Shown here: positions 1 to 64,000 of the stretch, in pieces
Numbering within the stretch: the first letter of the stretch is position 1
Layout: each line of letters opens with the position of its first letter
DNA from: Methylobacter marinus A45
Lineage (GTDB): Bacteria; Pseudomonadota; Gammaproteobacteria; Methylococcales; Methylomonadaceae
Direction of reading: 5' to 3'
DNA: 64,000 nucleotides
Assembly (NCBI RefSeq): GCF_000383855.1
Contig: NZ_KB912877.1
Location: forward strand, 3,537,917 to 3,601,916
Program-made: the position numbers and the translations under genes
The notes under the pieces: generated by a model
What the model was told of the DNA's origin: nothing
The model's input: only the letters and a program-made list of their open reading frames with translations
The model's database searches: none

Positions 1-359
1 TCATAGTAGCGGGCCTGCCTGACAGGGAGCTCCTGCTTGAGCGCCTGGATGTAACGCCGCACTGAACGGTCGGACACGGCCAGATCATCCACCTTGGCCT
101 TCAACTTGCGCAGCACTTTCACGGCCGACAGGCCGGGATAGGTTTGCAGCAGTTGAATGATATAGCCGCGGTAATCGTCCAGCTTCTTGGTGCGGTCCGT
201 ATCGGCCAGCAGCGCCGCAATGGCAGGTTCCGTCAGCTTCAAATACTTGCTGACCGTGTTGCGGGAAATGCCCAATTGTTTGGCAATTTGGCGCTCCGAT
301 AAGCCATTGCCGTGGTTATGTAATGCTTTGATCTGATGGATCACTAGCCACTCCTTCAT
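1..359 (-). CDS. istA: IS21-type transposase IstA, N-terminal part (cut by window edge)
   Basis: Reading leftwards from an ATG at 359, an open frame runs off the left edge with about 119 codons visible. It starts MKEWLVIHQIK and contains a helix-turn-helix with LSERQIAKQLGISRNTVSKY, which is the DNA-binding start of IS21-family IstA. IstA carries out transposition with the helper ATPase IstB; the DDE catalytic core and istB would lie outside the window. A GGGAG ribosome site sits about 5 nt before the ATG. Terminal repeats of the element lie just upstream (431-471), so this is the istA-proximal end of the element. Whether the complete element is intact cannot be seen. Recognition rests on the N-terminal helix-turn-helix and the neighbouring terminal repeats. 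Confidence 0.8.
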   Translation of the reverse strand, partial: MKEWLVIHQIKALHNHGNGLSERQIAKQLGISRNTVSKYLKLTEPAIAALLADTDRTKKLDDYRGYIIQLLQTYPGLSAVKVLRKLKAKVDDLAVSDRSVRRYIQALKQELPVRQARYY

Positions 360-430
360 GCCGCTCCCTGAACAAAAGCCAGGGACTGTGGCAAATAATG
401 AGATAAAGATAAAGGAAAAAGTGGCTCAAA

Positions 431-471
431 ATTGTTGGCCAATTCTGGCTCATTTTAGTTGTCCAATAACA
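431..471. repeat. IS21-type terminal repeats and likely element end
   Basis: Two copies of GTTG(G/T)CCAAT occur at 434-443 and 458-467, 24 bp apart, just upstream of istA. IS21-family ends typically carry multiple short direct repeats that bind the transposase and finish in CA. The second copy runs into CA at 470-471, which I take as the tip of the element. The boundary is inferred; the other end is outside the window so no target duplication can be checked. Confidence 0.5.
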
Positions 472-688
472 TAGCAATTTGTTTAGTCGCCATAGCTTCC
501 TCCGCAATTAAATGTAGGCTATTGGATGAGTTTTGGGTGTCTTGTTGAGGCTGATGGTGGCCCGCGAAAATCGTACCGGTTAAATCGCCGAATTGGCGCT
601 GACAGGGTTTGCAGCCATAGCGCTGTCGTTCAGGCTGGGCATCATCCTTGCCCTGCTTGATCATGGCTTCTGAACGGCACTGGGGCAA
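455..688 (-). pseudogene. Decayed zinc-ribbon transposase fragment (IS1/IS1595-like)
   Basis: The 77-residue minus-strand frame has an incomplete zinc ribbon at its start (MPQCRSEA, then RYGCKPCQRQF) followed by DLTGTIFAGHHQP, which I recognise as the N-terminus of short transposases of the IS1/IS1595 type. After that motif the similarity fades: the expected hydrophobic stretch is missing and only an ending resembling the next helix (TKQIAMLLDN) remains. The first cysteine pair is reduced to one cysteine. There is no downstream catalytic part because the IS21-like end begins within the same bases. This is therefore a relic, possibly interrupted by the IS21 insertion. The family call is from motif memory only. 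Confidence 0.5.
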
Positions 689-786
689 GACACTTTATTC
701 GGCCAGCGCAAGGCGCGAATCGTTTCAAAACATTTGGCATTGTCGAATAGCTGATGTAGGGTAATCATTCGTCCTATGTCGGGATT

Positions 787-1989
787 ATGAACCTCAAATT
801 CAAGGTTTCAATAACATTTGGGATCTCTCCGGAATCCAATAAGAGCCACGATAAAAATATGGATTACAAAGAGTTAATAAAGGAAGGGCAAATTAGACAA
901 CAAAAAGAAAAAGAACAGTTGAAACAATGCCAGCCTCCGCGACTATCCATTGATGAACTCGGGTGGAAGTCGCTTTTAACACAATGGAATGACGAATACA
1001 TGCGGGCGTTTATCAAGACCAGACTGGAGTTTGGCTGGTATCCCCGTTATGTCGCTCATACAAAACGAGAAAGGCAAGCCTTATTACAAGAATATGGTCT
1101 AGACGATTCTTATCTTGAAATTTTTGAGGGCGGACTAAGTGCTTCGGAAAATACTTCAGATGCAAAGATTAAGGATCGTCTTGAGAAAATCAAAACATTT
1201 TCAGCGGCCGCTCTTCAGGCGGCCGAGACAAGCCGTTCGAAATACACGCAAGAACTGATCGAGCAAGGCCAAAACGAAGCCAAGGCGGGCAAATTTTCAT
1301 TTATCGCGGAAGCCGGCGAAAAGTTTACCCGCTTGGATTATGGCTTCGATATTGATGATGCCATTATCGTCAACGGGGGGCTGTTTCAAAAACCAGCCAC
1401 AAAAGCAGCCATTGAGCAAGCTGAAGCACGGTTGCAGCAAAAACCCCCGCTATCTGTTTTTGGGCCAGGAGATATCTATATCAATGAGGCCAGAAGTTTG
1501 CTCGAAGGCAAGCAATTTTCCATGCCCAAGTCGTATCGGGAGTTTCTGGCAATCAGCAACGGCTGGTTGATGACGATCGCCCCGTTGACCTCTACAGGGT
1601 ATTATGAACAGGATCTCGGCCAGATCATTTTACCCGTCGATCACTTGACTTATTTCGCCACCGATTATGATTCGGAAGATCTTTTCTCGGAAGCTTTGGA
1701 CGATATTGAATACAAGCGAATTCCAACTAGTATTCTTATTTCAGCGAGGACTAATCATCCAAGTGCGGTCGTCACTCTTTTAGATTTTGCCAAAGTTAGG
1801 GATGATGGAGAACTTGAAGTTTATGTTCTGGCCAGAACGCCAATTCCCGTATTAGTAGAAGTATACCCAAACTTTAAAAGGTACATGGAAACGCAGTATG
1901 TTTACAGCATCGCCGATGTAAGATGCGAATACTCTTCATTGCAGGAAATGCGAAAAACAGGCGAATGGAAGCCGTTGAACCAACGATAA
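787..1989 (+). CDS. SMI1/KNR4-domain protein (possible immunity-type protein)
   Basis: The 400-residue protein has a C-terminal SMI1/KNR4-like fold region, roughly residues 225-380, recognised by the pattern MPKSYREFLAISNGW followed by an acidic stretch and a beta-rich tail. In bacteria this superfamily includes many immunity proteins of polymorphic toxin systems, but no toxin gene is recognisable beside it. The N-terminal 220 residues are charged, probably helical, and unrecognised. The frame opens at ATG 787; a second in-frame ATG at 859 (MDYKELIKEG) is equally plausible because neither has a clear ribosome site. The gene is AT-richer than the core genes and lies among transposon relics, which suggests acquisition. 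The function as immunity protein is an inference from the fold. Confidence 0.65.
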   Translation: MNLKFKVSITFGISPESNKSHDKNMDYKELIKEGQIRQQKEKEQLKQCQPPRLSIDELGWKSLLTQWNDEYMRAFIKTRLEFGWYPRYVAHTKRERQALLQEYGLDDSYLEIFEGGLSASENTSDAKIKDRLEKIKTFSAAALQAAETSRSKYTQELIEQGQNEAKAGKFSFIAEAGEKFTRLDYGFDIDDAIIVNGGLFQKPATKAAIEQAEARLQQKPPLSVFGPGDIYINEARSLLEGKQFSMPKSYREFLAISNGWLMTIAPLTSTGYYEQDLGQIILPVDHLTYFATDYDSEDLFSEALDDIEYKRIPTSILISARTNHPSAVVTLLDFAKVRDDGELEVYVLARTPIPVLVEVYPNFKRYMETQYVYSIADVRCEYSSLQEMRKTGEWKPLNQR

Positions 1990-2136
1990 TATTTCAAACA
2001 TTGGGGCTGCCATTCCGAACGGTTATTCATCAACGACAAGCATCCCGGTGAAGCAATTTCACCGGTTAAAGACCGGTAAAAAGCCTGCGCCCAAGGTCGG
2101 TTATCTATCGCAGTAGAAAAGATTCAGCCTGATTAT

Positions 2137-2579
2137 GTGCCGGTTATTGCGAATGCAGTAGAAGTTGACCCCGCGAATTGCTTAACACCTGAAAAAATAC
2201 ATTGGAAAATAAAGATGCTTAAAGATGGTTTAAAAGACAGCATTGTCTTTCGGACTTCCAGAAACATTGAAAGTTTTTGGGACTTTAGCAAAGATTTGAT
2301 TGTGGATCCTGAAATTGAGGTCGATGAAATAAAAAAACGATCGAAAAACGATATCCGGAATTGCGATGGTCGGATGAAGGAAACGGAACCTATTTCGGGT
2401 TCGTGCCATGTGAAAAATTAATTGAAATTGAACATCGGTTTGCTGTCGAGGTGTGGCTTTATGAAAAGCCATGTTGTATCCGTATTGATGGAGGATACGC
2501 CATAGATGTGAAAGCGATCGCAGAAGATTTGAATATGGCGGCTTTTAATGTGCTAGGCGGTGATAGGATTTATCCATAA
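2137..2579 (+). pseudogene. Unknown protein gene broken by a poly-A frameshift
   Basis: Two overlapping frames join into one sensible protein of about 147 residues if one base is added to the run of seven A at 2331-2337. The first frame (2137-2421) then continues as KKTIEKRYPELRWSDEGNG into the second frame, which ends at 2579 with GGDRIYP. Read as it stands, the first frame ends in an unrelated 24-residue tail. The 5' end is also uncertain: upstream of the GTG at 2137 the frame stays open back to a stop at 2077 without a good start, so the N-terminus may be missing. I do not recognise the family. Its position after the SMI1/KNR4 gene would suit another small immunity-type protein. A sequencing slip at the poly-A run is a possible alternative to real decay. 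Confidence 0.55.
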
Positions 2580-2858
2580 AAAGACATGATGTTCGGAAGA
2601 TGAGAACTAATGCAAAAATTGCCTGATTAAAGGAGAGGGCACAAGTTAAGGCTTGAACTCGATATCCAAAATTCACTGATGAAACAGGTGAAAAGAGAGC
2701 GGAAAACATCAAACTGAAGGCTTGGCACCTGTATCTGACCGGCTTCTTTGTTAAACTGGTCCGATTTGATGGCCGTGAGTTATCCGAGACATGGAAAGAC
2801 TGATAAAGCGGACTTTGAAAACTGAAAAATACTGGATGCGGTTTAAGAATTTTTGACT

Positions 2859-3593
2859 ATGTTGCTCGATTTCTCGCTTGATCAAACGCTGATCATCGCC
2901 CTATTGTTCGTTTGGGCCGGTTTTGTCCGGACCGGACTCGGTTTTGGCGGCGCCGCATTAGGCTTGCCGCTGATGTTGTTCGTACACAATGATCCCCGTT
3001 TGTGGTTACCCATTATCGGGACACATTTGCTGTTCTTTTCCGGTTTGACATTGCGCACCCGCATGCATAATGTCGACTGGCAGTATTTACGGCGGTCTTC
3101 GATTTACATTATTCCCCCGGCTATCATCGGCGTATTCGGACTGGTGAGTCTGCCGATCTTGTGGTTGAACGTATTCATTTATTCAATCACCTTGTTTTAT
3201 GGTTTGACCTGGTTATTCAATCGCGCCATTGAAAGCAGCCGAAACTGGGCAGACAAACTGCTACTGGTGTTAGGCGGCTATGTCGCCGGCACTTCCCTGA
3301 CCGGCGCTCCCTTGATGGTAGCCGTCTATATGCGTAACGTCAGCAAGGATCAATTGCGCGATACCTTGTTTGTCTTATGGTTTATCCTGGTCAGCATCAA
3401 AATGACGACATTTATCGTCCTGTCGGTTGACCTGCATTTTCCAGCGGCGCTGACGCTGATACCGATCGCCGCTGTTGGGCATATGCTGGGCTTGAAAGCG
3501 CATAACGCCATAATGCGCAACGATCTATTGTTTAAACGCTGGGTTGGCGGCGGTCTGGTACTGGTTAGCGCTTTGGGGTTATGGCACTTGTAG
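2859..3593 (+). CDS. TauE/SafE-family membrane permease
   Basis: This roughly 244-residue protein is almost entirely hydrophobic with about seven to eight membrane spans and carries the glycine-rich start typical of the TauE/SafE (formerly DUF81) family (FVRTGLGFGGAALGLPLM). Members export sulfite, sulfoacetate or other small organosulfur anions across the inner membrane; the substrate here cannot be told. I chose the ATG at 2859 over the TTG two codons earlier. The gene stands alone between gene remnants on its left and the convergent Fic gene on its right, so it has no operon partner that would suggest a substrate. Length is normal for the family. Confidence 0.8.
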   Translation: MLLDFSLDQTLIIALLFVWAGFVRTGLGFGGAALGLPLMLFVHNDPRLWLPIIGTHLLFFSGLTLRTRMHNVDWQYLRRSSIYIIPPAIIGVFGLVSLPILWLNVFIYSITLFYGLTWLFNRAIESSRNWADKLLLVLGGYVAGTSLTGAPLMVAVYMRNVSKDQLRDTLFVLWFILVSIKMTTFIVLSVDLHFPAALTLIPIAAVGHMLGLKAHNAIMRNDLLFKRWVGGGLVLVSALGLWHL

Positions 3594-3671
3594 CGCTATA
3601 AGTTTAATTTTATTTATGGTTTGCCTGTGCTTGGCTTATTATGGTCCGTTATTATTGTTGGCTAGTTTTAA

Positions 3672-4601
3672 TCATAGCTTTCTGTCGTTCCGCTTACGCT
3701 GCAGCATCTGGGCGTTTTCCAAAAGCGTCATCGTTTCTGTCCAATAGCGCGCGCATAATTCAAGAAAACGAGTTCTTTCGGCATTATTTGGAAAGGCGGC
3801 CATATCATCAACCTCGGCCAGATGAGGGATAGTGTCTTGGTAGCTGGAAAGTGTTTCCTTGTAGGCTTGCCGATCCGTACTCGGTACCACAATAGGCGGA
3901 AACCCCGACTTCAACACTGGCAGGTTAGACAGCAATCGGGCCGGCCGGCCGTTGCCGTCAGAAAACGGGTGAATAGTCACAAAATCAAGATGCAGATCCG
4001 CATAGGCCTGCGAGGCCGCATCCCGAGAAAGTTCTTGTTTGAAAAAAGCATTAAAGTTATCCAGCCACTGCGCCATCAATTTTGGGGCGTATTGTGGTGA
4101 GGGATATTCACGCACTGATTGCTTTCCATTCTGATCGATATAAGAGGTGTAATTAGGCGCTTTCTTCCAGCCGCCTACCGGCTTGTAGATGTCCCTGACG
4201 CGCTCGGTCAGTATCGCCTTGTGTAGGGCGAATAACTCCGTTTCCGTAAACCTGTCGAGGTCCAGCAATTGATAGACCAGATCGATGGCTTTGGCATGTC
4301 CAACGACTTCTTCATGGTCTTTAAGGGGTTTTCCGGAGACTGTTAAGCCTTCCTCGAGTACGAAAGCAGTATCTTCTAGCGATAGGGTATTGCCTTCGAT
4401 CGCCGTGGAAGCGTGTGTCCACAAATTCCGAATCTGGTTTAATAAGATGACTTTGATCTCATCATCAAGCCCGTCATAAAAACGCTTCACATTACTTCTC
4501 CATGAAACATCCGATATTGATGTAGACCTGTTGTCCGCAATAGCTTTTATCCTGCTGGACCACTCGGATTTTATTATGCCTGACACTTGGCCAGTTTGCA
4601 C
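3672..4601 (-). CDS. Fic-domain protein (probable AMP-transferase) with built-in inhibitory helix
   Basis: The 309-residue protein has the complete Fic core HPFSDGNGRPAR at residues 211-222, with the catalytic histidine, the anion-binding loop and the arginine that holds the ATP phosphates. Upstream, STAIEGN at 65-71 matches the (S/T)xxxE(G/N) inhibitory motif whose glutamate blocks ATP binding, so this is a class II Fic protein with the brake in its own N-terminus. Such enzymes attach AMP to hydroxyl side chains of target proteins and are silent until the brake is released. No separate antitoxin gene is seen, which agrees with an internal brake. It is convergent with the TauE/SafE gene. The target is unknown. 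Confidence 0.88.
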   Translation of the reverse strand: MQTGQVSGIIKSEWSSRIKAIADNRSTSISDVSWRSNVKRFYDGLDDEIKVILLNQIRNLWTHASTAIEGNTLSLEDTAFVLEEGLTVSGKPLKDHEEVVGHAKAIDLVYQLLDLDRFTETELFALHKAILTERVRDIYKPVGGWKKAPNYTSYIDQNGKQSVREYPSPQYAPKLMAQWLDNFNAFFKQELSRDAASQAYADLHLDFVTIHPFSDGNGRPARLLSNLPVLKSGFPPIVVPSTDRQAYKETLSSYQDTIPHLAEVDDMAAFPNNAERTRFLELCARYWTETMTLLENAQMLQRKRNDRKL

Positions 4602-5202
4602 CGCCGCTTACTGATTGTTAACCATCAATATCCACGGTATCCATCAGGGTGATTATGTTTATGAGTTAGTCGCTATGGCCGAATATCTGTCTTATGTCAA
4701 ATGTGAAAACTGTAGCGGTCTAGGGCAACATTACCTCGGAGGCTATGTGGGCACATTCTATGAAAAGCGCTGGGATCAGAAGCGGCTACAGATTGGCACT
4801 CAGGCAGAGCCGTCCCATGGTTACCGAACAATCGGGTCGGCGCAAGCTGACAGCGATTGTTGATGTTTCTGTTTAGGCTGATAGAAAGCATCATTAAGCA
4901 TGATCAAATGCTTGTGGTGGAATTTCAGGTATCGGATCGGTGGAGGGTCAACTGGTCATTGATTATCGCAGTTGCAATACAGCAAGGTGTGATCAAGCAC
5001 ACATGCTGATCGACTATGTCCAACGAGCGATGAGCAAACAGGATTTGTAAAAACGATGATGCGCTAGCCGCATTGGCATAGCTACTGAATCGGAAGAGGG
5101 AGATATTTGAAAGAGGTTTTTGTGATGTGGGGCAATTAGCATTCTCTAGAGAGCTACAGCTTTCCCTCGAAATCCTAACCCATACCTAACCCCGGTACAA
5201 AC
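4602..5202. other. Gene-poor stretch with decayed coding traces
   Basis: No convincing gene lies between the Fic start and the tRNA terminator. A short plus-strand frame at 4615-4863 and a C-terminal-looking open tail ending near 5049 (QAHMLIDYVQRAMSKQDL) have no recognised relatives and no clear ribosome sites. The stretch borders the 3' end of tRNA-Thr, a common integration point, and looks like the worn edge of an island. I searched by eye for a second copy of the tRNA 3' end within 1-5200 and did not find one. Confidence 0.5.
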
Positions 5203-5232
5203 AAAAAAGGCTTGCATTTCTGCAAGCCTTTG
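5203..5232 (-). terminator. Rho-independent terminator after tRNA-Thr
   Basis: On the minus strand, AAAGGCTTGCA and TGCAAGCCTTT form an 11-bp stem with a short loop, followed by TTTTTTGTTTG-type sequence. It sits 8 bases beyond the tRNA 3' end and would end transcripts of ygiQ and tRNA-Thr. Confidence 0.85.
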
Positions 5233-5239
5233 ATTGTAT

Positions 5240-5315
5240 TGGAGCTGGCGATGGGAATCGAACCCGCGACCGGCTGATTACAAATCAGCTGCTCTACCGA
5301 CTGAGCTACACCAGC
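5240..5315 (-). tRNA. tRNA-Thr (anticodon TGT)
   Basis: The minus strand gives a 76-nt cloverleaf: acceptor stem GCTGGTG/CGCCAGC (with one G-T pair), D-arm AGCTCAGTCGGTAGAGC, anticodon stem GCTGA/TCAGC around loop TTTGTAA with anticodon TGT, and T-arm GGGTTCGATTCCC. CCA is encoded at 5242-5240. TGT reads ACA threonine codons and by wobble others. It lies 22 bp after the ygiQ stop with its own -10 box between them, and a terminator follows directly. Confidence 0.97.
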
Positions 5316-5326
5316 GAATGAGGAGT

Positions 5327-5332
5327 ATTATA
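5327..5332 (-). promoter_or_regulatory. Possible -10 box for tRNA-Thr
   Basis: TATAAT on the minus strand at 5332-5327, preceded by TG, would start transcription about 5 nt before the tRNA 5' end. No good -35 hexamer is visible at 16-18 bp spacing inside the ygiQ tail, so the tRNA might also be processed from the ygiQ transcript. Confidence 0.45.
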
Positions 5333-5337
5333 CATAA

Positions 5338-7539
5338 TTATTTTTTCTTGCCTAGTACTTTTTTTAAATTTTTTTTCTTACGCTGTGTTTTATTTTTGTT
5401 GCCGGCCGGCCTTTGGCTTTTTTCGCTGCGTTTACTGTCCAGTCCGGTGTATTTGGTTTTAAAACGTTGGATTTTCTGTTCAGCGGGCTCGACGGTGCCC
5501 TTGGGCTGGAATGACGGCACCAGGTGATGTTTGCCGTTGCCGATCAGATCGCTGCGGCCCATGGCTTTCAGCGCATCGCGCAGCAGCGGCCAGTTTTTCG
5601 GGTCGTGATAGCGCAGGAAGGCTTTGTGCAGGCGGCGTTGCTTGACGCTTTTGGGGATCGGAATGTCGGCGACGGTACGGCTGACTTTGTGCAGGGTGTC
5701 CTTGCCGGAGTGATACATGGCCGTGGCGATGGACATCGGCGAAGGCAGGAAGGCCTGCACCTGATCGGCTCTGAAACCATTGCGCTTCAGCCATAAGGCC
5801 AGGTTCAGCATATCGTGGTCGGTGGTGCCGGGATGCGCGGCGATGAAGTAGGGGATCAGGTACTGCTCCTTGCCGGCTTCCTTGGAAAATTTGTCGAATA
5901 GGGTCTTGAAGCGGTCGTAGGTCCCCATGCCCGGCTTCATCATTTTCGACAGCGGGCCTTTCTCGGTATGTTCCGGGGCGATTTTCAAATAGCCGCCGAC
6001 ATGGTGCGTGACCAGTTCCTTGACATATTCCGGCGATTCCACGGCCAGATCGTAGCGCAGGCCGGAGGCGATGAAGATTTTCTTGATGCCGGGCAGGGCG
6101 CGCGCACGCCGGTACAGCTTGATCAGCGGCGTGTGGTCCGTATTCAGGTTGGGGCAGATGCCCGGATAGACGCAGGACGGCTTGCGGCAGGCCGCTTCAA
6201 TTTTCTCGTCCTTGCAGGCCAGTCGGTACATGTTGGCGGTCGGTCCGCCCAGGTCGGAGATATGGCCGGTAAAATTGGGCGAAATATCGCGTATCGCCTC
6301 GATTTCGCGGATGATCGAATCCTCCGAACGGCTCTGGATGATGCGGCCTTCATGCTCGGTGATGGAGCAGAAGGAGCAGCCGCCGAAACAGCCGCGCATG
6401 ATGTTGACCGAATGCTGGATCATCTCGAAGGCGGGCACGTTGGCGTTGCCGTAGGCCTTGTGCGGCAGGCGCGAATAGGGCAGGTCGAAGACGCCGTCCA
6501 TTTCCTTCGTGGTCAGCGGAATCGGCGGCGGATTGACCCAGAGCAGCCGCGAGCCGTGCATCTGCACCAAAGGCCGGGCATTGCCGGGGTTGGTCTCGCC
6601 GTGCATGACGCGCGAGGCGTGGGCGTACAGGATCGGATCGTCCTTGACGTCCTCGTAGTCGGGCAAGCGGATCACGGTCTGCGCGCGCCGGCCTCTGATC
6701 AGGTGCTTGTCGAACTGGATGACCTTCTCGCCGTCTGATCCGGCCGAATTCTTGATCTCGCAGGCGGGCTGTTCCTGATAGGGATTCTGCGGCGGCGCCA
6801 CGGGGCCGGGCATGTCGATATGCGTGGAATCCTTGACGATCCAGCCTTCGGGAATCTGCTTGACGAAATGTACGGTGCCGCGGATGCCCTTCAGGTCGGA
6901 AATGGTTTCGCCGCTGGCCAGCCGGTGCGCGATCTCGACGATCTGCCTTTCGGCGTTACCGTACACGAGCAGGTCGGCTTTGGAGTCGAGCAGCACCGAT
7001 TTGCGGACCTTGTCGGACCAGTAGTCGTAATGCGCGATGCGGCGCAGGCTCGCCTCGATGCCGCCGATGATAACCGGGACATCCTTGTAGGCTTCGCGGC
7101 AGCGGTGCGAGTAGACGTTGACGGCGCGGTCGGGCCGTTTGCCGGCGGTGCCGTCCGGCGTATAGGCGTCGTTCGAGCGGATCTTCTTGTCCGAGGTATA
7201 ACGGTTGACCATCGAATCCATGTTGCCGCCGGTCACGCCGAAGAACAGGTTCGGGCGCCCGAGTTTTCGGAAGTCGCCGGCACTGGTCCAGTCGGGCTGC
7301 GAGATGATGCCGACCCGAAAGCCCTGCGCTTCCAGCAGACGGCCGATCAGCGCCATGCCGAAGCTGGGATGGTCGATATAAGCGTCGCCGGTCACGAGGA
7401 TGATATCGCACGAATCCCAGCCCAGATCATCCATTTCCTCCCGGCTCATCGGCAATGCCGGCGCTACGCCGAATCGCTGCGCCCAGTATTTGCGATAGCT
7501 GAAAAGGTTGGGTACGGAGGGTAAAGCGGAAGACATCAT
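5338..7539 (-). CDS. ygiQ: YgiQ-family radical SAM protein
   Basis: The 733-residue protein carries the radical-SAM cluster motif CxxxCxxC as GCFGGCSFC (Cys384, 388, 391), which holds a 4Fe-4S cluster that cleaves S-adenosylmethionine. The N-terminal 350 residues are the conserved YgiQ part ([17 protein letters not shown]) and the last 60 are a lysine/arginine-rich, probably RNA-binding, tail. Size and layout agree with the YgiQ family, whose reaction is not established. Its start overlaps the stop of the upstream spermidine-synthase-like gene by four bases, so the two are translationally coupled. The tRNA-Thr follows downstream. The long plus-strand frames opposite it are shadows of its codon bias. 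Confidence 0.93.
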
Positions 7540-8342
7540 GGTTTTATCAGGTTGTTAAGCGTGCTGGTGTTATGGGTATTGAGATCTCTCAGGAAGACCG
7601 GAAATTCAATTTGATAGTGCTCTTCAAGAGCCGATGCTCTCGTTCTTAAAGCCCGCATGGAATAAAGGGTTGAATCGTCATTAAAAGCAAAAGCGATTAT
7701 ATTGCCTTTGCAGCGAACCGGCAGAAATAAAATTCTCCATTGAAAGGCACGGCCCAGCCATCGGGCGACTTTAGTAAACAGGGCTTTGTCGGTGCCCCAA
7801 AGATTCATGACCAATATGCCGTCTTTTTTTAACAGCGGCTTGCAGGCCTGAAAAAACGTTTCGTTGCAGATGGATTCGGCCATGCCTTCATGATCGAAGG
7901 CATCGACAAACAGCAGGCTGTATTGTTCCCGTTCGGTTTCGGTCCGCTGAAGAATATAGCGTCCGCCGTCGTCGACTATGATTTTCAGGCGCGGATCCAG
8001 CGGCAGGCCGAAATGGCTGCGCGCGATTCTGACCACGCTTTTTCGGTATTCCACCACCCTGAGTCGACAGTCGGGAAAATGATGCAACAAATGCTTGGTA
8101 AGTGAACCTCCGCCTAAACCGACAATCAGAGCTTCGTCAGCCAACGTTTGCTTGAACAACAGCCAACAGGTCATGGCGCGCACATAAGCCAATTGCAACT
8201 TGTCGGGAGCGGCGACACGCATGCTGCTTTGTCTGGGATAGGAACCGAAATGCAAGGATCTGACGCCGTTGAGCTCGACCACCTCTATAATGCCGTCATC
8301 ATCGTGGCTTTGGTGGATCAGTCGGCCATCATATTTGTACAT
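7536..8342 (-). CDS. Spermidine-synthase-like (SpeE-fold) protein
   Basis: This 268-residue protein has the Rossmann methyltransferase-type core of polyamine aminopropyltransferases: the glycine motif [16 protein letters not shown], an acidic strand end [14 protein letters not shown], and the conserved LLFVDAFD region where the catalytic aspartate of spermidine synthases lies. It lacks the C-terminal features I would need to call a true SpeE, and many short relatives of this kind are of unknown substrate, so transfer of an aminopropyl or methyl group is only inferred. It overlaps ygiQ by an ATGA junction, which implies a shared messenger and perhaps a shared process. Confidence 0.75.
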
Positions 8343-8487
8343 AAAAGATTGCTAGTGTTTAATGGGCTGATCATTATACAGGTGAATAATGTCCAGCGGG
8401 TCGGAGGCGCGGGCATTTGAAGAGCATTTGGCTTCTATTTTGAATAAACAGTCATTCCATCATACTATGTTATTTATCATGGAAGTA

Positions 8488-8513
8488 TTGAAAAAATGAC
8501 ATCCGCCCCGATT
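8488..8513 (+). promoter_or_regulatory. Possible heat-shock (sigma-32-type) promoter
   Basis: TTGAAA at 8488-8493 and CCCCGATT at 8506-8513 are separated by 12 bases. The sigma-32 consensus is CTTGAAA and CCCCATNT with 11-16 bases between; here the -10 part has one G in place of A. It lies about 65 bp before the first gene of a run that includes two Hsp70 genes, which is why the match is worth recording. A single mismatch and the common nature of such strings keep the confidence low. Confidence 0.4.
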
Positions 8514-8579
8514 TCGATGTTCATTACATATTTTTTAACCAGTTCGCGTAAAATTAAACGTTTAATATTGAGGACTATC

Positions 8580-8960
8580 ATGAAAAAGCTTTTTTTCCTG
8601 ACTATGTTGCTGTCGGCAGTAACGGCTTTCGCTGATGATGCGAAAAACGAATGGCATAACACCGTACTGACTGAAGCGACGATGAAAAAAATTCAGGAAG
8701 CCAAATACAACTATAAAAAATGCGCCGTGGAAGAAATGAAAAAACCGGCGTACCAGCAACTGGAAAGCCGTAGGGCAACGGAAAGTCTCATCAAACAATG
8801 CGAGCCGGTCCTGGCGAAAATGCGCGAAGTGTACACGGAAGAAAAAGTGCCCGGCGTAGTCGCCGACCGCCACCTGAAACAGACGCGCATCCAAACCACT
8901 CGTGCCGTGCTTCAGGAGTTGATGTTTGCCGAAGCCGCCCGCAAAGCGGGTCAACAATAA
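8580..8960 (+). CDS. Small exported protein at head of Hsp70 operon
   Basis: The ATG at 8580 follows a GAGG ribosome site by about 6 nt and gives 126 residues; the longer frame from 8496 has no ribosome site. The first 20 residues (MKKLFFLTMLLSAVTAFADD) form a signal peptide with a likely cut after AFA, so the mature part should be periplasmic. The rest is charged and probably helical, with a KCAVEEMKKP segment and two cysteines (KKCAVEE and KQCEPVL) that could pair. I recognise no family. It is 23 bp upstream of the DUF2760 gene on the same strand, so it is probably the first gene of the chaperone-like operon. Confidence 0.75.
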   Translation: MKKLFFLTMLLSAVTAFADDAKNEWHNTVLTEATMKKIQEAKYNYKKCAVEEMKKPAYQQLESRRATESLIKQCEPVLAKMREVYTEEKVPGVVADRHLKQTRIQTTRAVLQELMFAEAARKAGQQ

Positions 8961-8983
8961 TAACCCAATGAGCTCCTAATTGA

Positions 8984-9649
8984 ATGAATACTAACTACGC
9001 AATTGATTTGACGCGGGTACCGACCACGCTCGACTTGTGGCATGTGTATCTGGCAGGCGCCGTGGCGCTGTTGTCGCTGATTCTGATCATTTTGCTGCTG
9101 GCCATGGTGATCAGTCTGGCCCGCGGCCGCAAAAAAGCGGTAGCGCCGATTGTCGCACCGGTCGCGCCCGCACCCGCGCCAAAACCGGAAGTTAAGATCG
9201 TCGAAAAAATCGTCGAGGTCGAAAAACTCGTCCCCGCGCCGGCACCGGAACCTGTGGTATTGAAAGAAGCGACGCCCGACGCGGCCTTGCAATTACTGGG
9301 TTTACTGCAAAAAGAAGCGCGCTTTATCGATTTCATCAAGGAAGATATTTCCGCCTATGGCGATGCCGATATCGGTATCGCCGCGCGTGTCGTGCACGAA
9401 GGCTGCAACAAGGCCATCAACGAGCATTTCAGCCTGGCGCCGGTACGCGGCGAACAGGAAGGCACGAAAGTGACCTTGCAGAAAGGTTTTGATGCCGCCA
9501 GCGTACGCTTGACAGGCAATATTGTCGGCGCGGCGCCGTTTACCGGCACATTGGTCCACAAAGGCTGGAAGGTGACGGACATTCGCCTGCCTAAATTGAC
9601 GCAGGGCCATAATGCCCAGATCGTTGCACCAGCGGAGGTTGAATTATGA
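8984..9649 (+). CDS. DUF2760 protein, membrane-anchored
   Basis: The 221-residue protein has one membrane span at about residues 24-47 and a proline/alanine/glutamate-rich linker (APAPAPKPEVKIVEKIVEVE) followed by a C-terminal domain from about 105 to 220 with ALQLLGLLQKEARFIDFIKEDI, which is the DUF2760 signature. That family is commonly found next to Hsp70-like genes but has no assigned function. Its stop overlaps the start of the next Hsp70 gene (ATGA at 9646-9649), so the two are translationally coupled. The position suggests a membrane platform for the Hsp70 partner; this is inference. Confidence 0.85.
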   Translation: MNTNYAIDLTRVPTTLDLWHVYLAGAVALLSLILIILLLAMVISLARGRKKAVAPIVAPVAPAPAPKPEVKIVEKIVEVEKLVPAPAPEPVVLKEATPDAALQLLGLLQKEARFIDFIKEDISAYGDADIGIAARVVHEGCNKAINEHFSLAPVRGEQEGTKVTLQKGFDAASVRLTGNIVGAAPFTGTLVHKGWKVTDIRLPKLTQGHNAQIVAPAEVEL

Positions 9650-11718
9650 AAAAGCTGTTTGGCCATATAAAGTCGGATGTATTGAAAAAAAAGGAGGAGG
9701 CTGCCGCCGCTGAGCCGGAAAACGCCGCTACTGATTTAGAACCTACAGAGAGCGAAATGCCGGAATCTGAAAATCCTGAAAACGAGAATCAACCAGCGGG
9801 CGAAGAGCAACAAACAAGCACTGAAACGGAAGCCAGACTTGAGAGCACTGAAACCGCCGTTCATGATGGGCCGCGGTTCTCGGTCGGCATCGATTTGGGC
9901 ACCACTCACTGTGTGCTGTCCTATGCCGATCTCAGCAAAATAGAGGATGAATTTTCCCAGCAGGTCATGCCCATACCGCAATTGACCTCGCCCGGTGAAG
10001 TCGAAGATAAGGAGCAGTTGCCGTCATTTATGTATCAGGCGCATGAGTCCGAGCTTGCCGAAGGCTCTACCTCGCTGCCCTGGAATCCCAAGCCGGACTA
10101 TCTGGTCGGCGAGATCGCGCGCAACCTGGGCAGCAAAACGCCGATCCGCCTGATCGCCAGCGCCAAGAGCTGGTTGTGCCATGCCGGCGTCGACTGCAAA
10201 TCGGCCATTCTGCCGGCCGAAGCGCCGGACGAAATCGAGCGCGTCTCTCCTTTCCAGGCGACCACCGCTTACCTGCGGCATCTGCGCGATGCCTGGGAAA
10301 ACCAGCACCCTGGCGCGTCTCTGGATAAGCAGGACCTGGTGATTACCGTGCCGGCCTCGTTTGATCCGGCGGCACGGGAACTGACCGTCGAAGCGGCGCG
10401 CTCCGTTGGGCTGGAGCAGGCGATTCTGCTGGAAGAGCCGCAGGCGGCCCTGTACAGCTGGATCGAGAAAAGCCATGGCGATTGGCGCAATTATGCCAAA
10501 TGCGGCGACATCATCCTGGTCGTCGATATCGGCGGCGGCACCACTGACCTGTCATTGATCGCCGTCACCGAACAGGACGGCAATCTGGAATTGACGCGTG
10601 TCGCGGTCGGCGATCATATCCTGCTGGGCGGCGACAACATGGACCTGGCGCTGGCCTATACGGTCAAAGCCAAGCTGGAACAGGACGGTAGGCGTCTGGA
10701 ACCGTGGCAGATACAGGCGTTGACGCACAGCTGCCGCGATGCCAAGGAAAAAATCTTCAACAATCCCGAGATCGATACGATTCCGCTGGTCGTCGCCAGC
10801 CGCGGCTCGTCATTGATCGGCGGCACACTGCGCAGCGAGTTGACGCGCGATGAAGTCAATCGCGTCCTGGTCGAGGGCTTTCTGCCCAGGGTGGCGGCCA
10901 GCGACCGGCCGATCAGCCGTACGCGCGGCGGCCTGAGAACCACGGGCCTGCCTTATGCGCAGGATGCGGGCATTACCCGGCATCTGGCGGCGTTTCTGGC
11001 CAAACAGCAAGGCGCGACCGAGGATTTAAAAGACATCAATCTGCCCGAAAATGCCTCGTTTCTGCATCCGACGGCTGTATTGTTTAACGGCGGCGTGCTG
11101 AAAGCCCAGGTGCTGGCCGACCGGCTGATGGAAGTCCTGAATTCCTGGCTGGCGGCCGAACAGGCGCCCGAAGCCAGACTGTTGCAGGGTGCCGACCTCG
11201 ACCTGGCCGTCGCGCGCGGCGCCGCTTATTACGGCTATGTGCGCAAAGGCAAAGGCGTGCGCATTAAAGGCGGCACGGCTGCGTCCTACTACGTCGGCGT
11301 GGAAAGCGCCATGCCGGCCGTACCCGGCATGCCTCCTGAAATCGAGGCACTGTGCATCGCGCCGTTCGGCATGGAAGAGGGCACCCAAGAGGAGTTGCCC
11401 GACGACGAATTCGGCCTGGTGATCGGCGAGCCGGTGCGTTTCCGTTTCTTCGCCTCCAACACCCGCCGTGACGATGTCGTGGGCACGAGCCTCGATTACT
11501 GGGCCGAGGGCGAGCTTGAAGAACTGGACGAAATTGAAGTCACGTTGCCGGAGGAAGGTCGCCGGCCCGGTGAAGTCATCCCCGTTCATCTGCTCGCGGC
11601 CGTGACGGAAGTCGGCACGCTGGAACTGCAGGCCGTCTCGCAAAAAGACGACGGCCGCTGGAAGATCGAGTTTGATGTCCGGGCGGGCGAAGAAGCAAAA
11701 GCAGAAGCAGAAGCATAG
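9646..11718 (+). CDS. Hsp70-family protein with acidic N-terminal extension
   Basis: The 690-residue protein begins with about 75 residues rich in glutamate and proline, then the Hsp70 nucleotide-binding domain: phosphate-1 loop GIDLGTTH at 81-88, phosphate-2 loop VVDIGGGTTDLS near 291, and the adenosine-binding FNGGVLKA near 482. The C-terminal 130 residues are beta-rich (VRFRFFASNTRRDDV) and do not resemble the DnaK substrate-binding domain closely; there is no EEVD-like tail. It is thus an ATP-driven Hsp70 relative with an unusual client region. It follows DUF2760 with a 4-bp overlap and precedes a second Hsp70 by 155 bp. Confidence 0.9.
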   Translation: MKKLFGHIKSDVLKKKEEAAAAEPENAATDLEPTESEMPESENPENENQPAGEEQQTSTETEARLESTETAVHDGPRFSVGIDLGTTHCVLSYADLSKIEDEFSQQVMPIPQLTSPGEVEDKEQLPSFMYQAHESELAEGSTSLPWNPKPDYLVGEIARNLGSKTPIRLIASAKSWLCHAGVDCKSAILPAEAPDEIERVSPFQATTAYLRHLRDAWENQHPGASLDKQDLVITVPASFDPAARELTVEAARSVGLEQAILLEEPQAALYSWIEKSHGDWRNYAKCGDIILVVDIGGGTTDLSLIAVTEQDGNLELTRVAVGDHILLGGDNMDLALAYTVKAKLEQDGRRLEPWQIQALTHSCRDAKEKIFNNPEIDTIPLVVASRGSSLIGGTLRSELTRDEVNRVLVEGFLPRVAASDRPISRTRGGLRTTGLPYAQDAGITRHLAAFLAKQQGATEDLKDINLPENASFLHPTAVLFNGGVLKAQVLADRLMEVLNSWLAAEQAPEARLLQGADLDLAVARGAAYYGYVRKGKGVRIKGGTAASYYVGVESAMPAVPGMPPEIEALCIAPFGMEEGTQEELPDDEFGLVIGEPVRFRFFASNTRRDDVVGTSLDYWAEGELEELDEIEVTLPEEGRRPGEVIPVHLLAAVTEVGTLELQAVSQKDDGRWKIEFDVRAGEEAKAEAEA

Positions 11719-11872
11719 GACTGACAGGGCGGCCGCTTGGCCGCCCGACGCCAAGGCATAAATTCTCCAGGTACAGGCATATATTCCTGATAAATAGCCA
11801 CCTCAATGATTCATGCAAACAAATGCATTCAAGCGCCTGAATCGATTGAACTCTTAAAATCACAAAATTACC

Positions 11873-14629
11873 GTGCAAAATCAATCCGCCAGTTATTCAG
11901 TCGGTATCGACCTGGGCACAACGCATACCGTTGTCGCCTATGCGAGAGCCGATAAACCCAACCCCGAAATCGAGATTTTTCAGGTTGAGCAATTGGTCGC
12001 CCCCGGTCAGGTAGCGGCGCGGCCTTTGCTGCCTTCCGTGCGTTATCATCCGGCCGCCGGCGAGCTGTCCGAGGCCGATGTCGTTTTTTCGCCGGCCGGC
12101 GAAACCGCCGTGATCGGCGAGGCCGCGCGCCTGTTGGGCGCCAAGACCAAAGGCCGGTTCGTGACCAGCGCCAAGAGCTGGCTGTCGCACCCGTCGGTCG
12201 ACCATGGCGCGGAAATCCTGCCCTGGGGCAGCGGCGACGATGTCGACAAGGTGTCGCCGATCGATGCCAGCGCCAGTTATCTGGCGCATATCCGTACGGT
12301 CTGGAGTCACCGGTTTCCCGACGCGCCCCTGGAAAAGCAGGATATCGTCATTACCGTGCCGGCTTCTTTTGATGAAGCGGCTCGCTCGCTGACGCTGGAA
12401 GCGGCCCGAATCGCTGGCTTTTCCAATGTCCGTCTGCTGGAAGAGCCGCAAGCGGTCTGCTACGACTGGCTGAGGCGACATACCGGCTCCATCGGTCAGG
12501 CGCTGGCCGATGTCCATCTGCTGCTGGTCTGCGACGTGGGTGGCGGTACGACTGACCTGACGCTGATCAAGGTCGAGCAGGGCGAGCAGGAGCCTAAACT
12601 GACCCGCATCGGTGTCGGCGAGCATCTGATGCTGGGCGGCGACAATATCGACCTGGCCCTGGCGCACCTGGCCGAAAGCCGGCTGGTCAGTGACGGCAAA
12701 CGCCTGTCGCCGGCCGATCTGTCGCAGTTGATCGAGCAATGCCGTCTGGCCAAGGAACGGCTGCTGGCCGAGGATGCCCCGGAGCAGGTCAACGTCACCT
12801 TGCTGGGCGGCGGCTCCAGGCTGATCGGCAGCACGCGTTCCGTTTCCCTGAGCCGGGACGAAGTAAGGGCGATTGCGCTGGACGGATTTTTTCCGCTGTC
12901 GGGACTCGATGAACTGCCGGACCGGAAGCGCAGCGGCGTGGTGGAATTCGGTCTGCCTTATGCCGCCGAGCCGGCGGTCAGCAAGCATGTCGCCGCGTTC
13001 CTGAAACTGCACCGCGAAGCCTGCCGTGAGGCCTTGCAAGGCGAGGGCGTCGTACCCGATGCGTTGCTGCTCAACGGCGGCGTATTCCGCAGCCGGCCGA
13101 TCACGCAGCGCACTATCGAACTGATCAATTCATGGGCCGACAAGCCGCCGGTACTGCTGGAAAACAAGCATCCGGAACTGTCGGTGGCCTTGGGTGCGGT
13201 CAGCTATGCCATCGCGCGCCGTGAAAAGAAGCTGAAAATCGGCGGCGGCGCGGCGCGCAGTTATTTTCTGCTGGTCGATACCGGCAAGGCCGTGCAGCAG
13301 GGCGTCTGCATCCTGCCGCGCGGCAGCGAGGAAGGCGACGAGGTGATCCTGAAAGACCGGCAGTTCGCCCTGCGTCTGGGGCAGCCCGTGCGCTTCCATT
13401 TGGCTTCGATGACCGGCGATACGCCGTTCAAGCCCGGCGATCTGACCGACATTACCGACCAGTTTCACTCGCTGCCGCCTTTGGCCGTGGCCTTTGAGCA
13501 TGGCGAAGAGCAGGGCAACCGCGAAGTCATCGTGCAGCTGGCCGTGACCCAGACCGAAATCGGCACGCTGAAAATCCAGTGCGTGTCCGTGGCCGACAGC
13601 ACGCAGCGCTGGGATGTGGAATTCCAGATCAGAAAGAAAGGCCTGGCCGGACTGCAAACCGATGCGGCCTTGCCGGCTCAGTTCAATGCCGCCGTCGAAA
13701 AGATACAGACGGTCTTTGGATCAAAGTCCAAGCAGGTCGATCCCAAAGCGGTCAAGAATCTGCGCGCCGACCTGGAAAAACTGCTGGGCAGTTCGCGCAA
13801 TGAATGGGAAACGCCGCTGCTGCGCGCCATGTTTGCGGCGCTGTTGGAGGGCCTGAAATATCGCCGCCGTTCCGAAAACCATGAAAGGGTCTGGCTCAGC
13901 CTGACCGGTTTCTGCCTGCGTCCGGGATTCGGCTATCCGCTCGACGACTGGCGCGTGGAACAGCTCTGGAAAACCTACCCGCAGGGCATCCAGTTCGTCA
14001 ACGAAACCCAGAACTGGAGCGAATGGTGGACGTTATGGCGCCGGATTGCCGGCGGCCTCAGCGTCAAGGCGCAGGAGCAGATCTTCAGCGATATCGCCAA
14101 GTACATTGATCCGGCCGCCGCCCGGCAGCCCGGAGTCGCCAAGCAACTGAAGACCCGCAGTTATGACGACATCGTGCGTCTGTCGGCGGTGCTGGAACGA
14201 TTGCCCGTCGACAAGAAAACACAGCTGGGCGAATGGCTGCTGAAACGCCTGCAAAAAGCCAGCGAATCCAGTCAGACCTGGTGGGCCGTCGGGCGCATCG
14301 GTGCGCGCATGCCGTTCCACGGCAGCAGTCATAACGTGATCCCCGCCGATACGGTCTGCCAATGGCTCAAGCAGTTAATGGCCGAGGATTGGAGGAAAAT
14401 CCCCCAGGCCGGTTTTGCCGCGACCCTGATCGCGCGTATGAGCGGTGACCGCGCCCGCGATATCGACGAAGCCCTGCGCAGGCAAATCGTCGAAAAACTG
14501 AAAGTGAGTAAAGCGCCTTCTTCCTGGGTGGACATTGTGGAACAAATCCGGGAACTTGATGAAAAAGAGGAAAAACAAATTTTTGGCGAGGCTCTTCCGC
14601 CGGGGTTAAAATTAATCAGTAATAATTAG
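11873..14629 (+). CDS. Hsp70-family protein with large C-terminal DUF3731-like extension
   Basis: This 918-residue protein has the Hsp70 nucleotide-binding loops GIDLGTTH (11-18) and CDVGGGTTDLT (about 220-230), then a beta-rich region similar to that of the preceding gene, and about 330 further residues ending in helical, tryptophan-rich sequence (NWSEWWTLWRRIAGG). That extension matches what I know of DUF3731, a domain found fused to Hsp70-like ATPases with no known role. The start is a GTG without a clear ribosome site; no better start exists upstream of the nucleotide-binding loop. It is the largest member of the operon and shares about half its length with its neighbour, so the pair probably arose by duplication. 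Confidence 0.88.
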   Translation: MQNQSASYSVGIDLGTTHTVVAYARADKPNPEIEIFQVEQLVAPGQVAARPLLPSVRYHPAAGELSEADVVFSPAGETAVIGEAARLLGAKTKGRFVTSAKSWLSHPSVDHGAEILPWGSGDDVDKVSPIDASASYLAHIRTVWSHRFPDAPLEKQDIVITVPASFDEAARSLTLEAARIAGFSNVRLLEEPQAVCYDWLRRHTGSIGQALADVHLLLVCDVGGGTTDLTLIKVEQGEQEPKLTRIGVGEHLMLGGDNIDLALAHLAESRLVSDGKRLSPADLSQLIEQCRLAKERLLAEDAPEQVNVTLLGGGSRLIGSTRSVSLSRDEVRAIALDGFFPLSGLDELPDRKRSGVVEFGLPYAAEPAVSKHVAAFLKLHREACREALQGEGVVPDALLLNGGVFRSRPITQRTIELINSWADKPPVLLENKHPELSVALGAVSYAIARREKKLKIGGGAARSYFLLVDTGKAVQQGVCILPRGSEEGDEVILKDRQFALRLGQPVRFHLASMTGDTPFKPGDLTDITDQFHSLPPLAVAFEHGEEQGNREVIVQLAVTQTEIGTLKIQCVSVADSTQRWDVEFQIRKKGLAGLQTDAALPAQFNAAVEKIQTVFGSKSKQVDPKAVKNLRADLEKLLGSSRNEWETPLLRAMFAALLEGLKYRRRSENHERVWLSLTGFCLRPGFGYPLDDWRVEQLWKTYPQGIQFVNETQNWSEWWTLWRRIAGGLSVKAQEQIFSDIAKYIDPAAARQPGVAKQLKTRSYDDIVRLSAVLERLPVDKKTQLGEWLLKRLQKASESSQTWWAVGRIGARMPFHGSSHNVIPADTVCQWLKQLMAEDWRKIPQAGFAATLIARMSGDRARDIDEALRRQIVEKLKVSKAPSSWVDIVEQIRELDEKEEKQIFGEALPPGLKLISNN

Positions 14630-14642
14630 AATTAAGATAAAA

Positions 14643-15005
14643 ATGAAAGCGATTGGTTTTGTAATGGTGCTGGGGTTTACCCTGCTTTATTTTGTAAATG
14701 CGGCCTTTAAGGTTGATATCTGGGAGACGGAACTTCTGATTCACAGCGGCATCCGGTTTTTTGCCGGCTTCATCGCCATCGGTGTCTGGGTGTTTTCTCA
14801 ACATAGAATCAAGTTCCTCCACCTGTTCTATTTTGTCCTGGCTCTGGTGTTGGCCGATGACATCTGGGATTACTTCAGAAACATCAACAGCTTTAAACCG
14901 GAGGCCATGCTGCATAGCAGTTATATGCTGTTGTGGGGTTCCGTGACGGGCTATGTATCGGCAAGATACATCAAAAACAAAATAAATAATCCGTATGGCG
15001 ACTAG
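14643..15005 (+). CDS. Small multi-pass membrane protein, last gene of Hsp70 run
   Basis: The 120-residue protein starts 13 bp after the Hsp70 stop and has four likely membrane spans (about residues 4-22, 35-52, 58-76 and 88-108) with short polar loops, including the acidic pair in ADDIWDYF. I do not recognise a family. Spacing and strand put it in the same transcript as the Hsp70 genes, so together with DUF2760 it would give the system two inner-membrane components. No terminator is visible right after it. Confidence 0.7.
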   Translation: MKAIGFVMVLGFTLLYFVNAAFKVDIWETELLIHSGIRFFAGFIAIGVWVFSQHRIKFLHLFYFVLALVLADDIWDYFRNINSFKPEAMLHSSYMLLWGSVTGYVSARYIKNKINNPYGD

Positions 15006-15148
15006 GCGGTCGCCTTCACTTCATCCATTGAGCAGCAGCTTTTTTTGCCGCTGATGCCTTCAACGCTTTAATGGCTTGCCTGGACTGCGTTTTTAGCGGC
15101 CGCTTCTCAATCTTTTTTAAGCAGTGCTTTTGCCCGTAGTGAATCAAG

Positions 15149-15634
15149 ATGCATGCAAGAAGTCATTTAATTACCCGTGAAGGCCGTACAAAATTGGAAC
15201 AAGAGCTCGATTACCTCTGGAGCGTCGAACGCAAAGCCGTCACGCAAGCCGTTACGGAAGCCGCCGCCCATGGCGATCGTTCGGAAAATGCCGAGTACAA
15301 GGAGGGAAAGCGTCGGTTAAGGGAAATAGACAGGCGGATTCGTTTTCTGACCAAGCGCTTGCAGGTGTTAAAGGTCGTGGATTACTCGCCGCAACAGGAA
15401 GGCAAGGTTTTCTTTGGCGCCTGGGTGGAGCTTGAAAATGAGGCAGGGCAGATCGCTCATTACCGGATTGTCGGTTCCGACGAGTTCGATCCGCATAAAA
15501 ATGCGATCAGCATCAACTCGCCGATGGCAAAAGCGCTGATCGGCAAATCCGTCGACGACGAGATTTTTGTGCACACGCCCGAGGGCGTCAAGGAATGGAT
15601 TATCAACGAGATCCGGTATGAGCCTTTTGATTGA
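15149..15634 (+). CDS. greB: Transcription elongation factor GreB
   Basis: At 161 residues with the start MHARSHLITREGRTKLEQELDYLW, this is a GreA/GreB factor. The N-terminal coiled coil carries the two acidic tip residues in GDRSENAEY, which enter the RNA polymerase channel and stimulate cleavage of backtracked RNA; the C-terminal FKBP-like domain ends in VKEWIINEIRYEP. The basic stretch KEGKRRLREIDRRIRFLTKRL favours GreB over GreA. The ATG at 15149 fits the family start; no strong ribosome site is visible. It is monocistronic, 143 bp after the Hsp70 run. Confidence 0.92.
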   Translation: MHARSHLITREGRTKLEQELDYLWSVERKAVTQAVTEAAAHGDRSENAEYKEGKRRLREIDRRIRFLTKRLQVLKVVDYSPQQEGKVFFGAWVELENEAGQIAHYRIVGSDEFDPHKNAISINSPMAKALIGKSVDDEIFVHTPEGVKEWIINEIRYEPFD

Positions 15635-15637
15635 GAG

Positions 15638-15882
15638 GGTTGGCTAAGGTGACCTCGTCAAAGCCTTACGCGGCGAACTGACCGCTGACTTGGCGCGCGC
15701 AAAACCCCGGCCAGATCAGCGGCGAAAACCGCCGAGGCGCTACTGGCGAAAATCAAAGCCGAATGTGAACAAATAGCGGGTTGGAACAGGCCAAAGGAAG
15801 GCGAGAAAATCGAGTGCCGCGGGATGATGAAATGGCGCTTACCTTACGGTATTCCGGGGTCCTGGTTTGTCGCACAGGCTTA
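15638..15882 (+). pseudogene. Remnant of a type I restriction specificity subunit C-terminus
   Basis: Two frames after greB carry pieces resembling the end of an HsdS subunit: ALRGELTADLARAKP in one frame and, shifted, AAKTAEALLAKIKAECEQ in another. HsdS proteins often end with a pattern like FRGELTADW...SAEALLxKIKAE. The two pieces need at least one frameshift to join, and there are no other hsd genes nearby. The second frame stays open to a stop at about 15882. I read it as a small leftover of a lost restriction system; the match is from memory of the motif and is weak. Confidence 0.35.
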
Positions 15883-15963
15883 AGCCCGGCCGCTTTTTTT
15901 TTCAGACAAATGCGAGATAAATCTATATGATAGTCGCCTTTTAATCACGAAAAAGGTTTCATC

Positions 15964-16443
15964 ATGCAAATAGCAGACAATATGGCTGTTTCCATTCACT
16001 ACACTCTGACTAATGACGCCGGCGAAGTGCTGGACAGTTCGGTTGGGGATGAGCCGTTGGTTTACCTGCAAGGCATGGGGAATATTATTTCCGGCCTGGA
16101 AAAAGCCCTGGAGGGCAAAACGGTAGGCGACAAATTTAATGTCCACATTGAGGCGGCCGACGCTTATGGCGAGCATCAGGACGGTATGGTTCAGGTGATT
16201 CCTCGGGCCATGTTCGAAGGTATAGACACCGTCGAAGTCGGCATGCAGTTCCATGCCGATGTCAGTTCAGGTCCGGGCGTGGTCACGGTAGTCGATGTCG
16301 ATGGCGATGATATTACCATCGACGGCAATCACCCACTGGCCGGCGAAGCGCTGAATTTCGATGTCGAAGTAGTGGCGGTCAGGGACGCGACTCAGGACGA
16401 GTTGGCTCATGGTCATGTTCATGGCGCCGGCTGCAATCATTAA
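15964..16443 (+). CDS. slyD: SlyD-type FKBP peptidyl-prolyl isomerase
   Basis: The 159-residue protein opens with IADNMAVSIHYTLTNDAGEVLDSS, the FKBP fold of SlyD, followed by the inserted chaperone flap (about residues 70-120) and a short histidine-rich end HGHVHGAGCNH that could bind nickel or other metals, though far shorter than in E. coli SlyD. It speeds proline isomerisation and holds unfolded proteins in the cytoplasm and, with its metal tail, may feed metalloenzyme assembly. The ATG follows an AAGG site. The gene stands alone and converges on corA, with a shared hairpin between them. Confidence 0.92.
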   Translation: MQIADNMAVSIHYTLTNDAGEVLDSSVGDEPLVYLQGMGNIISGLEKALEGKTVGDKFNVHIEAADAYGEHQDGMVQVIPRAMFEGIDTVEVGMQFHADVSSGPGVVTVVDVDGDDITIDGNHPLAGEALNFDVEVVAVRDATQDELAHGHVHGAGCNH

Positions 16444-16456
16444 GTGTTAGCCACAC

Positions 16457-16483
16457 ACCGGTTCCGGCATTGGCGGAACCGGT
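16457..16483. terminator. Hairpin between convergent slyD and corA
   Basis: ACCGGTTCCG at 16457-16466 pairs perfectly with CGGAACCGGT at 16474-16483 across a 7-nt loop. It lies between two gene ends that face each other, so it may stop both transcripts, although neither side has a strong T run. Confidence 0.55.
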
Positions 16484-16492
16484 TCCTTCAGG

Positions 16493-17557
16493 CTAAAGCC
16501 AGTCTTTTTTCTTGAAATAGCCGAGTAAAAAAACTGATATCGCGATAAACAGCACCCACAAGGCCGGATAGGCCCACTTCCATTTCAGTTCCGGCATATA
16601 CTCGAAGTTCATGCCGTAGACGCCGGCGATAAAGGTCAGCGGAATGAAGATGGTGGCGAACACGGTCAGGACTTTCATGGTCTCGTTCATTTTGTTGCTG
16701 ACGCTGGACAGATAAATGTCCAGCATGCCGGCGATCAAATCGCGGTAGGATTCCATCGCTTCAATCACACGGATGGCATGATCGTAGACATCGCCGAAAT
16801 AGCGTTTGGTGCGCTCATGCAGCAAATGCGAGTCGCTGCGCTGTATGGCGACCAGCAATTCCCGCAGCGGCGAGACGCTTCTGCGTAAAAAGATCAGTTC
16901 GCGCTTGATGGTCTGGATGGTCTTCAGCGTTTTTGCCGTGGGCGTGGACAGTAATTCATCCTCGACGTTTTCAATCAGTTCATCGAGCGCGTCCTGCAAG
17001 GCGAAATATTCATCGACGACGGTATCCATGATCACATACGCCAGATAATCCGTGCCGAAGTTGCGCAGGCGCCCTTTCTCGTTGCCGAGTTGGGCCAGAA
17101 TGGGATCAAATATAGCGTCGGGTTTTTCCTTGAACGAAAAGACGAATTTGTCGAGTACCAGTAAACTGACCTGTTCATAGTCCACGTCAAATATGTCATC
17201 GCTGAGAGACAGCGCCTTAAGGACAATGTACAGGTAGTCGTTAAAGTCCTCGAATTTGGGCCGTTGATGGGTATTGAGAATGTCCTCAAGCACCAGGGCG
17301 TGAATGCCAAAATGCTTGCCGATGGCATCAATGATCGAAATGTCCGACAAGCCTTCGATATTGACCCAGGTTACTGTATCGGTCTGCTTATACGGCAACA
17401 CGTCTTCAATCGATTTAATGATGCGTTTTTCCAGCATGGACGGATTGTAATCAATCACGGTGATGCGGTTTTCAATGCCGTGCACCTCGCCGACGTGCAC
17501 GAGCGAGCCGGAGGGCAGACCTGATTTTTCCGAAGCGTAACTTAAAGATTCAGCCAT
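16493..17557 (-). CDS. corA: CorA magnesium/cobalt channel
   Basis: The 354-residue protein has the CorA layout: a large cytoplasmic N-terminal domain, a long stalk helix (NEMNETMKVLTVFAT preceded by MLDIYLSSVSNKM), and two C-terminal membrane spans joined by the selectivity motif GMNFEYMPEL (YGMNF is the diagnostic string). It forms a pentameric Mg2+ channel in the inner membrane. The C-terminus is KKKDWL, a normal basic end. The MarC gene lies upstream on the same strand with a 35-bp gap, so they may be co-transcribed. Confidence 0.95.
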   Translation of the reverse strand: MAESLSYASEKSGLPSGSLVHVGEVHGIENRITVIDYNPSMLEKRIIKSIEDVLPYKQTDTVTWVNIEGLSDISIIDAIGKHFGIHALVLEDILNTHQRPKFEDFNDYLYIVLKALSLSDDIFDVDYEQVSLLVLDKFVFSFKEKPDAIFDPILAQLGNEKGRLRNFGTDYLAYVIMDTVVDEYFALQDALDELIENVEDELLSTPTAKTLKTIQTIKRELIFLRRSVSPLRELLVAIQRSDSHLLHERTKRYFGDVYDHAIRVIEAMESYRDLIAGMLDIYLSSVSNKMNETMKVLTVFATIFIPLTFIAGVYGMNFEYMPELKWKWAYPALWVLFIAISVFLLGYFKKKDWL

Positions 17558-17592
17558 GATAAAAAATAATTAGGGTCAGGTAGGAAAGACAA

Positions 17593-18228
17593 TTACTCCG
17601 CCAGCACCGGAAACAGGCCTTTCAGGCCGCTTGCGATGAATTCGACGGCAAGCGCCGACAGGATCAGTCCCATCAGCCGGGTGAAAATATTGATGCCGGT
17701 CTGGCTGATGTGCCGGATCAGCCAGGGGGTCGTTCTCAGTACGATCCATAAAATCGCCATGACGGCAATGATATCGAGGCTCATGATCAGGTAATGATTG
17801 ATGTCGGTGCCCCGGTGCGAGTACATGATAACCGTACTGATAGCGCCAGGCCCCGCCAGCAGCGGCATCGATAACGGCACCACGGCGATGGACTGCCTGG
17901 CTTCGCCTTCCTCGGCTTCTTTTTTCGTATGTACGGTTTTGCTGATTTTGGCTTGCAGCATGGAGAGCGCCATCAGCATCAGCAGAATGCCGCCGCTGAC
18001 CAGGAACGAATTGATACTGATGCCGAAAAAAACCAGCAGGTTTTCCCCCAGAAACAGCGCCAGCAGCAGAATCGTCGTGACCGTTATCACGACGGTATTC
18101 TCGATGTTTTTGAGTTCGGACGCTTTCGTATGAGCGGTCAGCGCGGCAATAATGGGAATGATGCCTATCGGATCGACCACGGCGAACAAGGCGATAAATA
18201 TTTTTATATAATCCGTATATTCGAGCAT
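17593..18228 (-). CDS. MarC-family integral membrane protein
   Basis: About 211 residues with six membrane spans and the family features FFALFAVVDPIGIIPI-like start (FIALFAVVDPIGIIP) and the inner repeat PLSMPLLAGPGAI. MarC/YhcE proteins are inner-membrane proteins of unknown transport role; an early link to multiple antibiotic resistance was not upheld. I prefer the ATG at 18228 (MLEYTDY), with GGAAAA upstream, over the TTG five codons before it. It sits 35 bp upstream of corA. Confidence 0.85.
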   Translation of the reverse strand: MLEYTDYIKIFIALFAVVDPIGIIPIIAALTAHTKASELKNIENTVVITVTTILLLALFLGENLLVFFGISINSFLVSGGILLMLMALSMLQAKISKTVHTKKEAEEGEARQSIAVVPLSMPLLAGPGAISTVIMYSHRGTDINHYLIMSLDIIAVMAILWIVLRTTPWLIRHISQTGINIFTRLMGLILSALAVEFIASGLKGLFPVLAE

Positions 18229-18320
18229 AATATTTTCCGGCAAGCGAAGTGGATCACAGGATTCGGCTGGCTACAGGCATAACTCTAAACCGATAACAGA
18301 CTTGCAGGCAAAGATAATTC

Positions 18321-18812
18321 ATGACAGACGTATCCATACAGTTACCGATGCTAGGCTGGCGCGAGTGGGTCGCGCTGCCCGAACTGAATATCGGACAGAT
18401 CAAGGCTAAAATCGACACCGGCGCGCGTTCGTCGGCTCTGCATGCTTGCGCAATCGATCCTTATCGAAAAAGCGGCCAGCGCTGGATCATGTTTGCCATT
18501 CATCCCAGCCAGATCAGTACCGATGTGCTGGTCGAGTGCCATGCGCCGGTCAAGGATCGTCGCCTGGTGTCGGATTCGGGCGGGCACAAGCAGCGGCGCT
18601 ACGTGATAGAGACCGAGATCGTCCTGGGCCGTACGATGGTCAGAGCCGAAATGACGCTGACCAATCGCGACAGCATGCGTTTTCGCATGCTGCTCGGGCG
18701 CACCGCGATGAATACGCGCTTTATCATCGATCCCTGCGCCTCGTACCTGCAGGGAAAACCCGAGCTTTATCGGGATGCGCGCCTGTCGGAGCAGGAAATA
18801 ATAACCCTGTGA
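18321..18812 (+). CDS. RimB-type retropepsin-like protease
   Basis: The 163-residue protein has the aspartic-protease-like motif AKIDTGARSSALHA at about residues 29-42 and a C-terminal LLGRTAM segment, as in the family once called ATP-dependent zinc proteases and now known as RimB retropepsin-like enzymes. RimB trims poly-glutamate tails that RimK adds to ribosomal protein S6 in organisms having both. No rimK gene is next to it here, so a role in S6 processing is inferred from family only. It is divergent from marC and convergent with the antiporter gene. Confidence 0.82.
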   Translation: MTDVSIQLPMLGWREWVALPELNIGQIKAKIDTGARSSALHACAIDPYRKSGQRWIMFAIHPSQISTDVLVECHAPVKDRRLVSDSGGHKQRRYVIETEIVLGRTMVRAEMTLTNRDSMRFRMLLGRTAMNTRFIIDPCASYLQGKPELYRDARLSEQEIITL

Positions 18813-18894
18813 TATTTTAAGGAAAGCCTTTGCAAGGCATGGACTGCAGTGACCGGCTTCAGGAAGAAGCCGGCAGGCCTTGAAAAATAGTCAC

Positions 18895-20973
18895 TTACTC
18901 ATGCAGTTCTTTATTGAGCGAGATGTACAGTTTGGGCGTGATGATTTCGTCCTCATGCAATTGTTTCAGAATATCGCCTTGTAAAGTATGCAATACCCTG
19001 TCAGCCGACTGCCGGTTCAACTGCTCCAGCAAGGCCTGGTTGGATTCGATTTGCTCGTTCATATGCGCTTCGGTTTGCGCTTGTAAAGCCCGATAAACCG
19101 AGAGCACATTTTCTATCGCCTGCTTATCATCGAAAATTTCGCTCAGGTGCGACTGTTCCAGCGTGGACAGTTCGCGGATCGCTTTCGATATCAGTTTATA
19201 TTGCGTGCGGTAATACAGATAAACTTCTTCCGGAGCCGGCGCTTTGGGCGACAGGAAAAGCGCCCGGCGGATGGTGTTGATAAAGCGAGTGTATATCCAG
19301 TCGCTGAAATGCTCGTTCGTCGCCTTCAACTGCTGTCTGCCGCGTTCAACCCGCTCAATTTGAATTTCCAGAATATCGAGAATTTTCTTATAGCCGGCTT
19401 CATTGATTTCCTCGCGCCGGAAAATCTCTTTCAGCATGGCTTTTTCCAGGCCTAGCGCATACAGGCGCAGCATGTTTTCGATTAAACGGTCGGAATCATC
19501 GAAATTTTGCCTGGACAGTTTGCGCTGTTGCTGATGCAGCGCGCGATAGTAAGAGGATAAAGCCTGATGCTGGTGCTCACTGATTTGTTTGTTGCTGTAT
19601 AAATCATCGAGTTTATCGAGCAGGTCCTTGTAAATCAGCGCCTTGCTTTTGAGGTAGCTCAATTCCTCTTGCGGGGAGAAGGCATCGATATTCAACCGGC
19701 GAATGATTTTGCCGATCGTCGTGGCTTTGATCAGCAGGGTGAAATAAATACAGCCGATAGTGATGGCGGTAATGAACTCTTTAATGGAAAAGGAATAAGT
19801 CCAGCCGGGCAGGCTCAGATTGTCCGGAATCAGCAGCACCATGACGATCGCCAAGGCGCCGCGCAGACTGCCCCAGGATAATAACTGCTGCCAGCTTTGC
19901 GGAATTCTTTCTTCCAGCTTGAGGGCGTGAATAATCGATATCGATGTATAAACGGACGCGATACGCGCCACGGCAACCACGATGATAATGGTTATGATCG
20001 GCAGAATGGCAATTTTTAAATCGATGGAAAGGTTGGCGAACATCAAGCCCATCAGGATAAAGACCAGTGAGTTGGCCACGAAGGCAAAATAGCTCCAGAA
20101 TTTTTCCATGTATTCCTCGACGCCGTGGGACATCTTGTAACGCCCGTAATTGCCCATGACCATCGAGGCGATCAATGTGGAGATGATCGAAGACAGACGG
20201 ATTTGCTGACCGAACACAACCACATGCTCTGAAATCAGCTCGGTCAGCAGGAAGGTGAAATGCGCAACCAGTAAGGTCAGCGTGATTTCCAGATGTTCAT
20301 TGCCTTTCACCAATTGGATCAGCTTCGAGAACATGAAGCCCATCAGCAGACCGAAAATGACGCCGCCGACCAGCATGGTCGTGAACGAGAAAAGCCCCGA
20401 CAGCAGGGTCGGAAAACCGGTGTAGCCATGAATGAACAAGTCCAGAAACACCAGGAACAGAGCGAAGGAAGTGGCATCGTTAAACAAGCTTTCGCCTTCG
20501 AAGATCAGGGTCAGGCGATGCGGCGCGCCGTACTCCTTAAACAGCGACAGAACCGCTACCGGGTCGGTTGAGGAAATGATGGTGCCGAACAGCAGCGTGA
20601 CCAGCAGCGGAACTTCCAGGCCCAGCAATCCGAAAGCCCATTGTCCGACAAAACCGATGAATACCGCCGATATCAGTAAGCCCAGGACGGCCAGTATGCC
20701 CATCGAGTACTTGTTTTCCTTGACGTTGCGGAAATTCATGTTGTAAGCCGATTCAAAAATCAGAATAGGCAAAAACACAAAGAACAGCGATTCGGGCGTT
20801 AACTGGAAGCGGGTGATAAAAGACAGTGATTCGATGCGGGATACAGGGACTAACAGTGAGCCGACCACTACCAGCAAGACGGTATAGGGTATACGGATTT
20901 TAATCGCCAACACATTTACGCCTAATGCGATCAACATTAAAGTAAAAACGGATAAAAAGACGTCAAGATTCAT
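18895..20973 (-). CDS. CPA1-type Na+/H+ antiporter with long cytoplasmic tail
   Basis: The 692-residue protein has 12 or so membrane spans over the first 420 residues, including the antiporter motifs FFVFLPILIFESAYNMN and GESLFNDATSFALF, in which FNDATS holds the ion-binding ND/ND-type pair of the NhaP/NHE group. It would exchange Na+ or K+ for H+ across the inner membrane. The last 250 residues are hydrophilic and helical, rich in leucine, glutamine and glutamate, and probably form a regulatory or oligomerising domain; such tails are usual in the longer bacterial relatives. It is monocistronic, convergent with the RimB gene. Confidence 0.9.
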   Translation of the reverse strand: MNLDVFLSVFTLMLIALGVNVLAIKIRIPYTVLLVVVGSLLVPVSRIESLSFITRFQLTPESLFFVFLPILIFESAYNMNFRNVKENKYSMGILAVLGLLISAVFIGFVGQWAFGLLGLEVPLLVTLLFGTIISSTDPVAVLSLFKEYGAPHRLTLIFEGESLFNDATSFALFLVFLDLFIHGYTGFPTLLSGLFSFTTMLVGGVIFGLLMGFMFSKLIQLVKGNEHLEITLTLLVAHFTFLLTELISEHVVVFGQQIRLSSIISTLIASMVMGNYGRYKMSHGVEEYMEKFWSYFAFVANSLVFILMGLMFANLSIDLKIAILPIITIIIVVAVARIASVYTSISIIHALKLEERIPQSWQQLLSWGSLRGALAIVMVLLIPDNLSLPGWTYSFSIKEFITAITIGCIYFTLLIKATTIGKIIRRLNIDAFSPQEELSYLKSKALIYKDLLDKLDDLYSNKQISEHQHQALSSYYRALHQQQRKLSRQNFDDSDRLIENMLRLYALGLEKAMLKEIFRREEINEAGYKKILDILEIQIERVERGRQQLKATNEHFSDWIYTRFINTIRRALFLSPKAPAPEEVYLYYRTQYKLISKAIRELSTLEQSHLSEIFDDKQAIENVLSVYRALQAQTEAHMNEQIESNQALLEQLNRQSADRVLHTLQGDILKQLHEDEIITPKLYISLNKELHE

Positions 20974-21104
20974 TACTGTTTTGGAAGGTGTTAAATGGAT
21001 GGATGGGTGGAGAAAAAGCTGTATTGACTCGCCATTATATCGGAAATTACTAATATCAGCGCCAATAAATCAGCCACGGTTGCTTGAAAGAAGCAGGATA
21101 CAGG

Positions 21105-21947
21105 CTATTCCCCGGCTAATTTTCGGACCCGGAAAAAGCCCGCGCCGCTCTCGCCCAAAACGTCCGCCAGCCAGGGCAGGACGCGCTCCATGTCCGGCTT
21201 TAAGGTCCAAGGCGGATTGATCACAATCATGCCGCTGGCGGTCATGCCGTGCTCGCTGGTATCGGCCTGAATGCCCAGTTCGAATAACTGGATATTCTTT
21301 ATGCCGCTGTTTTGCAGGGCCTGTTCCAGTGCGTCATTGCGCCGGCGTTCGACGACCGGATACCAGAGCGCGAAAATGCCGGTGGCAAAGCGCTTGTGCA
21401 TTTTTACCAAGGTATTCACGACTTCCTGGTAATCGCTTTTCATTTCATAGGACGGGTCGATCAGGACCAGGCCGCGGCGCTCGGCCGGCGGCAACAGGCC
21501 GATGGCGTTTTTCAAGCCGTCGTCATGGAAGACTTTGATGCGCCTGTCCCTGTTGACGGCTTCCGTCAGCAAGGCGATTTCCGTCGAATGCAGCTCATAT
21601 AAGAACAGCCGGTCGGCGTCGCGCAGTAACCGTTGCGCGATCAGGGGCGAGCCGGGATAACGCCTGAGCGGCTCCTGGCCGTTGAATTGCCTGATCAGTT
21701 CGACATAGGCGGCAACGCCGTCCGGCAGGTCATGCCGTTGCCATAGCTTGCCGATACCATTGTCGAATTCCCTGTTTTCCAGGGCGTATTCGCTGTCCAG
21801 CGCATAAGCGCCGGGGCCGGCATGGGTATCGACGCAGCAGAACGGTTTGTCTTTTTTCTTCAGGTATTCAAGAATCCGGATCAGAATCAGGTGTTTCAGC
21901 ACATCGGCGAAATTGCCGACATGGAAGGCGTGGCGGTAACTGAGCAT
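21105..21947 (-). CDS. rlmJ: 23S rRNA adenine-2030 N6-methyltransferase RlmJ
   Basis: The 280-residue protein starts MLSYRHAFHVGNFADVLKH, the hallmark of RlmJ, and has the N6-adenine methyltransferase motif as LIDPSYEM (DPSY, about residues 162-169; the family form is DPPY or DPSY), and DTHAGPGAY as the SAM-binding loop. RlmJ methylates A2030 in the 23S rRNA. Length agrees with the E. coli enzyme (280). It lies 44 bp downstream of the RMD1-type gene and may share its transcript. Confidence 0.94.
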   Translation of the reverse strand: MLSYRHAFHVGNFADVLKHLILIRILEYLKKKDKPFCCVDTHAGPGAYALDSEYALENREFDNGIGKLWQRHDLPDGVAAYVELIRQFNGQEPLRRYPGSPLIAQRLLRDADRLFLYELHSTEIALLTEAVNRDRRIKVFHDDGLKNAIGLLPPAERRGLVLIDPSYEMKSDYQEVVNTLVKMHKRFATGIFALWYPVVERRRNDALEQALQNSGIKNIQLFELGIQADTSEHGMTASGMIVINPPWTLKPDMERVLPWLADVLGESGAGFFRVRKLAGE

Positions 21948-21991
21948 AAAAAGGGTTTTTGTAAGAAGGGTAAGGGCGGTTGCCGGGTTGT

Positions 21992-22786
21992 TCAGATTAC
22001 TTTTTCAAAAATAGTCATGGCGATTTCGAACGCAATCAGCCAGATGATAATCCATTCCAGTGCCGAGGAGTGCCGGTGCTTTTGTTCATCGGCCAGCATT
22101 TCGAACAATTCATGGATGGTTTCGAGTTTTTTGGACAGAACCTCGATGCGTTGTGTTATTTCCAGGTATTTGGCGGCGACGCTGTAAAAAGGTTCGTATT
22201 CCGGGTATTCCCAGAAAAAATCGGGAATATCGAGCAGGTCGTAATTCAGAATGATATCGCTTTTGGTCAGGAACAGCTGGCCGCGGATTTGGGCTATTTC
22301 CTGGCGGTTCAGGTTGATGCGCCCATCCTGGGCCAGTGACTTCGGAATGTAATTGGTATTAGTGATCGTCCTGAGGGCGTGGGTCTCGAAATAGGCCAGC
22401 TTGATCGATTGCGCCATGCCCTGGGACAGTGCGAACAACAGGATGGGGTCGGAAGATTCGACTTCTATATGGTCTTCAACAATACGGGTCGTCGAGCAAT
22501 TGAGCGCGTAGGTGAAATTGTCTTCCTCGACGATCTCAAGCGGGTTATCCGCATGCTCCAGCAGTAAATGATGGAGCCGGGACTGTTGCTCCGGGCCGAT
22601 GTTCCAGTGCACGGCGGCTCCATACGCGAAAATAACCGACAAGGTCTGATGATCCTCAATCAGCAGGGCGCCTTTAATGATCCTGACTTGTTTTGATTCC
22701 GAAATGACTTTTGACAGTTCGGCAATATCAAAACGTTGCGCCAGGCAATAGGCAACGCATTTTTTGATGGACGGATTCTCAGGCAT
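21992..22786 (-). CDS. RMD1/YagE (DUF155) family protein with C-terminal membrane anchor
   Basis: The 264-residue protein matches the RMD1/DUF155 pattern: a mixed alpha/beta first half (CVAYCLAQRFDIAELS, VIFAYGAAVHWNI), then LALSQGMAQSIKLAYFE-type helices (LFALSQGMAQSIKLAYFE), DFFWEYPEYEPFY, and a single C-terminal span (WIIIWLIAFEIAMTIFEKVI) that anchors it. Eukaryotic relatives act in mitochondria (RMND1, RMD1); bacterial members have no settled function. It precedes rlmJ by 44 bp on the same strand. The conserved tail-anchored layout makes the family call firm. Confidence 0.88.
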   Translation of the reverse strand: MPENPSIKKCVAYCLAQRFDIAELSKVISESKQVRIIKGALLIEDHQTLSVIFAYGAAVHWNIGPEQQSRLHHLLLEHADNPLEIVEEDNFTYALNCSTTRIVEDHIEVESSDPILLFALSQGMAQSIKLAYFETHALRTITNTNYIPKSLAQDGRINLNRQEIAQIRGQLFLTKSDIILNYDLLDIPDFFWEYPEYEPFYSVAAKYLEITQRIEVLSKKLETIHELFEMLADEQKHRHSSALEWIIIWLIAFEIAMTIFEKVI

Positions 22787-22867
22787 GCGGCATTCTTAAA
22801 AGCTCATTCGGGGGCGGTGTGCGGCTGGCTTCCAGCCTGGCACGACTTGCCCTTGAACAGGGTTGAT

Positions 22868-23281
22868 TTATTCGGTTATTTTGACTAACCATCCGTTTTC
22901 GCCATCGCAGCGCGGTGATTTGGCATTGACCTTGACGTTAATTCTGGCGGTGACATTTTTCAGTTCGGCCGGCAGTTTGCCTTTTACCAGATAGAAGCTG
23001 TCTTTATCTTCGGCCGTGATTGCCACCGGGATCGTTTTTACCGTGACCACAACCTGATCGGGGCTTTGAACCCCGGTGGCCCTGAAGGAAAATTCCGATT
23101 CGGGCGCAACCGTCGCCAAATGGGCCGGTTGGAAGTTGCTGACCCGGGCTTTTACACAGGATCCGCCGCTATTGCCGCCACCAACGCTATGGCCGGCATG
23201 ACCGCTGGCACCGGCCATCGCATCGGTTATAGAAAAAAAAGAAAGACTCAATAAAATGACGAGCAGTTTTGATGTTCTCAT
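22868..23281 (-). CDS. Small exported protein of unknown function
   Basis: The 137-residue protein has a signal peptide (MRTSKLLVILLSLSFFSITDAMA) and a glycine-, histidine- and serine-rich start of the mature part (GASGHAGHSVGGGNSGGS), then a beta-rich domain of about 100 residues with two cysteines (GGSCVKAR and RCDGENGW) that may pair. It is probably periplasmic or exported. No family is recognised; the beta pattern would fit an immunoglobulin-like or carbohydrate-binding fold, but this is only shape. It is flanked by terminator-poor gaps and appears monocistronic. Confidence 0.65.
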   Translation of the reverse strand: MRTSKLLVILLSLSFFSITDAMAGASGHAGHSVGGGNSGGSCVKARVSNFQPAHLATVAPESEFSFRATGVQSPDQVVVTVKTIPVAITAEDKDSFYLVKGKLPAELKNVTARINVKVNAKSPRCDGENGWLVKITE

Positions 23282-23460
23282 GGTTTCCTCTCTAATTATT
23301 ATATTCAGTATTCGAAGCGATGCTGTGTTTTATAGCCCGGATCGTATGTTGTCGCGTTCCGGGCGGCCGCGGATGGGAGTGTGAAAGGGTTCGATACTAA
23401 ATTTTTCACAATCCCGGAAGCATGACGACCAGCACGCCCGCCTTGCGGATAATGCGCCGA

Positions 23461-24753
23461 TTATAGAACATTCGCGTAGTCCTGCTCCAGTTGCCGGAAG
23501 TTCATCGAGGACATGAAGCGGCTAAAACTCAGCCAGGCCGACAAGCCCATCAGGTCGGTGAACTGGGGCGGCAGGAAACGCGGTGCGATGACCGTGCCTT
23601 CCTCAACCAGGTCGGCCAGCACTTTCATGTCCTCGATCATGGTTTTGCCGCAAAACAGCAGCGGGATGCGATCAGGCTTGCCGGTGCTGACCGCCAGTCG
23701 CATAAAGTTATAAGTCAGCACGAAACCTTTGATATAAGTCAGGTCCTTGGTGAAAGGCATGCCGTCCGCGCTGCTGCCCCTGAACACCCGGCTGCTGAGC
23801 GTGTAGCTTTCTTCCGGGTCCAGGCCCTTGTCCCTGAAGAAATGGAAGATATCCATGAAGTCCGCGCCGTCTTCGGCCAGCGTGATCGCGCGCACCCGGT
23901 TGATCAGGCGCATCAGCCGGTTAGGCGTGGAACTGAGAGTCAGAATCTCCATCAAGACCGCCAGCCCTTCCTGCGTGACCGCGGATGAAGGCGGCCCTTT
24001 GCCCAGAAACGTGCAGTAAGGCTGGGCCAGGCCGTTCAACGTCGTGCCCAGATGCACCCAGATTTCGTGCACTTCGAGCACGCGCAGGTCGCGCATATTG
24101 AACAGGGCGTCCGCGCGCAGTTTGACGTAGTCGGTGCCGGCGGCGGCATCGGCGACGATGCCGTCACTGATCATCGCGCGCAGGCCGTCGCCGGGAAACA
24201 GGTTTTCAATCCTGTCGTTGAGAATGGCTACCGCTTCCTTGGCCGTGATGGTTTTGGGTTCTTCAACCAGGAAGTCCAGCTTCAGCAGTTGCGTCAGCGT
24301 TTCTTCCATCATGCTGCCGAGGCCGGCGATAGTCGGGTCGCCGACATGAAACACATCGTGCGAGGAACCGTACAGTTCCTGGGAAATATCGGAAAAGATC
24401 GGCGTGCCCCGGGACTCCAGCATGCGCACGACGGATTGATACTCGCGGCAAATCTTGCGCATGATCACGCTGAGCGGATTGAGCTGGCCCAGTGTGCGCG
24501 CCAGATCGCGTTCGATCTGGTAGAACTCGCGTTTTTTCTCTATCGGATCAAAGCCTAACGGCCGCTGCGAATAATAATCAGGCGACACGGCCGGCGGCTT
24601 CCTGCATTTGGCCTCGAAAAAAGCCTGCTTGACGTTGTCGTCCCATTTGATCGCATCCAGAATGCGTATCGGCTGTTGGGCCTTGACGATACGGTCCGAA
24701 AGCATTTTGACTTCAGTCAGGTAAGTGGAGGGTTTGGTTGTCTTTTTGCTCAT
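23461..24753 (-). CDS. QEGLA-motif protein (DUF1704; flavohaemoglobin-linked)
   Basis: The 430-residue protein contains TQEGLAVLME near residue 256 together with LEVHEIWVHLGTTLNG just before it, the combined signature of DUF1704, named the flavohaemoglobin expression-modulating QEGLA motif family. The paired motif VHEIWVH...QEGLA resembles a gluzincin-like metal site (HExxH type; here HEIWVH), as in tyrosine carboxypeptidase relatives, so a metallopeptidase activity is possible. No flavohaemoglobin gene is in the window. It sits 38 bp downstream of the permease gene on the same strand and is likely co-transcribed with it. Confidence 0.85.
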   Translation of the reverse strand: MSKKTTKPSTYLTEVKMLSDRIVKAQQPIRILDAIKWDDNVKQAFFEAKCRKPPAVSPDYYSQRPLGFDPIEKKREFYQIERDLARTLGQLNPLSVIMRKICREYQSVVRMLESRGTPIFSDISQELYGSSHDVFHVGDPTIAGLGSMMEETLTQLLKLDFLVEEPKTITAKEAVAILNDRIENLFPGDGLRAMISDGIVADAAAGTDYVKLRADALFNMRDLRVLEVHEIWVHLGTTLNGLAQPYCTFLGKGPPSSAVTQEGLAVLMEILTLSSTPNRLMRLINRVRAITLAEDGADFMDIFHFFRDKGLDPEESYTLSSRVFRGSSADGMPFTKDLTYIKGFVLTYNFMRLAVSTGKPDRIPLLFCGKTMIEDMKVLADLVEEGTVIAPRFLPPQFTDLMGLSAWLSFSRFMSSMNFRQLEQDYANVL

Positions 24754-24791
24754 TAAGTGTCTGCCAGCGCTGCAACGGGTCGGGAAATCTT

Positions 24792-26039
24792 TCAGGCCGG
24801 GCCATACCAGTAGCGCAGCCAGACCCAGTATATCAACAGATTGATAAAGCCCAATGGAATTCCAACGCGGGCAAACTCGAAAAAACCCAACGTCGCCCCG
24901 TGTTTCTCGGCATGCTGGATAATGATGACGTTGCTGGCGGCGCCCAGGATCAGGAAGTTGCCGGCTATCGTGCTGCCGGCCGCCAGGGCCATCAGCGAGG
25001 CGCTATCGCCATGGGTCAGCATGGGCAGATACAGTGCGACCAGCGGCACATTGGAAATCAATTGGCTGAGCGAGGTGCTGAGCAGCATGATCGCCGGCAC
25101 TGATGTCAGGTCCAGGGCTAACGCATCGACCTGCCGCTGCATGATGCCGGTCTGCCAGACGCTGGCGGTCAGTACAAAGAGAGCGGCAAAAAAGACCAGG
25201 GTCGCCCAATCCAGGCTTTTTAGCAGCGACAGCCGGGCGGGGCTCAATAGTATCGGCGGCAAGGCGGCGATCAGTGTGATATGGCTCAAGTTGATCTGGA
25301 TCGGGCTGCGCAGGCTGACCAGGATGATTTTGACGATGATAAGGCCGATCAATAAGCACAGCGACAACCGGGCGAGCCGCGCCAGTTTCGGGTCCAGCAG
25401 TTCGACGGGGTTATGGACCAGCGGCAGGGCGGTGCGGAACTGCACCCGATAAAGCCATCGCAGTATCAGGTACGTGACGGCCAGATTGATCAGCGTCGGC
25501 ACGGCCAGGGCCTCGAAAAACGTCTGGAAGGGCGCCGCCAAACCGGCATGAGTGGCAATGAGCAGATTCTGCGGATTGCCGATAGGGCTCATGACGCTGC
25601 CGAGCGTGATGGCATAAGCCAGTGTCAACAAGAACAGTTTGCCGCTGAGGCCATGCTCCCGCGCCAGTCGCAACACCAGCGGCGTGCCTATGATGGCAAG
25701 TGTGTCGTTCATTAAGAGGGCCGAGCTGAAAGCGGCGCCGAACAGGATGCCCATGAGCAGTTGCTGCGCTGATTTGAACCGGTTGAACAAACGATAGGCC
25801 AGGTAATACAGATAGCCGCTGAGAACCAGTGTTTGACCTACAGCGAACATGCCCAGCAAAAACAGCATGACATCAAGGTCTATCGCCGTTAAGGCATCGC
25901 GCCAGCTAATCTCGCCGGCGGCCAGCACAACCACGGCACCGCCGGCCACCGCTTGCCAGATTTTAATGGTAAAGCGGCCGATTTTGCGCAGGGCGATCAG
26001 GATAAACACCGCGATAAGCACGATTAAGGATAGATTCAT
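24792..26039 (-). CDS. SLC13/ArsB-type anion permease
   Basis: The 415-residue protein has ten to eleven hydrophobic spans and the ion-transporter pattern of the SLC13/ArsB superfamily: GSVMSPIGNPQNLLIATHAG, with two hairpin-like regions containing SPIGNPQN and AGNFLILGAASN. Such proteins carry divalent anions (dicarboxylates, sulfate) or arsenite with Na+ or H+. The substrate is not clear from sequence; no ars or sulfate genes are nearby. The next gene downstream encodes the QEGLA protein. Confidence 0.82.
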   Translation of the reverse strand: MNLSLIVLIAVFILIALRKIGRFTIKIWQAVAGGAVVVLAAGEISWRDALTAIDLDVMLFLLGMFAVGQTLVLSGYLYYLAYRLFNRFKSAQQLLMGILFGAAFSSALLMNDTLAIIGTPLVLRLAREHGLSGKLFLLTLAYAITLGSVMSPIGNPQNLLIATHAGLAAPFQTFFEALAVPTLINLAVTYLILRWLYRVQFRTALPLVHNPVELLDPKLARLARLSLCLLIGLIIVKIILVSLRSPIQINLSHITLIAALPPILLSPARLSLLKSLDWATLVFFAALFVLTASVWQTGIMQRQVDALALDLTSVPAIMLLSTSLSQLISNVPLVALYLPMLTHGDSASLMALAAGSTIAGNFLILGAASNVIIIQHAEKHGATLGFFEFARVGIPLGFINLLIYWVWLRYWYGPA

Positions 26040-26207
26040 GGGTTTTGGTGGCCTGCCAGTTTGTAATGATGAGTTTACGAAGCATTTTACCGCTTAACGT
26101 GATGCCGCCTGTAAATGCTTGCGCAGCGTCAGTACGAATACCTATTTAAGATTCATTTAAGGCGGGTGTAGGAGAATGCCGTCGATAGCGTTACATAAAG
26201 AAAAACC

Positions 26208-26795
26208 ATGAACACTATATCGAAAGACCTAGAAATTGATGTGGGCGGGTTTGTAGCATCAAGGCGCAGGTTTCTGAAGACGATGGCATGTGGTTCTTTG
26301 TTAACACTCGGCGGGACCGGAATCGCAAACGCGGCACTCAGACCTTTCCCTACGCACAAGACGCTTTCCCTGCTACACGTTCATACCGGCGATAAGCTGA
26401 AGCTGACCTATTTCGAGCAAGGCGATTATCTTCAGGACGCCCTGCACGAAATCAGTTACCTGATGCGCGACTATCATACCGATGACGTTCACCCCATAGA
26501 CCCGGAACTGCTGGATCAGTTATATGATCTGACAATGGTACTCGGACTCAGGAAACCTTTCCATATCCATTCGGGCTACCGTTCTCCGCGCACCAATGCC
26601 AGATTGCGTAAAATGTATCGAGGCGTCGCCAAGCACAGTCTGCATATGAAAGGCAAGGCCATCGACATTCATCTGGACGGATTTGATACGCGTAAGATCA
26701 GGAAAGCCGCGCTTGCCATGCGTCGCGGCGGGGTCGGGTACTATCCGCGAGCTAACTTTGTGCACCTGGACACAGGCGATTTTAGGTACTGGTAG
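26208..26795 (+). CDS. Tat-exported YcbK-like protein (DUF882, peptidase M15-like)
   Basis: The N-terminus carries a twin-arginine signal (ASRRRFLKTMACGSLLTLGG) ahead of an ANA cleavage site, so the folded 195-residue protein should be exported by the Tat pathway. The mature domain is DUF882/YcbK: HIHSGYRSPRTNARL, KHSLHMKGKAIDIHL and FVHLDTG provide the histidine and aspartate ligands of an M15-type zinc peptidase, so it probably trims peptidoglycan peptides. In E. coli ycbK lies next to the L,D-transpeptidase ycbB; here a YcbB-type gene lies 2.7 kb away, beyond the inserted methyltransferase segment. Confidence 0.9.
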   Translation: MNTISKDLEIDVGGFVASRRRFLKTMACGSLLTLGGTGIANAALRPFPTHKTLSLLHVHTGDKLKLTYFEQGDYLQDALHEISYLMRDYHTDDVHPIDPELLDQLYDLTMVLGLRKPFHIHSGYRSPRTNARLRKMYRGVAKHSLHMKGKAIDIHLDGFDTRKIRKAALAMRRGGVGYYPRANFVHLDTGDFRYW

Positions 26796-26834
26796 ATCAA
26801 ATTCTCATGACGATACGCTTTAGCCTCGAAGCAG

Positions 26835-26945
26835 TTCCGCTTTTTGATTCATGAGTGCCGCTACCGGCAGCAAAATTTCACTGGCCTGAAATCCGAAAAA
26901 CGCAATCGCCCCGGCACTTCAGGGATTGATCCATTTATTGTTTCA
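26835..26945 (+). repeat. Left copy of 111-bp inverted repeat
   Basis: The reverse complement of this stretch matches 29096-29206 with about seven differences by hand alignment. It begins 40 bp after the YcbK-like stop and ends 40 bp before the methyltransferase stop. Its partner leads straight into an IS5-type transposase relic, so this copy may be an isolated end of the same kind of element. Confidence 0.9.
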
Positions 26946-26984
26946 TCCGTTTTCGTGCTACTAGTACCCGTTCGCGGAACCAGA

Positions 26985-27773
26985 CTACCCCAAGTCACTG
27001 TGCTCATTGTGAAGGTCCGATACCAAGCGTCCCGTTTTTCTCAAGTAATTGACTAAAACAGACAAAGCCACTGCCAACAAAAATACCACAGCCAGGACAG
27101 CGAAGACCGAGTGACTATTTTCGAACCCATAGAGGGCATAGGTCTTCCATGCGACCAGTGCGACGCCGATGAGCAGTGCCTCGACTATCGTTCCGGTTTC
27201 CTTATCGAGAGCCTTGCGCCAATTATAATGGTCGAATTCCCGTAAAGTTCGACTCAGGCCACGCAGATTGGGCCAGAAGCGATTGACGGTTTTCGTATAA
27301 GTCTCAAACTCCTGACCAAACTTTTTCCTGAGAAAATCCTCTTCCGCCGAAATGACAGCAAGATAGACAAACCCGAAGGACAAGAAGATCAACGAGGAAA
27401 GCAAAGGCGAACCGTAGAGTAGGCTCAACCCCATCGTTATCAGAAAATTCCCTACATACATCGGATTCCGTGTGTGTGAATATAATCCTTTCACGACCAG
27501 CTTGGTGGCATATACTTGCCGATTTTTTCCACCACGATGAATGTAGGCAAAGCCGATGGTCGCCAGGCGCAATACCTCACCAGCCAAGGCAATCATAATC
27601 CCAAGAATCACCATTAACTGGTCGAGTGAGTGGCTTCCTAGGAACAAGGACGGTTTAATCATGATGATTAGTGCGATCGCGATGCCTGGCAACAACATCT
27701 TGCGCGCGTGATATAAGACGTTACCCGTGGAGACCAAGAAACGGCTGAGTGGGGTGATACTAGCTGACTGCAT
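26985..27773 (-). CDS. Isoprenylcysteine-methyltransferase-like membrane protein
   Basis: The 262-residue protein has five or more membrane spans and the conserved core of the ICMT/PEMT-type methyltransferases: GLYSHTRNPMYVGNFL (the RNPMY motif) at about residues 96-111, followed by EEDFLRKKFGQEFETY, which shape the SAM site. These bacterial relatives methylate varied hydrophobic substrates; none is assigned here. A C-terminal extension of about 80 residues adds two more spans. It is transcribed away from the cmoA-like gene, both being enclosed by the 111-bp inverted repeats. Its base composition is more AT-rich than the flanking core genes, as expected for acquired DNA. Confidence 0.8.
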   Translation of the reverse strand: MQSASITPLSRFLVSTGNVLYHARKMLLPGIAIALIIMIKPSLFLGSHSLDQLMVILGIMIALAGEVLRLATIGFAYIHRGGKNRQVYATKLVVKGLYSHTRNPMYVGNFLITMGLSLLYGSPLLSSLIFLSFGFVYLAVISAEEDFLRKKFGQEFETYTKTVNRFWPNLRGLSRTLREFDHYNWRKALDKETGTIVEALLIGVALVAWKTYALYGFENSHSVFAVLAVVFLLAVALSVLVNYLRKTGRLVSDLHNEHSDLG

Positions 27774-28377
27774 GATAATAAACTCCCTTAAAAAATTGAG
27801 TGAGATATTGTACCCCTCACTTGGCGTCTGCGGAAATCTCCAGTAAAATCAAGGTTTCCGGTTGGTGGCGGGGGATTGAAATTTCTGACTAAGGCTCCGC
27901 ATTTTAGCCAACTCGTTTGAGGTCCACTATGGTCCCTAAAAGACTGTTAGTGCCGGATTTATTGCATCTTGCTTTTTAGTATCGTCACATTCAAAACCGC
28001 CGCATGAGTTACGAGAACAACAGAAAGATTTTGCCGGCAAACGGGATTATTTCGTATTGTCGCAGTGACCGTGCAATGAGCGATGCTGGAAAAACGGGTA
28101 AATTTTCCACAGTTTATTAACACGCTTGGAGAGTGTGCCATGCCTATGGTTTGAATGCGAAAGCGTGGACGCAGTTTATTTTTCGCAAGTGAGTGGAAAT
28201 CATATGCCACAGTGCTTCGAGTAATCGTCTGGGCCCTGCAATTACTGTCTCCTCCAGAGCTTACTGTAAAGCGGAATTATAACCCTAAGCTAAGGTTTAA
28301 AATTTTTTTGGGATCGGTAATAAACCTGTCCAGTCAACAAACAAGCTTTTCCGAAGCGATTAATTTTTTGGATTTCC
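27774..28377. other. Divergent intergenic region, no gene seen
   Basis: This 604-bp gap between the divergent methyltransferase and cmoA-like genes must hold both promoters. It is AT-rich with several short A and T runs. I see no open frame with a ribosome site, no tRNA, and no strong terminator. AATTATAACC near 28275 could be part of a -10 box for cmoA. Confidence 0.4.
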
Positions 28378-29106
28378 ATGTGCAAAGATCAAGTTTTTAA
28401 GGAACAAACTCAAAAGGCTGCAGATTTTAAATTCGGTACCGCGGTTGCCAATGTATTTGATGATATGGTGAACCGTTCGGTGCCTTTTTACGGAGAAATT
28501 CAGCGCATGATGGCGGAACTGGCTGCCGACTATGCCACTGCAGGTACAGATGTCTATGACTTAGGCTGCGCTACTGGGACTACTCTAATCGGTATGAACA
28601 CCTCGATAGCCGAGGATATTCGTTTTATTGGAATTGATGATTCCCCTGAAATGTTGAGCAAATGCCAAAACAAACTGGAAGAAGCCGGTTTTAAACGCCC
28701 TTTTGAATTACGTATTGCGGACTTAAATCAAAATGTCGAAATTTCCAACGCATCAGTCGCGATCTTATGTCTGACACTCCAATTTGTCCGTCCCATTAAT
28801 CGGGAAAAATTGTTGAAATCCATTTTTGATGGTTTAAACGGCGGCGGTGTATTGATTCTGGTGGAAAAAATATTAGCTGAAGACAGCATCTTTAATCGGG
28901 ACTTCATCAAGTATTATTATAACTACAAGCGACGCAACCATTATAGCGAGATGGAAATTTCACAGAAACGTGAAGCTTTGGAAAATATTCTTATCCCTTA
29001 TAAACTCAGTGAAAATATCACCTTGTTGCACGACACGGGTTTCGCACATTGCGAAATGTTTTTTAAGTGGCATAACTTTGCCGGACTCATTGCGGTGAAA
29101 CAATAA
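28378..29106 (+). CDS. cmoA: CmoA-type carboxy-S-adenosylmethionine synthase
   Basis: The 242-residue protein follows CmoA along its length: FGTAVANVFDDMVNRSVPFY at the start, the SAM loop DVYDLGCATGTT, CLTLQFVRP, and HYSEMEISQKREALENIL with the arginine that grips the carboxylate of prephenate-derived Cx-SAM. CmoA makes Cx-SAM, which CmoB uses to build the cmo5U modification at tRNA wobble position 34. No cmoB lies beside it, unlike in E. coli. The stop overlaps the inner edge of the right-hand 111-bp repeat, so the end of the gene is also the edge of the bracketed segment. Whether this is the housekeeping copy or an additional one cannot be decided from the window. Confidence 0.85.
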   Translation: MCKDQVFKEQTQKAADFKFGTAVANVFDDMVNRSVPFYGEIQRMMAELAADYATAGTDVYDLGCATGTTLIGMNTSIAEDIRFIGIDDSPEMLSKCQNKLEEAGFKRPFELRIADLNQNVEISNASVAILCLTLQFVRPINREKLLKSIFDGLNGGGVLILVEKILAEDSIFNRDFIKYYYNYKRRNHYSEMEISQKREALENILIPYKLSENITLLHDTGFAHCEMFFKWHNFAGLIAVKQ

Positions 29107-29206
29107 ATGGATCAGTCCCTGGGGTGCCGGGGCGATTGCGTTTTTGCGGATTTCAGGCCGGTGAGATTTTGCTGCCGGTAGTGGCACTCATGAATCAAAA
29201 AGCGGA
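29096..29206 (-). repeat. Right copy of 111-bp inverted repeat
   Basis: Matches the reverse complement of 26835-26945 with about seven differences, including one single-base insertion in a G/T run. Its left edge overlaps the last codons and stop of the cmoA-like gene, and its right edge leads into transposase-like sequence. Confidence 0.9.
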
Positions 29207-29450
29207 AGAAGCGTTACCCGAGTCGTCTGATCGATGGAGTGTGGCGTTAACTGAAACTCCTCGGCGGGTGCTCGACGCCATCCTCTATAACCTGAAAGCC
29301 GGTTGCCAGTGGGCAAGACCAGCGTGCTCGCTGGTTGGAGTGTCAACTGCCGGGGAGCCGCTCTCCTGTATCTCGCCGAATATTCACGGGGCACAAAAGA
29401 GCTGGGGTGCTCAGCGCATTAAACAGAATGAAAGCGCCCGTACGTAATCA
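29207..29450 (+). pseudogene. IS5-type transposase N-terminal relic
   Basis: The plus strand carries RRVLDAILYNLKAGCQW at about 29263-29313 in one frame and RYPSRLIDGVW in another just before it. IS5-family transposases of the short type begin with RYPSDLTDEQW and continue to REVLDAILYxLKTGCQWR, so both pieces fit, with a frameshift and a deletion between them. Nothing of the catalytic core follows. The relic starts where the right 111-bp repeat ends, which suggests the repeat contains the end of the element. Confidence 0.55.
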
Positions 29451-29472
29451 GCCAATAATTACCGGATTGCGC

Positions 29473-31320
29473 TTACCTGACTAATTGGACCGGCGCCGGA
29501 CTTTTGCTGATGAAAAGCGACTGATCGGACAGGTCGGCCGGTTTTTCCAGGGCGCTCTGCAAAACCGGATCATGATCGTAAATATCCTGGTAAAACACCA
29601 AATTATCATGCTGATCGAGAAACGACGTCGTGTAAAAGAACAGAACCGGGATCGGCTTTTTCAGGAGCACGCGTTGCGTTTTCGGCGTCTGCATGGCTTG
29701 CTGTATGGTTTCCGGGCTCCATCCCGCCTGGTCTTTAAGGACGAACTCCGCCAGCCGCTGAGGATGTTCAACCCGCACGCAGCCGTGGCTGAAATCCCGG
29801 CGCGACCTGCCAAACAAGGCATTGGCCGGCGTGTCATGCAGATAGACGTCGCTCTGATTGGGGAAAATGAATTTTACCTTGCCCAGGGCGTTTTTGTTGC
29901 CGGGGCGCTGCCGGGCTTTTAATGTGCCTTTTCTCAACCGGGAAATTGATTGGTCGGTCAATGGCACGGCCTTGACTTCATTGCCGAAATTGGGAACCAG
30001 TTCGATATTCTCCTTGGCGAGGTAATTTCGGTCTTTGATTATTTTAGGCAATACTTCGGTTTTCAGAATGCTGTAGGGGATATTCCAATACGGCATGAAA
30101 TCAATAAACCGCATTTCCGCCATCAACACCGGTGTCTGGTTTTCCAAAGCCTTGCCGACCACCACTTTCATGTTCAGCGCCTCGGCATCGATTTCCCCTT
30201 GGGCGTTGAACGCCCATAACTGGAAGGCGGGAATATTAACGATAATCGACGGTCCGGCCGGGAGTTCAGGCAGCCAGCGCAGCCTTTCCATGGCTAGTTC
30301 GATTTGCGTGACACGCTGTTTTAGCGGCACGTTGAGTGCCGCGGCGGTATTTTTGCCGATCACGCCGTCGGCATCCAGGCCGTGCCGATACTGGAAATTT
30401 TTAACGGCCTCAACGATTTCGCCCGTATAAATCGGCGCGGCTTCGTCGTTGCCGCCTTCGTCGGCTTTATCTTCAGGCAGGTCGCCGACCGCGATCAGGA
30501 ACCGGCGCAGCTCCGCCATTTTCGGCAGCTTATCGTCGGGCCGTATGGCGTTGGCGTAGGTCAGTTCAAAAGGCCGGGCTTCGGCGGCCAGTCGGCGATA
30601 AGCGGCTAAAGCCTGCTTCAGCTTTTGATACTGCTTTAATTTCGGCTCGACCAACAGGGGCAGTTTGGCAATCGTATCTTGCGCCAGACTGTCTTTAATC
30701 AGCGCCGGCAAATCGGTCAGTTTTTTTGCCCTTAGCTTCAGGTTGAAATTGATGCCTTGCGGATTAACCCGGCCGTAATGCAGGTCGTGCAGGAAACGCA
30801 GCAGGGACAGGCTCAGCGCCGTATCATACAAGGCGAGCGAGTGATGGTTTTCAGGATCGGGCTGCAAGGCCGCCGGCAGTTTCCGCTGTAGCGCCTCGGC
30901 GTCATAATTCGCCGGATTCAAGCCGTGTACCGAAGCTTCTTCCAGCAACGTCAGGGCTGTGGCGATATTTTTTTCCGAATGATCATGGCCCAGCCATAAC
31001 AGCTGATGGCCGCTGAGCCTATAGAGATTCTCGAGATCCTCCGCGCGATTGAGGAAGCTGGACAGTTTCAGGTATGGATGCTGTTTTGCCGCGATAATGG
31101 CGATGATTTCCTGCTCCACGCCGGCCGGCTGGCCGTCCGTCTCCTCCGCGTGCCCCCACGGCGAGGATACCATCAGGGAGAACAGCATCAACAACCGGCC
31201 GATATAGCGCCTGCTCCGCCGTTTTAGGTCAGTTTGCGATAATTTCGAGATGCCGGAAACATAATGAATCCCATAACTATAACCATTTGCCAATATAATC
31301 AGCCGCATGCAATGTAACAC
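29473..31320 (-). CDS. YcbB-type L,D-transpeptidase
   Basis: This enzyme cross-links peptidoglycan stem peptides in the periplasm. The C-terminal half has the YkuD catalytic motif FSHGCVRVEHPQ (about residues 517-528) with the nucleophilic cysteine, and upstream lies a peptidoglycan-binding helix set (EAVKNFQYRHGLDADGVIGKNTAAALN, here cited in part: FQYRHGLDADGVIG). An N-terminal region of about 270 residues (GLNPANYDAEALQ) matches the YcbB/LdtD layout. The open frame begins upstream of the signal peptide; a start near MLFSLMVSSPWGHAEE (about residue 44) would place the signal sequence at the N-terminus, so the first 43 residues may not be translated. Length fits YcbB (615 as read). Confidence 0.88.
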   Translation of the reverse strand: MLHCMRLIILANGYSYGIHYVSGISKLSQTDLKRRSRRYIGRLLMLFSLMVSSPWGHAEETDGQPAGVEQEIIAIIAAKQHPYLKLSSFLNRAEDLENLYRLSGHQLLWLGHDHSEKNIATALTLLEEASVHGLNPANYDAEALQRKLPAALQPDPENHHSLALYDTALSLSLLRFLHDLHYGRVNPQGINFNLKLRAKKLTDLPALIKDSLAQDTIAKLPLLVEPKLKQYQKLKQALAAYRRLAAEARPFELTYANAIRPDDKLPKMAELRRFLIAVGDLPEDKADEGGNDEAAPIYTGEIVEAVKNFQYRHGLDADGVIGKNTAAALNVPLKQRVTQIELAMERLRWLPELPAGPSIIVNIPAFQLWAFNAQGEIDAEALNMKVVVGKALENQTPVLMAEMRFIDFMPYWNIPYSILKTEVLPKIIKDRNYLAKENIELVPNFGNEVKAVPLTDQSISRLRKGTLKARQRPGNKNALGKVKFIFPNQSDVYLHDTPANALFGRSRRDFSHGCVRVEHPQRLAEFVLKDQAGWSPETIQQAMQTPKTQRVLLKKPIPVLFFYTTSFLDQHDNLVFYQDIYDHDPVLQSALEKPADLSDQSLFISKSPAPVQLVR

Positions 31321-31520
31321 CTACTTATAATCCAGTTCTAAAACCCGACGACGCCGACGTACCGCTATCACGCCGCGCATTCTATCATAGAGCCGAAGCT
31401 TGACAGTTATTTACATGAGCTCATTGAAATTTAAGATTACTTTGCTAGTTTATAAAACGGATGTACTGTTCGGATTATGTCGGGCTGTTTTTTTCAGGCG
31501 CTCCACTATTATTGGTTTAA

Positions 31521-31929
31521 TAACTGATGTTACGCAGTAAGTTGAATTCAGATCGGTTTAGCAAAGTGTCGCTAGCGCGACGATTGTTTGAATCGGGTTT
31601 ATCGCACCCGAAGGCGAGTTACTTTCTTTTGCGCGGCCAAAAGAAAGTAACCAAAGAAAAGGCCGCCCGTTGCCGCTTTTTCCTTGCGCTCCTCGCTCTT
31701 GTGCCCCTTGCGGGTATTCGACGAGGGTTGCCAAAAGGGACTTCCTGTCCCTTTGGCAACGCGCTGCATCCATGCAGCGCCCCTTTGGGCTGCTCACTCG
31801 GCACATCCCTGTACCTCGCTCTTTGGGTGCGATGCATGCAAATCGGCTATCCTGCCGATTTGTCTCGCCGAAAGCTGCGGTGCTCGGCGCGGCAAACGGG
31901 ATAAAATTGTCCGTGCGTAACATCAGTTA
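31521..31929. repeat. MITE-like, hairpin-rich 409-bp element
   Basis: The stretch is bounded by a perfect 16-bp inverted repeat, TAACTGATGTTACGCA at 31521-31536 and its complement at 31914-31929. Inside are at least five strong hairpins: 31618-31631 with 31638-31651 (14 bp, GTTACTTTCTTTTG), 31727-31740 with 31748-31760, 31761-31769 with 31772-31780 (GCGCTGCAT), a GCCC/GGGC stem just after, and 31839-31847 with 31854-31862 (CAAATCGGC). Frames on both strands are open across it, but these are by-products of the repeats, and similar strings (KKVTKEKAARC) recur as spurious proteins in many gammaproteobacteria. No transposase is encoded. It is best read as a non-autonomous mobile element or a structured-RNA repeat. 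Confidence 0.8.
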
Positions 31930-32056
31930 ATAACGACCCGGAAGCAGGCTGATAATGGCCGGGTTTCTGATAGAATAGCCGAACAATCGGGCATGGCGTC
32001 CCGTTCTGTAACGGTGTAATACCTTCTGTTTTTCTCCCTGTTGTCCTTAATTCTTC

Positions 32057-35000
32057 ATGAAAAGTATGAATTCCCGCTCTGCTGTTAATTCAATGACTCA
32101 TCATTTACTGTGCCTGGTGCTTATTCTCTGTTTCGGCTCATTTCCGGTCTGGGCAGAACAAACATCGTCCAATACGGCGCAGGAAAGAGGCAATGCCGGC
32201 ATTACCCCGGATGCGTTGCAGGCCAGGATCGAAGCATTGAACGCGCGGCAAGGCCTGGATGAAGCCTTGAAGACCAAGATGCTCAAGTTCTATCAGTCCG
32301 CGCAGGACAATCTGGCCAATGCGGAAAAATTCAACAATCAGGAGGCCGGCTTTAAGGAAGCCGTTGCCAAGGCGCCGGATAAAACCAGACGTCTGCAAAA
32401 GCAGATTGACCAGCTCCAGAAAAAACTGGCCAAACAAAAAATAGAGGATTTCAGCAATATCCCCATCGCGGAGCTGGAGCAGCGGCTTATTCTTGAAAGA
32501 GGCAAGGTCAGCAGCCTGGATGAGCGGATTAGAAGGCTGGAAGACGAGCTGATGAGGCAAAACAGCCGCCCGCAGCTCATACGCGAGGAAATCGTGGCGG
32601 CCGAACAGGCGCTGGATTCGGCACGAAAACAATTGGACTTGCCTGCCGGCAATGCCGATGCAAAACCCGAGCTCGAAGCCTGGCAGATGCAGTTGAAAAC
32701 CCTGATCGAATCACGCGCGGCCGAGCTGAAGATGCTGGAAATAGAGGCAATGAGCAACCCGGCCAGGGTGGAGCAGATCAAAGCAGAGCTACAGTTGCTG
32801 AATGTGGAGAAAGCCGCGCTGACACCCGTGGTAAGCGCCATTGAAAATCTGCTGGCCGAGAGGCACCTGGAGGAAGCCCGGGAGGTGCAGGAAGCGCTCA
32901 GCCAGGCGGAAAAAGAAATTGCCGGCAAGCATGCGGTAATTCAGGTCGTTACACGCGAAAACATTCAATTGAGCCGGGATTTGCAAATTATCACGACCAA
33001 GATTGATAAATACGCCGAACAAAAAAACCGTGTCGATGAACAATCCACGGAAATCAGCAACGATTTTAAAAGCGCCGAAAAGAAAATCAGCCTGGCCGGA
33101 CTGAGTCCCGCGCTGGGCAAGATATTGCGCGAGCAGCGCCGCAATCTGCCGACTGAGGATCAATTTGCGCAGCAATCGCAAACGATCCAGAACGAAACGG
33201 CTTTAACCAGTCTTGAGCAATTCAAGGTTGAGGACAAGTTGAAAAAGCTCACCAATATCGATGACGAACTGCGCATGTTCATGGAGCAAGTCGATGCGGC
33301 AATGCCGGCCGACCGGCGCATGATGATACAGGCCGAATTGCGCATGCTGCTGGACAGCCAGAAAGACTTGTTGAATAAGCTGTCGGCTGATTACACCACC
33401 TATCTGCGCACGCTGGGCGATCTGGATTTTGCCAGGCAGCAGATGATCAAGCAGGCTGAGAGTTTTGCCGTCTATCTGGACGAACGCTTATTGTGGGTGC
33501 CCAGTTCCGCCCCGATCGATTCGGATTTTATCGTCGACTTGTACCATTCGATTCAATGGCTGCTGTCGCCGCACAACTGGCTGGCCGTGGCTAAGGGTAC
33601 GTTCCGGGTGGCGTTGCAAAACCTGTTTCTGAGCATAATTGCCTTGTTCGTCATGACGGTTTCCATATTAGCCAGGAACTGGGCAAAACGGCAGTTGACG
33701 GCCATTTCCCAAAAAGTCGAGAAAATTTATACGGATAAATTCAACTATACCTTGGAGGCGCTGGCATACACGCTGGTGCTGGTGTTGCCGCTGCCGCTGT
33801 TTCTTTATTATCTGGGCTGGTTTTTAGCCACTCATGCCCATATTGACGATTTTAGCCGGTCGGTCGGGGCAGGTTTGCAGGGCATTGCGGCTCCCTGGTT
33901 TTTCCTCGAGTTTTTTTATCGGCTGTTTGCCGCCAAAGGCATTGCGCGTAAACACTTTCAATGGCAGGAAAGCACAACCGGATTTCTGCGCAGCCAGATC
34001 GCCTGGATCCGTTTTATTGTCCTGCCGGCCCTATTCACTATACATGCCGCCGAAGCGTCCAGCATTTCAAGCCATAGCGATAACCTCGGCCGCTTGGCTC
34101 TAATTATCGTCATGATGGTCATGGCGGTCTTTGTGGCCAAGGCGTTAAAACCGTCCTCGGGCCTGTTGCGGGATTACATTAAAGACAACTCCGACGGCTG
34201 GGTGGCCCGGCTGCGCTACATCTGGTATCCGGCCAGCATCCTGGTGCCTGTCATTGTGATTGGCTTCGCCGCCGCCGGCTATTATCAGAGCGCGGTGGAA
34301 TTGCAGCAAAAACTGACGGTTACGCTGCGGCTGCTGTTTGTGTCCGCTATCGTGCATCAAATGGTCGTACGCTGGTTAACACTGGTCAATCGGCAGTTGG
34401 CCTTGAAAAATGTCCGGCAAAAACGCAAAAGCGCGGCCAGCAGTAGCACGAAGCAAGCGGCGGCAGGCGCGGAAGACCCCGTGCTGCCCGGTGACGAAGA
34501 GCTGATCGATATTCCTAAGATCAATGCACAAACCACGAAACTGCTGAATGTCTTTATCGGTTTCGGCCTCGTTATCGGATTCTGGATGATCTGGGAAAAC
34601 ATCCTGCCGGCGTTTTCGTTTCTGGACAACATCGTGCTCTGGCAACATCAGGTGATCGCCGATGGAGAGGAAAGCTATCAACCGATAACGCTGACTAATT
34701 TGCTGCTGGCCGGACTGTATGTGTTTATTGTCATCGTCTCCGTGCACAATTTTTCCGGTGTCGTGGAAGTCTTGATATTCAGGCGCATATCGGTGGCGGC
34801 GGGCAGTCGCTATGCGGTCAATCAGCTGGCCAAGTATGTGCTGATCTCCATCGGTTTTATCAGCGTCGCCAATGAACTCGGCGGCAGCTGGTCGCAGGTG
34901 CAGTGGCTGGTGGCGGCGCTCAGTGTCGGCCTGGGCTTCGGCTTGCAGGAAATCTTCGCCAATCTGGTGTCCGGCATCATTTTGCTGTTCGAGCGGCCGG

Positions 35001-35506
35001 TGCGCGTGGGCGATACCGTGACTATCGGCGATATCAGCGGCAAGGTCAGCCGTATCCAAATGCGTGCCACGACGCTGATAGACTGGGATCAAAAAGAACT
35101 GATCGTGCCGAATAAAACCTTTATCACCAGCCAGCTCGTGAACTGGACCTTAAGCGATGCGACTACCCGGGTCGTGATTCCTGTAGGCATTGCTTACGGC
35201 TCCGATGTGGGATTGGCGCATAAAGTCATGATCGATACGGTACGTTCCATTCCGCAAGTACTGGCGGACCCTGAACCCGGCGTCGTGTTTGTGGGTTTCG
35301 GCGAGAGTTCCTTGGATTTTTCCATTCGGGTTTATGTCAGTGAGCTGGCGAACCGGGTGCCTGTCACGCACGACTTGCTCGTTCGGCTCGATCAGGCCTT
35401 CCGCGACAACAATATAGAGATCCCTTTTCCGCAAAGGGATATTCATGTCCGTTCCATTGTGCGGGAAGCGAAGATCATCAGCTCAGAGAATGTACAGCCT
35501 CAGTAG
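32057..35506 (+). CDS. MscK/KefA-type giant mechanosensitive channel
   Basis: The 1149-residue protein has a signal peptide (about 1-34, ending in VWA), a long periplasmic coiled-coil region to about residue 480 (many QKQIDQLQKKLAKQK-like heptads), about eleven membrane spans from 510 to 1000, and a C-terminal MscS domain with SVGLGFGLQEIFANLVSGIILLFERPVRVGD (cited in part: VGLGFGLQEIFANLVSG). The layout is that of MscK/MscM rather than the short MscS. Such channels open on membrane tension and let ions out when cells are suddenly diluted. The gene is followed by a strong hairpin. Confidence 0.92.
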   Translation: MKSMNSRSAVNSMTHHLLCLVLILCFGSFPVWAEQTSSNTAQERGNAGITPDALQARIEALNARQGLDEALKTKMLKFYQSAQDNLANAEKFNNQEAGFKEAVAKAPDKTRRLQKQIDQLQKKLAKQKIEDFSNIPIAELEQRLILERGKVSSLDERIRRLEDELMRQNSRPQLIREEIVAAEQALDSARKQLDLPAGNADAKPELEAWQMQLKTLIESRAAELKMLEIEAMSNPARVEQIKAELQLLNVEKAALTPVVSAIENLLAERHLEEAREVQEALSQAEKEIAGKHAVIQVVTRENIQLSRDLQIITTKIDKYAEQKNRVDEQSTEISNDFKSAEKKISLAGLSPALGKILREQRRNLPTEDQFAQQSQTIQNETALTSLEQFKVEDKLKKLTNIDDELRMFMEQVDAAMPADRRMMIQAELRMLLDSQKDLLNKLSADYTTYLRTLGDLDFARQQMIKQAESFAVYLDERLLWVPSSAPIDSDFIVDLYHSIQWLLSPHNWLAVAKGTFRVALQNLFLSIIALFVMTVSILARNWAKRQLTAISQKVEKIYTDKFNYTLEALAYTLVLVLPLPLFLYYLGWFLATHAHIDDFSRSVGAGLQGIAAPWFFLEFFYRLFAAKGIARKHFQWQESTTGFLRSQIAWIRFIVLPALFTIHAAEASSISSHSDNLGRLALIIVMMVMAVFVAKALKPSSGLLRDYIKDNSDGWVARLRYIWYPASILVPVIVIGFAAAGYYQSAVELQQKLTVTLRLLFVSAIVHQMVVRWLTLVNRQLALKNVRQKRKSAASSSTKQAAAGAEDPVLPGDEELIDIPKINAQTTKLLNVFIGFGLVIGFWMIWENILPAFSFLDNIVLWQHQVIADGEESYQPITLTNLLLAGLYVFIVIVSVHNFSGVVEVLIFRRISVAAGSRYAVNQLAKYVLISIGFISVANELGGSWSQVQWLVAALSVGLGFGLQEIFANLVSGIILLFERPVRVGDTVTIGDISGKVSRIQMRATTLIDWDQKELIVPNKTFITSQLVNWTLSDATTRVVIPVGIAYGSDVGLAHKVMIDTVRSIPQVLADPEPGVVFVGFGESSLDFSIRVYVSELANRVPVTHDLLVRLDQAFRDNNIEIPFPQRDIHVRSIVREAKIISSENVQPQ

Positions 35507-35537
35507 GCCGGGCTGGCGTTTGGCCAAAGCCCGGCCT
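35505..35537 (+). terminator. Hairpin after the mscK-type gene
   Basis: AGGCCGGGCT at 35505-35514 pairs with AGCCCGGCCT at 35528-35537, a 10-bp GC-rich stem starting at the stop codon. The T run is poor (TTGGCGATTTT), so termination by this hairpin alone is likely but not certain. Confidence 0.6.
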
Positions 35538-35647
35538 TGGCGATTTTCAGGAGGCCGGGTTTATCAAAGGCGGCATGCTATCAAGAATGGGGCGCATTTC
35601 GGGTCGAATCAATTCGACCCTAAGGATCTGCTGCCGGATGGGGGGCG

Positions 35648-36127
35648 TCAGGCAAGCTGCCGGTAATTGCCGCAATAATACAGCAGCGGATCGCCCGAAC
35701 GGCAAATCGTGTCCTGCACTTCGCCGATCATGATCCAGTGCGTGCCGGCGCGCACTTTCTCAACCACTTTGCAATCCAGCGACATGAGGCTGTCGGTCAG
35801 GATGGGGGCACCGGTCGTGCCGGGTTCCCAGGCGGCATTCTCGAAGCGCTCTTTCTGGCTGCGGCCGCCGGCGAACTGATTGGAAACGTCCTGCTGGTCC
35901 GAAGTCAGTACATTGACGGCAAAGCACTGGCTTTCTTCAATGCCCGCGCCGGTATCGGCCGAGTCATTGATGCATACCAGTATTTGAGGAGGGTCGACTG
36001 AAACGCTGGAAAATGCGGTGACGGTCATGCCTTGCACCCCAAATTTCCCGGATTGTGTGGTAACCACGGTGACGCCGCTGGCCCAAAGTTGTAGCGCTTT
36101 TTTAAAATCATCAACACTGACAGGCAT
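35648..36127 (-). CDS. Flavin reductase-like, FMN-binding protein
   Basis: At 159 residues, this is a short flavin-reductase-type protein: residues 10-40 give ALQLWASGVTVVTTQ and GMTVTAFSSVSVDPPQILVCIN, the FMN phosphate and ring contacts of the family, and HWIMIGEVQDTI holds the conserved histidine region. Such proteins pass electrons from NAD(P)H to free flavin for a partner monooxygenase. No partner oxygenase is encoded within the window. It lies on the minus strand downstream of the FadE-type gene with a 152-bp gap. Confidence 0.85.
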   Translation of the reverse strand: MPVSVDDFKKALQLWASGVTVVTTQSGKFGVQGMTVTAFSSVSVDPPQILVCINDSADTGAGIEESQCFAVNVLTSDQQDVSNQFAGGRSQKERFENAAWEPGTTGAPILTDSLMSLDCKVVEKVRAGTHWIMIGEVQDTICRSGDPLLYYCGNYRQLA

Positions 36128-36279
36128 TCATTTCTCCGATTATTCCAGCTTGAGGCAGGGCTCAGGCATTTAAAGTGATTGGAGCGATATGGTACAACAC
36201 CTGACCGTGCTTGTTAAATAGTCGGGCTTGCACGCCAGGTATTGCACTATTGTCGGGAAACAGGCGGCACCGGGGCCTG

Positions 36280-38751
36280 TCAGCTCTGCTCGGCGCGGTG
36301 GCGGGTCAATTCTTCCGGACTGAAATCATCGACGCTGATGGCGGCGATTCTGGCCTGCTCGGCGGCGGCGATCAAGTCCGCTTCATGCGGCGTGATGATG
36401 CCCAAAGTTACCGCTTCGGCAATAATGTCGGTTTGGGCGCCTTTAGGCAATTGCTTGCGCTGCTGGGCGGCACGGAGTTTGGCTTCCACGGGCGCTGCGG
36501 CCAGTACGGCTTTAAAAGCGACTTCAATGCGGCCGGTCGCATCGTCGGGTTTATTGTTGATATAAATGCCATGGGTCAAGCGGTCGCGCGTCGGGGTATC
36601 CGCCAGCAGCAGGGAGGCGGTTTTGTGGATCAGCCGGTCATTGGGCGGGGCATAAGGCTTGCCGATCGGAAAGGTGAGCAATCTCAACAGCAGTGCGACA
36701 GGCCGCAACGGCAGTTTCCATAAGATAGCCAGCAATGATTGTTGTGTCCGGTGCAGGGTTTGCTGGCAGGCCCAATGCAGCAGGGGCGCATCGTCAGCGG
36801 GGCAGTCCTGATCATGGAAATGCTTAAGCACGCAGGAACACAAATACAGATTGCTCAAGGCATCGGCAAACAGCCCCGAGATTCTTTCCCGGCGCTTCAG
36901 CGAGCCGCCCAAGGTCAATAAAGCGAAATCGGCGATGAGCGCGAAATCAACGCTCAGACGCGCGATCCGCCGGTAATAGCGCTTGGTCGTGCGGTCGCCG
37001 GGCAATCGGCGCAGGAAACCGGCGCCGGTCAGTCCCAGCCATAAGCTCGCGGCCAGGTTATGGAGGAAAAAGCCGATATGCTGGAACAGGATCTCGTCGA
37101 ATTGCCGCAGCGCCTGCGTGGAAGGCTCCTGCTGCAAGGCGGCCATTTCCTTTTGGATAAACGGGTGGCAGCGGATGGCGCCCTGGCCGAAAATCATCAT
37201 CGTGCGGGTCAGGATATTGGCGCCCTCGACGGTAATGCTGATCGGTATCACCTGATACAGCCGGCCCAGGTAGTTGCGCGGCCCCATGCAGATGCCCGAG
37301 CCGGCCTGGATATCCATGCCGTCGTTGATGACGCGGCGCATGCGCTCGGTCAGTTCGTACTTGACGATGGCCGAAATCACCGAGGGCTTTTTACCATAGT
37401 CCAGGGCCGCGGTCGTGACCTGGCGCGCGGCATCGAGAATATAGGTTTCGCCGGCCATGCGCGCGAGCGGTTCCTGCACGCCCTCGAATTCGCCGAGCGG
37501 CAGATTGAACTGTTTGCGGATGCGGGCATAAGCGCCGGTATTGCGGCAGGTGACTTTGGCCGCGCCCACGCTCAGCGCCGGCAGCGAAATGGCCCGGCCC
37601 GTGGCCAGGCACTGCATGAGCATTTTCCAGCCGTTGCCGACTTGTTCGACGCCGCCGATGACCCAGTCCATCGGAATAAACACATCCTTGCCCCAATTGG
37701 GTCCGTTCTGAAACGCCGAATCGAGCGGAAAATGGCGCTTGCCGATCGATACGCCGGGCGTGTTGGTCGGTATCAGGGCCACGGTGATGCCCCTGCTTTC
37801 CTGGTCGCCGATCAGCCGGTCCGGATCGTAAAGCTTGAACGACATGCCCAGCACCGTGGCGACGGGACCCAGCGTGATATAGCGTTTTTCCCAGTTAAGG
37901 CGGATGCCCAGCACTTCCCGGCCTTCAAACTGGCCCCGGCAGACGATGCCGGTATCGGGCATGGCGCTGGCATCGCTGCCCGCATGCGGGCCGGTCAGCG
38001 CGAAAGCCGGGATTTCCTCGCCCGCGGCCAGGCGCGGCAGATAATAGTCCTTTTGCTGCTCGGTGCCGTATTCCAGCAGCAATTTGGCGGGCCCGAGGGA
38101 ATTGGGCACCATGACCGTGACGGCCGCCGTGGTGCTGCGGCTGGCAATCTTCATGACGCAGGCGGAATGCGCCGTGTGGGAAAAATCCAGGCCGCCGTAT
38201 TGCTTCGGAATGATCATGCCGCAGAATTTGTGCTTTTTGATATAGTCCCAGACCGTTTCGGGCAGGTCCTGGCGGTTGTGCGTGATGTCCCAGTCATCGA
38301 GCATGGCGCAGAGGGTTTCGACGGGACCGTCCAGGAAGGCTTGTTCTTCCTCGGTCAACGAGATGGCCGGCACGTTCCGCAGCACTTTCCAGTTCGGGCT
38401 GCCCGAGAACAGTTCCGCGTCCCACCAGGTATTGCCCGCTTCCAGCGCTTCGCGTTCGGTTTGCGACATGGTGGGCAGCGCCGCCTGCATCAGTTTGAAG
38501 ATCCGGCTGCTGATAAACTGTCGGCGCAGGCGGCGGACATTAAACAGTATCGCTAAAAACAAAAAGCCGAGCCACAACAAGGCATTCAGCAGCGGCAGGT
38601 TACTTAACAGGGTATAAACACTCAGGAACAGAGTGGCGACGATTGTCGATCTCAGCAGCGACGTTCTGTAATAGGCAAGCACCCCCAACAGGATGATTAG
38701 GGCAAGTAACCAGAGCATTATTATTCTCCTTGGTTTGTGATGAATGTGCAT
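36280..38751 (-). CDS. fadE: FadE-type acyl-CoA dehydrogenase
   Basis: The 823-residue protein is near the length of E. coli FadE (814) and has its order: two or three N-terminal membrane-like stretches (1-70), then the acyl-CoA dehydrogenase fold with FALTGPHAGSDASAMPDTG and YKMSFKLYDP-type contacts, the catalytic-base region near DGMDIQAGSGICMGPRNYLG, and a C-terminal domain of about 280 residues (DUF1974 type) ending in HDEADLIAAAEQARIAAISVDDF (partly cited: EADLIAAAEQARIAAI). It oxidises fatty acyl-CoA to enoyl-CoA and passes electrons to the respiratory chain. It heads away from the FadN/FadA pair by 263 bp, so all three could work as a beta-oxidation set. Confidence 0.9.
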   Translation of the reverse strand: MHIHHKPRRIIMLWLLALIILLGVLAYYRTSLLRSTIVATLFLSVYTLLSNLPLLNALLWLGFLFLAILFNVRRLRRQFISSRIFKLMQAALPTMSQTEREALEAGNTWWDAELFSGSPNWKVLRNVPAISLTEEEQAFLDGPVETLCAMLDDWDITHNRQDLPETVWDYIKKHKFCGMIIPKQYGGLDFSHTAHSACVMKIASRSTTAAVTVMVPNSLGPAKLLLEYGTEQQKDYYLPRLAAGEEIPAFALTGPHAGSDASAMPDTGIVCRGQFEGREVLGIRLNWEKRYITLGPVATVLGMSFKLYDPDRLIGDQESRGITVALIPTNTPGVSIGKRHFPLDSAFQNGPNWGKDVFIPMDWVIGGVEQVGNGWKMLMQCLATGRAISLPALSVGAAKVTCRNTGAYARIRKQFNLPLGEFEGVQEPLARMAGETYILDAARQVTTAALDYGKKPSVISAIVKYELTERMRRVINDGMDIQAGSGICMGPRNYLGRLYQVIPISITVEGANILTRTMMIFGQGAIRCHPFIQKEMAALQQEPSTQALRQFDEILFQHIGFFLHNLAASLWLGLTGAGFLRRLPGDRTTKRYYRRIARLSVDFALIADFALLTLGGSLKRRERISGLFADALSNLYLCSCVLKHFHDQDCPADDAPLLHWACQQTLHRTQQSLLAILWKLPLRPVALLLRLLTFPIGKPYAPPNDRLIHKTASLLLADTPTRDRLTHGIYINNKPDDATGRIEVAFKAVLAAAPVEAKLRAAQQRKQLPKGAQTDIIAEAVTLGIITPHEADLIAAAEQARIAAISVDDFSPEELTRHRAEQS

Positions 38752-38883
38752 TCAACATGAAACTTCGCGCTGAATACACAATTTTTATTGCCGGCTTTTT
38801 TCAATTCCCTAACGGTTGATACGTACGGGCCGCCTGAAACTGTTAACGTTTTCGATATTAAAGTTTAGCCATAAAGAACATGA

Positions 38884-38931
38884 GCCCCCCTGAACGGAGG
38901 CGGCAGCATTGCGTCTGGAACAGCCATCGAG
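38884..38931 (+). repeat. 48-bp cassette repeat, copy 1
   Basis: This copy resembles 56284-56332 and the complement of 56431-56478, sharing GGAGGCGG(C/T)AG, GCGTCTGGAACAG and a final ATCGAG. It is inserted beside an imperfect CACGAAG motif, as in the other copies. No gene is affected. Confidence 0.75.
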
Positions 38932-39014
38932 AGCACGAAGTTTTAATGCATTGATTGGCTTTATCTTTTCTTTGTGATCTTCGTGGTGAATTAAGAAAAT
39001 TCATACCGTTTTCA

Positions 39015-41342
39015 TTAATTCCTTAACGGTTTGCCGGTCTTCAGCATGTGGTCCAGTCTCGCCAGGGTGCCGGGCTGCTGTACCAATTGCACGAAGGCTT
39101 CTCTTTCCAGCGCCAGGATGTCGCCTTCGGCCAAGGGCGAGGTGATATCGCTATCGCCGCCGCTCAACACATAGGCCAGCCTGGCGCCGACCTCGACATC
39201 GTAATCGGTGGCCTTGCCCAGCAGATGCAGGGCCTTGACGCCCATGCCGAGCAATATCCTGGCGGTCTTGCCGGGCATCGGGTAAACACAAGGTTCCGGT
39301 GGCGCATAATCCTGGCTGAGTGCCAGCGCCCTGGCCTTGGCATCGGCCAGCAGACGGTTTTTGTTCATGCTGATGCCGTCGCTGTGCGCCAGGAACAACA
39401 GTTCTTTCGCCTCGAAGGCCGATTTCGATACCTTGGCCATGCCGATGGTTTCGAAGGCCTTGACAACCGGCGGTATAGGGCCGCCGGGACGCTTGGGGTG
39501 CTTCAGCCAGCGGCGCAGGTATTCCTTGCAGCCGCCCCAGCCCGGAATCAGGCCGACGCCGACTTCCACGAGGCCGACATACAATTCGGCATGCGCCTGT
39601 ATGGCGTCGCAATGCAGCAGAATCTCGCAGCCGCCGCCCAACGCCAGCCCCGATGGCGCGCCGACAACCGGGAAGGGGGCGAATTTCAGGGCCTGATAGG
39701 TCTGCTGTCCATGCAGGATCAATTGCTCGACGGCCGGCCAGTCGCTGTTGTGAATGGCCTCCATCAGCAAGGTGAGATTGGCGCCGGCGGAGAAGTTTTC
39801 GCCGTCGTTATGAATGACCAGGGCAGAAAATTCATTGCTGACTTTGTCGATGCTTTGCCTGATCAACGTCATGGTGTCCATGTCCAGCGTGTTCATCTTG
39901 CTGTGAAATTCCAGGCAGGCCACGCCGTCGCCGATATCCCACAGACTGGCCGAGGGATTGACCAGCACGGCCGGCCGCCGCAGTTTTACATCGGATAGCA
40001 GCAGCACGCCTTCCGCTCTGCGCACCGGCCGGTAATGGCCCGACAGATCGGTAAAGCTCAGTTGTCCGGCATCGGCCCGATACAAGGGCTGCCCGGCGGC
40101 CAATATCGGCGGCACCTCGCGGTTCTCCGCGCGCAGTTTGTCAACGAACCAGTCGACGCCGATCTGGTCCAGCAGTTCGAACGGCCCGTATTGCCAGTTA
40201 AAGCCTTCGCGCATGGCGGTATCGACGGCAACGATGTCGTCGGCTATTTCGGGCACCAGCCCGGCGGCATAGGCCAGGGTCTTCGACCAGACCTGCCAGG
40301 CGTAAAGGGAGGCCGGGCTTGAGCCGGATAACAAGGCTTGCAGGGGAGTACGGGCGATCGCGCCCACGGATTCATGCAGATCGTCGGTCCTGGGCTTTTC
40401 GGCCGGGCGATAAGCGCCGGTTTCGAGGTCGATCGCTTCCTTGACGCGCCGGCCGCCGGTTTCGTTCAGCCGGTAAAAGCCGCCTTTGCCCTTGCGACCG
40501 GTATAGCCGTCCCTGATCAGGTTGTTGACCAGGTCAGGCAGCCGGTTGACCTGATGAAACGCGTCGACCGGCGGCAGAGAATGCGCCATGCTGGTCAGGA
40601 TATGCGGAATCAGATCCAGGCCGACCAGGTCCAGCAGGCCGAAGACGCCGGTCTTCGGTATGCCGAAAGGCGCCATGACGGCATCGGCATGCTCGACGGT
40701 CAGATGCCGGTCCATCGCTTCCAGCAAACCGCATTGCAGCCAGTACACGCCGATGCGGTTGCCGATAAAGCCGGGCGTGTCCTTGCAGACGACGCAGTCC
40801 TTGCCCAGTTTGATATCGGCGAAGCGGCGGACCGTTTCGACCAGTTCGGGCCGGGTGTCAGGGCCGGCCACCAGCTCCAGCAGCCGCATGTAGCGGGGCG
40901 GGTTGAAAAAATGCGTGATCATGAAGCGCTGCCTGAAGCTTTCCGGCAGGTCTTGCGTCAATAGCGCCAAAGGCAGCGTCGAGGTGTTGGAGGAGATCAG
41001 GCAGTCATCGCGGCAAGCCGATACCAGCTTCTGGTAAAGCGACTTTTTTATCCGAGGGTCTTCGATGACGGCTTCTATAACCCAGTCCGCATCCGCCAGA
41101 CTGTCGAGGTGGTCTTCGATATTGCCCGGCGTGATCAGCCGCGCGTTGTTTTTATGCATCAGCGGCGCCGGCTCGGCCGCCAGCAGTTTCTTGACGGCCG
41201 TTTCAGCGATGATATTGCGGTTTTTGGCGTCTTCGGGAACGATGTCGAGCAAATACACAGGTACGCCGGCGTTACTGATATGAGCGGCGATGCTGGCGCC
41301 CATGACACCAGCGCCGATGACGGCGACTTTTTTTATTTCCAT
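39015..41342 (-). CDS. FadN-type 3-hydroxyacyl-CoA dehydrogenase / enoyl-CoA hydratase
   Basis: The N-terminal half is the hydroxyacyl-CoA dehydrogenase with NAD loop VIGAGVMGASIAAHI and the catalytic HFFNPPRYMRLLELV; the C-terminal half (about residues 470-700) is an enoyl-CoA hydratase fold with NFSAGANLTLL and GLALGGGCEILLHCD. This order, dehydrogenase first, is that of FadN rather than of FadB or FadJ. I chose the ATG at 41342 (MEIKKVAVIGAG), overlapping the thiolase stop by one base, over the longer frame. The two steps of beta-oxidation it catalyses feed directly into the thiolase next door. Confidence 0.9.
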   Translation of the reverse strand: MEIKKVAVIGAGVMGASIAAHISNAGVPVYLLDIVPEDAKNRNIIAETAVKKLLAAEPAPLMHKNNARLITPGNIEDHLDSLADADWVIEAVIEDPRIKKSLYQKLVSACRDDCLISSNTSTLPLALLTQDLPESFRQRFMITHFFNPPRYMRLLELVAGPDTRPELVETVRRFADIKLGKDCVVCKDTPGFIGNRIGVYWLQCGLLEAMDRHLTVEHADAVMAPFGIPKTGVFGLLDLVGLDLIPHILTSMAHSLPPVDAFHQVNRLPDLVNNLIRDGYTGRKGKGGFYRLNETGGRRVKEAIDLETGAYRPAEKPRTDDLHESVGAIARTPLQALLSGSSPASLYAWQVWSKTLAYAAGLVPEIADDIVAVDTAMREGFNWQYGPFELLDQIGVDWFVDKLRAENREVPPILAAGQPLYRADAGQLSFTDLSGHYRPVRRAEGVLLLSDVKLRRPAVLVNPSASLWDIGDGVACLEFHSKMNTLDMDTMTLIRQSIDKVSNEFSALVIHNDGENFSAGANLTLLMEAIHNSDWPAVEQLILHGQQTYQALKFAPFPVVGAPSGLALGGGCEILLHCDAIQAHAELYVGLVEVGVGLIPGWGGCKEYLRRWLKHPKRPGGPIPPVVKAFETIGMAKVSKSAFEAKELLFLAHSDGISMNKNRLLADAKARALALSQDYAPPEPCVYPMPGKTARILLGMGVKALHLLGKATDYDVEVGARLAYVLSGGDSDITSPLAEGDILALEREAFVQLVQQPGTLARLDHMLKTGKPLRN

Positions 41343-42481
41343 CAGATTGCCTCCAGAATGGTCGCTATACCTTGACCGCCGCCGATACATTGGGTGGCTA
41401 ATGCATAGCGTTTGTTCTCGCGCTTGAGCAGGCTGGCCGCTTTGCCGGTAATGCGGGCGCCGGATGCGCCCAGCGGATGGCCCAGAGCGATGGCGCCTCC
41501 GTCCAGGTTCAGTTTATGCAATGCGATCGGCATGGCGGCCAGGACGGCGATGGACTGTGCGGCAAATGCCTCGTTTAATTCAACGATGTCGATATCGTCC
41601 AGTTCGAGTCCGGCGCGCTGCAAAGCTTTGCCGGTCGCGCCTACCGGACCGATGCCCATGATTTCCGGGGCGCAGCCCGACACGGCGGTCGACTTGATGC
41701 GCGCCAGTTTATCGAGTCCGTGCGCGTCGGCATATTCCTCGCTGCAAACCAGCACCGCGGCGGCGCCGTCGGTCAGCGGCGAAGAGGTGCCGGCCGTGAC
41801 GCTGCCGTTCGCCTGAAAAGCGGGCGGCAGTTTTGCCAGTGCCTCGGCATTGGTATCCGGCCGGATGCAGCCATCCTGGTCCACGCGCCCGAAGTCCGGC
41901 GTGTCGATCGCGATGATTTCATCGGCCAGCCGGCCCTGTTGCTGGGCCGCGTAAGCCTTTTGCTGGCTTAACAGGGCGAAAGCCTCCTGGTCGAGGCGGG
42001 GGATGTCGTATTGCCGGGCCAGGTTTTCGGCGGTGTCGCCCATGCTGATATAGGCCTGGGGAAAAGTCTCGAAAAGGGCGGGATTGGGCATATAGTTGTA
42101 GCCGCCCATCGGAATCCGGGTCATGGATTCGACCCCGGCGCAGATGAATGCGGAGCCGGCATTCAGTTGAATGGCGCCGGCGGCGATGTGTATGGCTTGC
42201 ATGGATGAGCCGCAGAAGCGGTTAACGGTCATGCCGGCGACGGAAATCGGCAGCCCGGCCAGATTGACGACCAGACGGGCGACGTTAAGCCCCTGTTCGC
42301 CCTCCGGAAAGGCACAGCCCAGGATAAGGTCTTCGATATCGTTCGGGTCGACGCCGGTTTTTTCTATGAGTCCCTTGACAACCCGAGCTGCAAGATCGTC
42401 CGGTCTGACTTTTACTAGGCGGCCTTTGTGGGCAGGCGTAAACGGCGACCGGCAATATCCAGCAATAACAACATTTTTCAT
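41342..42481 (-). CDS. Acetyl-CoA C-acyltransferase (FadA-type thiolase)
   Basis: The 379-residue protein has all thiolase landmarks: the nucleophilic cysteine in NRFCGSSMQAIH (about residue 90), the HPLGASGAR histidine region, and the second cysteine in TQCIGGGQG near the end. It cleaves 3-ketoacyl-CoA to acetyl-CoA and a shortened acyl-CoA. It is coupled to the FadN-type gene by a TGATG overlap, so the two form the beta-oxidation complex unit. Start MKNVVIAGYCR fits the family. Confidence 0.93.
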   Translation of the reverse strand: MKNVVIAGYCRSPFTPAHKGRLVKVRPDDLAARVVKGLIEKTGVDPNDIEDLILGCAFPEGEQGLNVARLVVNLAGLPISVAGMTVNRFCGSSMQAIHIAAGAIQLNAGSAFICAGVESMTRIPMGGYNYMPNPALFETFPQAYISMGDTAENLARQYDIPRLDQEAFALLSQQKAYAAQQQGRLADEIIAIDTPDFGRVDQDGCIRPDTNAEALAKLPPAFQANGSVTAGTSSPLTDGAAAVLVCSEEYADAHGLDKLARIKSTAVSGCAPEIMGIGPVGATGKALQRAGLELDDIDIVELNEAFAAQSIAVLAAMPIALHKLNLDGGAIALGHPLGASGARITGKAASLLKRENKRYALATQCIGGGQGIATILEAI

Positions 42482-42565
42482 GGTCCTTATCTCCTGTAAA
42501 TAGACTTAGGAACGTGAATTTTATAATTCCCGTTCCTTAATTTCTAATGACTCGACTCCGGCAAG

Positions 42566-44911
42566 TTAAGTTTTCAGGTTAAGTAAAATTCCGCTAGCTC
42601 TTCTTTGACCCGCCTCCGGTTTATTGGTTTCATCGACGCAGCCGGTCATGAAATCATGAATCATTTCCCAGGTTTTTCCAATATTATTTAACAGGATGCC
42701 GTGCTGTTTGGCATTAACGACCATGAGCTGCTTGTGGGGGGTGCCGAGTTTGTTGAAGATTTCCTGCGCGCTCTTGAACGAGACGATGGGGTCCTGATCG
42801 GCATAAATGACCAGGACGGGGATATTGATGAGCGGCAGATAGCTATCCATGTCTTCGATCAGCAGCCTCAACTCATATAAACTTCTGATCGGGGTATGCC
42901 GGTAATTGATGGACGGATTTTCCGGTATGTTTTCAATAAACCGTTTGACGCCCTCATAGGCTGAAACCCAGCCGACCAGTTTATTGGTGCCGTGCAGTAA
43001 CGGCACCAGCATAAAGGTCGGGTTGAGGAACTTCAGCGGCACGGCAATGGCGCTGACGCCGATGATTTCCGGATGTCCTTCCGATCCCAGCTTAAGCGCC
43101 AGCGCGCCGCCGGTGGAGAAACCGGTGACGAAAATCCGCTTGCAGTGGGCCTTGAGTATGTTGAAGCCGCGCTGCACGGACGCGTACCAATCCTGCCAGC
43201 TCTGGTCGCGCAGGGCATACGGCGACGAGCCGTGGCCTTTCAGCCTGACGCCCAGGACCGTGTAGCCCTGTTTGACCAGATGTTCGCCATAACTGCGGGT
43301 CTCGGCGGGGCTGGCGAGCAGGCCGTGTATCAGCAATACGCCGGAGCCGTTAGCGTGCTCGGGCTGCAGGAAAAACGGCGAAGGATCGGCGGTGGCCGTT
43401 TCATGCTCGTTGATGTCGTCAAAATGGGATTTGCTGTACAGATGCTGTTCCCAGCTTAAATCGCGGCATTCGTCGTCGAAGTGCCAGGCGGCCAGCTTTT
43501 GCGGGTCGATATGATCGTATTCGGCCATTGCCTTGACCATGGTCTTGCGCACGGCGGTGATCGGTTCGGCCTCGTTATCGTAAACCGCGATCAGGTTTTC
43601 CAGGCGGATGTTGTCAAAATCATGCTCTTCCAGCAGTTTGGGCAAAAACTGATAGTAATCTTCGTATTCGAGAATCAGGCCGTTGCTGATCGCCACCGTG
43701 ATGAACTGCTCGAAGCGCTTGCTGGTGCCGGTGATCAGATCGCTGTAATCGATCGGATTCAGCAGGCTCCGGTGCAGATTGATTTTGGTGTTGTTCTGCA
43801 GATGCTTGACGGCGATATACAAGGTCGTGAAAAAACGCTGGCGCTCGATCTGCTGCCGGCCCCGCTCGATGCAATGCATGATCAGCGTCGAGGCCAGATG
43901 GCTCAGGTTGATCGTGACATTGGCATAGATTTCTTCCATGTACTGGTTGCGCGTGGCGGCGGCGCTTTTTTTAAAATACGAGCCCAGCAGCTTCTGCTTC
44001 CAGTTCCTGGGCCTGGCATGCAGCGCGAACACATCATCGAGGGTGGTGAATTCGGCGGCGACCAGGTCCAGCAGATAGCGGTTCCACCAGTGCCAGACTT
44101 TATATGGGTCGACCGGCGCGCCCATGCGGATATCCATGTCGGTATTCTTGAGCAGGATGTTGCCCTCGATCAGCAATTCCTCGGTCTGGCGCAGGCTCAG
44201 GCCGTCGGCGAACAGTTCGACGCCGGTCAGCAGCAGGTTTTCATCGGACCGGATCGGATAAAACGTGATATTGGCGGGTATGATCAGGGTCGGCTTGAGC
44301 GCGGCGGTCAGCAATTGGTCGAGATTGTCGAGGTGCAGTTCTTCCTTCCAGCGCAACAGCTGATCGTATCTTTTATCGGAATAGGCATTGCGGATCGTGG
44401 CTTTGAAGGCTTCGAGACCTTGCGCCAGCACGGCGGGACCGGTGTGGTGCTTGCGCCTTTCACCGGTCAGTCGGGAATAGACGCTGTAATGGCCTTTTTT
44501 GTCCATGACGCGGCGGTCCTTGACCATGCCGCCTTCGGGGAAAATGATGACTTTGCGGCCGCGAAGTATCTGTTCGGCCAGCAACGGAAACAGGCGTTGG
44601 TGATCGTGCGGGAAAACGCCGACGTTTCTCAGGTAGCGGGCCAGCACGGTATCGCCTTCAAAGAATTCGCCGGAGGCGATGGCGCAGCTGTAGGCGCCGG
44701 TTTCCTCATAGATCAGAAATTGCGGAATGAACGTTTCAAAGCGCGAAAAATGATTGAATAAAAAGATATCGCCTTGCTGAACCTGAGTATCGGCATGGAG
44801 CTTGAACTTGACGCTCAGCATTTTTCTGACGGAATTAAATACCTTTATCGACCTGTTGTAGAGTGCGGTATCGATATCACTCCAGTTATCGGGATAAGGT
44901 ATTTTGGGCAT
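42566..44911 (-). CDS. Fusion of a PlsC-type acyltransferase and an alpha/beta hydrolase
   Basis: The first 300 residues resemble glycerolipid acyltransferases, with NHFSRFETF near residue 52 (family pattern NHX4D; here the acid is Glu) and the substrate-binding IFPEGGMVKDRR near 124. The last 250 are a serine hydrolase of the monoglyceride-lipase type: LLIHGLLASPAE, the nucleophile elbow GFSTGGALAL near residue 600, an acid in YADQDPIV and the histidine in AKQHGILLN. A middle region of about 180 residues is helical and unknown. One chain could therefore remove and re-add acyl groups in phospholipids. Its stop lies 84 bp upstream of the thiolase start, and it follows mlaA by 4 bp. Confidence 0.82.
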   Translation of the reverse strand: MPKIPYPDNWSDIDTALYNRSIKVFNSVRKMLSVKFKLHADTQVQQGDIFLFNHFSRFETFIPQFLIYEETGAYSCAIASGEFFEGDTVLARYLRNVGVFPHDHQRLFPLLAEQILRGRKVIIFPEGGMVKDRRVMDKKGHYSVYSRLTGERRKHHTGPAVLAQGLEAFKATIRNAYSDKRYDQLLRWKEELHLDNLDQLLTAALKPTLIIPANITFYPIRSDENLLLTGVELFADGLSLRQTEELLIEGNILLKNTDMDIRMGAPVDPYKVWHWWNRYLLDLVAAEFTTLDDVFALHARPRNWKQKLLGSYFKKSAAATRNQYMEEIYANVTINLSHLASTLIMHCIERGRQQIERQRFFTTLYIAVKHLQNNTKINLHRSLLNPIDYSDLITGTSKRFEQFITVAISNGLILEYEDYYQFLPKLLEEHDFDNIRLENLIAVYDNEAEPITAVRKTMVKAMAEYDHIDPQKLAAWHFDDECRDLSWEQHLYSKSHFDDINEHETATADPSPFFLQPEHANGSGVLLIHGLLASPAETRSYGEHLVKQGYTVLGVRLKGHGSSPYALRDQSWQDWYASVQRGFNILKAHCKRIFVTGFSTGGALALKLGSEGHPEIIGVSAIAVPLKFLNPTFMLVPLLHGTNKLVGWVSAYEGVKRFIENIPENPSINYRHTPIRSLYELRLLIEDMDSYLPLINIPVLVIYADQDPIVSFKSAQEIFNKLGTPHKQLMVVNAKQHGILLNNIGKTWEMIHDFMTGCVDETNKPEAGQRRASGILLNLKT

Positions 44912-44915
44912 AACG

Positions 44916-45914
44916 CTATTCCTCTTGAGGGGGCGATAGATTCAGGTAATGTTTGGTTACGGGAACCGAGTCGGGCGTATCGGTTGGGTCAGGCGCCGAT
45001 AATTCCAGCGTATGAGTCACAACGGGGACCGTATCGGTTATCGGTGTGGTCTGAACGGCATTATCGGGGGCTGTCTCGGCGGCGTTCACCTCGACAGCCT
45101 CCGCTTCGGCCGCTCCTGTCGCCGCGTCATCGAAGTCGTCCATGTCGGAGAGTTCTTTATCTATGTCAAAGCCATTATTATCCAGTTCCGGGACATTGCC
45201 GTCATTGACCAGATAATCGCGGTGCTGCTGGTAGGAGTTTTTGATGAACTCGTAGCGATCCACGGACGCCTCGTCGATCATTTTTTCGGTCGACATCAGG
45301 CCGGCCCGGGTATCGGCGACATCGACCGCGCCGGAAGCCAGTGACACGGCATTGACAATGCCGCCGGAAAATAAAAAGGTATAGGTCAGAGGGCTCAATA
45401 TGGCATCGCCGAGCAGGCCGACCGCATCGCGCGGCGAACTGGCGCCGGCGAATGGCAGCACCAGATAGGGGCCGGACGGAATACCCCAATAGCCCAGGGT
45501 CTGGCCGAAATCCTCATCGTGTTTGGGCAGGTCGATATGCTTGGCGACATCGAAAATCCCCACCACGCCGGCCGTGGTATTGACCAGGAAACGGCTCATG
45601 TCCATGCCGGCCTGCAGCAGTTTAAACTGCAGCAAATCGTTGACGGTGACGCCGATGTCGTTCAGGTTGCTGAAGAAGTTGGTCACGCCTTCATCGACCG
45701 CATCCGAGGTCGCCCACAGATATCCTTTCGCCATCGGTTTTAAAATAACGTCATCGACGTCATCGTTGAATGACTGCGCGCCCCGGTTCCAGCCTTCCAG
45801 CGGATCGTTCGCGTTGGTTTCACCCGGAGTGGAGGTGGTTGCGCAACCGCCTAAGGCACCCGAAAGAATCAGGCCAGCGGTAAATAAGCGGGTATTGATA
45901 ATGGATATTTGCAT
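44916..45914 (-). CDS. mlaA: MlaA (VacJ) outer-membrane lipoprotein with acidic tail
   Basis: A lipoprotein signal ends at LGGC (Cys24), and the mature part has the MlaA core DPLEGWNRGAQSFNDDVDD, FFSNLNDIGVTVNDLLQ, and GYWGIPSGPYLVLPFAG. MlaA removes mislocalised phospholipid from the outer leaflet of the outer membrane and passes it to the Mla transport line. Residues 240-332 form an acidic, threonine-rich extension not needed for the core. The mlaEFD-type operon is 5 kb away at 50.1-53.6 kb. It overlaps no gene but is only 4 bp ahead of the acyltransferase-hydrolase gene, so the two are likely co-transcribed. Confidence 0.9.
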   Translation of the reverse strand: MQISIINTRLFTAGLILSGALGGCATTSTPGETNANDPLEGWNRGAQSFNDDVDDVILKPMAKGYLWATSDAVDEGVTNFFSNLNDIGVTVNDLLQFKLLQAGMDMSRFLVNTTAGVVGIFDVAKHIDLPKHDEDFGQTLGYWGIPSGPYLVLPFAGASSPRDAVGLLGDAILSPLTYTFLFSGGIVNAVSLASGAVDVADTRAGLMSTEKMIDEASVDRYEFIKNSYQQHRDYLVNDGNVPELDNNGFDIDKELSDMDDFDDAATGAAEAEAVEVNAAETAPDNAVQTTPITDTVPVVTHTLELSAPDPTDTPDSVPVTKHYLNLSPPQEE

Positions 45915-46071
45915 TTTTTCAACCTGTTTTTAAATATGGTTCTTTCGACAGCCGGCAATACGGGAAGCGTATCTTTCGATCGCTCCGTATTATAAAGCAT
46001 TCAACCCCTGCACTGCATGAAGGCGTGTTCATATCAGCCAGATTGGTTGCCCCCTTTTTTTTACCGTGACT

Positions 46072-47466
46072 TCATGTCTCAAATAATGCATCAAACCAGA
46101 TCTTCCATTGTCGATACTTATCCTTTAAGGCATCGGTATCGGTTGTTTGCGGTACTTGTACCGATTTTCTCTGATAAGCCGGCGGCAGACCGGCGGCCAG
46201 GATAGCGGCGCCGAGCAGGCTGGCGTCTTTTTGCTGCAAATCGTGGACTTCAAGCGAGGCGCAGGCCGCGATGCCTTGCCGCAGCGCCGGCACTTCGGAC
46301 AAACCGCCCGACAGATACACCCGGTCCAGGCCATAGTAAAGCCGGAAATCCTCCAGTATGCGCGTGACGCGAAAAATGATGCCTTCCAGCAACAGGCAGG
46401 CAATCTGATGTTCATCAAGATGGTCGACCGGCGCCGAGAAGACGATGCCGGACGTTTCGCGAAAATACGGCGCGCCCAGCCCGCTAGGCTCGCAGATACA
46501 GAACAATTGCGTCGATTCGGCCAGGTCTTCCAGCCGGCAGTCCCGGTAAGGATAGGGCGCCAGCGCCGCCGCGATGGAGTTGATCGTGCCTTCGATAGCG
46601 GTATGCGGCTTTGAATCCGTGTCCTGATAGACCAGCGTTTGCAGGTAACCGTCCGGCGGCATCGCGTCTTGTCCGGGCAGATAACGGACCACAAAACCGC
46701 CGGTGCCCAGGTTGACCAGCGCTTCCGCGCCGTCGGGCCGGATGCTGGCGATCAGGGCGGCGGACTGGTCCGCGATGTCGGCCTTCAGCGTGCAGCCGTT
46801 GTTCAGTGCCAGGTCAAGACCGGAAGAAGGCGTGATGGCCGGCAGGATGTTTAACGGAATCCCGAACAGGTCGCATAAAACCGGTGACCAGTCGGCTTGC
46901 CGGACATCCATCAACAAGGTGCGCGCGGCCATGGAAACATCGGTTTGATAGCGGTTGCCGCCGGTCCAGTGATAGATCAGGAAGCTGTCCAGCGTGCCGG
47001 CCAGCAGCATGCCTTGTTCCAGGTCGTCGCGCAACGCCGGGTATTCCTCCAGCAAGACGCGCAGCTTGGGGGCGAAATAATACGGCGTCAGGCGCAGGCC
47101 GGTCAGGTTTTTTATCAGCGGCTCTTGCGATCGCAAGGCCTTGCAGCCGGCTTCACCGCGCGTGTCCTGCCAGGAGATCAGCGACGTGACCGGCAGGCCG
47201 CTGATTTTGTCCCAAAGCAAAAAAGAGGAGCGCTGGCAGGACAAACCCAGGCCGGCGTTGCCGCCGGCATCGGCCAGGCACAGGTCCAGCAGTTCGGTGG
47301 CCGTGGTCAGATAGGCCAGGGCATCGCATTCGCAGATGCCGTTCTCGCCCGTAGTGGTCGGCGCCGGGCGCGAAAACACGGCTGCAAATTCGCCGCTGTC
47401 GGTCAGCAGGCCGGCCTTCAGGGCGGTCGAGCCCAGATCAAGCGCAATAGTCGGTGTCAATGTCAT
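46072..47466 (-). CDS. FGGY-family kinase, glycerol-kinase-like
   Basis: The protein opens with TIALDLGSTALKAGLL, the phosphate-1 loop of FGGY sugar kinases, followed by SWQDTRGEAGC and ADQSAALIASI, and near residue 360 the YLSGGLSE adenosine loop. The closest layout I know is glycerol kinase, and its position directly behind GlpD supports glycerol to glycerol-3-phosphate, but the GDQQAALFG box of classic GlpK is changed, so another polyol is possible. The longest frame starts earlier, at 47520; I prefer an ATG at 47466 that overlaps the glpD stop as ATGA. Confidence 0.78.
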   Translation of the reverse strand: MTLTPTIALDLGSTALKAGLLTDSGEFAAVFSRPAPTTTGENGICECDALAYLTTATELLDLCLADAGGNAGLGLSCQRSSFLLWDKISGLPVTSLISWQDTRGEAGCKALRSQEPLIKNLTGLRLTPYYFAPKLRVLLEEYPALRDDLEQGMLLAGTLDSFLIYHWTGGNRYQTDVSMAARTLLMDVRQADWSPVLCDLFGIPLNILPAITPSSGLDLALNNGCTLKADIADQSAALIASIRPDGAEALVNLGTGGFVVRYLPGQDAMPPDGYLQTLVYQDTDSKPHTAIEGTINSIAAALAPYPYRDCRLEDLAESTQLFCICEPSGLGAPYFRETSGIVFSAPVDHLDEHQIACLLLEGIIFRVTRILEDFRLYYGLDRVYLSGGLSEVPALRQGIAACASLEVHDLQQKDASLLGAAILAAGLPPAYQRKSVQVPQTTDTDALKDKYRQWKIWFDALFET

Positions 47467-49034
47467 AGCCATTTTTGTACGCAACTGTTGAGTTGAAGAT
47501 TCATTGTGGCGCGGTCCCATCCCAGCGCTTCGGCGCCAATGCTAGCCAGGCGCCGCAATTCGGACGGCGCCAGTTTCGCCAGGATCAGCAACGGCAGGCG
47601 GCGGCGCAGCAGGTCTTCCAGATGCACGACCATTTCATGGCGCGCGCAAAAAATCAGGTCGGCCATGATAAACGGCAGCGCCGGCGTGATGCGCTGGGCC
47701 AGATCCGGCTCCTGCTTGCATAATTGTAGTATGTACGCTACCCGCCTGCCATGGCGGCGCAGCAGCCAGTGTGCGCTGATGCTGTCGATGCCGAGTTGGG
47801 TGGCCTGATATAAAACGCTGGCGGACCATTCCGCATAGTCCGTGCCGGGGCTCCACGGAAAGGCTTTGCCGAAAGTCTGGCCGGCGGCGCCGACGCCCAG
47901 TTGTCTGCATACCGTATCGACGATGCGTTCGGCATCCTCGCGCGCGGAAGTCAGTTTTCCGCCGATGGAGGACAGCAGGCCATTGCCGGCGATCTTCAGG
48001 CTCCAGTCACGGCTGACGGCCGAGGGCGATGCTTCATCGCCGGACTTCAGCACGCGCAAGCCGGCGAAGCGGCCGATAATATCGTCTTCCGTCCAGTTCG
48101 GCTTCTTCAGTACGCGATTGGCTTCGGACAACAGATAGCGGATGTCTTGTGCCTCGACCGCCACCTGCTCGATATCGCCGTCATAATCGGTATCGGTTGT
48201 GCCGAGCAGCGTCAGGCCGTACCAGGGCATCATGAAAAACACGCGCCCGTCGGCTTGCGCGGTCAGCAGCAAGGCGTCGTTTTCCAGCGCTTTCGGCAGG
48301 ATCAGGTGCACGCCTTTTGAGAGTCTGTAACGGTTGCCGCCATGCAGACGCGCCGACCATTGGCCGGCCGTGTTGACGATCAGGGCGGCGCTGACCTCAG
48401 CGGTCTCGCCCGTGATCCGGTCCCGGCAAACCGCGCCGCGGAGCCGGCCGTCGTGTTCCAGGAGGCGCTCGACCCGGCAGTAATTCAGGCAAACCGCGCC
48501 GCTGTCCTCCGAGCCGGCTATCAGTTCCAGCACGAGGCGGGCATCGTCGGTTTGGGCGTCGAAATAGGTGAATCCGCCCGTTAAACCGGCGGTATTGAGG
48601 TGCGGAAAACGTTCGGCGAATTCGGCGGCGGAATGGTAGCGGTAAGCCTGGGTTTTGGGAACCGTGCCGGCCAGCAGGTCGTAGAGGAGCAAGCCGATTT
48701 TTAATTGCAGCGAGCCCATGCGGCTGTCTTTATAGACTGGTACCCCGAAACGCAGCGGCCAGACCCGGTGCGGCGCGGCTTGCAGCAGCATTTGCCGTTC
48801 CGCCAGGGTTTTTCTGACCAGTTTCAAATCGAGCGATTCCAGGTAGCGCAAACCGCCATGAATCAGTTTGCTGGAGGCGGAAGAGGTCGCGCCGGCCCAG
48901 TCGCCCTGATCGACAATGGCGACCTTCAGGCCGCGCAAGGCGGCATCGTAGGCTGTCCAGGCGCCGTAAACACCGCCGCCGCATACCAGTACATCGAAAT
49001 TCCGCTCTTTAAGCCGCGCAAAATCCCGGTACAT
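47463..49034 (-). CDS. glpD: Glycerol-3-phosphate dehydrogenase, FAD-dependent
   Basis: The 523-residue protein has the GlpD N-terminal FAD loop VLVCGGGVYGAWTAYDAA, then ATSSASSKLIHGGLRYLE, the typical GlpD motif, and GTTDTDYDGD. It oxidises glycerol-3-phosphate to dihydroxyacetone phosphate and sends electrons to quinone at the inner membrane. Compared with E. coli GlpD (501) it is slightly longer. It precedes the FGGY kinase with a 4-bp overlap, which makes a glycerol-use pair. Confidence 0.88.
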   Translation of the reverse strand: MYRDFARLKERNFDVLVCGGGVYGAWTAYDAALRGLKVAIVDQGDWAGATSSASSKLIHGGLRYLESLDLKLVRKTLAERQMLLQAAPHRVWPLRFGVPVYKDSRMGSLQLKIGLLLYDLLAGTVPKTQAYRYHSAAEFAERFPHLNTAGLTGGFTYFDAQTDDARLVLELIAGSEDSGAVCLNYCRVERLLEHDGRLRGAVCRDRITGETAEVSAALIVNTAGQWSARLHGGNRYRLSKGVHLILPKALENDALLLTAQADGRVFFMMPWYGLTLLGTTDTDYDGDIEQVAVEAQDIRYLLSEANRVLKKPNWTEDDIIGRFAGLRVLKSGDEASPSAVSRDWSLKIAGNGLLSSIGGKLTSAREDAERIVDTVCRQLGVGAAGQTFGKAFPWSPGTDYAEWSASVLYQATQLGIDSISAHWLLRRHGRRVAYILQLCKQEPDLAQRITPALPFIMADLIFCARHEMVVHLEDLLRRRLPLLILAKLAPSELRRLASIGAEALGWDRATMNLQLNSCVQKWL

Positions 49035-49329
49035 AAATCAGGCTCGTGTTTGAATCAGTTTCATTCATGGCGATAGCAGACTCCCGAACTCGATCACAAG
49101 CGGCTATGGCTTGCAGACACAAATTTTCGACCTCATCAGGAAATGAAAATTCATAAGCCCTTAAAATATCTGTCGGGATTTTTAACGCAGTGAGCATAAT
49201 GCCGGAAGATTTGTCCTAAAAGGCATGGACACTTTGCATGGAATAAAAATTACCGCCGATGATTGTCATTGAGCAAATCTGCCGCCTGGTTTCCGATGTC
49301 AATTTTTCTCTGCCAGGCATGAGGCGGCT

Positions 49330-49854
49330 ATGAAAAAACTTATCGCTTCGCTTATGTTGCTCGGCCTGCTCTTGGGTGCCGTCTTGCTTGCGGTTCCGCA
49401 TCCTCGCGAGCTGTTTTCGCTGATAACGGCCGATGAGCCTTCGGCCTTGCCGGTTCCGGTTCAGGACGTGTCGCCCGGCGCCATTGCCGACACCTGGGGC
49501 AGTCCGCGCGGCAGCGACCGCGAGCATAAGGGCATCGACATTTTCGCCGCACGCGGCACGCCGGTGCTGGCGCCGGTCCGGGGGTTGGTCCTGGATATAG
49601 GTCAGAACCGCCTCGGCGGCAATATCGTCAGGCTATTGGGGCCCGGTCTTCAGGTCCATTACTTCGCCCATCTGGATCGCTTCGGGCCTGTTAAAGAGTA
49701 TGAATTCGTGCAGCGCGGCGATGTCATCGGCTATGTCGGCAATACCGGCAATGCCAAAGGTACGCCGCCGCATCTGCATTATGGAATCTATGCCTATCGC
49801 CAGGGCGCGGTCAATCCTTATCCGCTGCTGATGGCGGGGGCGGAAAGCCGGTGA
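49330..49854 (+). CDS. M23-family (LytM) peptidase
   Basis: The 174-residue protein has an N-terminal membrane anchor or signal (residues 4-24) and the LytM zinc-peptidase core with HKGIDIFAA and HLHYGIY near residue 152, where the H-x3-D and HxH sites bind zinc. The region between includes VRGLVLDIGQNRLGGN and GDVIGYVGNTGNAKGTPP. It should cut peptide cross-links of the cell wall in the periplasm. A GAGG ribosome site lies before the ATG. It stands alone between glpD and the Mla operon. Confidence 0.9.
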   Translation: MKKLIASLMLLGLLLGAVLLAVPHPRELFSLITADEPSALPVPVQDVSPGAIADTWGSPRGSDREHKGIDIFAARGTPVLAPVRGLVLDIGQNRLGGNIVRLLGPGLQVHYFAHLDRFGPVKEYEFVQRGDVIGYVGNTGNAKGTPPHLHYGIYAYRQGAVNPYPLLMAGAESR

Positions 49855-50052
49855 GCTTGGGAATGGGATGAATCGAATAATTGATGTCATACAGATAGGG
49901 CTGCTATTCCGATGACGGCATCGGGCGTAAGCAACTTTTAACGGGCACTTTATGGGTTCGGATGAAAATCGGGTATATGCCAATGAAATGATTCATACTT
50001 GAGGTCGGGTAATATTTAGTAACAACTGGGCGTCATGCCGATTCGGGCAGGG

Positions 50053-50058
50053 TATAAT
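50053..50058 (+). promoter_or_regulatory. Possible -10 box for the Mla operon
   Basis: A TATAAT lies 55 bp ahead of the first gene of the Mla-type operon, but there is no clear -35 hexamer at the right distance. It is the best-looking -10 in this gap. Confidence 0.35.
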
Positions 50059-50113
50059 CAAGCCGGCCCAATATATTTAAGGAAAAGTTTTTGTCTGCTA
50101 CGGTGAAATATCT

Positions 50114-51253
50114 ATGAATGATGCCGCAATAAGTCCGGACTCCCCGTCGCTGCTGAAAGTCCATACGCAAGTGGACGGTAATACAGTGGCCAAATTGACA
50201 GGCAACTGGACGCTCCGCAATCTGGCGATGGCGCCGTTATTGCGGCATAAGCTCGAAAAACTGGCCAAGGACGAGGCCATGCAATGGGATATGGAGGGTA
50301 TTGAGGTGCTCGATAGCGGTACGGCCTTGATTCTTTGGCGGGACTGGGGGCAGCGCATGCCGGCGTCACTGCGGATACGGCCGGAGCATGAGCGCTTGTT
50401 CGAACGCTGGCAGGCGCAGGAAATTGCGGAGCCTGCGCCCGAGGATCCCGGCTCGGTCCTGCTGTTTCATTACCTGCAGCGAACGATCGGAAGTTTCTGG
50501 GGGCAATTGCTGGACCTGATCATGCTGTTGGGTCAACTGGCGCTGGATATCGTTTTTCTGTTCCGGCGTCCGCGCGCCGTGCCCTGGTCCGAGATTTCCG
50601 GCACGATTTATGAGGCGGGCGTGCGGGCCCTGGGGATTACCGCCCTGGTCGGTTTTTTGATCGGCATCGTGCTCAGTTATCTGTCGGCGCTGCAATTAAA
50701 AATTTTCGGCGCTGAGATTTATATTATCGATATTCTGGGCCTGAGTGTGATTCGTGAGCTGGGGCCGCTGCTCGCGGCCATTCTGGTCGCCGGCCGTTCC
50801 GGTTCGGCGATGACCGCGCAAATCGGCATCATGCGCGTCACCGAGGAACTGGATGCGCTGTCGGCGATGGGCATTTCCCATTCCTTGCGCTTGATCCTGC
50901 CTAAAGTCACGGCGCTGGCGATTTCGATGCCGCTATTGAGCGTCTGGACCAGCGCCATGGCGCTGATCGGCGGCATGGTGTCGGCGCAGAATACGCTGGA
51001 TATCAGTTACCAGCAGTTTTTCCTCAAGCTGCCTGATGTGGTGCCGCTGCTCAATGTTTTTATTGGCCTGGGCAAGAGCGTCGTGTTCGGTTTGATGATC
51101 GCGCTGATTGCCTGTCATTTCGGCTTTCGTATCGAGCCCAATACCGAAAGTCTCGGCAATGAGACGACTAATTCGGTGGTGGCCGCCATTACCGTGGTGA
51201 TCATGATCGATGCCGTGTTCGCAATCCTGTTCATGAATGTGGGCATGCCATGA
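50114..51253 (+). CDS. mlaE: MlaE-type permease fused to a STAS-like domain
   Basis: At 379 residues this is longer than E. coli MlaE (260). The first 100 residues look like a STAS domain (VLDSGTALILWRDWG), the role that the separate MlaB plays in E. coli. The permease part has ISGTIYEAGVRALGITALVG, RELGPLLAAILVAGRSGSAM, and the conserved EELDALSAMG. It forms the membrane part of a phospholipid transporter. It overlaps mlaF by four bases (ATGA at 51250-51253). Confidence 0.9.
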   Translation: MNDAAISPDSPSLLKVHTQVDGNTVAKLTGNWTLRNLAMAPLLRHKLEKLAKDEAMQWDMEGIEVLDSGTALILWRDWGQRMPASLRIRPEHERLFERWQAQEIAEPAPEDPGSVLLFHYLQRTIGSFWGQLLDLIMLLGQLALDIVFLFRRPRAVPWSEISGTIYEAGVRALGITALVGFLIGIVLSYLSALQLKIFGAEIYIIDILGLSVIRELGPLLAAILVAGRSGSAMTAQIGIMRVTEELDALSAMGISHSLRLILPKVTALAISMPLLSVWTSAMALIGGMVSAQNTLDISYQQFFLKLPDVVPLLNVFIGLGKSVVFGLMIALIACHFGFRIEPNTESLGNETTNSVVAAITVVIMIDAVFAILFMNVGMP

Positions 51254-52125
51254 TTGAGCCACCGGTCAATTCACCCGCATCCATGCCGTCATCGGCAGAG
51301 GCTCCCTGTGGCCCGGAGGGCATACCGCCGGCATCCTTGCAGTCAAACGCGATACGGATGGAAAATATCTGGACCCGCTTCGGCGAGAAGGTGGTTCATG
51401 AAAATATCAACTTGTGTCTGCCGCGCGGCGAGATTCTCGGACTGGTCGGCGCATCGGGTTCCGGCAAGACGGTGTTGCTGCGCGAAATTATCGGCCTGCA
51501 AACGCCCAGCCAGGGCGAGGTATTCGTGATGGGGCGGTCTTTGAAGAACATCCAGGCCAACGACAGTCAACGGTTGCGGACCAATTGCGGCGTGCTGTTT
51601 CAGAAAGGCGCGCTGTTCAGCGTGCTGGACGTGTTCGATAATATTGCCTTCCCGTTGCGCGAACTGGGCATTCGTGACGAGGAATTGATCAAGCACCTGG
51701 TGTTCATGAAGCTGGAAAACGTGGGGTTGTCGCCCCGGGATGCCTGGCTGAAACCGGCCGACCTGTCCGGCGGCATGACCAAACGGGTCGCCCTCGCCCG
51801 TGCGCTGATCGTGGAACCGGATCTGCTGCTGCTGGACGAGCCGACTTCGGGCCTGGACCCCATTTCCAGCGAGGATTTTGTCGAACTGTTATCGAGGCTG
51901 CATCGGGAGCTCAAATTTACGGTCTTCATGGTGACGCATGACCTGGATATATTAAGGGACTTATGCACGCTGGTGGCGGTGCTGGCCGATCACCGGCTGG
52001 TCGCGTTCGGACCGCTGGCCAGGGTCTTGGACAGCCAGCATCCTTTTGTCGAAGAATTTTTTCACAATAAACGCGCTGAGCGGGTATTTCATCACTATCA
52101 AGAGACTACGCATGGGCAGAAATAA
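51250..52125 (+). CDS. mlaF: MlaF-type ABC ATPase
   Basis: This 291-residue ATPase has an N-terminal extension of about 37 residues that is proline and serine rich, and then the full set: Walker A GASGSGKT, Q-loop, signature LSGGMTKRVALARA, and Walker B LLLLDEPTSGLDP. It drives the MlaE permease. The next gene begins inside it at 52112. Confidence 0.92.
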   Translation: MIEPPVNSPASMPSSAEAPCGPEGIPPASLQSNAIRMENIWTRFGEKVVHENINLCLPRGEILGLVGASGSGKTVLLREIIGLQTPSQGEVFVMGRSLKNIQANDSQRLRTNCGVLFQKGALFSVLDVFDNIAFPLRELGIRDEELIKHLVFMKLENVGLSPRDAWLKPADLSGGMTKRVALARALIVEPDLLLLDEPTSGLDPISSEDFVELLSRLHRELKFTVFMVTHDLDILRDLCTLVAVLADHRLVAFGPLARVLDSQHPFVEEFFHNKRAERVFHHYQETTHGQK

Positions 52126-53026
52126 TCACGCTTTGATGACCGGCCTGTTTCTGGTCGCTTTAATCACGGCGACGGCGGCCGTGATTTACTGGATAGGCCA
52201 TTTCGAGCGCGAACGCGATCTGTATGTGATTTCAACGCGCGAATCCGTGTCCGGCCTCAATCCCGAGTCCACGGTATTCTACCGGGGCATTGCCGTGGGC
52301 AAGGTGCTCAAGGTCCGGTTCGATCCGAGAGATACGGGCACGATTCTGGTGCCGATTGAAGTCGATAAAGACATCACGCTGACCAAGGGCGTCTACGCCA
52401 CGCTGCGATTGAAAGGCGTTACCGGCTTGACCCAGATCGAACTGCAGGATGCGGGCAACATTCAGGAGGTTTTGCCGCCAGGCAATAACCCTATGACGCG
52501 TATCCCGTTAGTGCCTTCGCTGACCGACAGGCTGATGATGTCAAGCGAGGATCTGCTAAAGAAAGCCGAGCAGATCATGGGCCGCCTTAATAGCCTGCTC
52601 AGCGAGGAAAACGAGAAAAATATCAGCGATATCCTCCGAAATTTCAATACCCTGACCAACAAGTTTTCCGATTTGCAGACAGGCATCGATAAAGCACTGG
52701 CCGGTATTCCTGCGTTAAGCGCCGATGCCCAAAAGACATTGGCCCATATCAACGCCTTGACCGACGATCTGAAGCAATTGACCCGTAATGTGCAGGCACT
52801 CAGCAATAAAGCGGAAAGCCTTGCCGATAAAGGCGAAACCACCGGCAATCTGCTGCTGGAAACGACGATGCCGAAAATCAACGATTTACTGGTTGAGTTA
52901 CAGTCCGCCACGTCGCAGGTCAAACGCGTGGCCACCATGCTCGAGAACAACCCCCAGAGCTTGTTGTTCGGACCGAATGAACCAGAACCAGGTCCGGGCG
53001 AACCCGGCTATAAGGAGCCGAAATGA
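52112..53026 (+). CDS. mlaD: MlaD-type MCE-domain protein
   Basis: I chose the ATG at 52112 (MGRNNHALMTGLFL), giving about 304 residues with one N-terminal span (10-30) and one MCE domain (DLYVISTRESVSGLNPESTVFYRGI, cited in part: VSGLNPESTVFYRGIAVG). A long helical part follows, to about residue 285, with a proline-rich tail. The MCE domain forms a hexameric ring that shuttles lipid in the periplasm. The gene overlaps both mlaF and the lipoprotein gene. Confidence 0.9.
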   Translation: MGRNNHALMTGLFLVALITATAAVIYWIGHFERERDLYVISTRESVSGLNPESTVFYRGIAVGKVLKVRFDPRDTGTILVPIEVDKDITLTKGVYATLRLKGVTGLTQIELQDAGNIQEVLPPGNNPMTRIPLVPSLTDRLMMSSEDLLKKAEQIMGRLNSLLSEENEKNISDILRNFNTLTNKFSDLQTGIDKALAGIPALSADAQKTLAHINALTDDLKQLTRNVQALSNKAESLADKGETTGNLLLETTMPKINDLLVELQSATSQVKRVATMLENNPQSLLFGPNEPEPGPGEPGYKEPK

Positions 53027-53607
53027 GATATTCGAGTTTGTTAGTGTCAGCCATTATCATGGCGAGTGCCGGCTGCAGCGTTGCGCCCAAACCGTTGCAG
53101 CCTGCGCTGCACGACTTCGGCGCTCCTTATTTACAGTATGAAAACGGAACGTTCGCCAGGCCGGCCGTTACCGTCACCGCGCCCAAGTGGTTACGGGACA
53201 ACCGCATCCGTTACCGGCTGCTCTACGCGGCACCGACACGGGTAAGGTTCTATGCCTTGGACCGCTGGATTGCGCCGCCGCCGGAATTGTTCGAGCAGCA
53301 TCTGATCGCCGGGGCCAAGCCGCTGGAGTATTTACTGAATATCCGCCTGATGGATTTTGAGCAGCAGTTCGAAGCGTCGGATCGGGCCCGCGTGGTCATG
53401 CGTTTTTATCTGGAAGCCTATGCGCCCGACAGTAAACGCCAGCTCGGCGCTCACGAATTTCACCTGCAACAAGCGACGCAAACGCCCGATGCCGCGGGCG
53501 CGGTGACGGCCTTCGCCGGATTGGTGCAGCAGGCCGAAAGCAGAATTCAGGATTGGCTGGCGGGTCTGCCCGAAAGCGGCCAGCCTGATATTGCATCTGA
53601 ACCGTAG
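53023..53607 (+). CDS. PqiC/LetC-like ABC auxiliary lipoprotein
   Basis: The 194-residue lipoprotein has a lipobox SAGC (Cys18) and a C-terminal ABC-type transport auxiliary domain with RYRLLYAAPTRVRFYALDRWI and LLNIRLMDFEQQF. Like PqiC it likely sits on the inner face of the outer membrane and helps the MCE line reach it. It overlaps mlaD by four bases and is the fourth gene of the operon. mlaC is not visible, so this lipoprotein may stand in for that shuttle. Confidence 0.82.
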   Translation: MRYSSLLVSAIIMASAGCSVAPKPLQPALHDFGAPYLQYENGTFARPAVTVTAPKWLRDNRIRYRLLYAAPTRVRFYALDRWIAPPPELFEQHLIAGAKPLEYLLNIRLMDFEQQFEASDRARVVMRFYLEAYAPDSKRQLGAHEFHLQQATQTPDAAGAVTAFAGLVQQAESRIQDWLAGLPESGQPDIASEP

Positions 53608-53631
53608 GGCGGGGAATTGTTATCGACGGAC

Positions 53632-53664
53632 AAAAAAAACCTCCCGGAGCCGGTGGCAACGGGA
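53632..53664 (-). terminator. Strong terminator for a minus-strand transcript
   Basis: Read on the minus strand, CCTCCCG and CGGGAGG pair across a GC-rich loop and are followed by eight T (53639-53632). On the plus strand there is no T run, so it serves a leftward transcript, not the Mla operon. Confidence 0.8.
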
Positions 53665-53784
53665 GGTATAAGAGATACAGAATTTGATAAGTTCTGAATT
53701 TTCACAGTCCGAGGAGGTATATGAAACGGGTGGAGATAAGCTTTTTTAGCTTGAATCTCATGGCGGCAATTATTGCCGTTAGAT
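53632..53784 (-). ncRNA. Candidate small RNA (about 150 nt)
   Basis: A promoter at 53820-53792 and a terminator ending at 53632 define a leftward transcript of about 153 nt that contains no leftward reading frame of note. The RNA would fold small hairpins (GGCAATAATTGCC, AAGCTAAAAAAGCTT, CAGAACTTATCAAATTCTG) and then the terminator. Between them lies an exposed CCTCC run, complementary to ribosome-binding sites. On the opposite strand the same bases form an AGGAGG-ATG start of a 25-codon frame (53721-53798), so the two readings compete. I know of no named family with this pattern. Confidence 0.6.
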
Positions 53785-53791
53785 GCCGCGT

Positions 53792-53820
53792 ATTATAATG
53801 CGACAATATATGGTTTACAA
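53792..53820 (-). promoter_or_regulatory. Promoter of the candidate small RNA
   Basis: TTGTAA at 53820-53815 and TATAAT at 53797-53792 are spaced by exactly 17 bp on the minus strand. The -10 is perfect, the -35 has four of six consensus bases. Transcription would start near 53784. Confidence 0.6.
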
Positions 53821-53950
53821 TGTGGATAATTATTAATAGATTGTTTCAATTTTATTGATAATAATCAATCCGGAACAGTTTGGCGTGGCGCTTATGAACG
53901 AAAGTTTCTAACTCTACAAGTCGATTTTCGTTAACCGAGGAGATTTATCC

Positions 53951-54100
53951 ACAAGAACTTACGCAAGCCTGTGGGGGCGACTTCAGTCGCCCATTCAGAT
54001 AAAAGGCGACTGCCAACAGTAGGCGCTTTAGGCGAAGTCGCCCCCACAGGTTTTAAACCCGCTTGTTTCGGCAGATGAACAGGCAAACTGCGTAAGTCCT
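53951..54100. repeat. Nested REP-like palindrome
   Basis: An outer inverted repeat (GAACTTACGCA near 53956 and its near-complement TGCGTAAGTCC near 54090) encloses an inner one: CCTGTGGGGGCGACTTC near 53968 against GAAGTCGCCCCCACAGG near 54034. Between are short GGCGAC strings. The inner motif is of the REP kind that is spread by REP-associated transposases. Confidence 0.75.
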
Positions 54101-54407
54101 ATCCACGAAGTATATGGATTTTGTCGAGCCCATACAGCTTAGCCTTGGTGAAGCTGAAAAAACTTTGATAAACAGTGCGGGCCCGGCAAGAGAAAAATGA
54201 CCTGACTACGGACTTTGCAAGGAGCAAAAAATCAGCCCCGCTGTCATATTTCCCAGTGCCTTTGTCGATGGATATTTGGTCCATCTGAACTTGACCGGAA
54301 CAGTCAGGCTTTTTATAGTGAATCGATACTATGTTTCATAAGCGCACGTTTATGCGGTAGGTGGCATGGACCGTTGCGAGTCACGATGACCAAAATAAGG
54401 AGTGATG
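54101..54407. other. Leader region of hpnR, no gene seen
   Basis: This 307-bp stretch has no supported gene. A short minus-strand frame at 54099-54284 has no ribosome site or relatives. It must hold the promoter of hpnR; no clear -35/-10 pair stands out. AAGGAG at 54397-54402 is the ribosome site. Confidence 0.45.
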
Positions 54408-55955
54408 ATGAAATTTCTTGCCGTTCATCCCAGCCCGCTCATGTATACCAAAGTGTTCCTGCGCCTGGAGCCGCTTGGTCTGGAACAGGTCGCCGACACG
54501 GCCCGCCGCCAGGGTTACCAGGTTCGCCTGATTGATTTGCAGGTGGAATCGCATCAGGATCTGTACCGTCTGCTGGATGACTGGCAACCCGACATCATCG
54601 CTTTTTCATTGAATTATCTCGCCAACGTCCCGGAAGTGATCGATCTGGCGAAAGCGGCCAAAACCCGGCTGTCTCATAGCTTTGTCTTTATCGGCGGTCA
54701 TAGCGCTTCATTTACGGCGGAAGAATTGCTGGAGCACGGCGAGGGCAAAATCGATGCGATTTTAAAGGGCGAGGGCGAGTCAGGGCTTCCGTTGCTGCTG
54801 CAGGCCATCAAGGAAGACCGGGAAAACGTGCACTGCGTGCCCGGCGTCGTGACCATGAACGGCCAAGGCGGCCAGCCGACCTTCATGCCCGATCTGAATG
54901 ATGTGTCGCCGGCGCGGGATCTGATCAGGCATCGCAAGAAATATTTTCTCGGCACGCTGGATCCGTGCGCGTCGATCGAATTTTCCAGGGGCTGTCCGTG
55001 GGACTGCTCGTTCTGCAGCGCCTGGACCTTTTACGGCCGCAGCTATCGCGTGCTGAGCCCTGAAAAAGTCGTCGAGGAAATGCAGCGTATCCGGGAGCCC
55101 GGTGTTTTCATTGTCGATGACGTGGCGTTCATTCAGGAAAAGAGGGGCTTTGAAATCGGCGAGGCGCTGGCCCGGAAGGGCATCAGGAAGGAGTATTATC
55201 TGGAAACCCGCGGCGACGTGCTGTTGCGCAACAAGGAGGTGTTCAAATTCTGGAAGGAACTCGGCATGAGCTATATGTTTCTGGGCATCGAATCGATCGA
55301 CGAAGAGGGCTTGGAAAAATACCGTAAACGTATCGATTTGAGCCGCAATTTCGAAGCGCTGGAATTTGCAAGGTCTCTGGGCATCAATATCGCCATCAAC
55401 ATCATTGCCGACACGGACTGGGACCATGAGCGCTTCCGCGTGGTCAGGGAATGGTGCCGGGAAGTGCCGGAGATCGTCAATATCAGCATCAACACGCCTT
55501 ATCCGGGCACCGAAAGCTGGCTGACCGAGTCCCGCCATCTGACGACGCGGGATTACCGGCTGTTCGATATCCAGCACGCGGTGCTGCCGACCCGCATGCC
55601 GATCGAGGAGTTTTACGCGGAACTGGTGGAAACCCAGCGGATCATGTTCACCAAGCACTTGGGCTGGGCGGCGGTGCGCGATGTCGCCAAGATCATCGGC
55701 GGCCATTTGATACGCGGCCAGACCAATTTCGTCAGCAATCTATTCAAGTTCGATAAAGTCTTCAATCCCGCGCTGCAGTTGGACGACCACCGCATGCCGG
55801 TCAAATACCAGATGAAACCGCCGGTCCGCGATGTGCAATTCGCCAATGCCAAGGCCCTGTCGAAATCCCTTTATGTCCATGAGCCCCTCGGGCGCGCCGG
55901 TCGGCAGCTGGATGATGATACCGAGCGTTTTGTCGATAAAAGCAGGGGCGCATGA
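54408..55955 (+). CDS. hpnR: Hopanoid C-3 methylase HpnR (B12-dependent radical SAM)
   Basis: The 515-residue protein starts MKFLAVHPSPLMYTKVFLRLEP (cited in part), has a cobalamin-binding-type N-terminal domain (LDDWQPDIIAFSLNYLANVPE, IGGHSASF) and the radical-SAM site RGCPWDCSFCSAW, with cysteines at about residues 196, 200 and 203. This combination and the opening pattern match HpnR, which methylates hopanoids at carbon 3 in aerobic methanotrophs and some acetic-acid bacteria. I choose ATG 54408, 5 nt after an AAGGAG, over two starts just upstream. No other hopanoid gene is near, as is usual for hpnR. Confidence 0.85.
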   Translation: MKFLAVHPSPLMYTKVFLRLEPLGLEQVADTARRQGYQVRLIDLQVESHQDLYRLLDDWQPDIIAFSLNYLANVPEVIDLAKAAKTRLSHSFVFIGGHSASFTAEELLEHGEGKIDAILKGEGESGLPLLLQAIKEDRENVHCVPGVVTMNGQGGQPTFMPDLNDVSPARDLIRHRKKYFLGTLDPCASIEFSRGCPWDCSFCSAWTFYGRSYRVLSPEKVVEEMQRIREPGVFIVDDVAFIQEKRGFEIGEALARKGIRKEYYLETRGDVLLRNKEVFKFWKELGMSYMFLGIESIDEEGLEKYRKRIDLSRNFEALEFARSLGINIAINIIADTDWDHERFRVVREWCREVPEIVNISINTPYPGTESWLTESRHLTTRDYRLFDIQHAVLPTRMPIEEFYAELVETQRIMFTKHLGWAAVRDVAKIIGGHLIRGQTNFVSNLFKFDKVFNPALQLDDHRMPVKYQMKPPVRDVQFANAKALSKSLYVHEPLGRAGRQLDDDTERFVDKSRGA

Positions 55956-56283
55956 GCCGTATGCAGAGTACGCACCCGTAACCATTCTGGAATCAAGCCA
56001 CAATCAGATCCGGCGTTGAAAATGCGGGTAATGCTAGGAGCGATGCCTTTATGCCCTTTAGGGTACACATCGCGACTTGCCGGGCGGTTTTAAATCACGA
56101 GGCAGGCGCCGTTCCAGGGGACGGCAACAGGCCGGAAACAGCCTTGACCTGAAGGGTATTGTTTTTAGCCGAATCCATAATCCATATAGGTGTCCTTACA
56201 TATTGTGTATTAAGTTTGAAATACGTACTGTCGATTTATGGGGAAATTGATTAGCCTGAATATTTCACCACGAAGGACACGAA

Positions 56284-56332
56284 CGCCTCCAAGGATGGAG
56301 GCGGTAGAATTGCGTCTGGAACAGCAATCGAG
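56284..56332 (+). repeat. 48-bp cassette repeat, copy 2
   Basis: Reads CGCCTCCAAGGATGGAGG then GGTAGAATTGCGTCTGGAA and ends CAGCAATCGAG. It shares the pattern GGATG..GG.GGTAGA...CG..GGA.CAG...CGAG with copy 3 and lies between two CACGAA motifs. Confidence 0.75.
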
Positions 56333-56430
56333 TACACGAAGGCTTTTCAATTCAAATACTTAGAAATATTTCATGATGAGCTTATGAAGTTATCGGTAAT
56401 AAATGATAACGCCATGATTTTCTTCGTGTT

Positions 56431-56478
56431 CTCGGCAACTGCTCCTGCGTTGCTCTACCTCCCACATCCATGCGGTCG
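56431..56478 (-). repeat. 48-bp cassette repeat, copy 3
   Basis: On the minus strand it reads CGACCGCATGGATGTGGG, then AGGTAGAGCAACGCAGGAG, then CAGTTGCCGAG, aligning with copy 2 over its full length at lower identity. It lies in the opposite arm of the same palindrome. Confidence 0.7.
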
Positions 56479-56651
56479 TTCGTGTTCTCTGTGGTTTCAT
56501 GAAATATCCGGGTTAGCAATTTTGCCGTGGTGATGTATGAGCATTTTCAGCCAAAAACCGCCAGTCAGTTTCTTTCAATCAATTTCAAATAGTTATAGCA
56601 ATCAGACGTTACTTGGAAGCAACCCATGAAATCAAACGAAAGGGGAACTCC

Positions 56652-56957
56652 ATGAAAGAGCAGGTTGTAACACACGAAGGCACGTTCGGGCTCTACTTGG
56701 ACCCGGAAGACAAAGAAGAGAGGATTTTTTCGGGCCTTGGAAGTCCGGTCGTTCTTACGTTGAGGATGTCTTCCCCGCCTGTCGAGAGCATTGTGGAAGT
56801 AATGGTGGACGGTCATCAGATCACCGATGGAGTGATTAAACAAGTGGGGCTTGAGTCGCGTACATTCCGGATAGAAAAGGCGGAGACAATCGACTTGGTG
56901 CTGCGGGAAAAAAGTACATCGGCAACCGGCACTTATACCATTAGCGTTCTCATCTGA
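56652..56957 (+). CDS. Small protein of unknown function
   Basis: ATG 56652 follows an AAGGGG site and gives 101 residues; the frame begins 39 bases earlier but without a ribosome site. The protein is soluble with a beta-rich pattern (VTHEGTFGLYLDPEDKEERIF, TLRMSSPPVESIVEVMVDG, DLVLREKSTSATGTYTISVL), which may be a small beta-sandwich. It is flanked by repeats and faces the FtsH-like gene. I recognise no family. Confidence 0.6.
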   Translation: MKEQVVTHEGTFGLYLDPEDKEERIFSGLGSPVVLTLRMSSPPVESIVEVMVDGHQITDGVIKQVGLESRTFRIEKAETIDLVLREKSTSATGTYTISVLI

Positions 56958-57176
56958 CTCGCAAAAGAGTCATGAGCAGGCCCCAAGCAATGGACCGCCT
57001 CCCAGGACAGGAAATGATCCCGTCATTTCTCTGCATTCACCCCATCCATGGGGATTATGGAGGTGGTTGAGTCTTGTTACGATAGACCACTTTCCGGGAT
57101 TAACCCAACATATGATATCCGGGATCGTCCGCTTATGCCGTGAACGGTCAGTTTGTGATCCGCCCCAACGCCAGCG

Positions 57177-59288
57177 TCAAACACTTTTGATCTCAGACTC
57201 AACCTGAAATTCCTGACACATTCCTGACACAGTACAGGCCGCCTCGAAGCTGCGGATCTCGAACAACGCCTCGCTCAGGCTCATTTCGCCGGCTTCCAGG
57301 AGCTTGCCGACCAGATGCTCGGTCAGCGGCATGAGCCTGGCCAGCACGGCCTTGGTTTCGCCATACAGGCGCTCGCTCTGCGCTTCCATGATGCTGCGCG
57401 TTTCCTCGTCGACCTCGCGGCTCTCGCTGGAGAGCGCGCCGAAGTTCAGGCGGGTCTTGCGGTACATGCCCATCTCGCCCACGGCATGGTGCAGCAACTT
57501 CGTCACGCGGGTGATGTCGTTGTGCGCACCGTTGGTCGTGCCTTCCTCGCCAAAGAACAGTTCCTCATTGGCCATGCCCCCCAGCAGCACGCGCACATCG
57601 TGTTCGATGTCGCCCTTGGTCTTGAGCAGGTTGGTCCCCTGTTTGTGGAAGACAAAGCCCAAGGCGTTGGTGCGCGGGTTGGCCTTGAGCGAAATCTTGA
57701 TGGTCTTCATGTCGTCCAGGATCTGCTCCCAGTTGTCGTTGGTCAGCTGGCGCTCGCGCGCGAGATCCATCAGGAAGTGGCCCCACTCGTGCACGGCGAT
57801 GATGCGGCGGTCGCGCTCGCGTTCCTTCGTGGCGTTGGTGTTGACGTTGCCCACCAGCACGCGCTCGGCGGCCTGCATCAGGGTATCGGCGCCGATCATC
57901 CCGCCCGTCTGCACGGCCGTGATGCCCGCCTGGTTGACAATGGTTTCCAGATCGGCCGGGCTGCGGCCTTCGGTCACTTCCACCAGATGGCGCAGGTCCA
58001 GATCGGGCAGCACCTTATCGGCCCGCTGGCCCAGGTAGTGGCCGATGATAGCCAGCCGCTCCGCCCGATTGGGCATGCGAAAGTCCACTTTCATCTGAAA
58101 GCGGCGCAGCATGGCCTCGTCCATCTCCATGGTTTCGCTGTTGAAGTTGCTGGCCACGATCCAGATGATTTCCGCTTCGTTCCTGCTGCGCACGCCATCC
58201 AGCACAGACAGAAACGTGTTCGCGGTGTCGTCGTCGAACTTGCGGCGGCCGCCGCGCTTCATGAACAGATCCTGCGCCTCGTCCAGGAAGATGATGCAGT
58301 GCTTGCGCCGCTTGGCCATGGCCACGATGCGGCTGAGTGTGTTCGAGCCGCCGGACACGAAGCCCGTTTCCAGATTGGCCGCGGAGTGGAACAGGATGGG
58401 CAGCCGCAGTTCCTTGGCCAGGTAGCTGGCCAGCTTGGTCTTGCCGGTACCCGCCGGGCCGCTGAACATCACATTGAAGGGCTTGAATATGCCGTACTCG
58501 GCATATTCCGCGCGGCGTTCATATTGATCCTTGATCTGGGCCACCTCGGCCTTGATGTCATCCATGCCCACCAGGTCGTCGATGGAGCCGTGCACCTGTG
58601 CCGGTTCGATGAACTTGAGCGACTTGTGCTGGCTCTTGAGCTGGAAGTACAGGAAGCCCAGCACGCCGAGCGTCAGTACGACCGTCAGCCCACCGCTGAC
58701 GCGGGCCTTCCAGTTGTCATTCTCGGACTGCGGGCGGGCACTGGCAAAGCGCTGGTCCAGGAGTTCGAACAATTCAAGGCTGCCGGGGTCGAGCTCTGCG
58801 CGCGGGATGAAGGCCAGCTTGCTGCCCCAGGGCGCAGTGACGGCCTTGTCGGCGAAGATCTTGGCCTCCATGTCGCTAGGGTAATAGGCATGCAGTTTGT
58901 CCTGCGATTCGACCAGGATGATGCGCTCCGATACGTTCCACAGCAGCGGTTCGTAGACCACGGTGATGCGCTCGACCGGGTTCGTTTCCAGGAAGCTCAG
59001 CACCGAGCCGGCACCGAACACCACGGGCAGCTTATCGTTGAGAGTCCACGCCTCCTCGCCCGCCGTCATGGACTTGACCTGCTCAGCCACGGCGGCCTGT
59101 TTCTGGATGAGTATGAACGAATAGATGCCGGTGACCGGAATCAGGAGGGCAACGGCCAGCACCGTCAGCTTGATGGTTATCGATTGGATCACAAACCAGT
59201 CCTGTAGCCGGCTGGCAGACTTCTTGATGGCGAGCCTAAGACGCGTTGCGGCCGGAGCCGCATCGCTGGGATTAGACAAATCTGACAT
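57177..59288 (-). CDS. FtsH-like membrane AAA+ metalloprotease with HEWGH site
   Basis: The 703-residue protein has two membrane spans (about 37-62 and 200-216) enclosing an extracytoplasmic part, then an AAA+ ATPase with Walker A GPAGTGKT (277-284), Walker B IIFLDEA (332-338) and DEAMLRRFQ, and a zinc-protease part with HEWGH at 500-504 and a probable third ligand in NGAHNDI. The order is that of FtsH, but the site is HEWGH, not HEAGH, and overall similarity looks low. It likely unfolds and degrades membrane or short-lived proteins. It is more GC-rich than its neighbours, and its opposite strand is open for 630 codons as a result. It sits alone between related palindromic repeats, which points to acquisition. 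Confidence 0.85.
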   Translation of the reverse strand: MSDLSNPSDAAPAATRLRLAIKKSASRLQDWFVIQSITIKLTVLAVALLIPVTGIYSFILIQKQAAVAEQVKSMTAGEEAWTLNDKLPVVFGAGSVLSFLETNPVERITVVYEPLLWNVSERIILVESQDKLHAYYPSDMEAKIFADKAVTAPWGSKLAFIPRAELDPGSLELFELLDQRFASARPQSENDNWKARVSGGLTVVLTLGVLGFLYFQLKSQHKSLKFIEPAQVHGSIDDLVGMDDIKAEVAQIKDQYERRAEYAEYGIFKPFNVMFSGPAGTGKTKLASYLAKELRLPILFHSAANLETGFVSGGSNTLSRIVAMAKRRKHCIIFLDEAQDLFMKRGGRRKFDDDTANTFLSVLDGVRSRNEAEIIWIVASNFNSETMEMDEAMLRRFQMKVDFRMPNRAERLAIIGHYLGQRADKVLPDLDLRHLVEVTEGRSPADLETIVNQAGITAVQTGGMIGADTLMQAAERVLVGNVNTNATKERERDRRIIAVHEWGHFLMDLARERQLTNDNWEQILDDMKTIKISLKANPRTNALGFVFHKQGTNLLKTKGDIEHDVRVLLGGMANEELFFGEEGTTNGAHNDITRVTKLLHHAVGEMGMYRKTRLNFGALSSESREVDEETRSIMEAQSERLYGETKAVLARLMPLTEHLVGKLLEAGEMSLSEALFEIRSFEAACTVSGMCQEFQVESEIKSV

Positions 59289-59447
59289 GAAAGTTCCTCA
59301 AAGCGGGCGCTAGTCATATTCCGGAGCCGGAGCATGATCACGCTGAACAAAAGTCCTTTAGATCCTGATTCAAGCTCGAGGTTCCGTTGCTTTTGTGCGA
59401 ATCCAGAGAAACCGGAGCAGCAAGGCTGGAAGAAGAGCTGGTGAATA

Positions 59448-59479
59448 AACCCGGATGTTTTATGAAATATCCGGGTTAG
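59448..59479. repeat. Hairpin made of fused MITE ends
   Basis: AACCCGGAT at 59448-59456 pairs with ATCCGGGTT at 59469-59477. TATGAAATATCCGGGTTAG here also occurs, with one change, as the right end of the 56251-56516 element. It looks like a solo form with the interior deleted. Confidence 0.65.
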
Positions 59480-59825
59480 GCGCCTGAGTCAATTGTCAGC
59501 GTGACATCAGTCACTCATTCTTTCACAGTCTCGTATACCCTAACGGGTTCAACCCGGCGTTGAGCGATCAGGCCGATCAATGCTGCTGTGCAGTAGATAG
59601 AGCAGTAACGGTCATTGTTTTGTTTCTTGTGAAACAAACCTCAGCATTTCTTTATCTATGGTTTATGTACTGATGGGGCTTGCTGACGGTGAGGGCGGAA
59701 TCAGGCAACAGATCGCTTTTATTGCCGGCGCATGGCGCGGAGATCACTGTAACTCAGCTGATTGGCCGGGTATGCAGCCGCTCCATGGGATATTACCTTT
59801 GTCCGAGTGTCAAACAGAAATGGTC
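59480..59825. other. Upstream region of the binding-protein operon
   Basis: There is no supported gene. It holds palindromes GTGACATCAGTCAC near 59500 and TTGTTTCTTGTGAAACAA at 59620-59637 that could be operators or hairpins in a leader. A frame from 59658 runs into the binding protein but lacks a ribosome site. Confidence 0.4.
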
Positions 59826-60854
59826 ATGAGCAAGATGCGGCATAAGAATTATCTTCAATGTTACAAGCGTTCACTCATCGCAGTGATGTCCGTACTGCTC
59901 ATGACAGGTGTCGTTACGCTTCCTCTTGGCGCCGCCGAAGCGCCGCTGAAAAGCGCCTCCCTCATGCCGCTATGGAGTCCTCAGGCCCAGTTTGCCGGTT
60001 ATTACGTGGCGCTGGACAAGGGCATCTATGCCCGGCATGGGATCGATCTCGAAATCCTCAGGGCCGGGCCCGGCTGTTCTCCTGCTGAAGAGCTCAAGAA
60101 CGGCACGGCCGATTTTGCCATTCTTTGGTTGACAACCGCCCTGCAGCATCGCGCCGAGGGCGCTGAACTCGTTAACCTGGCCCAAATCATCCAGCGCTCG
60201 GCGATGATGCTGATCTCGAAAAAATCGGCCGGCATCGAAACCATCGAAGATATGAACGGCAAGAAAGTGGGGTTGTGGGAAGGCGACGTGTCGATACCGC
60301 CGCGCACGCTGTTCGCCAGGCACGGCATCAAGGTTCGGGAAGTGCGCCAGTCCCACACCGTCAATCTCTTCCTGCGCGGCGGCATCGATGTAGCTTCCGC
60401 CATGTGGTTCAATGAGTACCACACGCTGCTCAATTCGGGCATCGATCCCGAGGAATTGAACGTCATCTTTCTTAGGGACCAGGGCATGAATTTTCCGGAG
60501 GACGGGATCTACACGATGGAAAAGACGCTGCGCGACGATCCTGTCATGGTGGAAGCCTTTGTCAACGCATCGCTGGAGGGATGGCGCTATGCCTTCGACC
60601 ATCCCGACGAGACGCTGGATATCGTCATCAAACACATGCGCGAGGCGCATTTACCGGCCAACAGGATGCACCAGAAATGGATGCTGGAACGGATGCGGGA
60701 CCTGATGAAGCCTGTCGATCCCCAGGCAACCCCCGGCTATCTTGTCGAGCAGGACTATGAAGCCGTAGCCCGCGCCATGCAAAAACACGGCCTGATTCAA
60801 GGCTACCCCGACTACAGCGTCTTTGTCTGGAGGGCCGATGCCGGGCAAAGATAG
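59826..60854 (+). CDS. NMT1/THI5-like ABC substrate-binding protein
   Basis: From the ATG at 59826 there are 342 residues: a signal peptide (ending VTLPLGAAEA), then an NMT1/THI5-type binding fold with LMPLWSPQAQFAGYYVALDKGIY (cited in part: AQFAGYYVALDKGIYARHG), GPGCSPAEELKNGTADFAI and KKVGLWEGDVSIPPRTLF. The family binds pyrimidine or thiamine precursors, sulfonates and similar solutes. No ABC permease or ATPase gene follows; the next gene, overlapping by 17 bp, encodes a sensor phosphatase, so this protein may serve sensing rather than uptake. Confidence 0.85.
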   Translation: MSKMRHKNYLQCYKRSLIAVMSVLLMTGVVTLPLGAAEAPLKSASLMPLWSPQAQFAGYYVALDKGIYARHGIDLEILRAGPGCSPAEELKNGTADFAILWLTTALQHRAEGAELVNLAQIIQRSAMMLISKKSAGIETIEDMNGKKVGLWEGDVSIPPRTLFARHGIKVREVRQSHTVNLFLRGGIDVASAMWFNEYHTLLNSGIDPEELNVIFLRDQGMNFPEDGIYTMEKTLRDDPVMVEAFVNASLEGWRYAFDHPDETLDIVIKHMREAHLPANRMHQKWMLERMRDLMKPVDPQATPGYLVEQDYEAVARAMQKHGLIQGYPDYSVFVWRADAGQR

Positions 60855-62802
60855 CATTGTCATCAGGCTCGTTCTGGTTATCACGCTCTTCAGCGCCGTC
60901 ATCTTTGCCGTCACGCTCGGCTATAACTATTACCGGTCCCGCGCCATTCTGCAAAACGAGCTGGAAAGCAATGCGCACAACCTTGCCATGTCACTGGTGC
61001 ATCGGGTAGAGGCCCAGCTGACAGCGGTTGCCAAAGTGACGGCGGGAGTAGCCCTCTCGCTGGAAATCAGCCGGCATACGGAGCGGGAACTGCTCGATCT
61101 GATCAGAGCCACCGTCGAAAACAATCCCGAAATTTACGGATCGGCCGTCGCCTTTGAGCCCTATGCCTTCAGTGCAAGCAAGCGCCTGTATGCGCCTTAT
61201 TATTACCGCGATAAGGGCAAGATCGCCTTTAGCCGCCTGGAAAACTCCTACCTCGACGTGCCTTATCTGTACTGGGACTGGTATCAGATTCCGCGCGAGC
61301 TGGGCAGACTCGAATGGAGCGAACCGTACTTCGATGAAGGCGCCGGCAACATTTTGATGTCGACCTGTTCGGTCCCGTTCTACGAGGGCACCGGCGCTGC
61401 CCGGCAACTCAAGGGAATCGTGACCGCCGATGTTTCCCTTGAGGCTCTGACGAACTATATCTCCTCCGTCAAGATACTCAGGACCGGCTACGCGGCCCTG
61501 CTGTCACGCAACGCGATGATACTGGCCCACCCGTTGAACGAGGCCATCATGAACGAAACGTTCTTCAGCATCGCGGAGGCGCGCAATGACCCTTACCTGC
61601 GGGCGCTCGGCAAGAAAATGGTCCGGGGCGAATCCGGCTTCGTCCATTACACCAGCATAGTCGGATTCACGAGCTGGATGTATTACACGCCGATCCCCTC
61701 GACCGGCTGGACGCTGGCCGTCGTATTCCCCGAGGCGGAGCTGCTGGAGAATGTCAGAAAGTTAAGCATGACCATGGCGGCGATGGGATTGGGCGGGATA
61801 TTGCTGCTGACCCTGGCGGTCATCTCCATTGCCCGCGCCATCACCAAGCCGCTGCGCTTGCTGACGGCGGCGACCGATGAGATCGCTGCCGGCAACTTCG
61901 ACGTGCCGTTGCCGGCGGTGCGCTCGAATGACGAGGTCGGGGTGCTCACGCACAATTTTCAGCTCATGGAGCAGTCGCTCAAGGAATACATCCGGAACCT
62001 GACCGAAACCACCGCCGCCAAGGAACGGATCCAGAGCGAGCTCAAGGTGGCGACCCAGATTCAGGCGAGCCTGCTGCCGCGCATTTTTCCGCCCTTTCCC
62101 GAACATCCCGAGTTTGAGATTTACGCCTCCATGGTACCGGCCAAAGAGGTGGGGGGCGACTTCTACGACTTTTTCTTCATTGACGAGAACAATCTGTGTT
62201 TCCTGATCGCGGACGTTTCCGACAAGGGGGTTCCCGCGGCGCTGTACATGATGGTGGCCAAAACCCTGCTGAAGACCGAAGGCCAGCGGCTTGGCGAGCC
62301 CGACCGGATGCTGGCCTCCGTCAACCGGATTCTCGCCTCGGACAATGACAGCTGCATGTTCACGACGGTGTTCTGCGCCATCCTGGACACCACGACCGGC
62401 CACGTGCGTTTCGCCAATGCCGGACACAATCCGCCGTTGCTTGTCGACTCGCAAGGCGTGCGCTATCTGGCCTTAAAACCCGGTCTGATGCTGGGCGCCA
62501 TGGCTGAAACCGTCTTTGTGACCGAGCGCCTGACCCTGGAGCGGGAAGGCATTCTTTTTCTCTATACCGATGGCGTGACCGAGGCAAAAAACGGGGAAGA
62601 GGCGCTGTATGGCGAGGAACGCCTGCTCAGGGCGTTGCAAAGCGCGCCGCAAGCGGACCTTGCAACCCTGGTCCATTACATCGGCGCCGAGGTGGCGCAG
62701 CATGCCGGAGGCGCTCCTCAATCGGACGACATCACCATGCTGGCGATAAAAATGAAGACCAATAATGTCAATCGGCAACAGGCAGGGAAGGGACATGAAT
62801 AA
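60838..62802 (+). CDS. Membrane sensor SpoIIE/RsbU-type PP2C phosphatase
   Basis: Starting at ATG 60838 behind GGAGGG, the 654-residue protein has one span (about 10-28), a large periplasmic sensor of the double-CACHE type (to about 305), a second span, a HAMP domain (ARAITKPLRLLTAATDEIAAG) and a coiled-coil linker into a SpoIIE phosphatase. The phosphatase has its metal sites: VGGDFYDFFF, LIADVSDKGVPAALYM, LYTDGVTEA and SDDITMLAI. Such enzymes dephosphorylate anti-sigma-factor antagonists in partner-switch systems. It lies between two solute-binding proteins with overlaps of 17 and 8 bp. Confidence 0.9.
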   Translation: MPGKDSIVIRLVLVITLFSAVIFAVTLGYNYYRSRAILQNELESNAHNLAMSLVHRVEAQLTAVAKVTAGVALSLEISRHTERELLDLIRATVENNPEIYGSAVAFEPYAFSASKRLYAPYYYRDKGKIAFSRLENSYLDVPYLYWDWYQIPRELGRLEWSEPYFDEGAGNILMSTCSVPFYEGTGAARQLKGIVTADVSLEALTNYISSVKILRTGYAALLSRNAMILAHPLNEAIMNETFFSIAEARNDPYLRALGKKMVRGESGFVHYTSIVGFTSWMYYTPIPSTGWTLAVVFPEAELLENVRKLSMTMAAMGLGGILLLTLAVISIARAITKPLRLLTAATDEIAAGNFDVPLPAVRSNDEVGVLTHNFQLMEQSLKEYIRNLTETTAAKERIQSELKVATQIQASLLPRIFPPFPEHPEFEIYASMVPAKEVGGDFYDFFFIDENNLCFLIADVSDKGVPAALYMMVAKTLLKTEGQRLGEPDRMLASVNRILASDNDSCMFTTVFCAILDTTTGHVRFANAGHNPPLLVDSQGVRYLALKPGLMLGAMAETVFVTERLTLEREGILFLYTDGVTEAKNGEEALYGEERLLRALQSAPQADLATLVHYIGAEVAQHAGGAPQSDDITMLAIKMKTNNVNRQQAGKGHE

Positions 62803-64000
62803 ACCGACGCTGTTAACGCTGATTATTCTGGCGTTCATCGCTTTTATCGCCGGCTGCGAAAAAACCGAAACGGTCATCGCCCGCCTGGACGATGCGGAAA
62901 CGGCAAGAATCGGCGTGATGACCGGCTCAACCGGAGAAGCCATCACGACGGCCAGGTTCCCCAAGGCGCAGGTCAAAAGCTTCGACGATATCATGGACGC
63001 CGTTGCCGCGATGAGCTCCGGCCAGCTCGATGCCATCGTGACGGCATATCCGGCGGCGCTTCAGGTCACGAAGAAAAATCCGGCATTGGGCCTGCTGCCC
63101 GAGCCGCTGGCTTACGAAGACACCGCGATCGCGGTCAAAAAAGGCAATGACGAGCTGTTGGCCGACTTGAACCGGATCATCTCCGAACTGAAGAGCGACG
63201 GGACCCTCGAGTCGATGAAGCGGCGCTGGTTCAAGCCGGATCTGGCGCCTTACGAAGAACTGGACATCGTGCTCCCCAAGGCAGGAACGCCGCTGAAAAT
63301 AGGCGTCAGCGCCACACGCGAGCCGTTCAGTTTCGTGGACAAAGCCGGACGGGTCAGCGGCCATGACGGCGAGCTGGCGCGCATTATCGGCACCAGACTC
63401 AACAGGCCGGTCGAGTTTTTCAACATGAAATTCATGGCGCTGATCCCGGCGCTGCAATCGGGCAAGGTGGACATGATCGTAACCGGCATGACCGCAACCG
63501 ATGAACGCAAAAAATACGTCGATTTCACCCAACCCTATTACGCCAACGCGCAGGTCATGCTGGTCAGGCGGCTTCCGGCCGGCGGACGGGAACCGGCTGT
63601 CCGGCGCGCCGGACAGCTTGCCTCCGTTGAGGACCTGAAAGACAAGCGCATCGGCGTGCTGGTCGGCTCCGCGCATGACACTTATGCGACCAAAAACTAT
63701 CCGGATGCAACCCTTCTGCAATACAAGACGCCCGCCGATGTCGCACTGGCGGTCAAGACCGGCAAGGTCGATGCCGCCCTGTTCGATGCCGAGCCCTTGC
63801 GCGAAATCCTGCGCCAGGACGACAGTCTGGGTGTTTTGGAGGCGTCCCTGTTTTCCTTTGACGTAGGCGTCGGCTTCAAAAAAGGCAATGAGGCACTGAG
63901 GGATCAGTTCAATCAGTTTCTGGCCCGGATCAAGCAAAACGGCATCCACGCCGACATGATCCGGCGCTGGATGGAAAAAGGCGACACGCGCATGCCGGTC
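62795..64000 (+). CDS. Binding-protein lipoprotein with repeated SBP_bac_3 parts (cut by window edge)
   Basis: Starts at ATG 62795, overlapping the phosphatase by 8 bp, and stays open to the right edge (402 codons). It has a lipobox (FIAGC, Cys21). Residues 38-150 look like the second half only of an SBP_bac_3 domain (RIGVMTGSTGEA ... LESMKRRWF), and then a complete SBP_bac_3 domain begins (LKIGVSATREPFSF ... GMTATDERKKYVDFTQPY ... RIGVLVGSAHDTYA), ending near MIRRWMEKGD at the window end. It would bind amino-acid-like solutes in the periplasm. The end pattern suggests a further domain, such as a kinase or another binding unit, past the edge. Confidence 0.85.
   Translation, partial: MNKPTLLTLIILAFIAFIAGCEKTETVIARLDDAETARIGVMTGSTGEAITTARFPKAQVKSFDDIMDAVAAMSSGQLDAIVTAYPAALQVTKKNPALGLLPEPLAYEDTAIAVKKGNDELLADLNRIISELKSDGTLESMKRRWFKPDLAPYEELDIVLPKAGTPLKIGVSATREPFSFVDKAGRVSGHDGELARIIGTRLNRPVEFFNMKFMALIPALQSGKVDMIVTGMTATDERKKYVDFTQPYYANAQVMLVRRLPAGGREPAVRRAGQLASVEDLKDKRIGVLVGSAHDTYATKNYPDATLLQYKTPADVALAVKTGKVDAALFDAEPLREILRQDDSLGVLEASLFSFDVGVGFKKGNEALRDQFNQFLARIKQNGIHADMIRRWMEKGDTRMPV

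What the first reader, a model, noticed from the sequence alone, without database searches (positions are those of the whole stretch)
53632..53820. Unannotated small RNA gene on the minus strand downstream of the Mla operon
A perfect -10 (TATAAT), a 17-bp spaced -35 (TTGTAA) and a terminator with eight T bound a 153-nt transcript with no leftward frame. The RNA would carry three small hairpins and a C-rich CCTCC run complementary to Shine-Dalgarno sequences, a seed type used by known regulatory RNAs. The opposite strand shows AGGAGG followed by a 25-codon frame (53721-53798), so the alternative is a tiny protein gene; both could even occur.
Basis: partly seen in the sequence, partly recalled or inferred. 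Interest (0 to 1): 0.7.

Follow-up and report, generated by a model that had tools for sequence, protein, structure and literature searches.

The report
Small RNA that lost its protein
A short stretch of DNA in a methane-eating bacterium looks like a real, conserved regulatory RNA gene; its relatives in sister genera also encode a small membrane protein resembling one reported to help such bacteria tolerate acetate, but this copy keeps only the RNA.

Summary
By comparative evidence the minus-strand sRNA gene is real; there are no expression data. Promoter, CCUCC-loop hairpin and T7-8 terminator recur in 26 distinct copies from Methylobacter and related Methylococcaceae. The plus-strand frame is not conserved (4-39 codons in 26 copies) and is rejected. 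A covariance model built from 3'UTRs of a conserved ~50-aa membrane-protein gene finds only this place in the 64-kb window (41 bits, E 2.9e-6). In sister genera one gene carries both the ORF (dN/dS about 0.11) and covarying C-rich hairpins. In window-type copies the ORF is gone; 11 of 26 keep a detectable ORF relic, the window copy itself not. Promoters share the published WatR motif ATTGTT-N11-AACAA at a fixed place (window 9 of 11). The protein fits WatS, WatR-controlled acetate-tolerance peptides of Methylomonas DH-1 (by description, not by sequence). Best model: a WatR-controlled RNA-only member of a dual-function watS family, masking Shine-Dalgarno sites in trans. WatR control, trans action and targets are inferred.

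The parts
53841..53862 (-). WatR-like operator ATTATC-N11-AACAA, overlapping the conserved GAAACAAT box that starts 27 nt upstream of the -35 hexamer
   Evidence: 9 of 11 match to the published motif ATTGTT-N11-AACAA at the position shared by the family; GAAACAAT (7 or more of 8) exactly at -27 in 88 of 116 promoters, shuffled control 7 of 5800
53815..53820 (-). -35 hexamer TTGTAA
   Evidence: a TTG-type -35 with a 17-bp spacer in 26 of 26 copies
53792..53797 (-). -10 hexamer TATAAT
53632..53785 (-). predicted sRNA, about 154 nt (start near 53785, end at the T-run)
   Evidence: R1 match 53632-53764, 128 bits, only hit in the window (the window is one of R1's own sequences); R2 match 53632-53731, 41 bits
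53764..53778 (-). 5' hairpin CGGCAATAATTGCCG
   Evidence: minimum-energy fold; not part of the conserved block
53733..53759 (-). hairpin GAGATTCAAGCT..AGCTTATCTC; lies in the R1 positions (1-37) that coincide with the last codons of the small ORF in ORF-bearing copies
   Evidence: fold; register. ORF homology of this stretch in the window copy itself was not detected
53700..53726 (-). core hairpin TTTCATATACCTCCTCGGACTGTGAAA with the ACCUCCUCG loop (proposed seed; its complement CGAGGAGGT at 53710-53718)
   Evidence: stem paired in 100% of cells. The first 17 of 27 nt were fixed by the search pattern; the other 10 nt are 0.89 identical in all pairs of 26 copies, against 0.69 upstream and 0.60 downstream
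53678..53696 (-). second hairpin CAGAA..TTCTG
   Evidence: stem paired in 98.7% of cells
53632..53666 (-). intrinsic terminator CCTCCCG..CGGGAGG + T8
   Evidence: T8 in 25 and T7 in 1 of 26 copies
53721..53798 (+). plus-strand 25-codon frame proposed as alternative; judged not a gene
   Evidence: frame length 4 to 39 codons in 26 copies
53023..53607 (+). convergent lipoprotein gene after mlaD (conserved neighbour)
   Evidence: tblastn hit in 23 of 28 window-type loci tested

Best explanation
The feature is a free-standing sRNA gene: a noncoding member of a multi-copy family of small-membrane-protein genes (WatS-like) of one methanotroph family. In many genera one promoter appears to drive one transcript with two products, a ~50-aa membrane peptide and a 3'UTR of hairpins showing CCUCC/CUCCU loops before an intrinsic terminator. 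In Methylobacter and related genera the mla-linked copy lacks the ORF and keeps promoter and RNA module. Likely mechanism: the LysR-type regulator WatR holds the promoter down and activates it under weak-acid (acetate) stress; the ~154-nt RNA then acts in trans, its ACCUCCUCG loop pairing with strong Shine-Dalgarno regions of target mRNAs and blocking ribosome binding, perhaps with Hfq. Shown by computation: conservation, homology to 3'UTRs of the protein genes, absence of the ORF, shared promoter with a WatR-like motif. Inferred: transcription, WatR control, trans pairing, Hfq use, targets, and the ORF-loss history of the window copy itself.
For: R1 (26 window-type copies) matches 151 of 237 family genomes, 25 of 29 genera. 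66 of 108 copies examined carry an intact ~50-aa ORF directly upstream; median dN/dS 0.108 in 310 non-independent pairs, differences by codon position 2278/1540/7414. R2, built from 34 3'UTRs of ORF-bearing copies and no window-type copy, finds the window RNA (41 bits, E 2.9e-6) and matches 29 of 30 ORF loci fetched by protein similarity, among them 18 of 19 not used to build it and 8 of 9 in genomes that R1 had not matched (compared). Type-2 hairpins: 14 of 24 pairs with changes on both sides, shuffles 5.1; window type 4 of 22, shuffles 1.1. 0 of 26 window-type copies have the full ORF; 11 of 26 keep an ORF-DNA relic above the best of 1000 shuffles. Promoter pattern: 19 hits in 4 genus genomes, 0 in the reversed control, all 19 at known family members by coordinates. 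WatR motif at 9 or more of 11 in 85 of 116 promoters at one place, background 9 of 22,390. The loop also stands where no ORF remains, so cis control of that ORF cannot explain it. WatR/WatS: PMC10355033. Hfq gene present.
Against: No expression data. R2's sequences had been found through R1, so the R2 hit in the window is reciprocal, not fully independent. The window copy gave no ORF-relic hit; L002 and L004 scored 4.8 and 4.7 bits, below the shuffle maximum of 7.3. WatS identity rests on description, not on published sequences. The paper places WatR sites over the -35 boxes of watS genes; here the motif ends about 20 nt upstream of the -35 hexamer. watR was not sought in this genome. The motif is weaker in window-type copies (7-10 of 11). 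The window seed pairs no better with family start regions than with 45 window genes, so no target is supported. Loop invariance in the 26 copies is imposed by the pattern that selected them. R1's weak hits include a false one (L116).
Confidence: 0.55

Rival explanations
1. Decaying pseudogene: only promoter and terminator of a dead watS-like gene remain, without function.
For: ORF relic in 11 of 26 copies; the 60 nt upstream of the core are weakly conserved (0.69 identity, shuffled baseline 0.59).
Against: Outside the stretch fixed by the search pattern the core is still 0.89 identical and the next 28 nt 0.78, against 0.69 upstream and 0.60 downstream; promoter kept in 26 of 26; second hairpin kept; lipoprotein neighbour kept in 23 of 28 loci.
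Confidence: 0.12
2. Cis-antisense regulator of the mla operon: the RNA is complementary to read-through mla transcripts and controls their 3' end or stability.
For: Convergent with the mla lipoprotein gene in 23 of 28 window-type loci; the hairpin at 53640-53666 has no T-run on the plus strand, so mla transcripts might read through.
Against: Related RNA modules occur in loci without hits to the mla queries, though many of those stretches are only 0.6 kb. The best-conserved part is a structured loop, not the stretch next to mla.
Confidence: 0.12
3. Plus-strand tiny protein gene (25 codons) with an SD at 53712.
For: AGGAGG-TAT-ATG-AAA is present, and the like recurs in the 26 copies, which were however chosen by a pattern that contains its complement.
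Against: Frame length 4 to 39 codons in 26 copies. The SD+ATG is the complement of the conserved sRNA loop.
Confidence: 0.02
4. The C-rich hairpins bind a protein, or act as an RNA sponge or decoy, rather than pairing with Shine-Dalgarno regions.
For: No target is supported by pairing energy; the structure is highly conserved.
Against: The loop is a single-stranded CCUCC, like the C-rich loops of sX13 that act on G-rich motifs (PMC3771888, passages).
Confidence: 0.15

Closest known systems
WatR-regulated watS genes of Methylomonas sp. DH-1 (PMC10355033)
   Same: About 50-aa peptide with one TM, several paralogs, WatR motif ATTGTT-N11-AACAA; the window promoter carries it at 9 of 11.
   Different: The window copy has no ORF; the motif lies upstream of the -35 here, over it in the paper. 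The main text reports no RNA function: utr, untranslated, srna, non-coding and hairpin 0 hits, noncoding once, in a reference title. Seen: sections 10, 12, 16 and passages.
SgrS/SgrT dual-function sRNA (PMC4021124, passages)
   Same: A stress regulator drives one RNA with a 5' small-protein ORF acting on a transporter and a 3' base-pairing module before the terminator; Yersinia SgrS lacks the ORF.
   Different: Rfam gave only a tRNA in the window; here a multi-copy family, membrane peptide, C-rich hairpin loops.
CcsR RNAs with ccaF1 (CIN1 locus, Rhodobacter; PMC10253847, passages)
   Same: Small-protein gene co-transcribed with downstream sRNAs.
   Different: The protein there is DUF1127; the family here has no DUF1127 hit. 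The C-rich motif of these RNAs is recalled, not read here.
sX13 of Xanthomonas (PMC3771888, passages)
   Same: Stem-loops with C-rich loops that repress mRNAs with G-rich motifs.
   Different: No ORF ancestry in what I read; sX13 activity does not need Hfq; sequence relation not tested.

Membership tests
WatR-regulated watS gene family | Promoter with WatR motif ATTGTT-N11-AACAA | tested here: met
   9 of 11 in the window at the family's fixed position; but not over the -35 box as the paper describes
WatR-regulated watS gene family | About 50-aa single-TM ORF | tested here: not met
   Absent in 26 of 26 window-type copies; intact in 66 of 108 copies examined
WatR-regulated watS gene family | Sequence identity of the ORF family to published WatS1-4 | not testable with these tools
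   Sequences are in figures and supplements (supplement cap 0)
WatR-regulated watS gene family | WatR-dependent induction by acetate | not testable with these tools
   No expression data for this organism
Small-protein 3'UTR RNA family (model R2) | Match to a model built without window-type copies | tested here: met
   41.0 bits, E 2.9e-6, only window hit at E up to 1; the model's sequences had been found through R1
Cuckoo RNA / CIN1 locus | DUF1127 small protein in the same transcript | tested here: not met
   Pfam best hit DUF6949, below cut-off; no DUF1127 (one member protein)
Rfam 15 families | Covariance model at gathering score | tested here: not met
   Only a tRNA in the window; below-threshold matches at E 0.57 and up
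sX13-type C-rich sRNAs | C-rich hairpin loops | tested here: met
   ACCUCCUCG loop
sX13-type C-rich sRNAs | Repression of G-rich target mRNAs | not testable with these tools
   Experiment needed; pairing survey gave no target

The most novel reading that the evidence does not exclude
An ancestral WatR-controlled dual-function transcript (acetate-tolerance peptide plus C-rich riboregulator) has been partitioned among paralogs in Methylobacter: RNA-only copies (window locus and a type-2 copy near G000:C1:2164861) and protein-only copies (three of the four intact protein copies of this genome have no C-rich loop). The watS genes studied as peptides in Methylomonas would then also encode an overlooked trans-acting RNA.
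Probability: 0.35. Interest if true: 0.75.

Novelty: new variant of a known kind. Interest (0 to 1): 0.62.

Why it matters
It may add an RNA layer to a published weak-acid tolerance system of biotechnological methanotrophs, predicts that watS deletion phenotypes could mix peptide and RNA effects, and offers a natural series (dual, RNA-only, protein-only copies within one family) for studying how dual-function RNAs split.

Tried and rejected
Rfam at gathering and permissive thresholds: nothing. Pfam and NCBIfam for one small protein: nothing over cut-off. Plus-strand ORF: rejected. Second own-genome R1 hit L116: a bare terminator, treated as false. Seed pairing with family start regions: the window loop is not better than 45 window genes; the type-2 loop of L118 is best for L225 and L231 (0 of 45 as good), too few to claim. 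GAGGAGGT-ATG start sites in the genus gave leads only. The g3 copies with intact ORF and window-like core have no mla hit within about 1 kb, so they do not show the ancestral state at this locus. Class-wide protein search: 2 of 369 genomes, both of this family. Structure prediction was not run.

Full report
OBSERVATION. Alone they are modest (5 promoter-like sites against 2.0 expected); the fold is stronger than all 200 shuffles (z -5.94). The own genome has one BLAST match. BLAST found it in 8 of 61 genomes, the own included; the match in G020 is only 38 nt of the terminator; 4 of 4 genus genomes match. A pattern found 23 GTDB contigs, all titled Methylobacter or Methylococcaceae. Genus naming is by contig: G003 and M. 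luteus, G001 and Methylobacter sp. BlB1 share contig lengths; G002:C3 fits a Methylobacter sp. YRD-M1 plasmid by position. The GTDB family name, recalled as Methylomonadaceae, comes from no call.

CONSERVATION OF THE RNA. After removing duplicates 26 window-type copies remained. All 26 have a TTG-type -35 and a TATA-type -10 with a 17-bp spacer, 81 to 219 nt upstream of the core; in L004, L019 and L022 it was not the top-ranked pair. The copies were picked by a pattern that fixes 17 of the 27 core nt, so the 0.94 identity of the core is partly built in. The other 10 core nt are 0.89 identical over all pairs, the next 28 nt 0.78, the 60 nt upstream 0.69, the 40 nt downstream 0.60; shuffled baseline 0.59. 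Against the six loci found by BLAST, the window scores 0.75, 0.84, 0.69 and 0.61 for these four, so the margin of those 10 nt is small there. Structure: 99.3% of cells paired, 4 of 22 pairs with changes on both sides, shuffles 1.1. The plus-strand frame runs 4 to 39 codons in these copies.

A LARGER FAMILY. Model R1 from these copies matched 151 of 237 genomes of the family, 25 of 29 genera; weak hits include false ones (L116 in the own genome is a bare terminator). Many weaker hits sit directly after a ~50-aa hydrophobic ORF. Of 108 copies examined (26 window-type, 82 others), 66 have the intact ORF, 6 partial matches, 36 none. All 66 have at least one CUCCU/CCUCC before the terminator, 58 two or more, in 16 genera; they were found through the RNA model, so this count is biased. 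The ORF is under purifying selection (58 ORFs of 150 nt, 310 non-independent pairs, median dN/dS 0.108; differences 2278/1540/7414 by codon position). Model R2, from 34 ORF-bearing 3'UTRs and no window-type copy, finds the window RNA as its only window hit at E up to 1 (41 bits, E 2.9e-6). Its sequences had come through R1, so this is a reciprocal test. Less circular: of 30 loci fetched by protein similarity (L181-L210), 29 carry the element right after the ORF; 11 of the 30 were in R2, and of the 19 others 18 match; of 9 from genomes without an R1 match, 8 match (the miss in each case is L210). The protein query itself came from RNA-linked copies. The 3'UTR hairpins covary: 14 of 24 pairs with both-side changes, shuffles 5.1, 0 of 500 reaching it; I set part of this structure by eye, and its outer helix 1 is only 61.5% paired.

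LOSS OF THE ORF. None of the 26 window-type copies has the full ORF; 5 have short partial protein matches. With an ORF-only DNA profile, 11 of 26 score above the best of 1000 shuffles (7.3 bits), ending at or near the place of the ORF stop; best E 4.4e-12. The window copy gives no hit and L002 and L004 give 4.8 and 4.7 bits, so loss is shown for sister lineages and inferred for the window. Protein search: 229 of 237 family genomes, 29 of 29 genera, up to 10 copies per genome; 2 of 369 in a class-wide sample, both of this family. The own genome has four strong protein matches, all intact, and two weak ones that I set aside. Of the four, one has a CUCCU loop and three have none. In the four genus genomes 4 of 18 intact copies match R2 at 48 bits or more. 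A type-2 RNA copy without ORF is also present (L118; 78 bits with R2).

SHARED PROMOTER. In 116 of 125 copies scanned a TTG/TATANT promoter was found; the other 9 were left out. GAAACAAT (7 or more of 8) lies exactly 27 nt before the -35 in 88 of 116, at -26 or -19 in 4, absent in 24; shuffled control 7 of 5800. The pattern GAAACWAT-N18..20-TTGT-TATANT, designed from these, hits 19 places in the four genus genomes, none in the reversed control, and by coordinates all 19 are family members, the window gene included. A paper on Methylomonas sp. DH-1 (PMC10355033; sections 10, 12, 16 and passages) describes WatR, a LysR-type regulator binding ATTGTT-N11-AACAA, which represses and on acetate activates watS1-5, unannotated ~50-aa ORFs, WatS1-4 with one TM segment, proposed to steer the WatABO efflux pump. 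That motif scores 9 or more of 11 at one fixed position in 85 of 116 promoters and 7 or more in 114; background 9 and 359 of 22,390; the window scores 9. A mismatch: the paper has the sites overlapping the -35 boxes of watS genes, here the motif ends about 20 nt upstream of the hexamer. The ORF family is probably WatS; sequences could not be compared, and watR was not sought in this genome. The paper's main text mentions no UTR or sRNA. My paper searches (7 of 7, 20 of 12,245, 20 of 109 and 4 of 4 papers listed) showed nothing describing this RNA; beyond PMC10355033 I saw listings only for these.

NEIGHBOURHOOD. The lipoprotein gene after mlaD is found by tblastn in 23 of 28 window-type loci tested (25 of the 26 copies, the window left out, plus L060, L098, L099; misses L005, L010, L028, L029, L032). 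In the other copies only L098 and L099 gave mla hits, within stretches of 0.6 to 3 kb.

MECHANISM. A loop kept where no ORF remains cannot serve that ORF in cis; trans pairing to Shine-Dalgarno regions, as sX13 acts on G-rich motifs with C-rich loops (PMC3771888, passages), is the simplest reading. An Hfq gene is present. No target is supported: the window loop pairs no better with family start regions than with 45 window genes. The arrangement parallels SgrS/SgrT, including the missing ORF in Yersinia (PMC4021124, passages), and loosely the ccaF1-CcsR locus (PMC10253847, passages).

VERDICT. A real, conserved, unannotated sRNA gene (my confidence about 0.95), most likely the RNA-only member of a WatS-like dual-function family (0.55 for the full model). 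New variant of a known kind.

Noticed in passing
window 53965-54053: 20-nt inverted repeat, 95% complementary, resembling a dispersed palindromic element.
   Followed up: no
L225; G000:C1:3537082-3537222, about 700 bp left of the window start: An intact WatS-like protein copy with the shared promoter lies just outside the window.
   Followed up: partly
L231 (G002:C3:21781-21921): A WatS-like copy that by position fits a plasmid record of Methylobacter sp. YRD-M1 (NZ_CP091426.1), annotated there as hypothetical protein.
   Followed up: partly
L100, L102 (genus g3): Copies combining the intact small ORF with a window-like CCUCC core hairpin, without mla hits within about 1 kb.
   Followed up: partly
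L079, L068 and further places: A start site GAGGAGGTGTTATG found once in each of the four genus genomes; in L079 and L068, the two fetched, it opens a 68-aa membrane-protein-like frame. A lead for a target.
   Followed up: partly
L118 (G000:C1, about 2164861-2165197): Type-2 RNA copy without ORF whose second loop (UCCUCCUCAU) is complementary to the AUGAGGA leaders of several WatS-like genes of the genus.
   Followed up: partly
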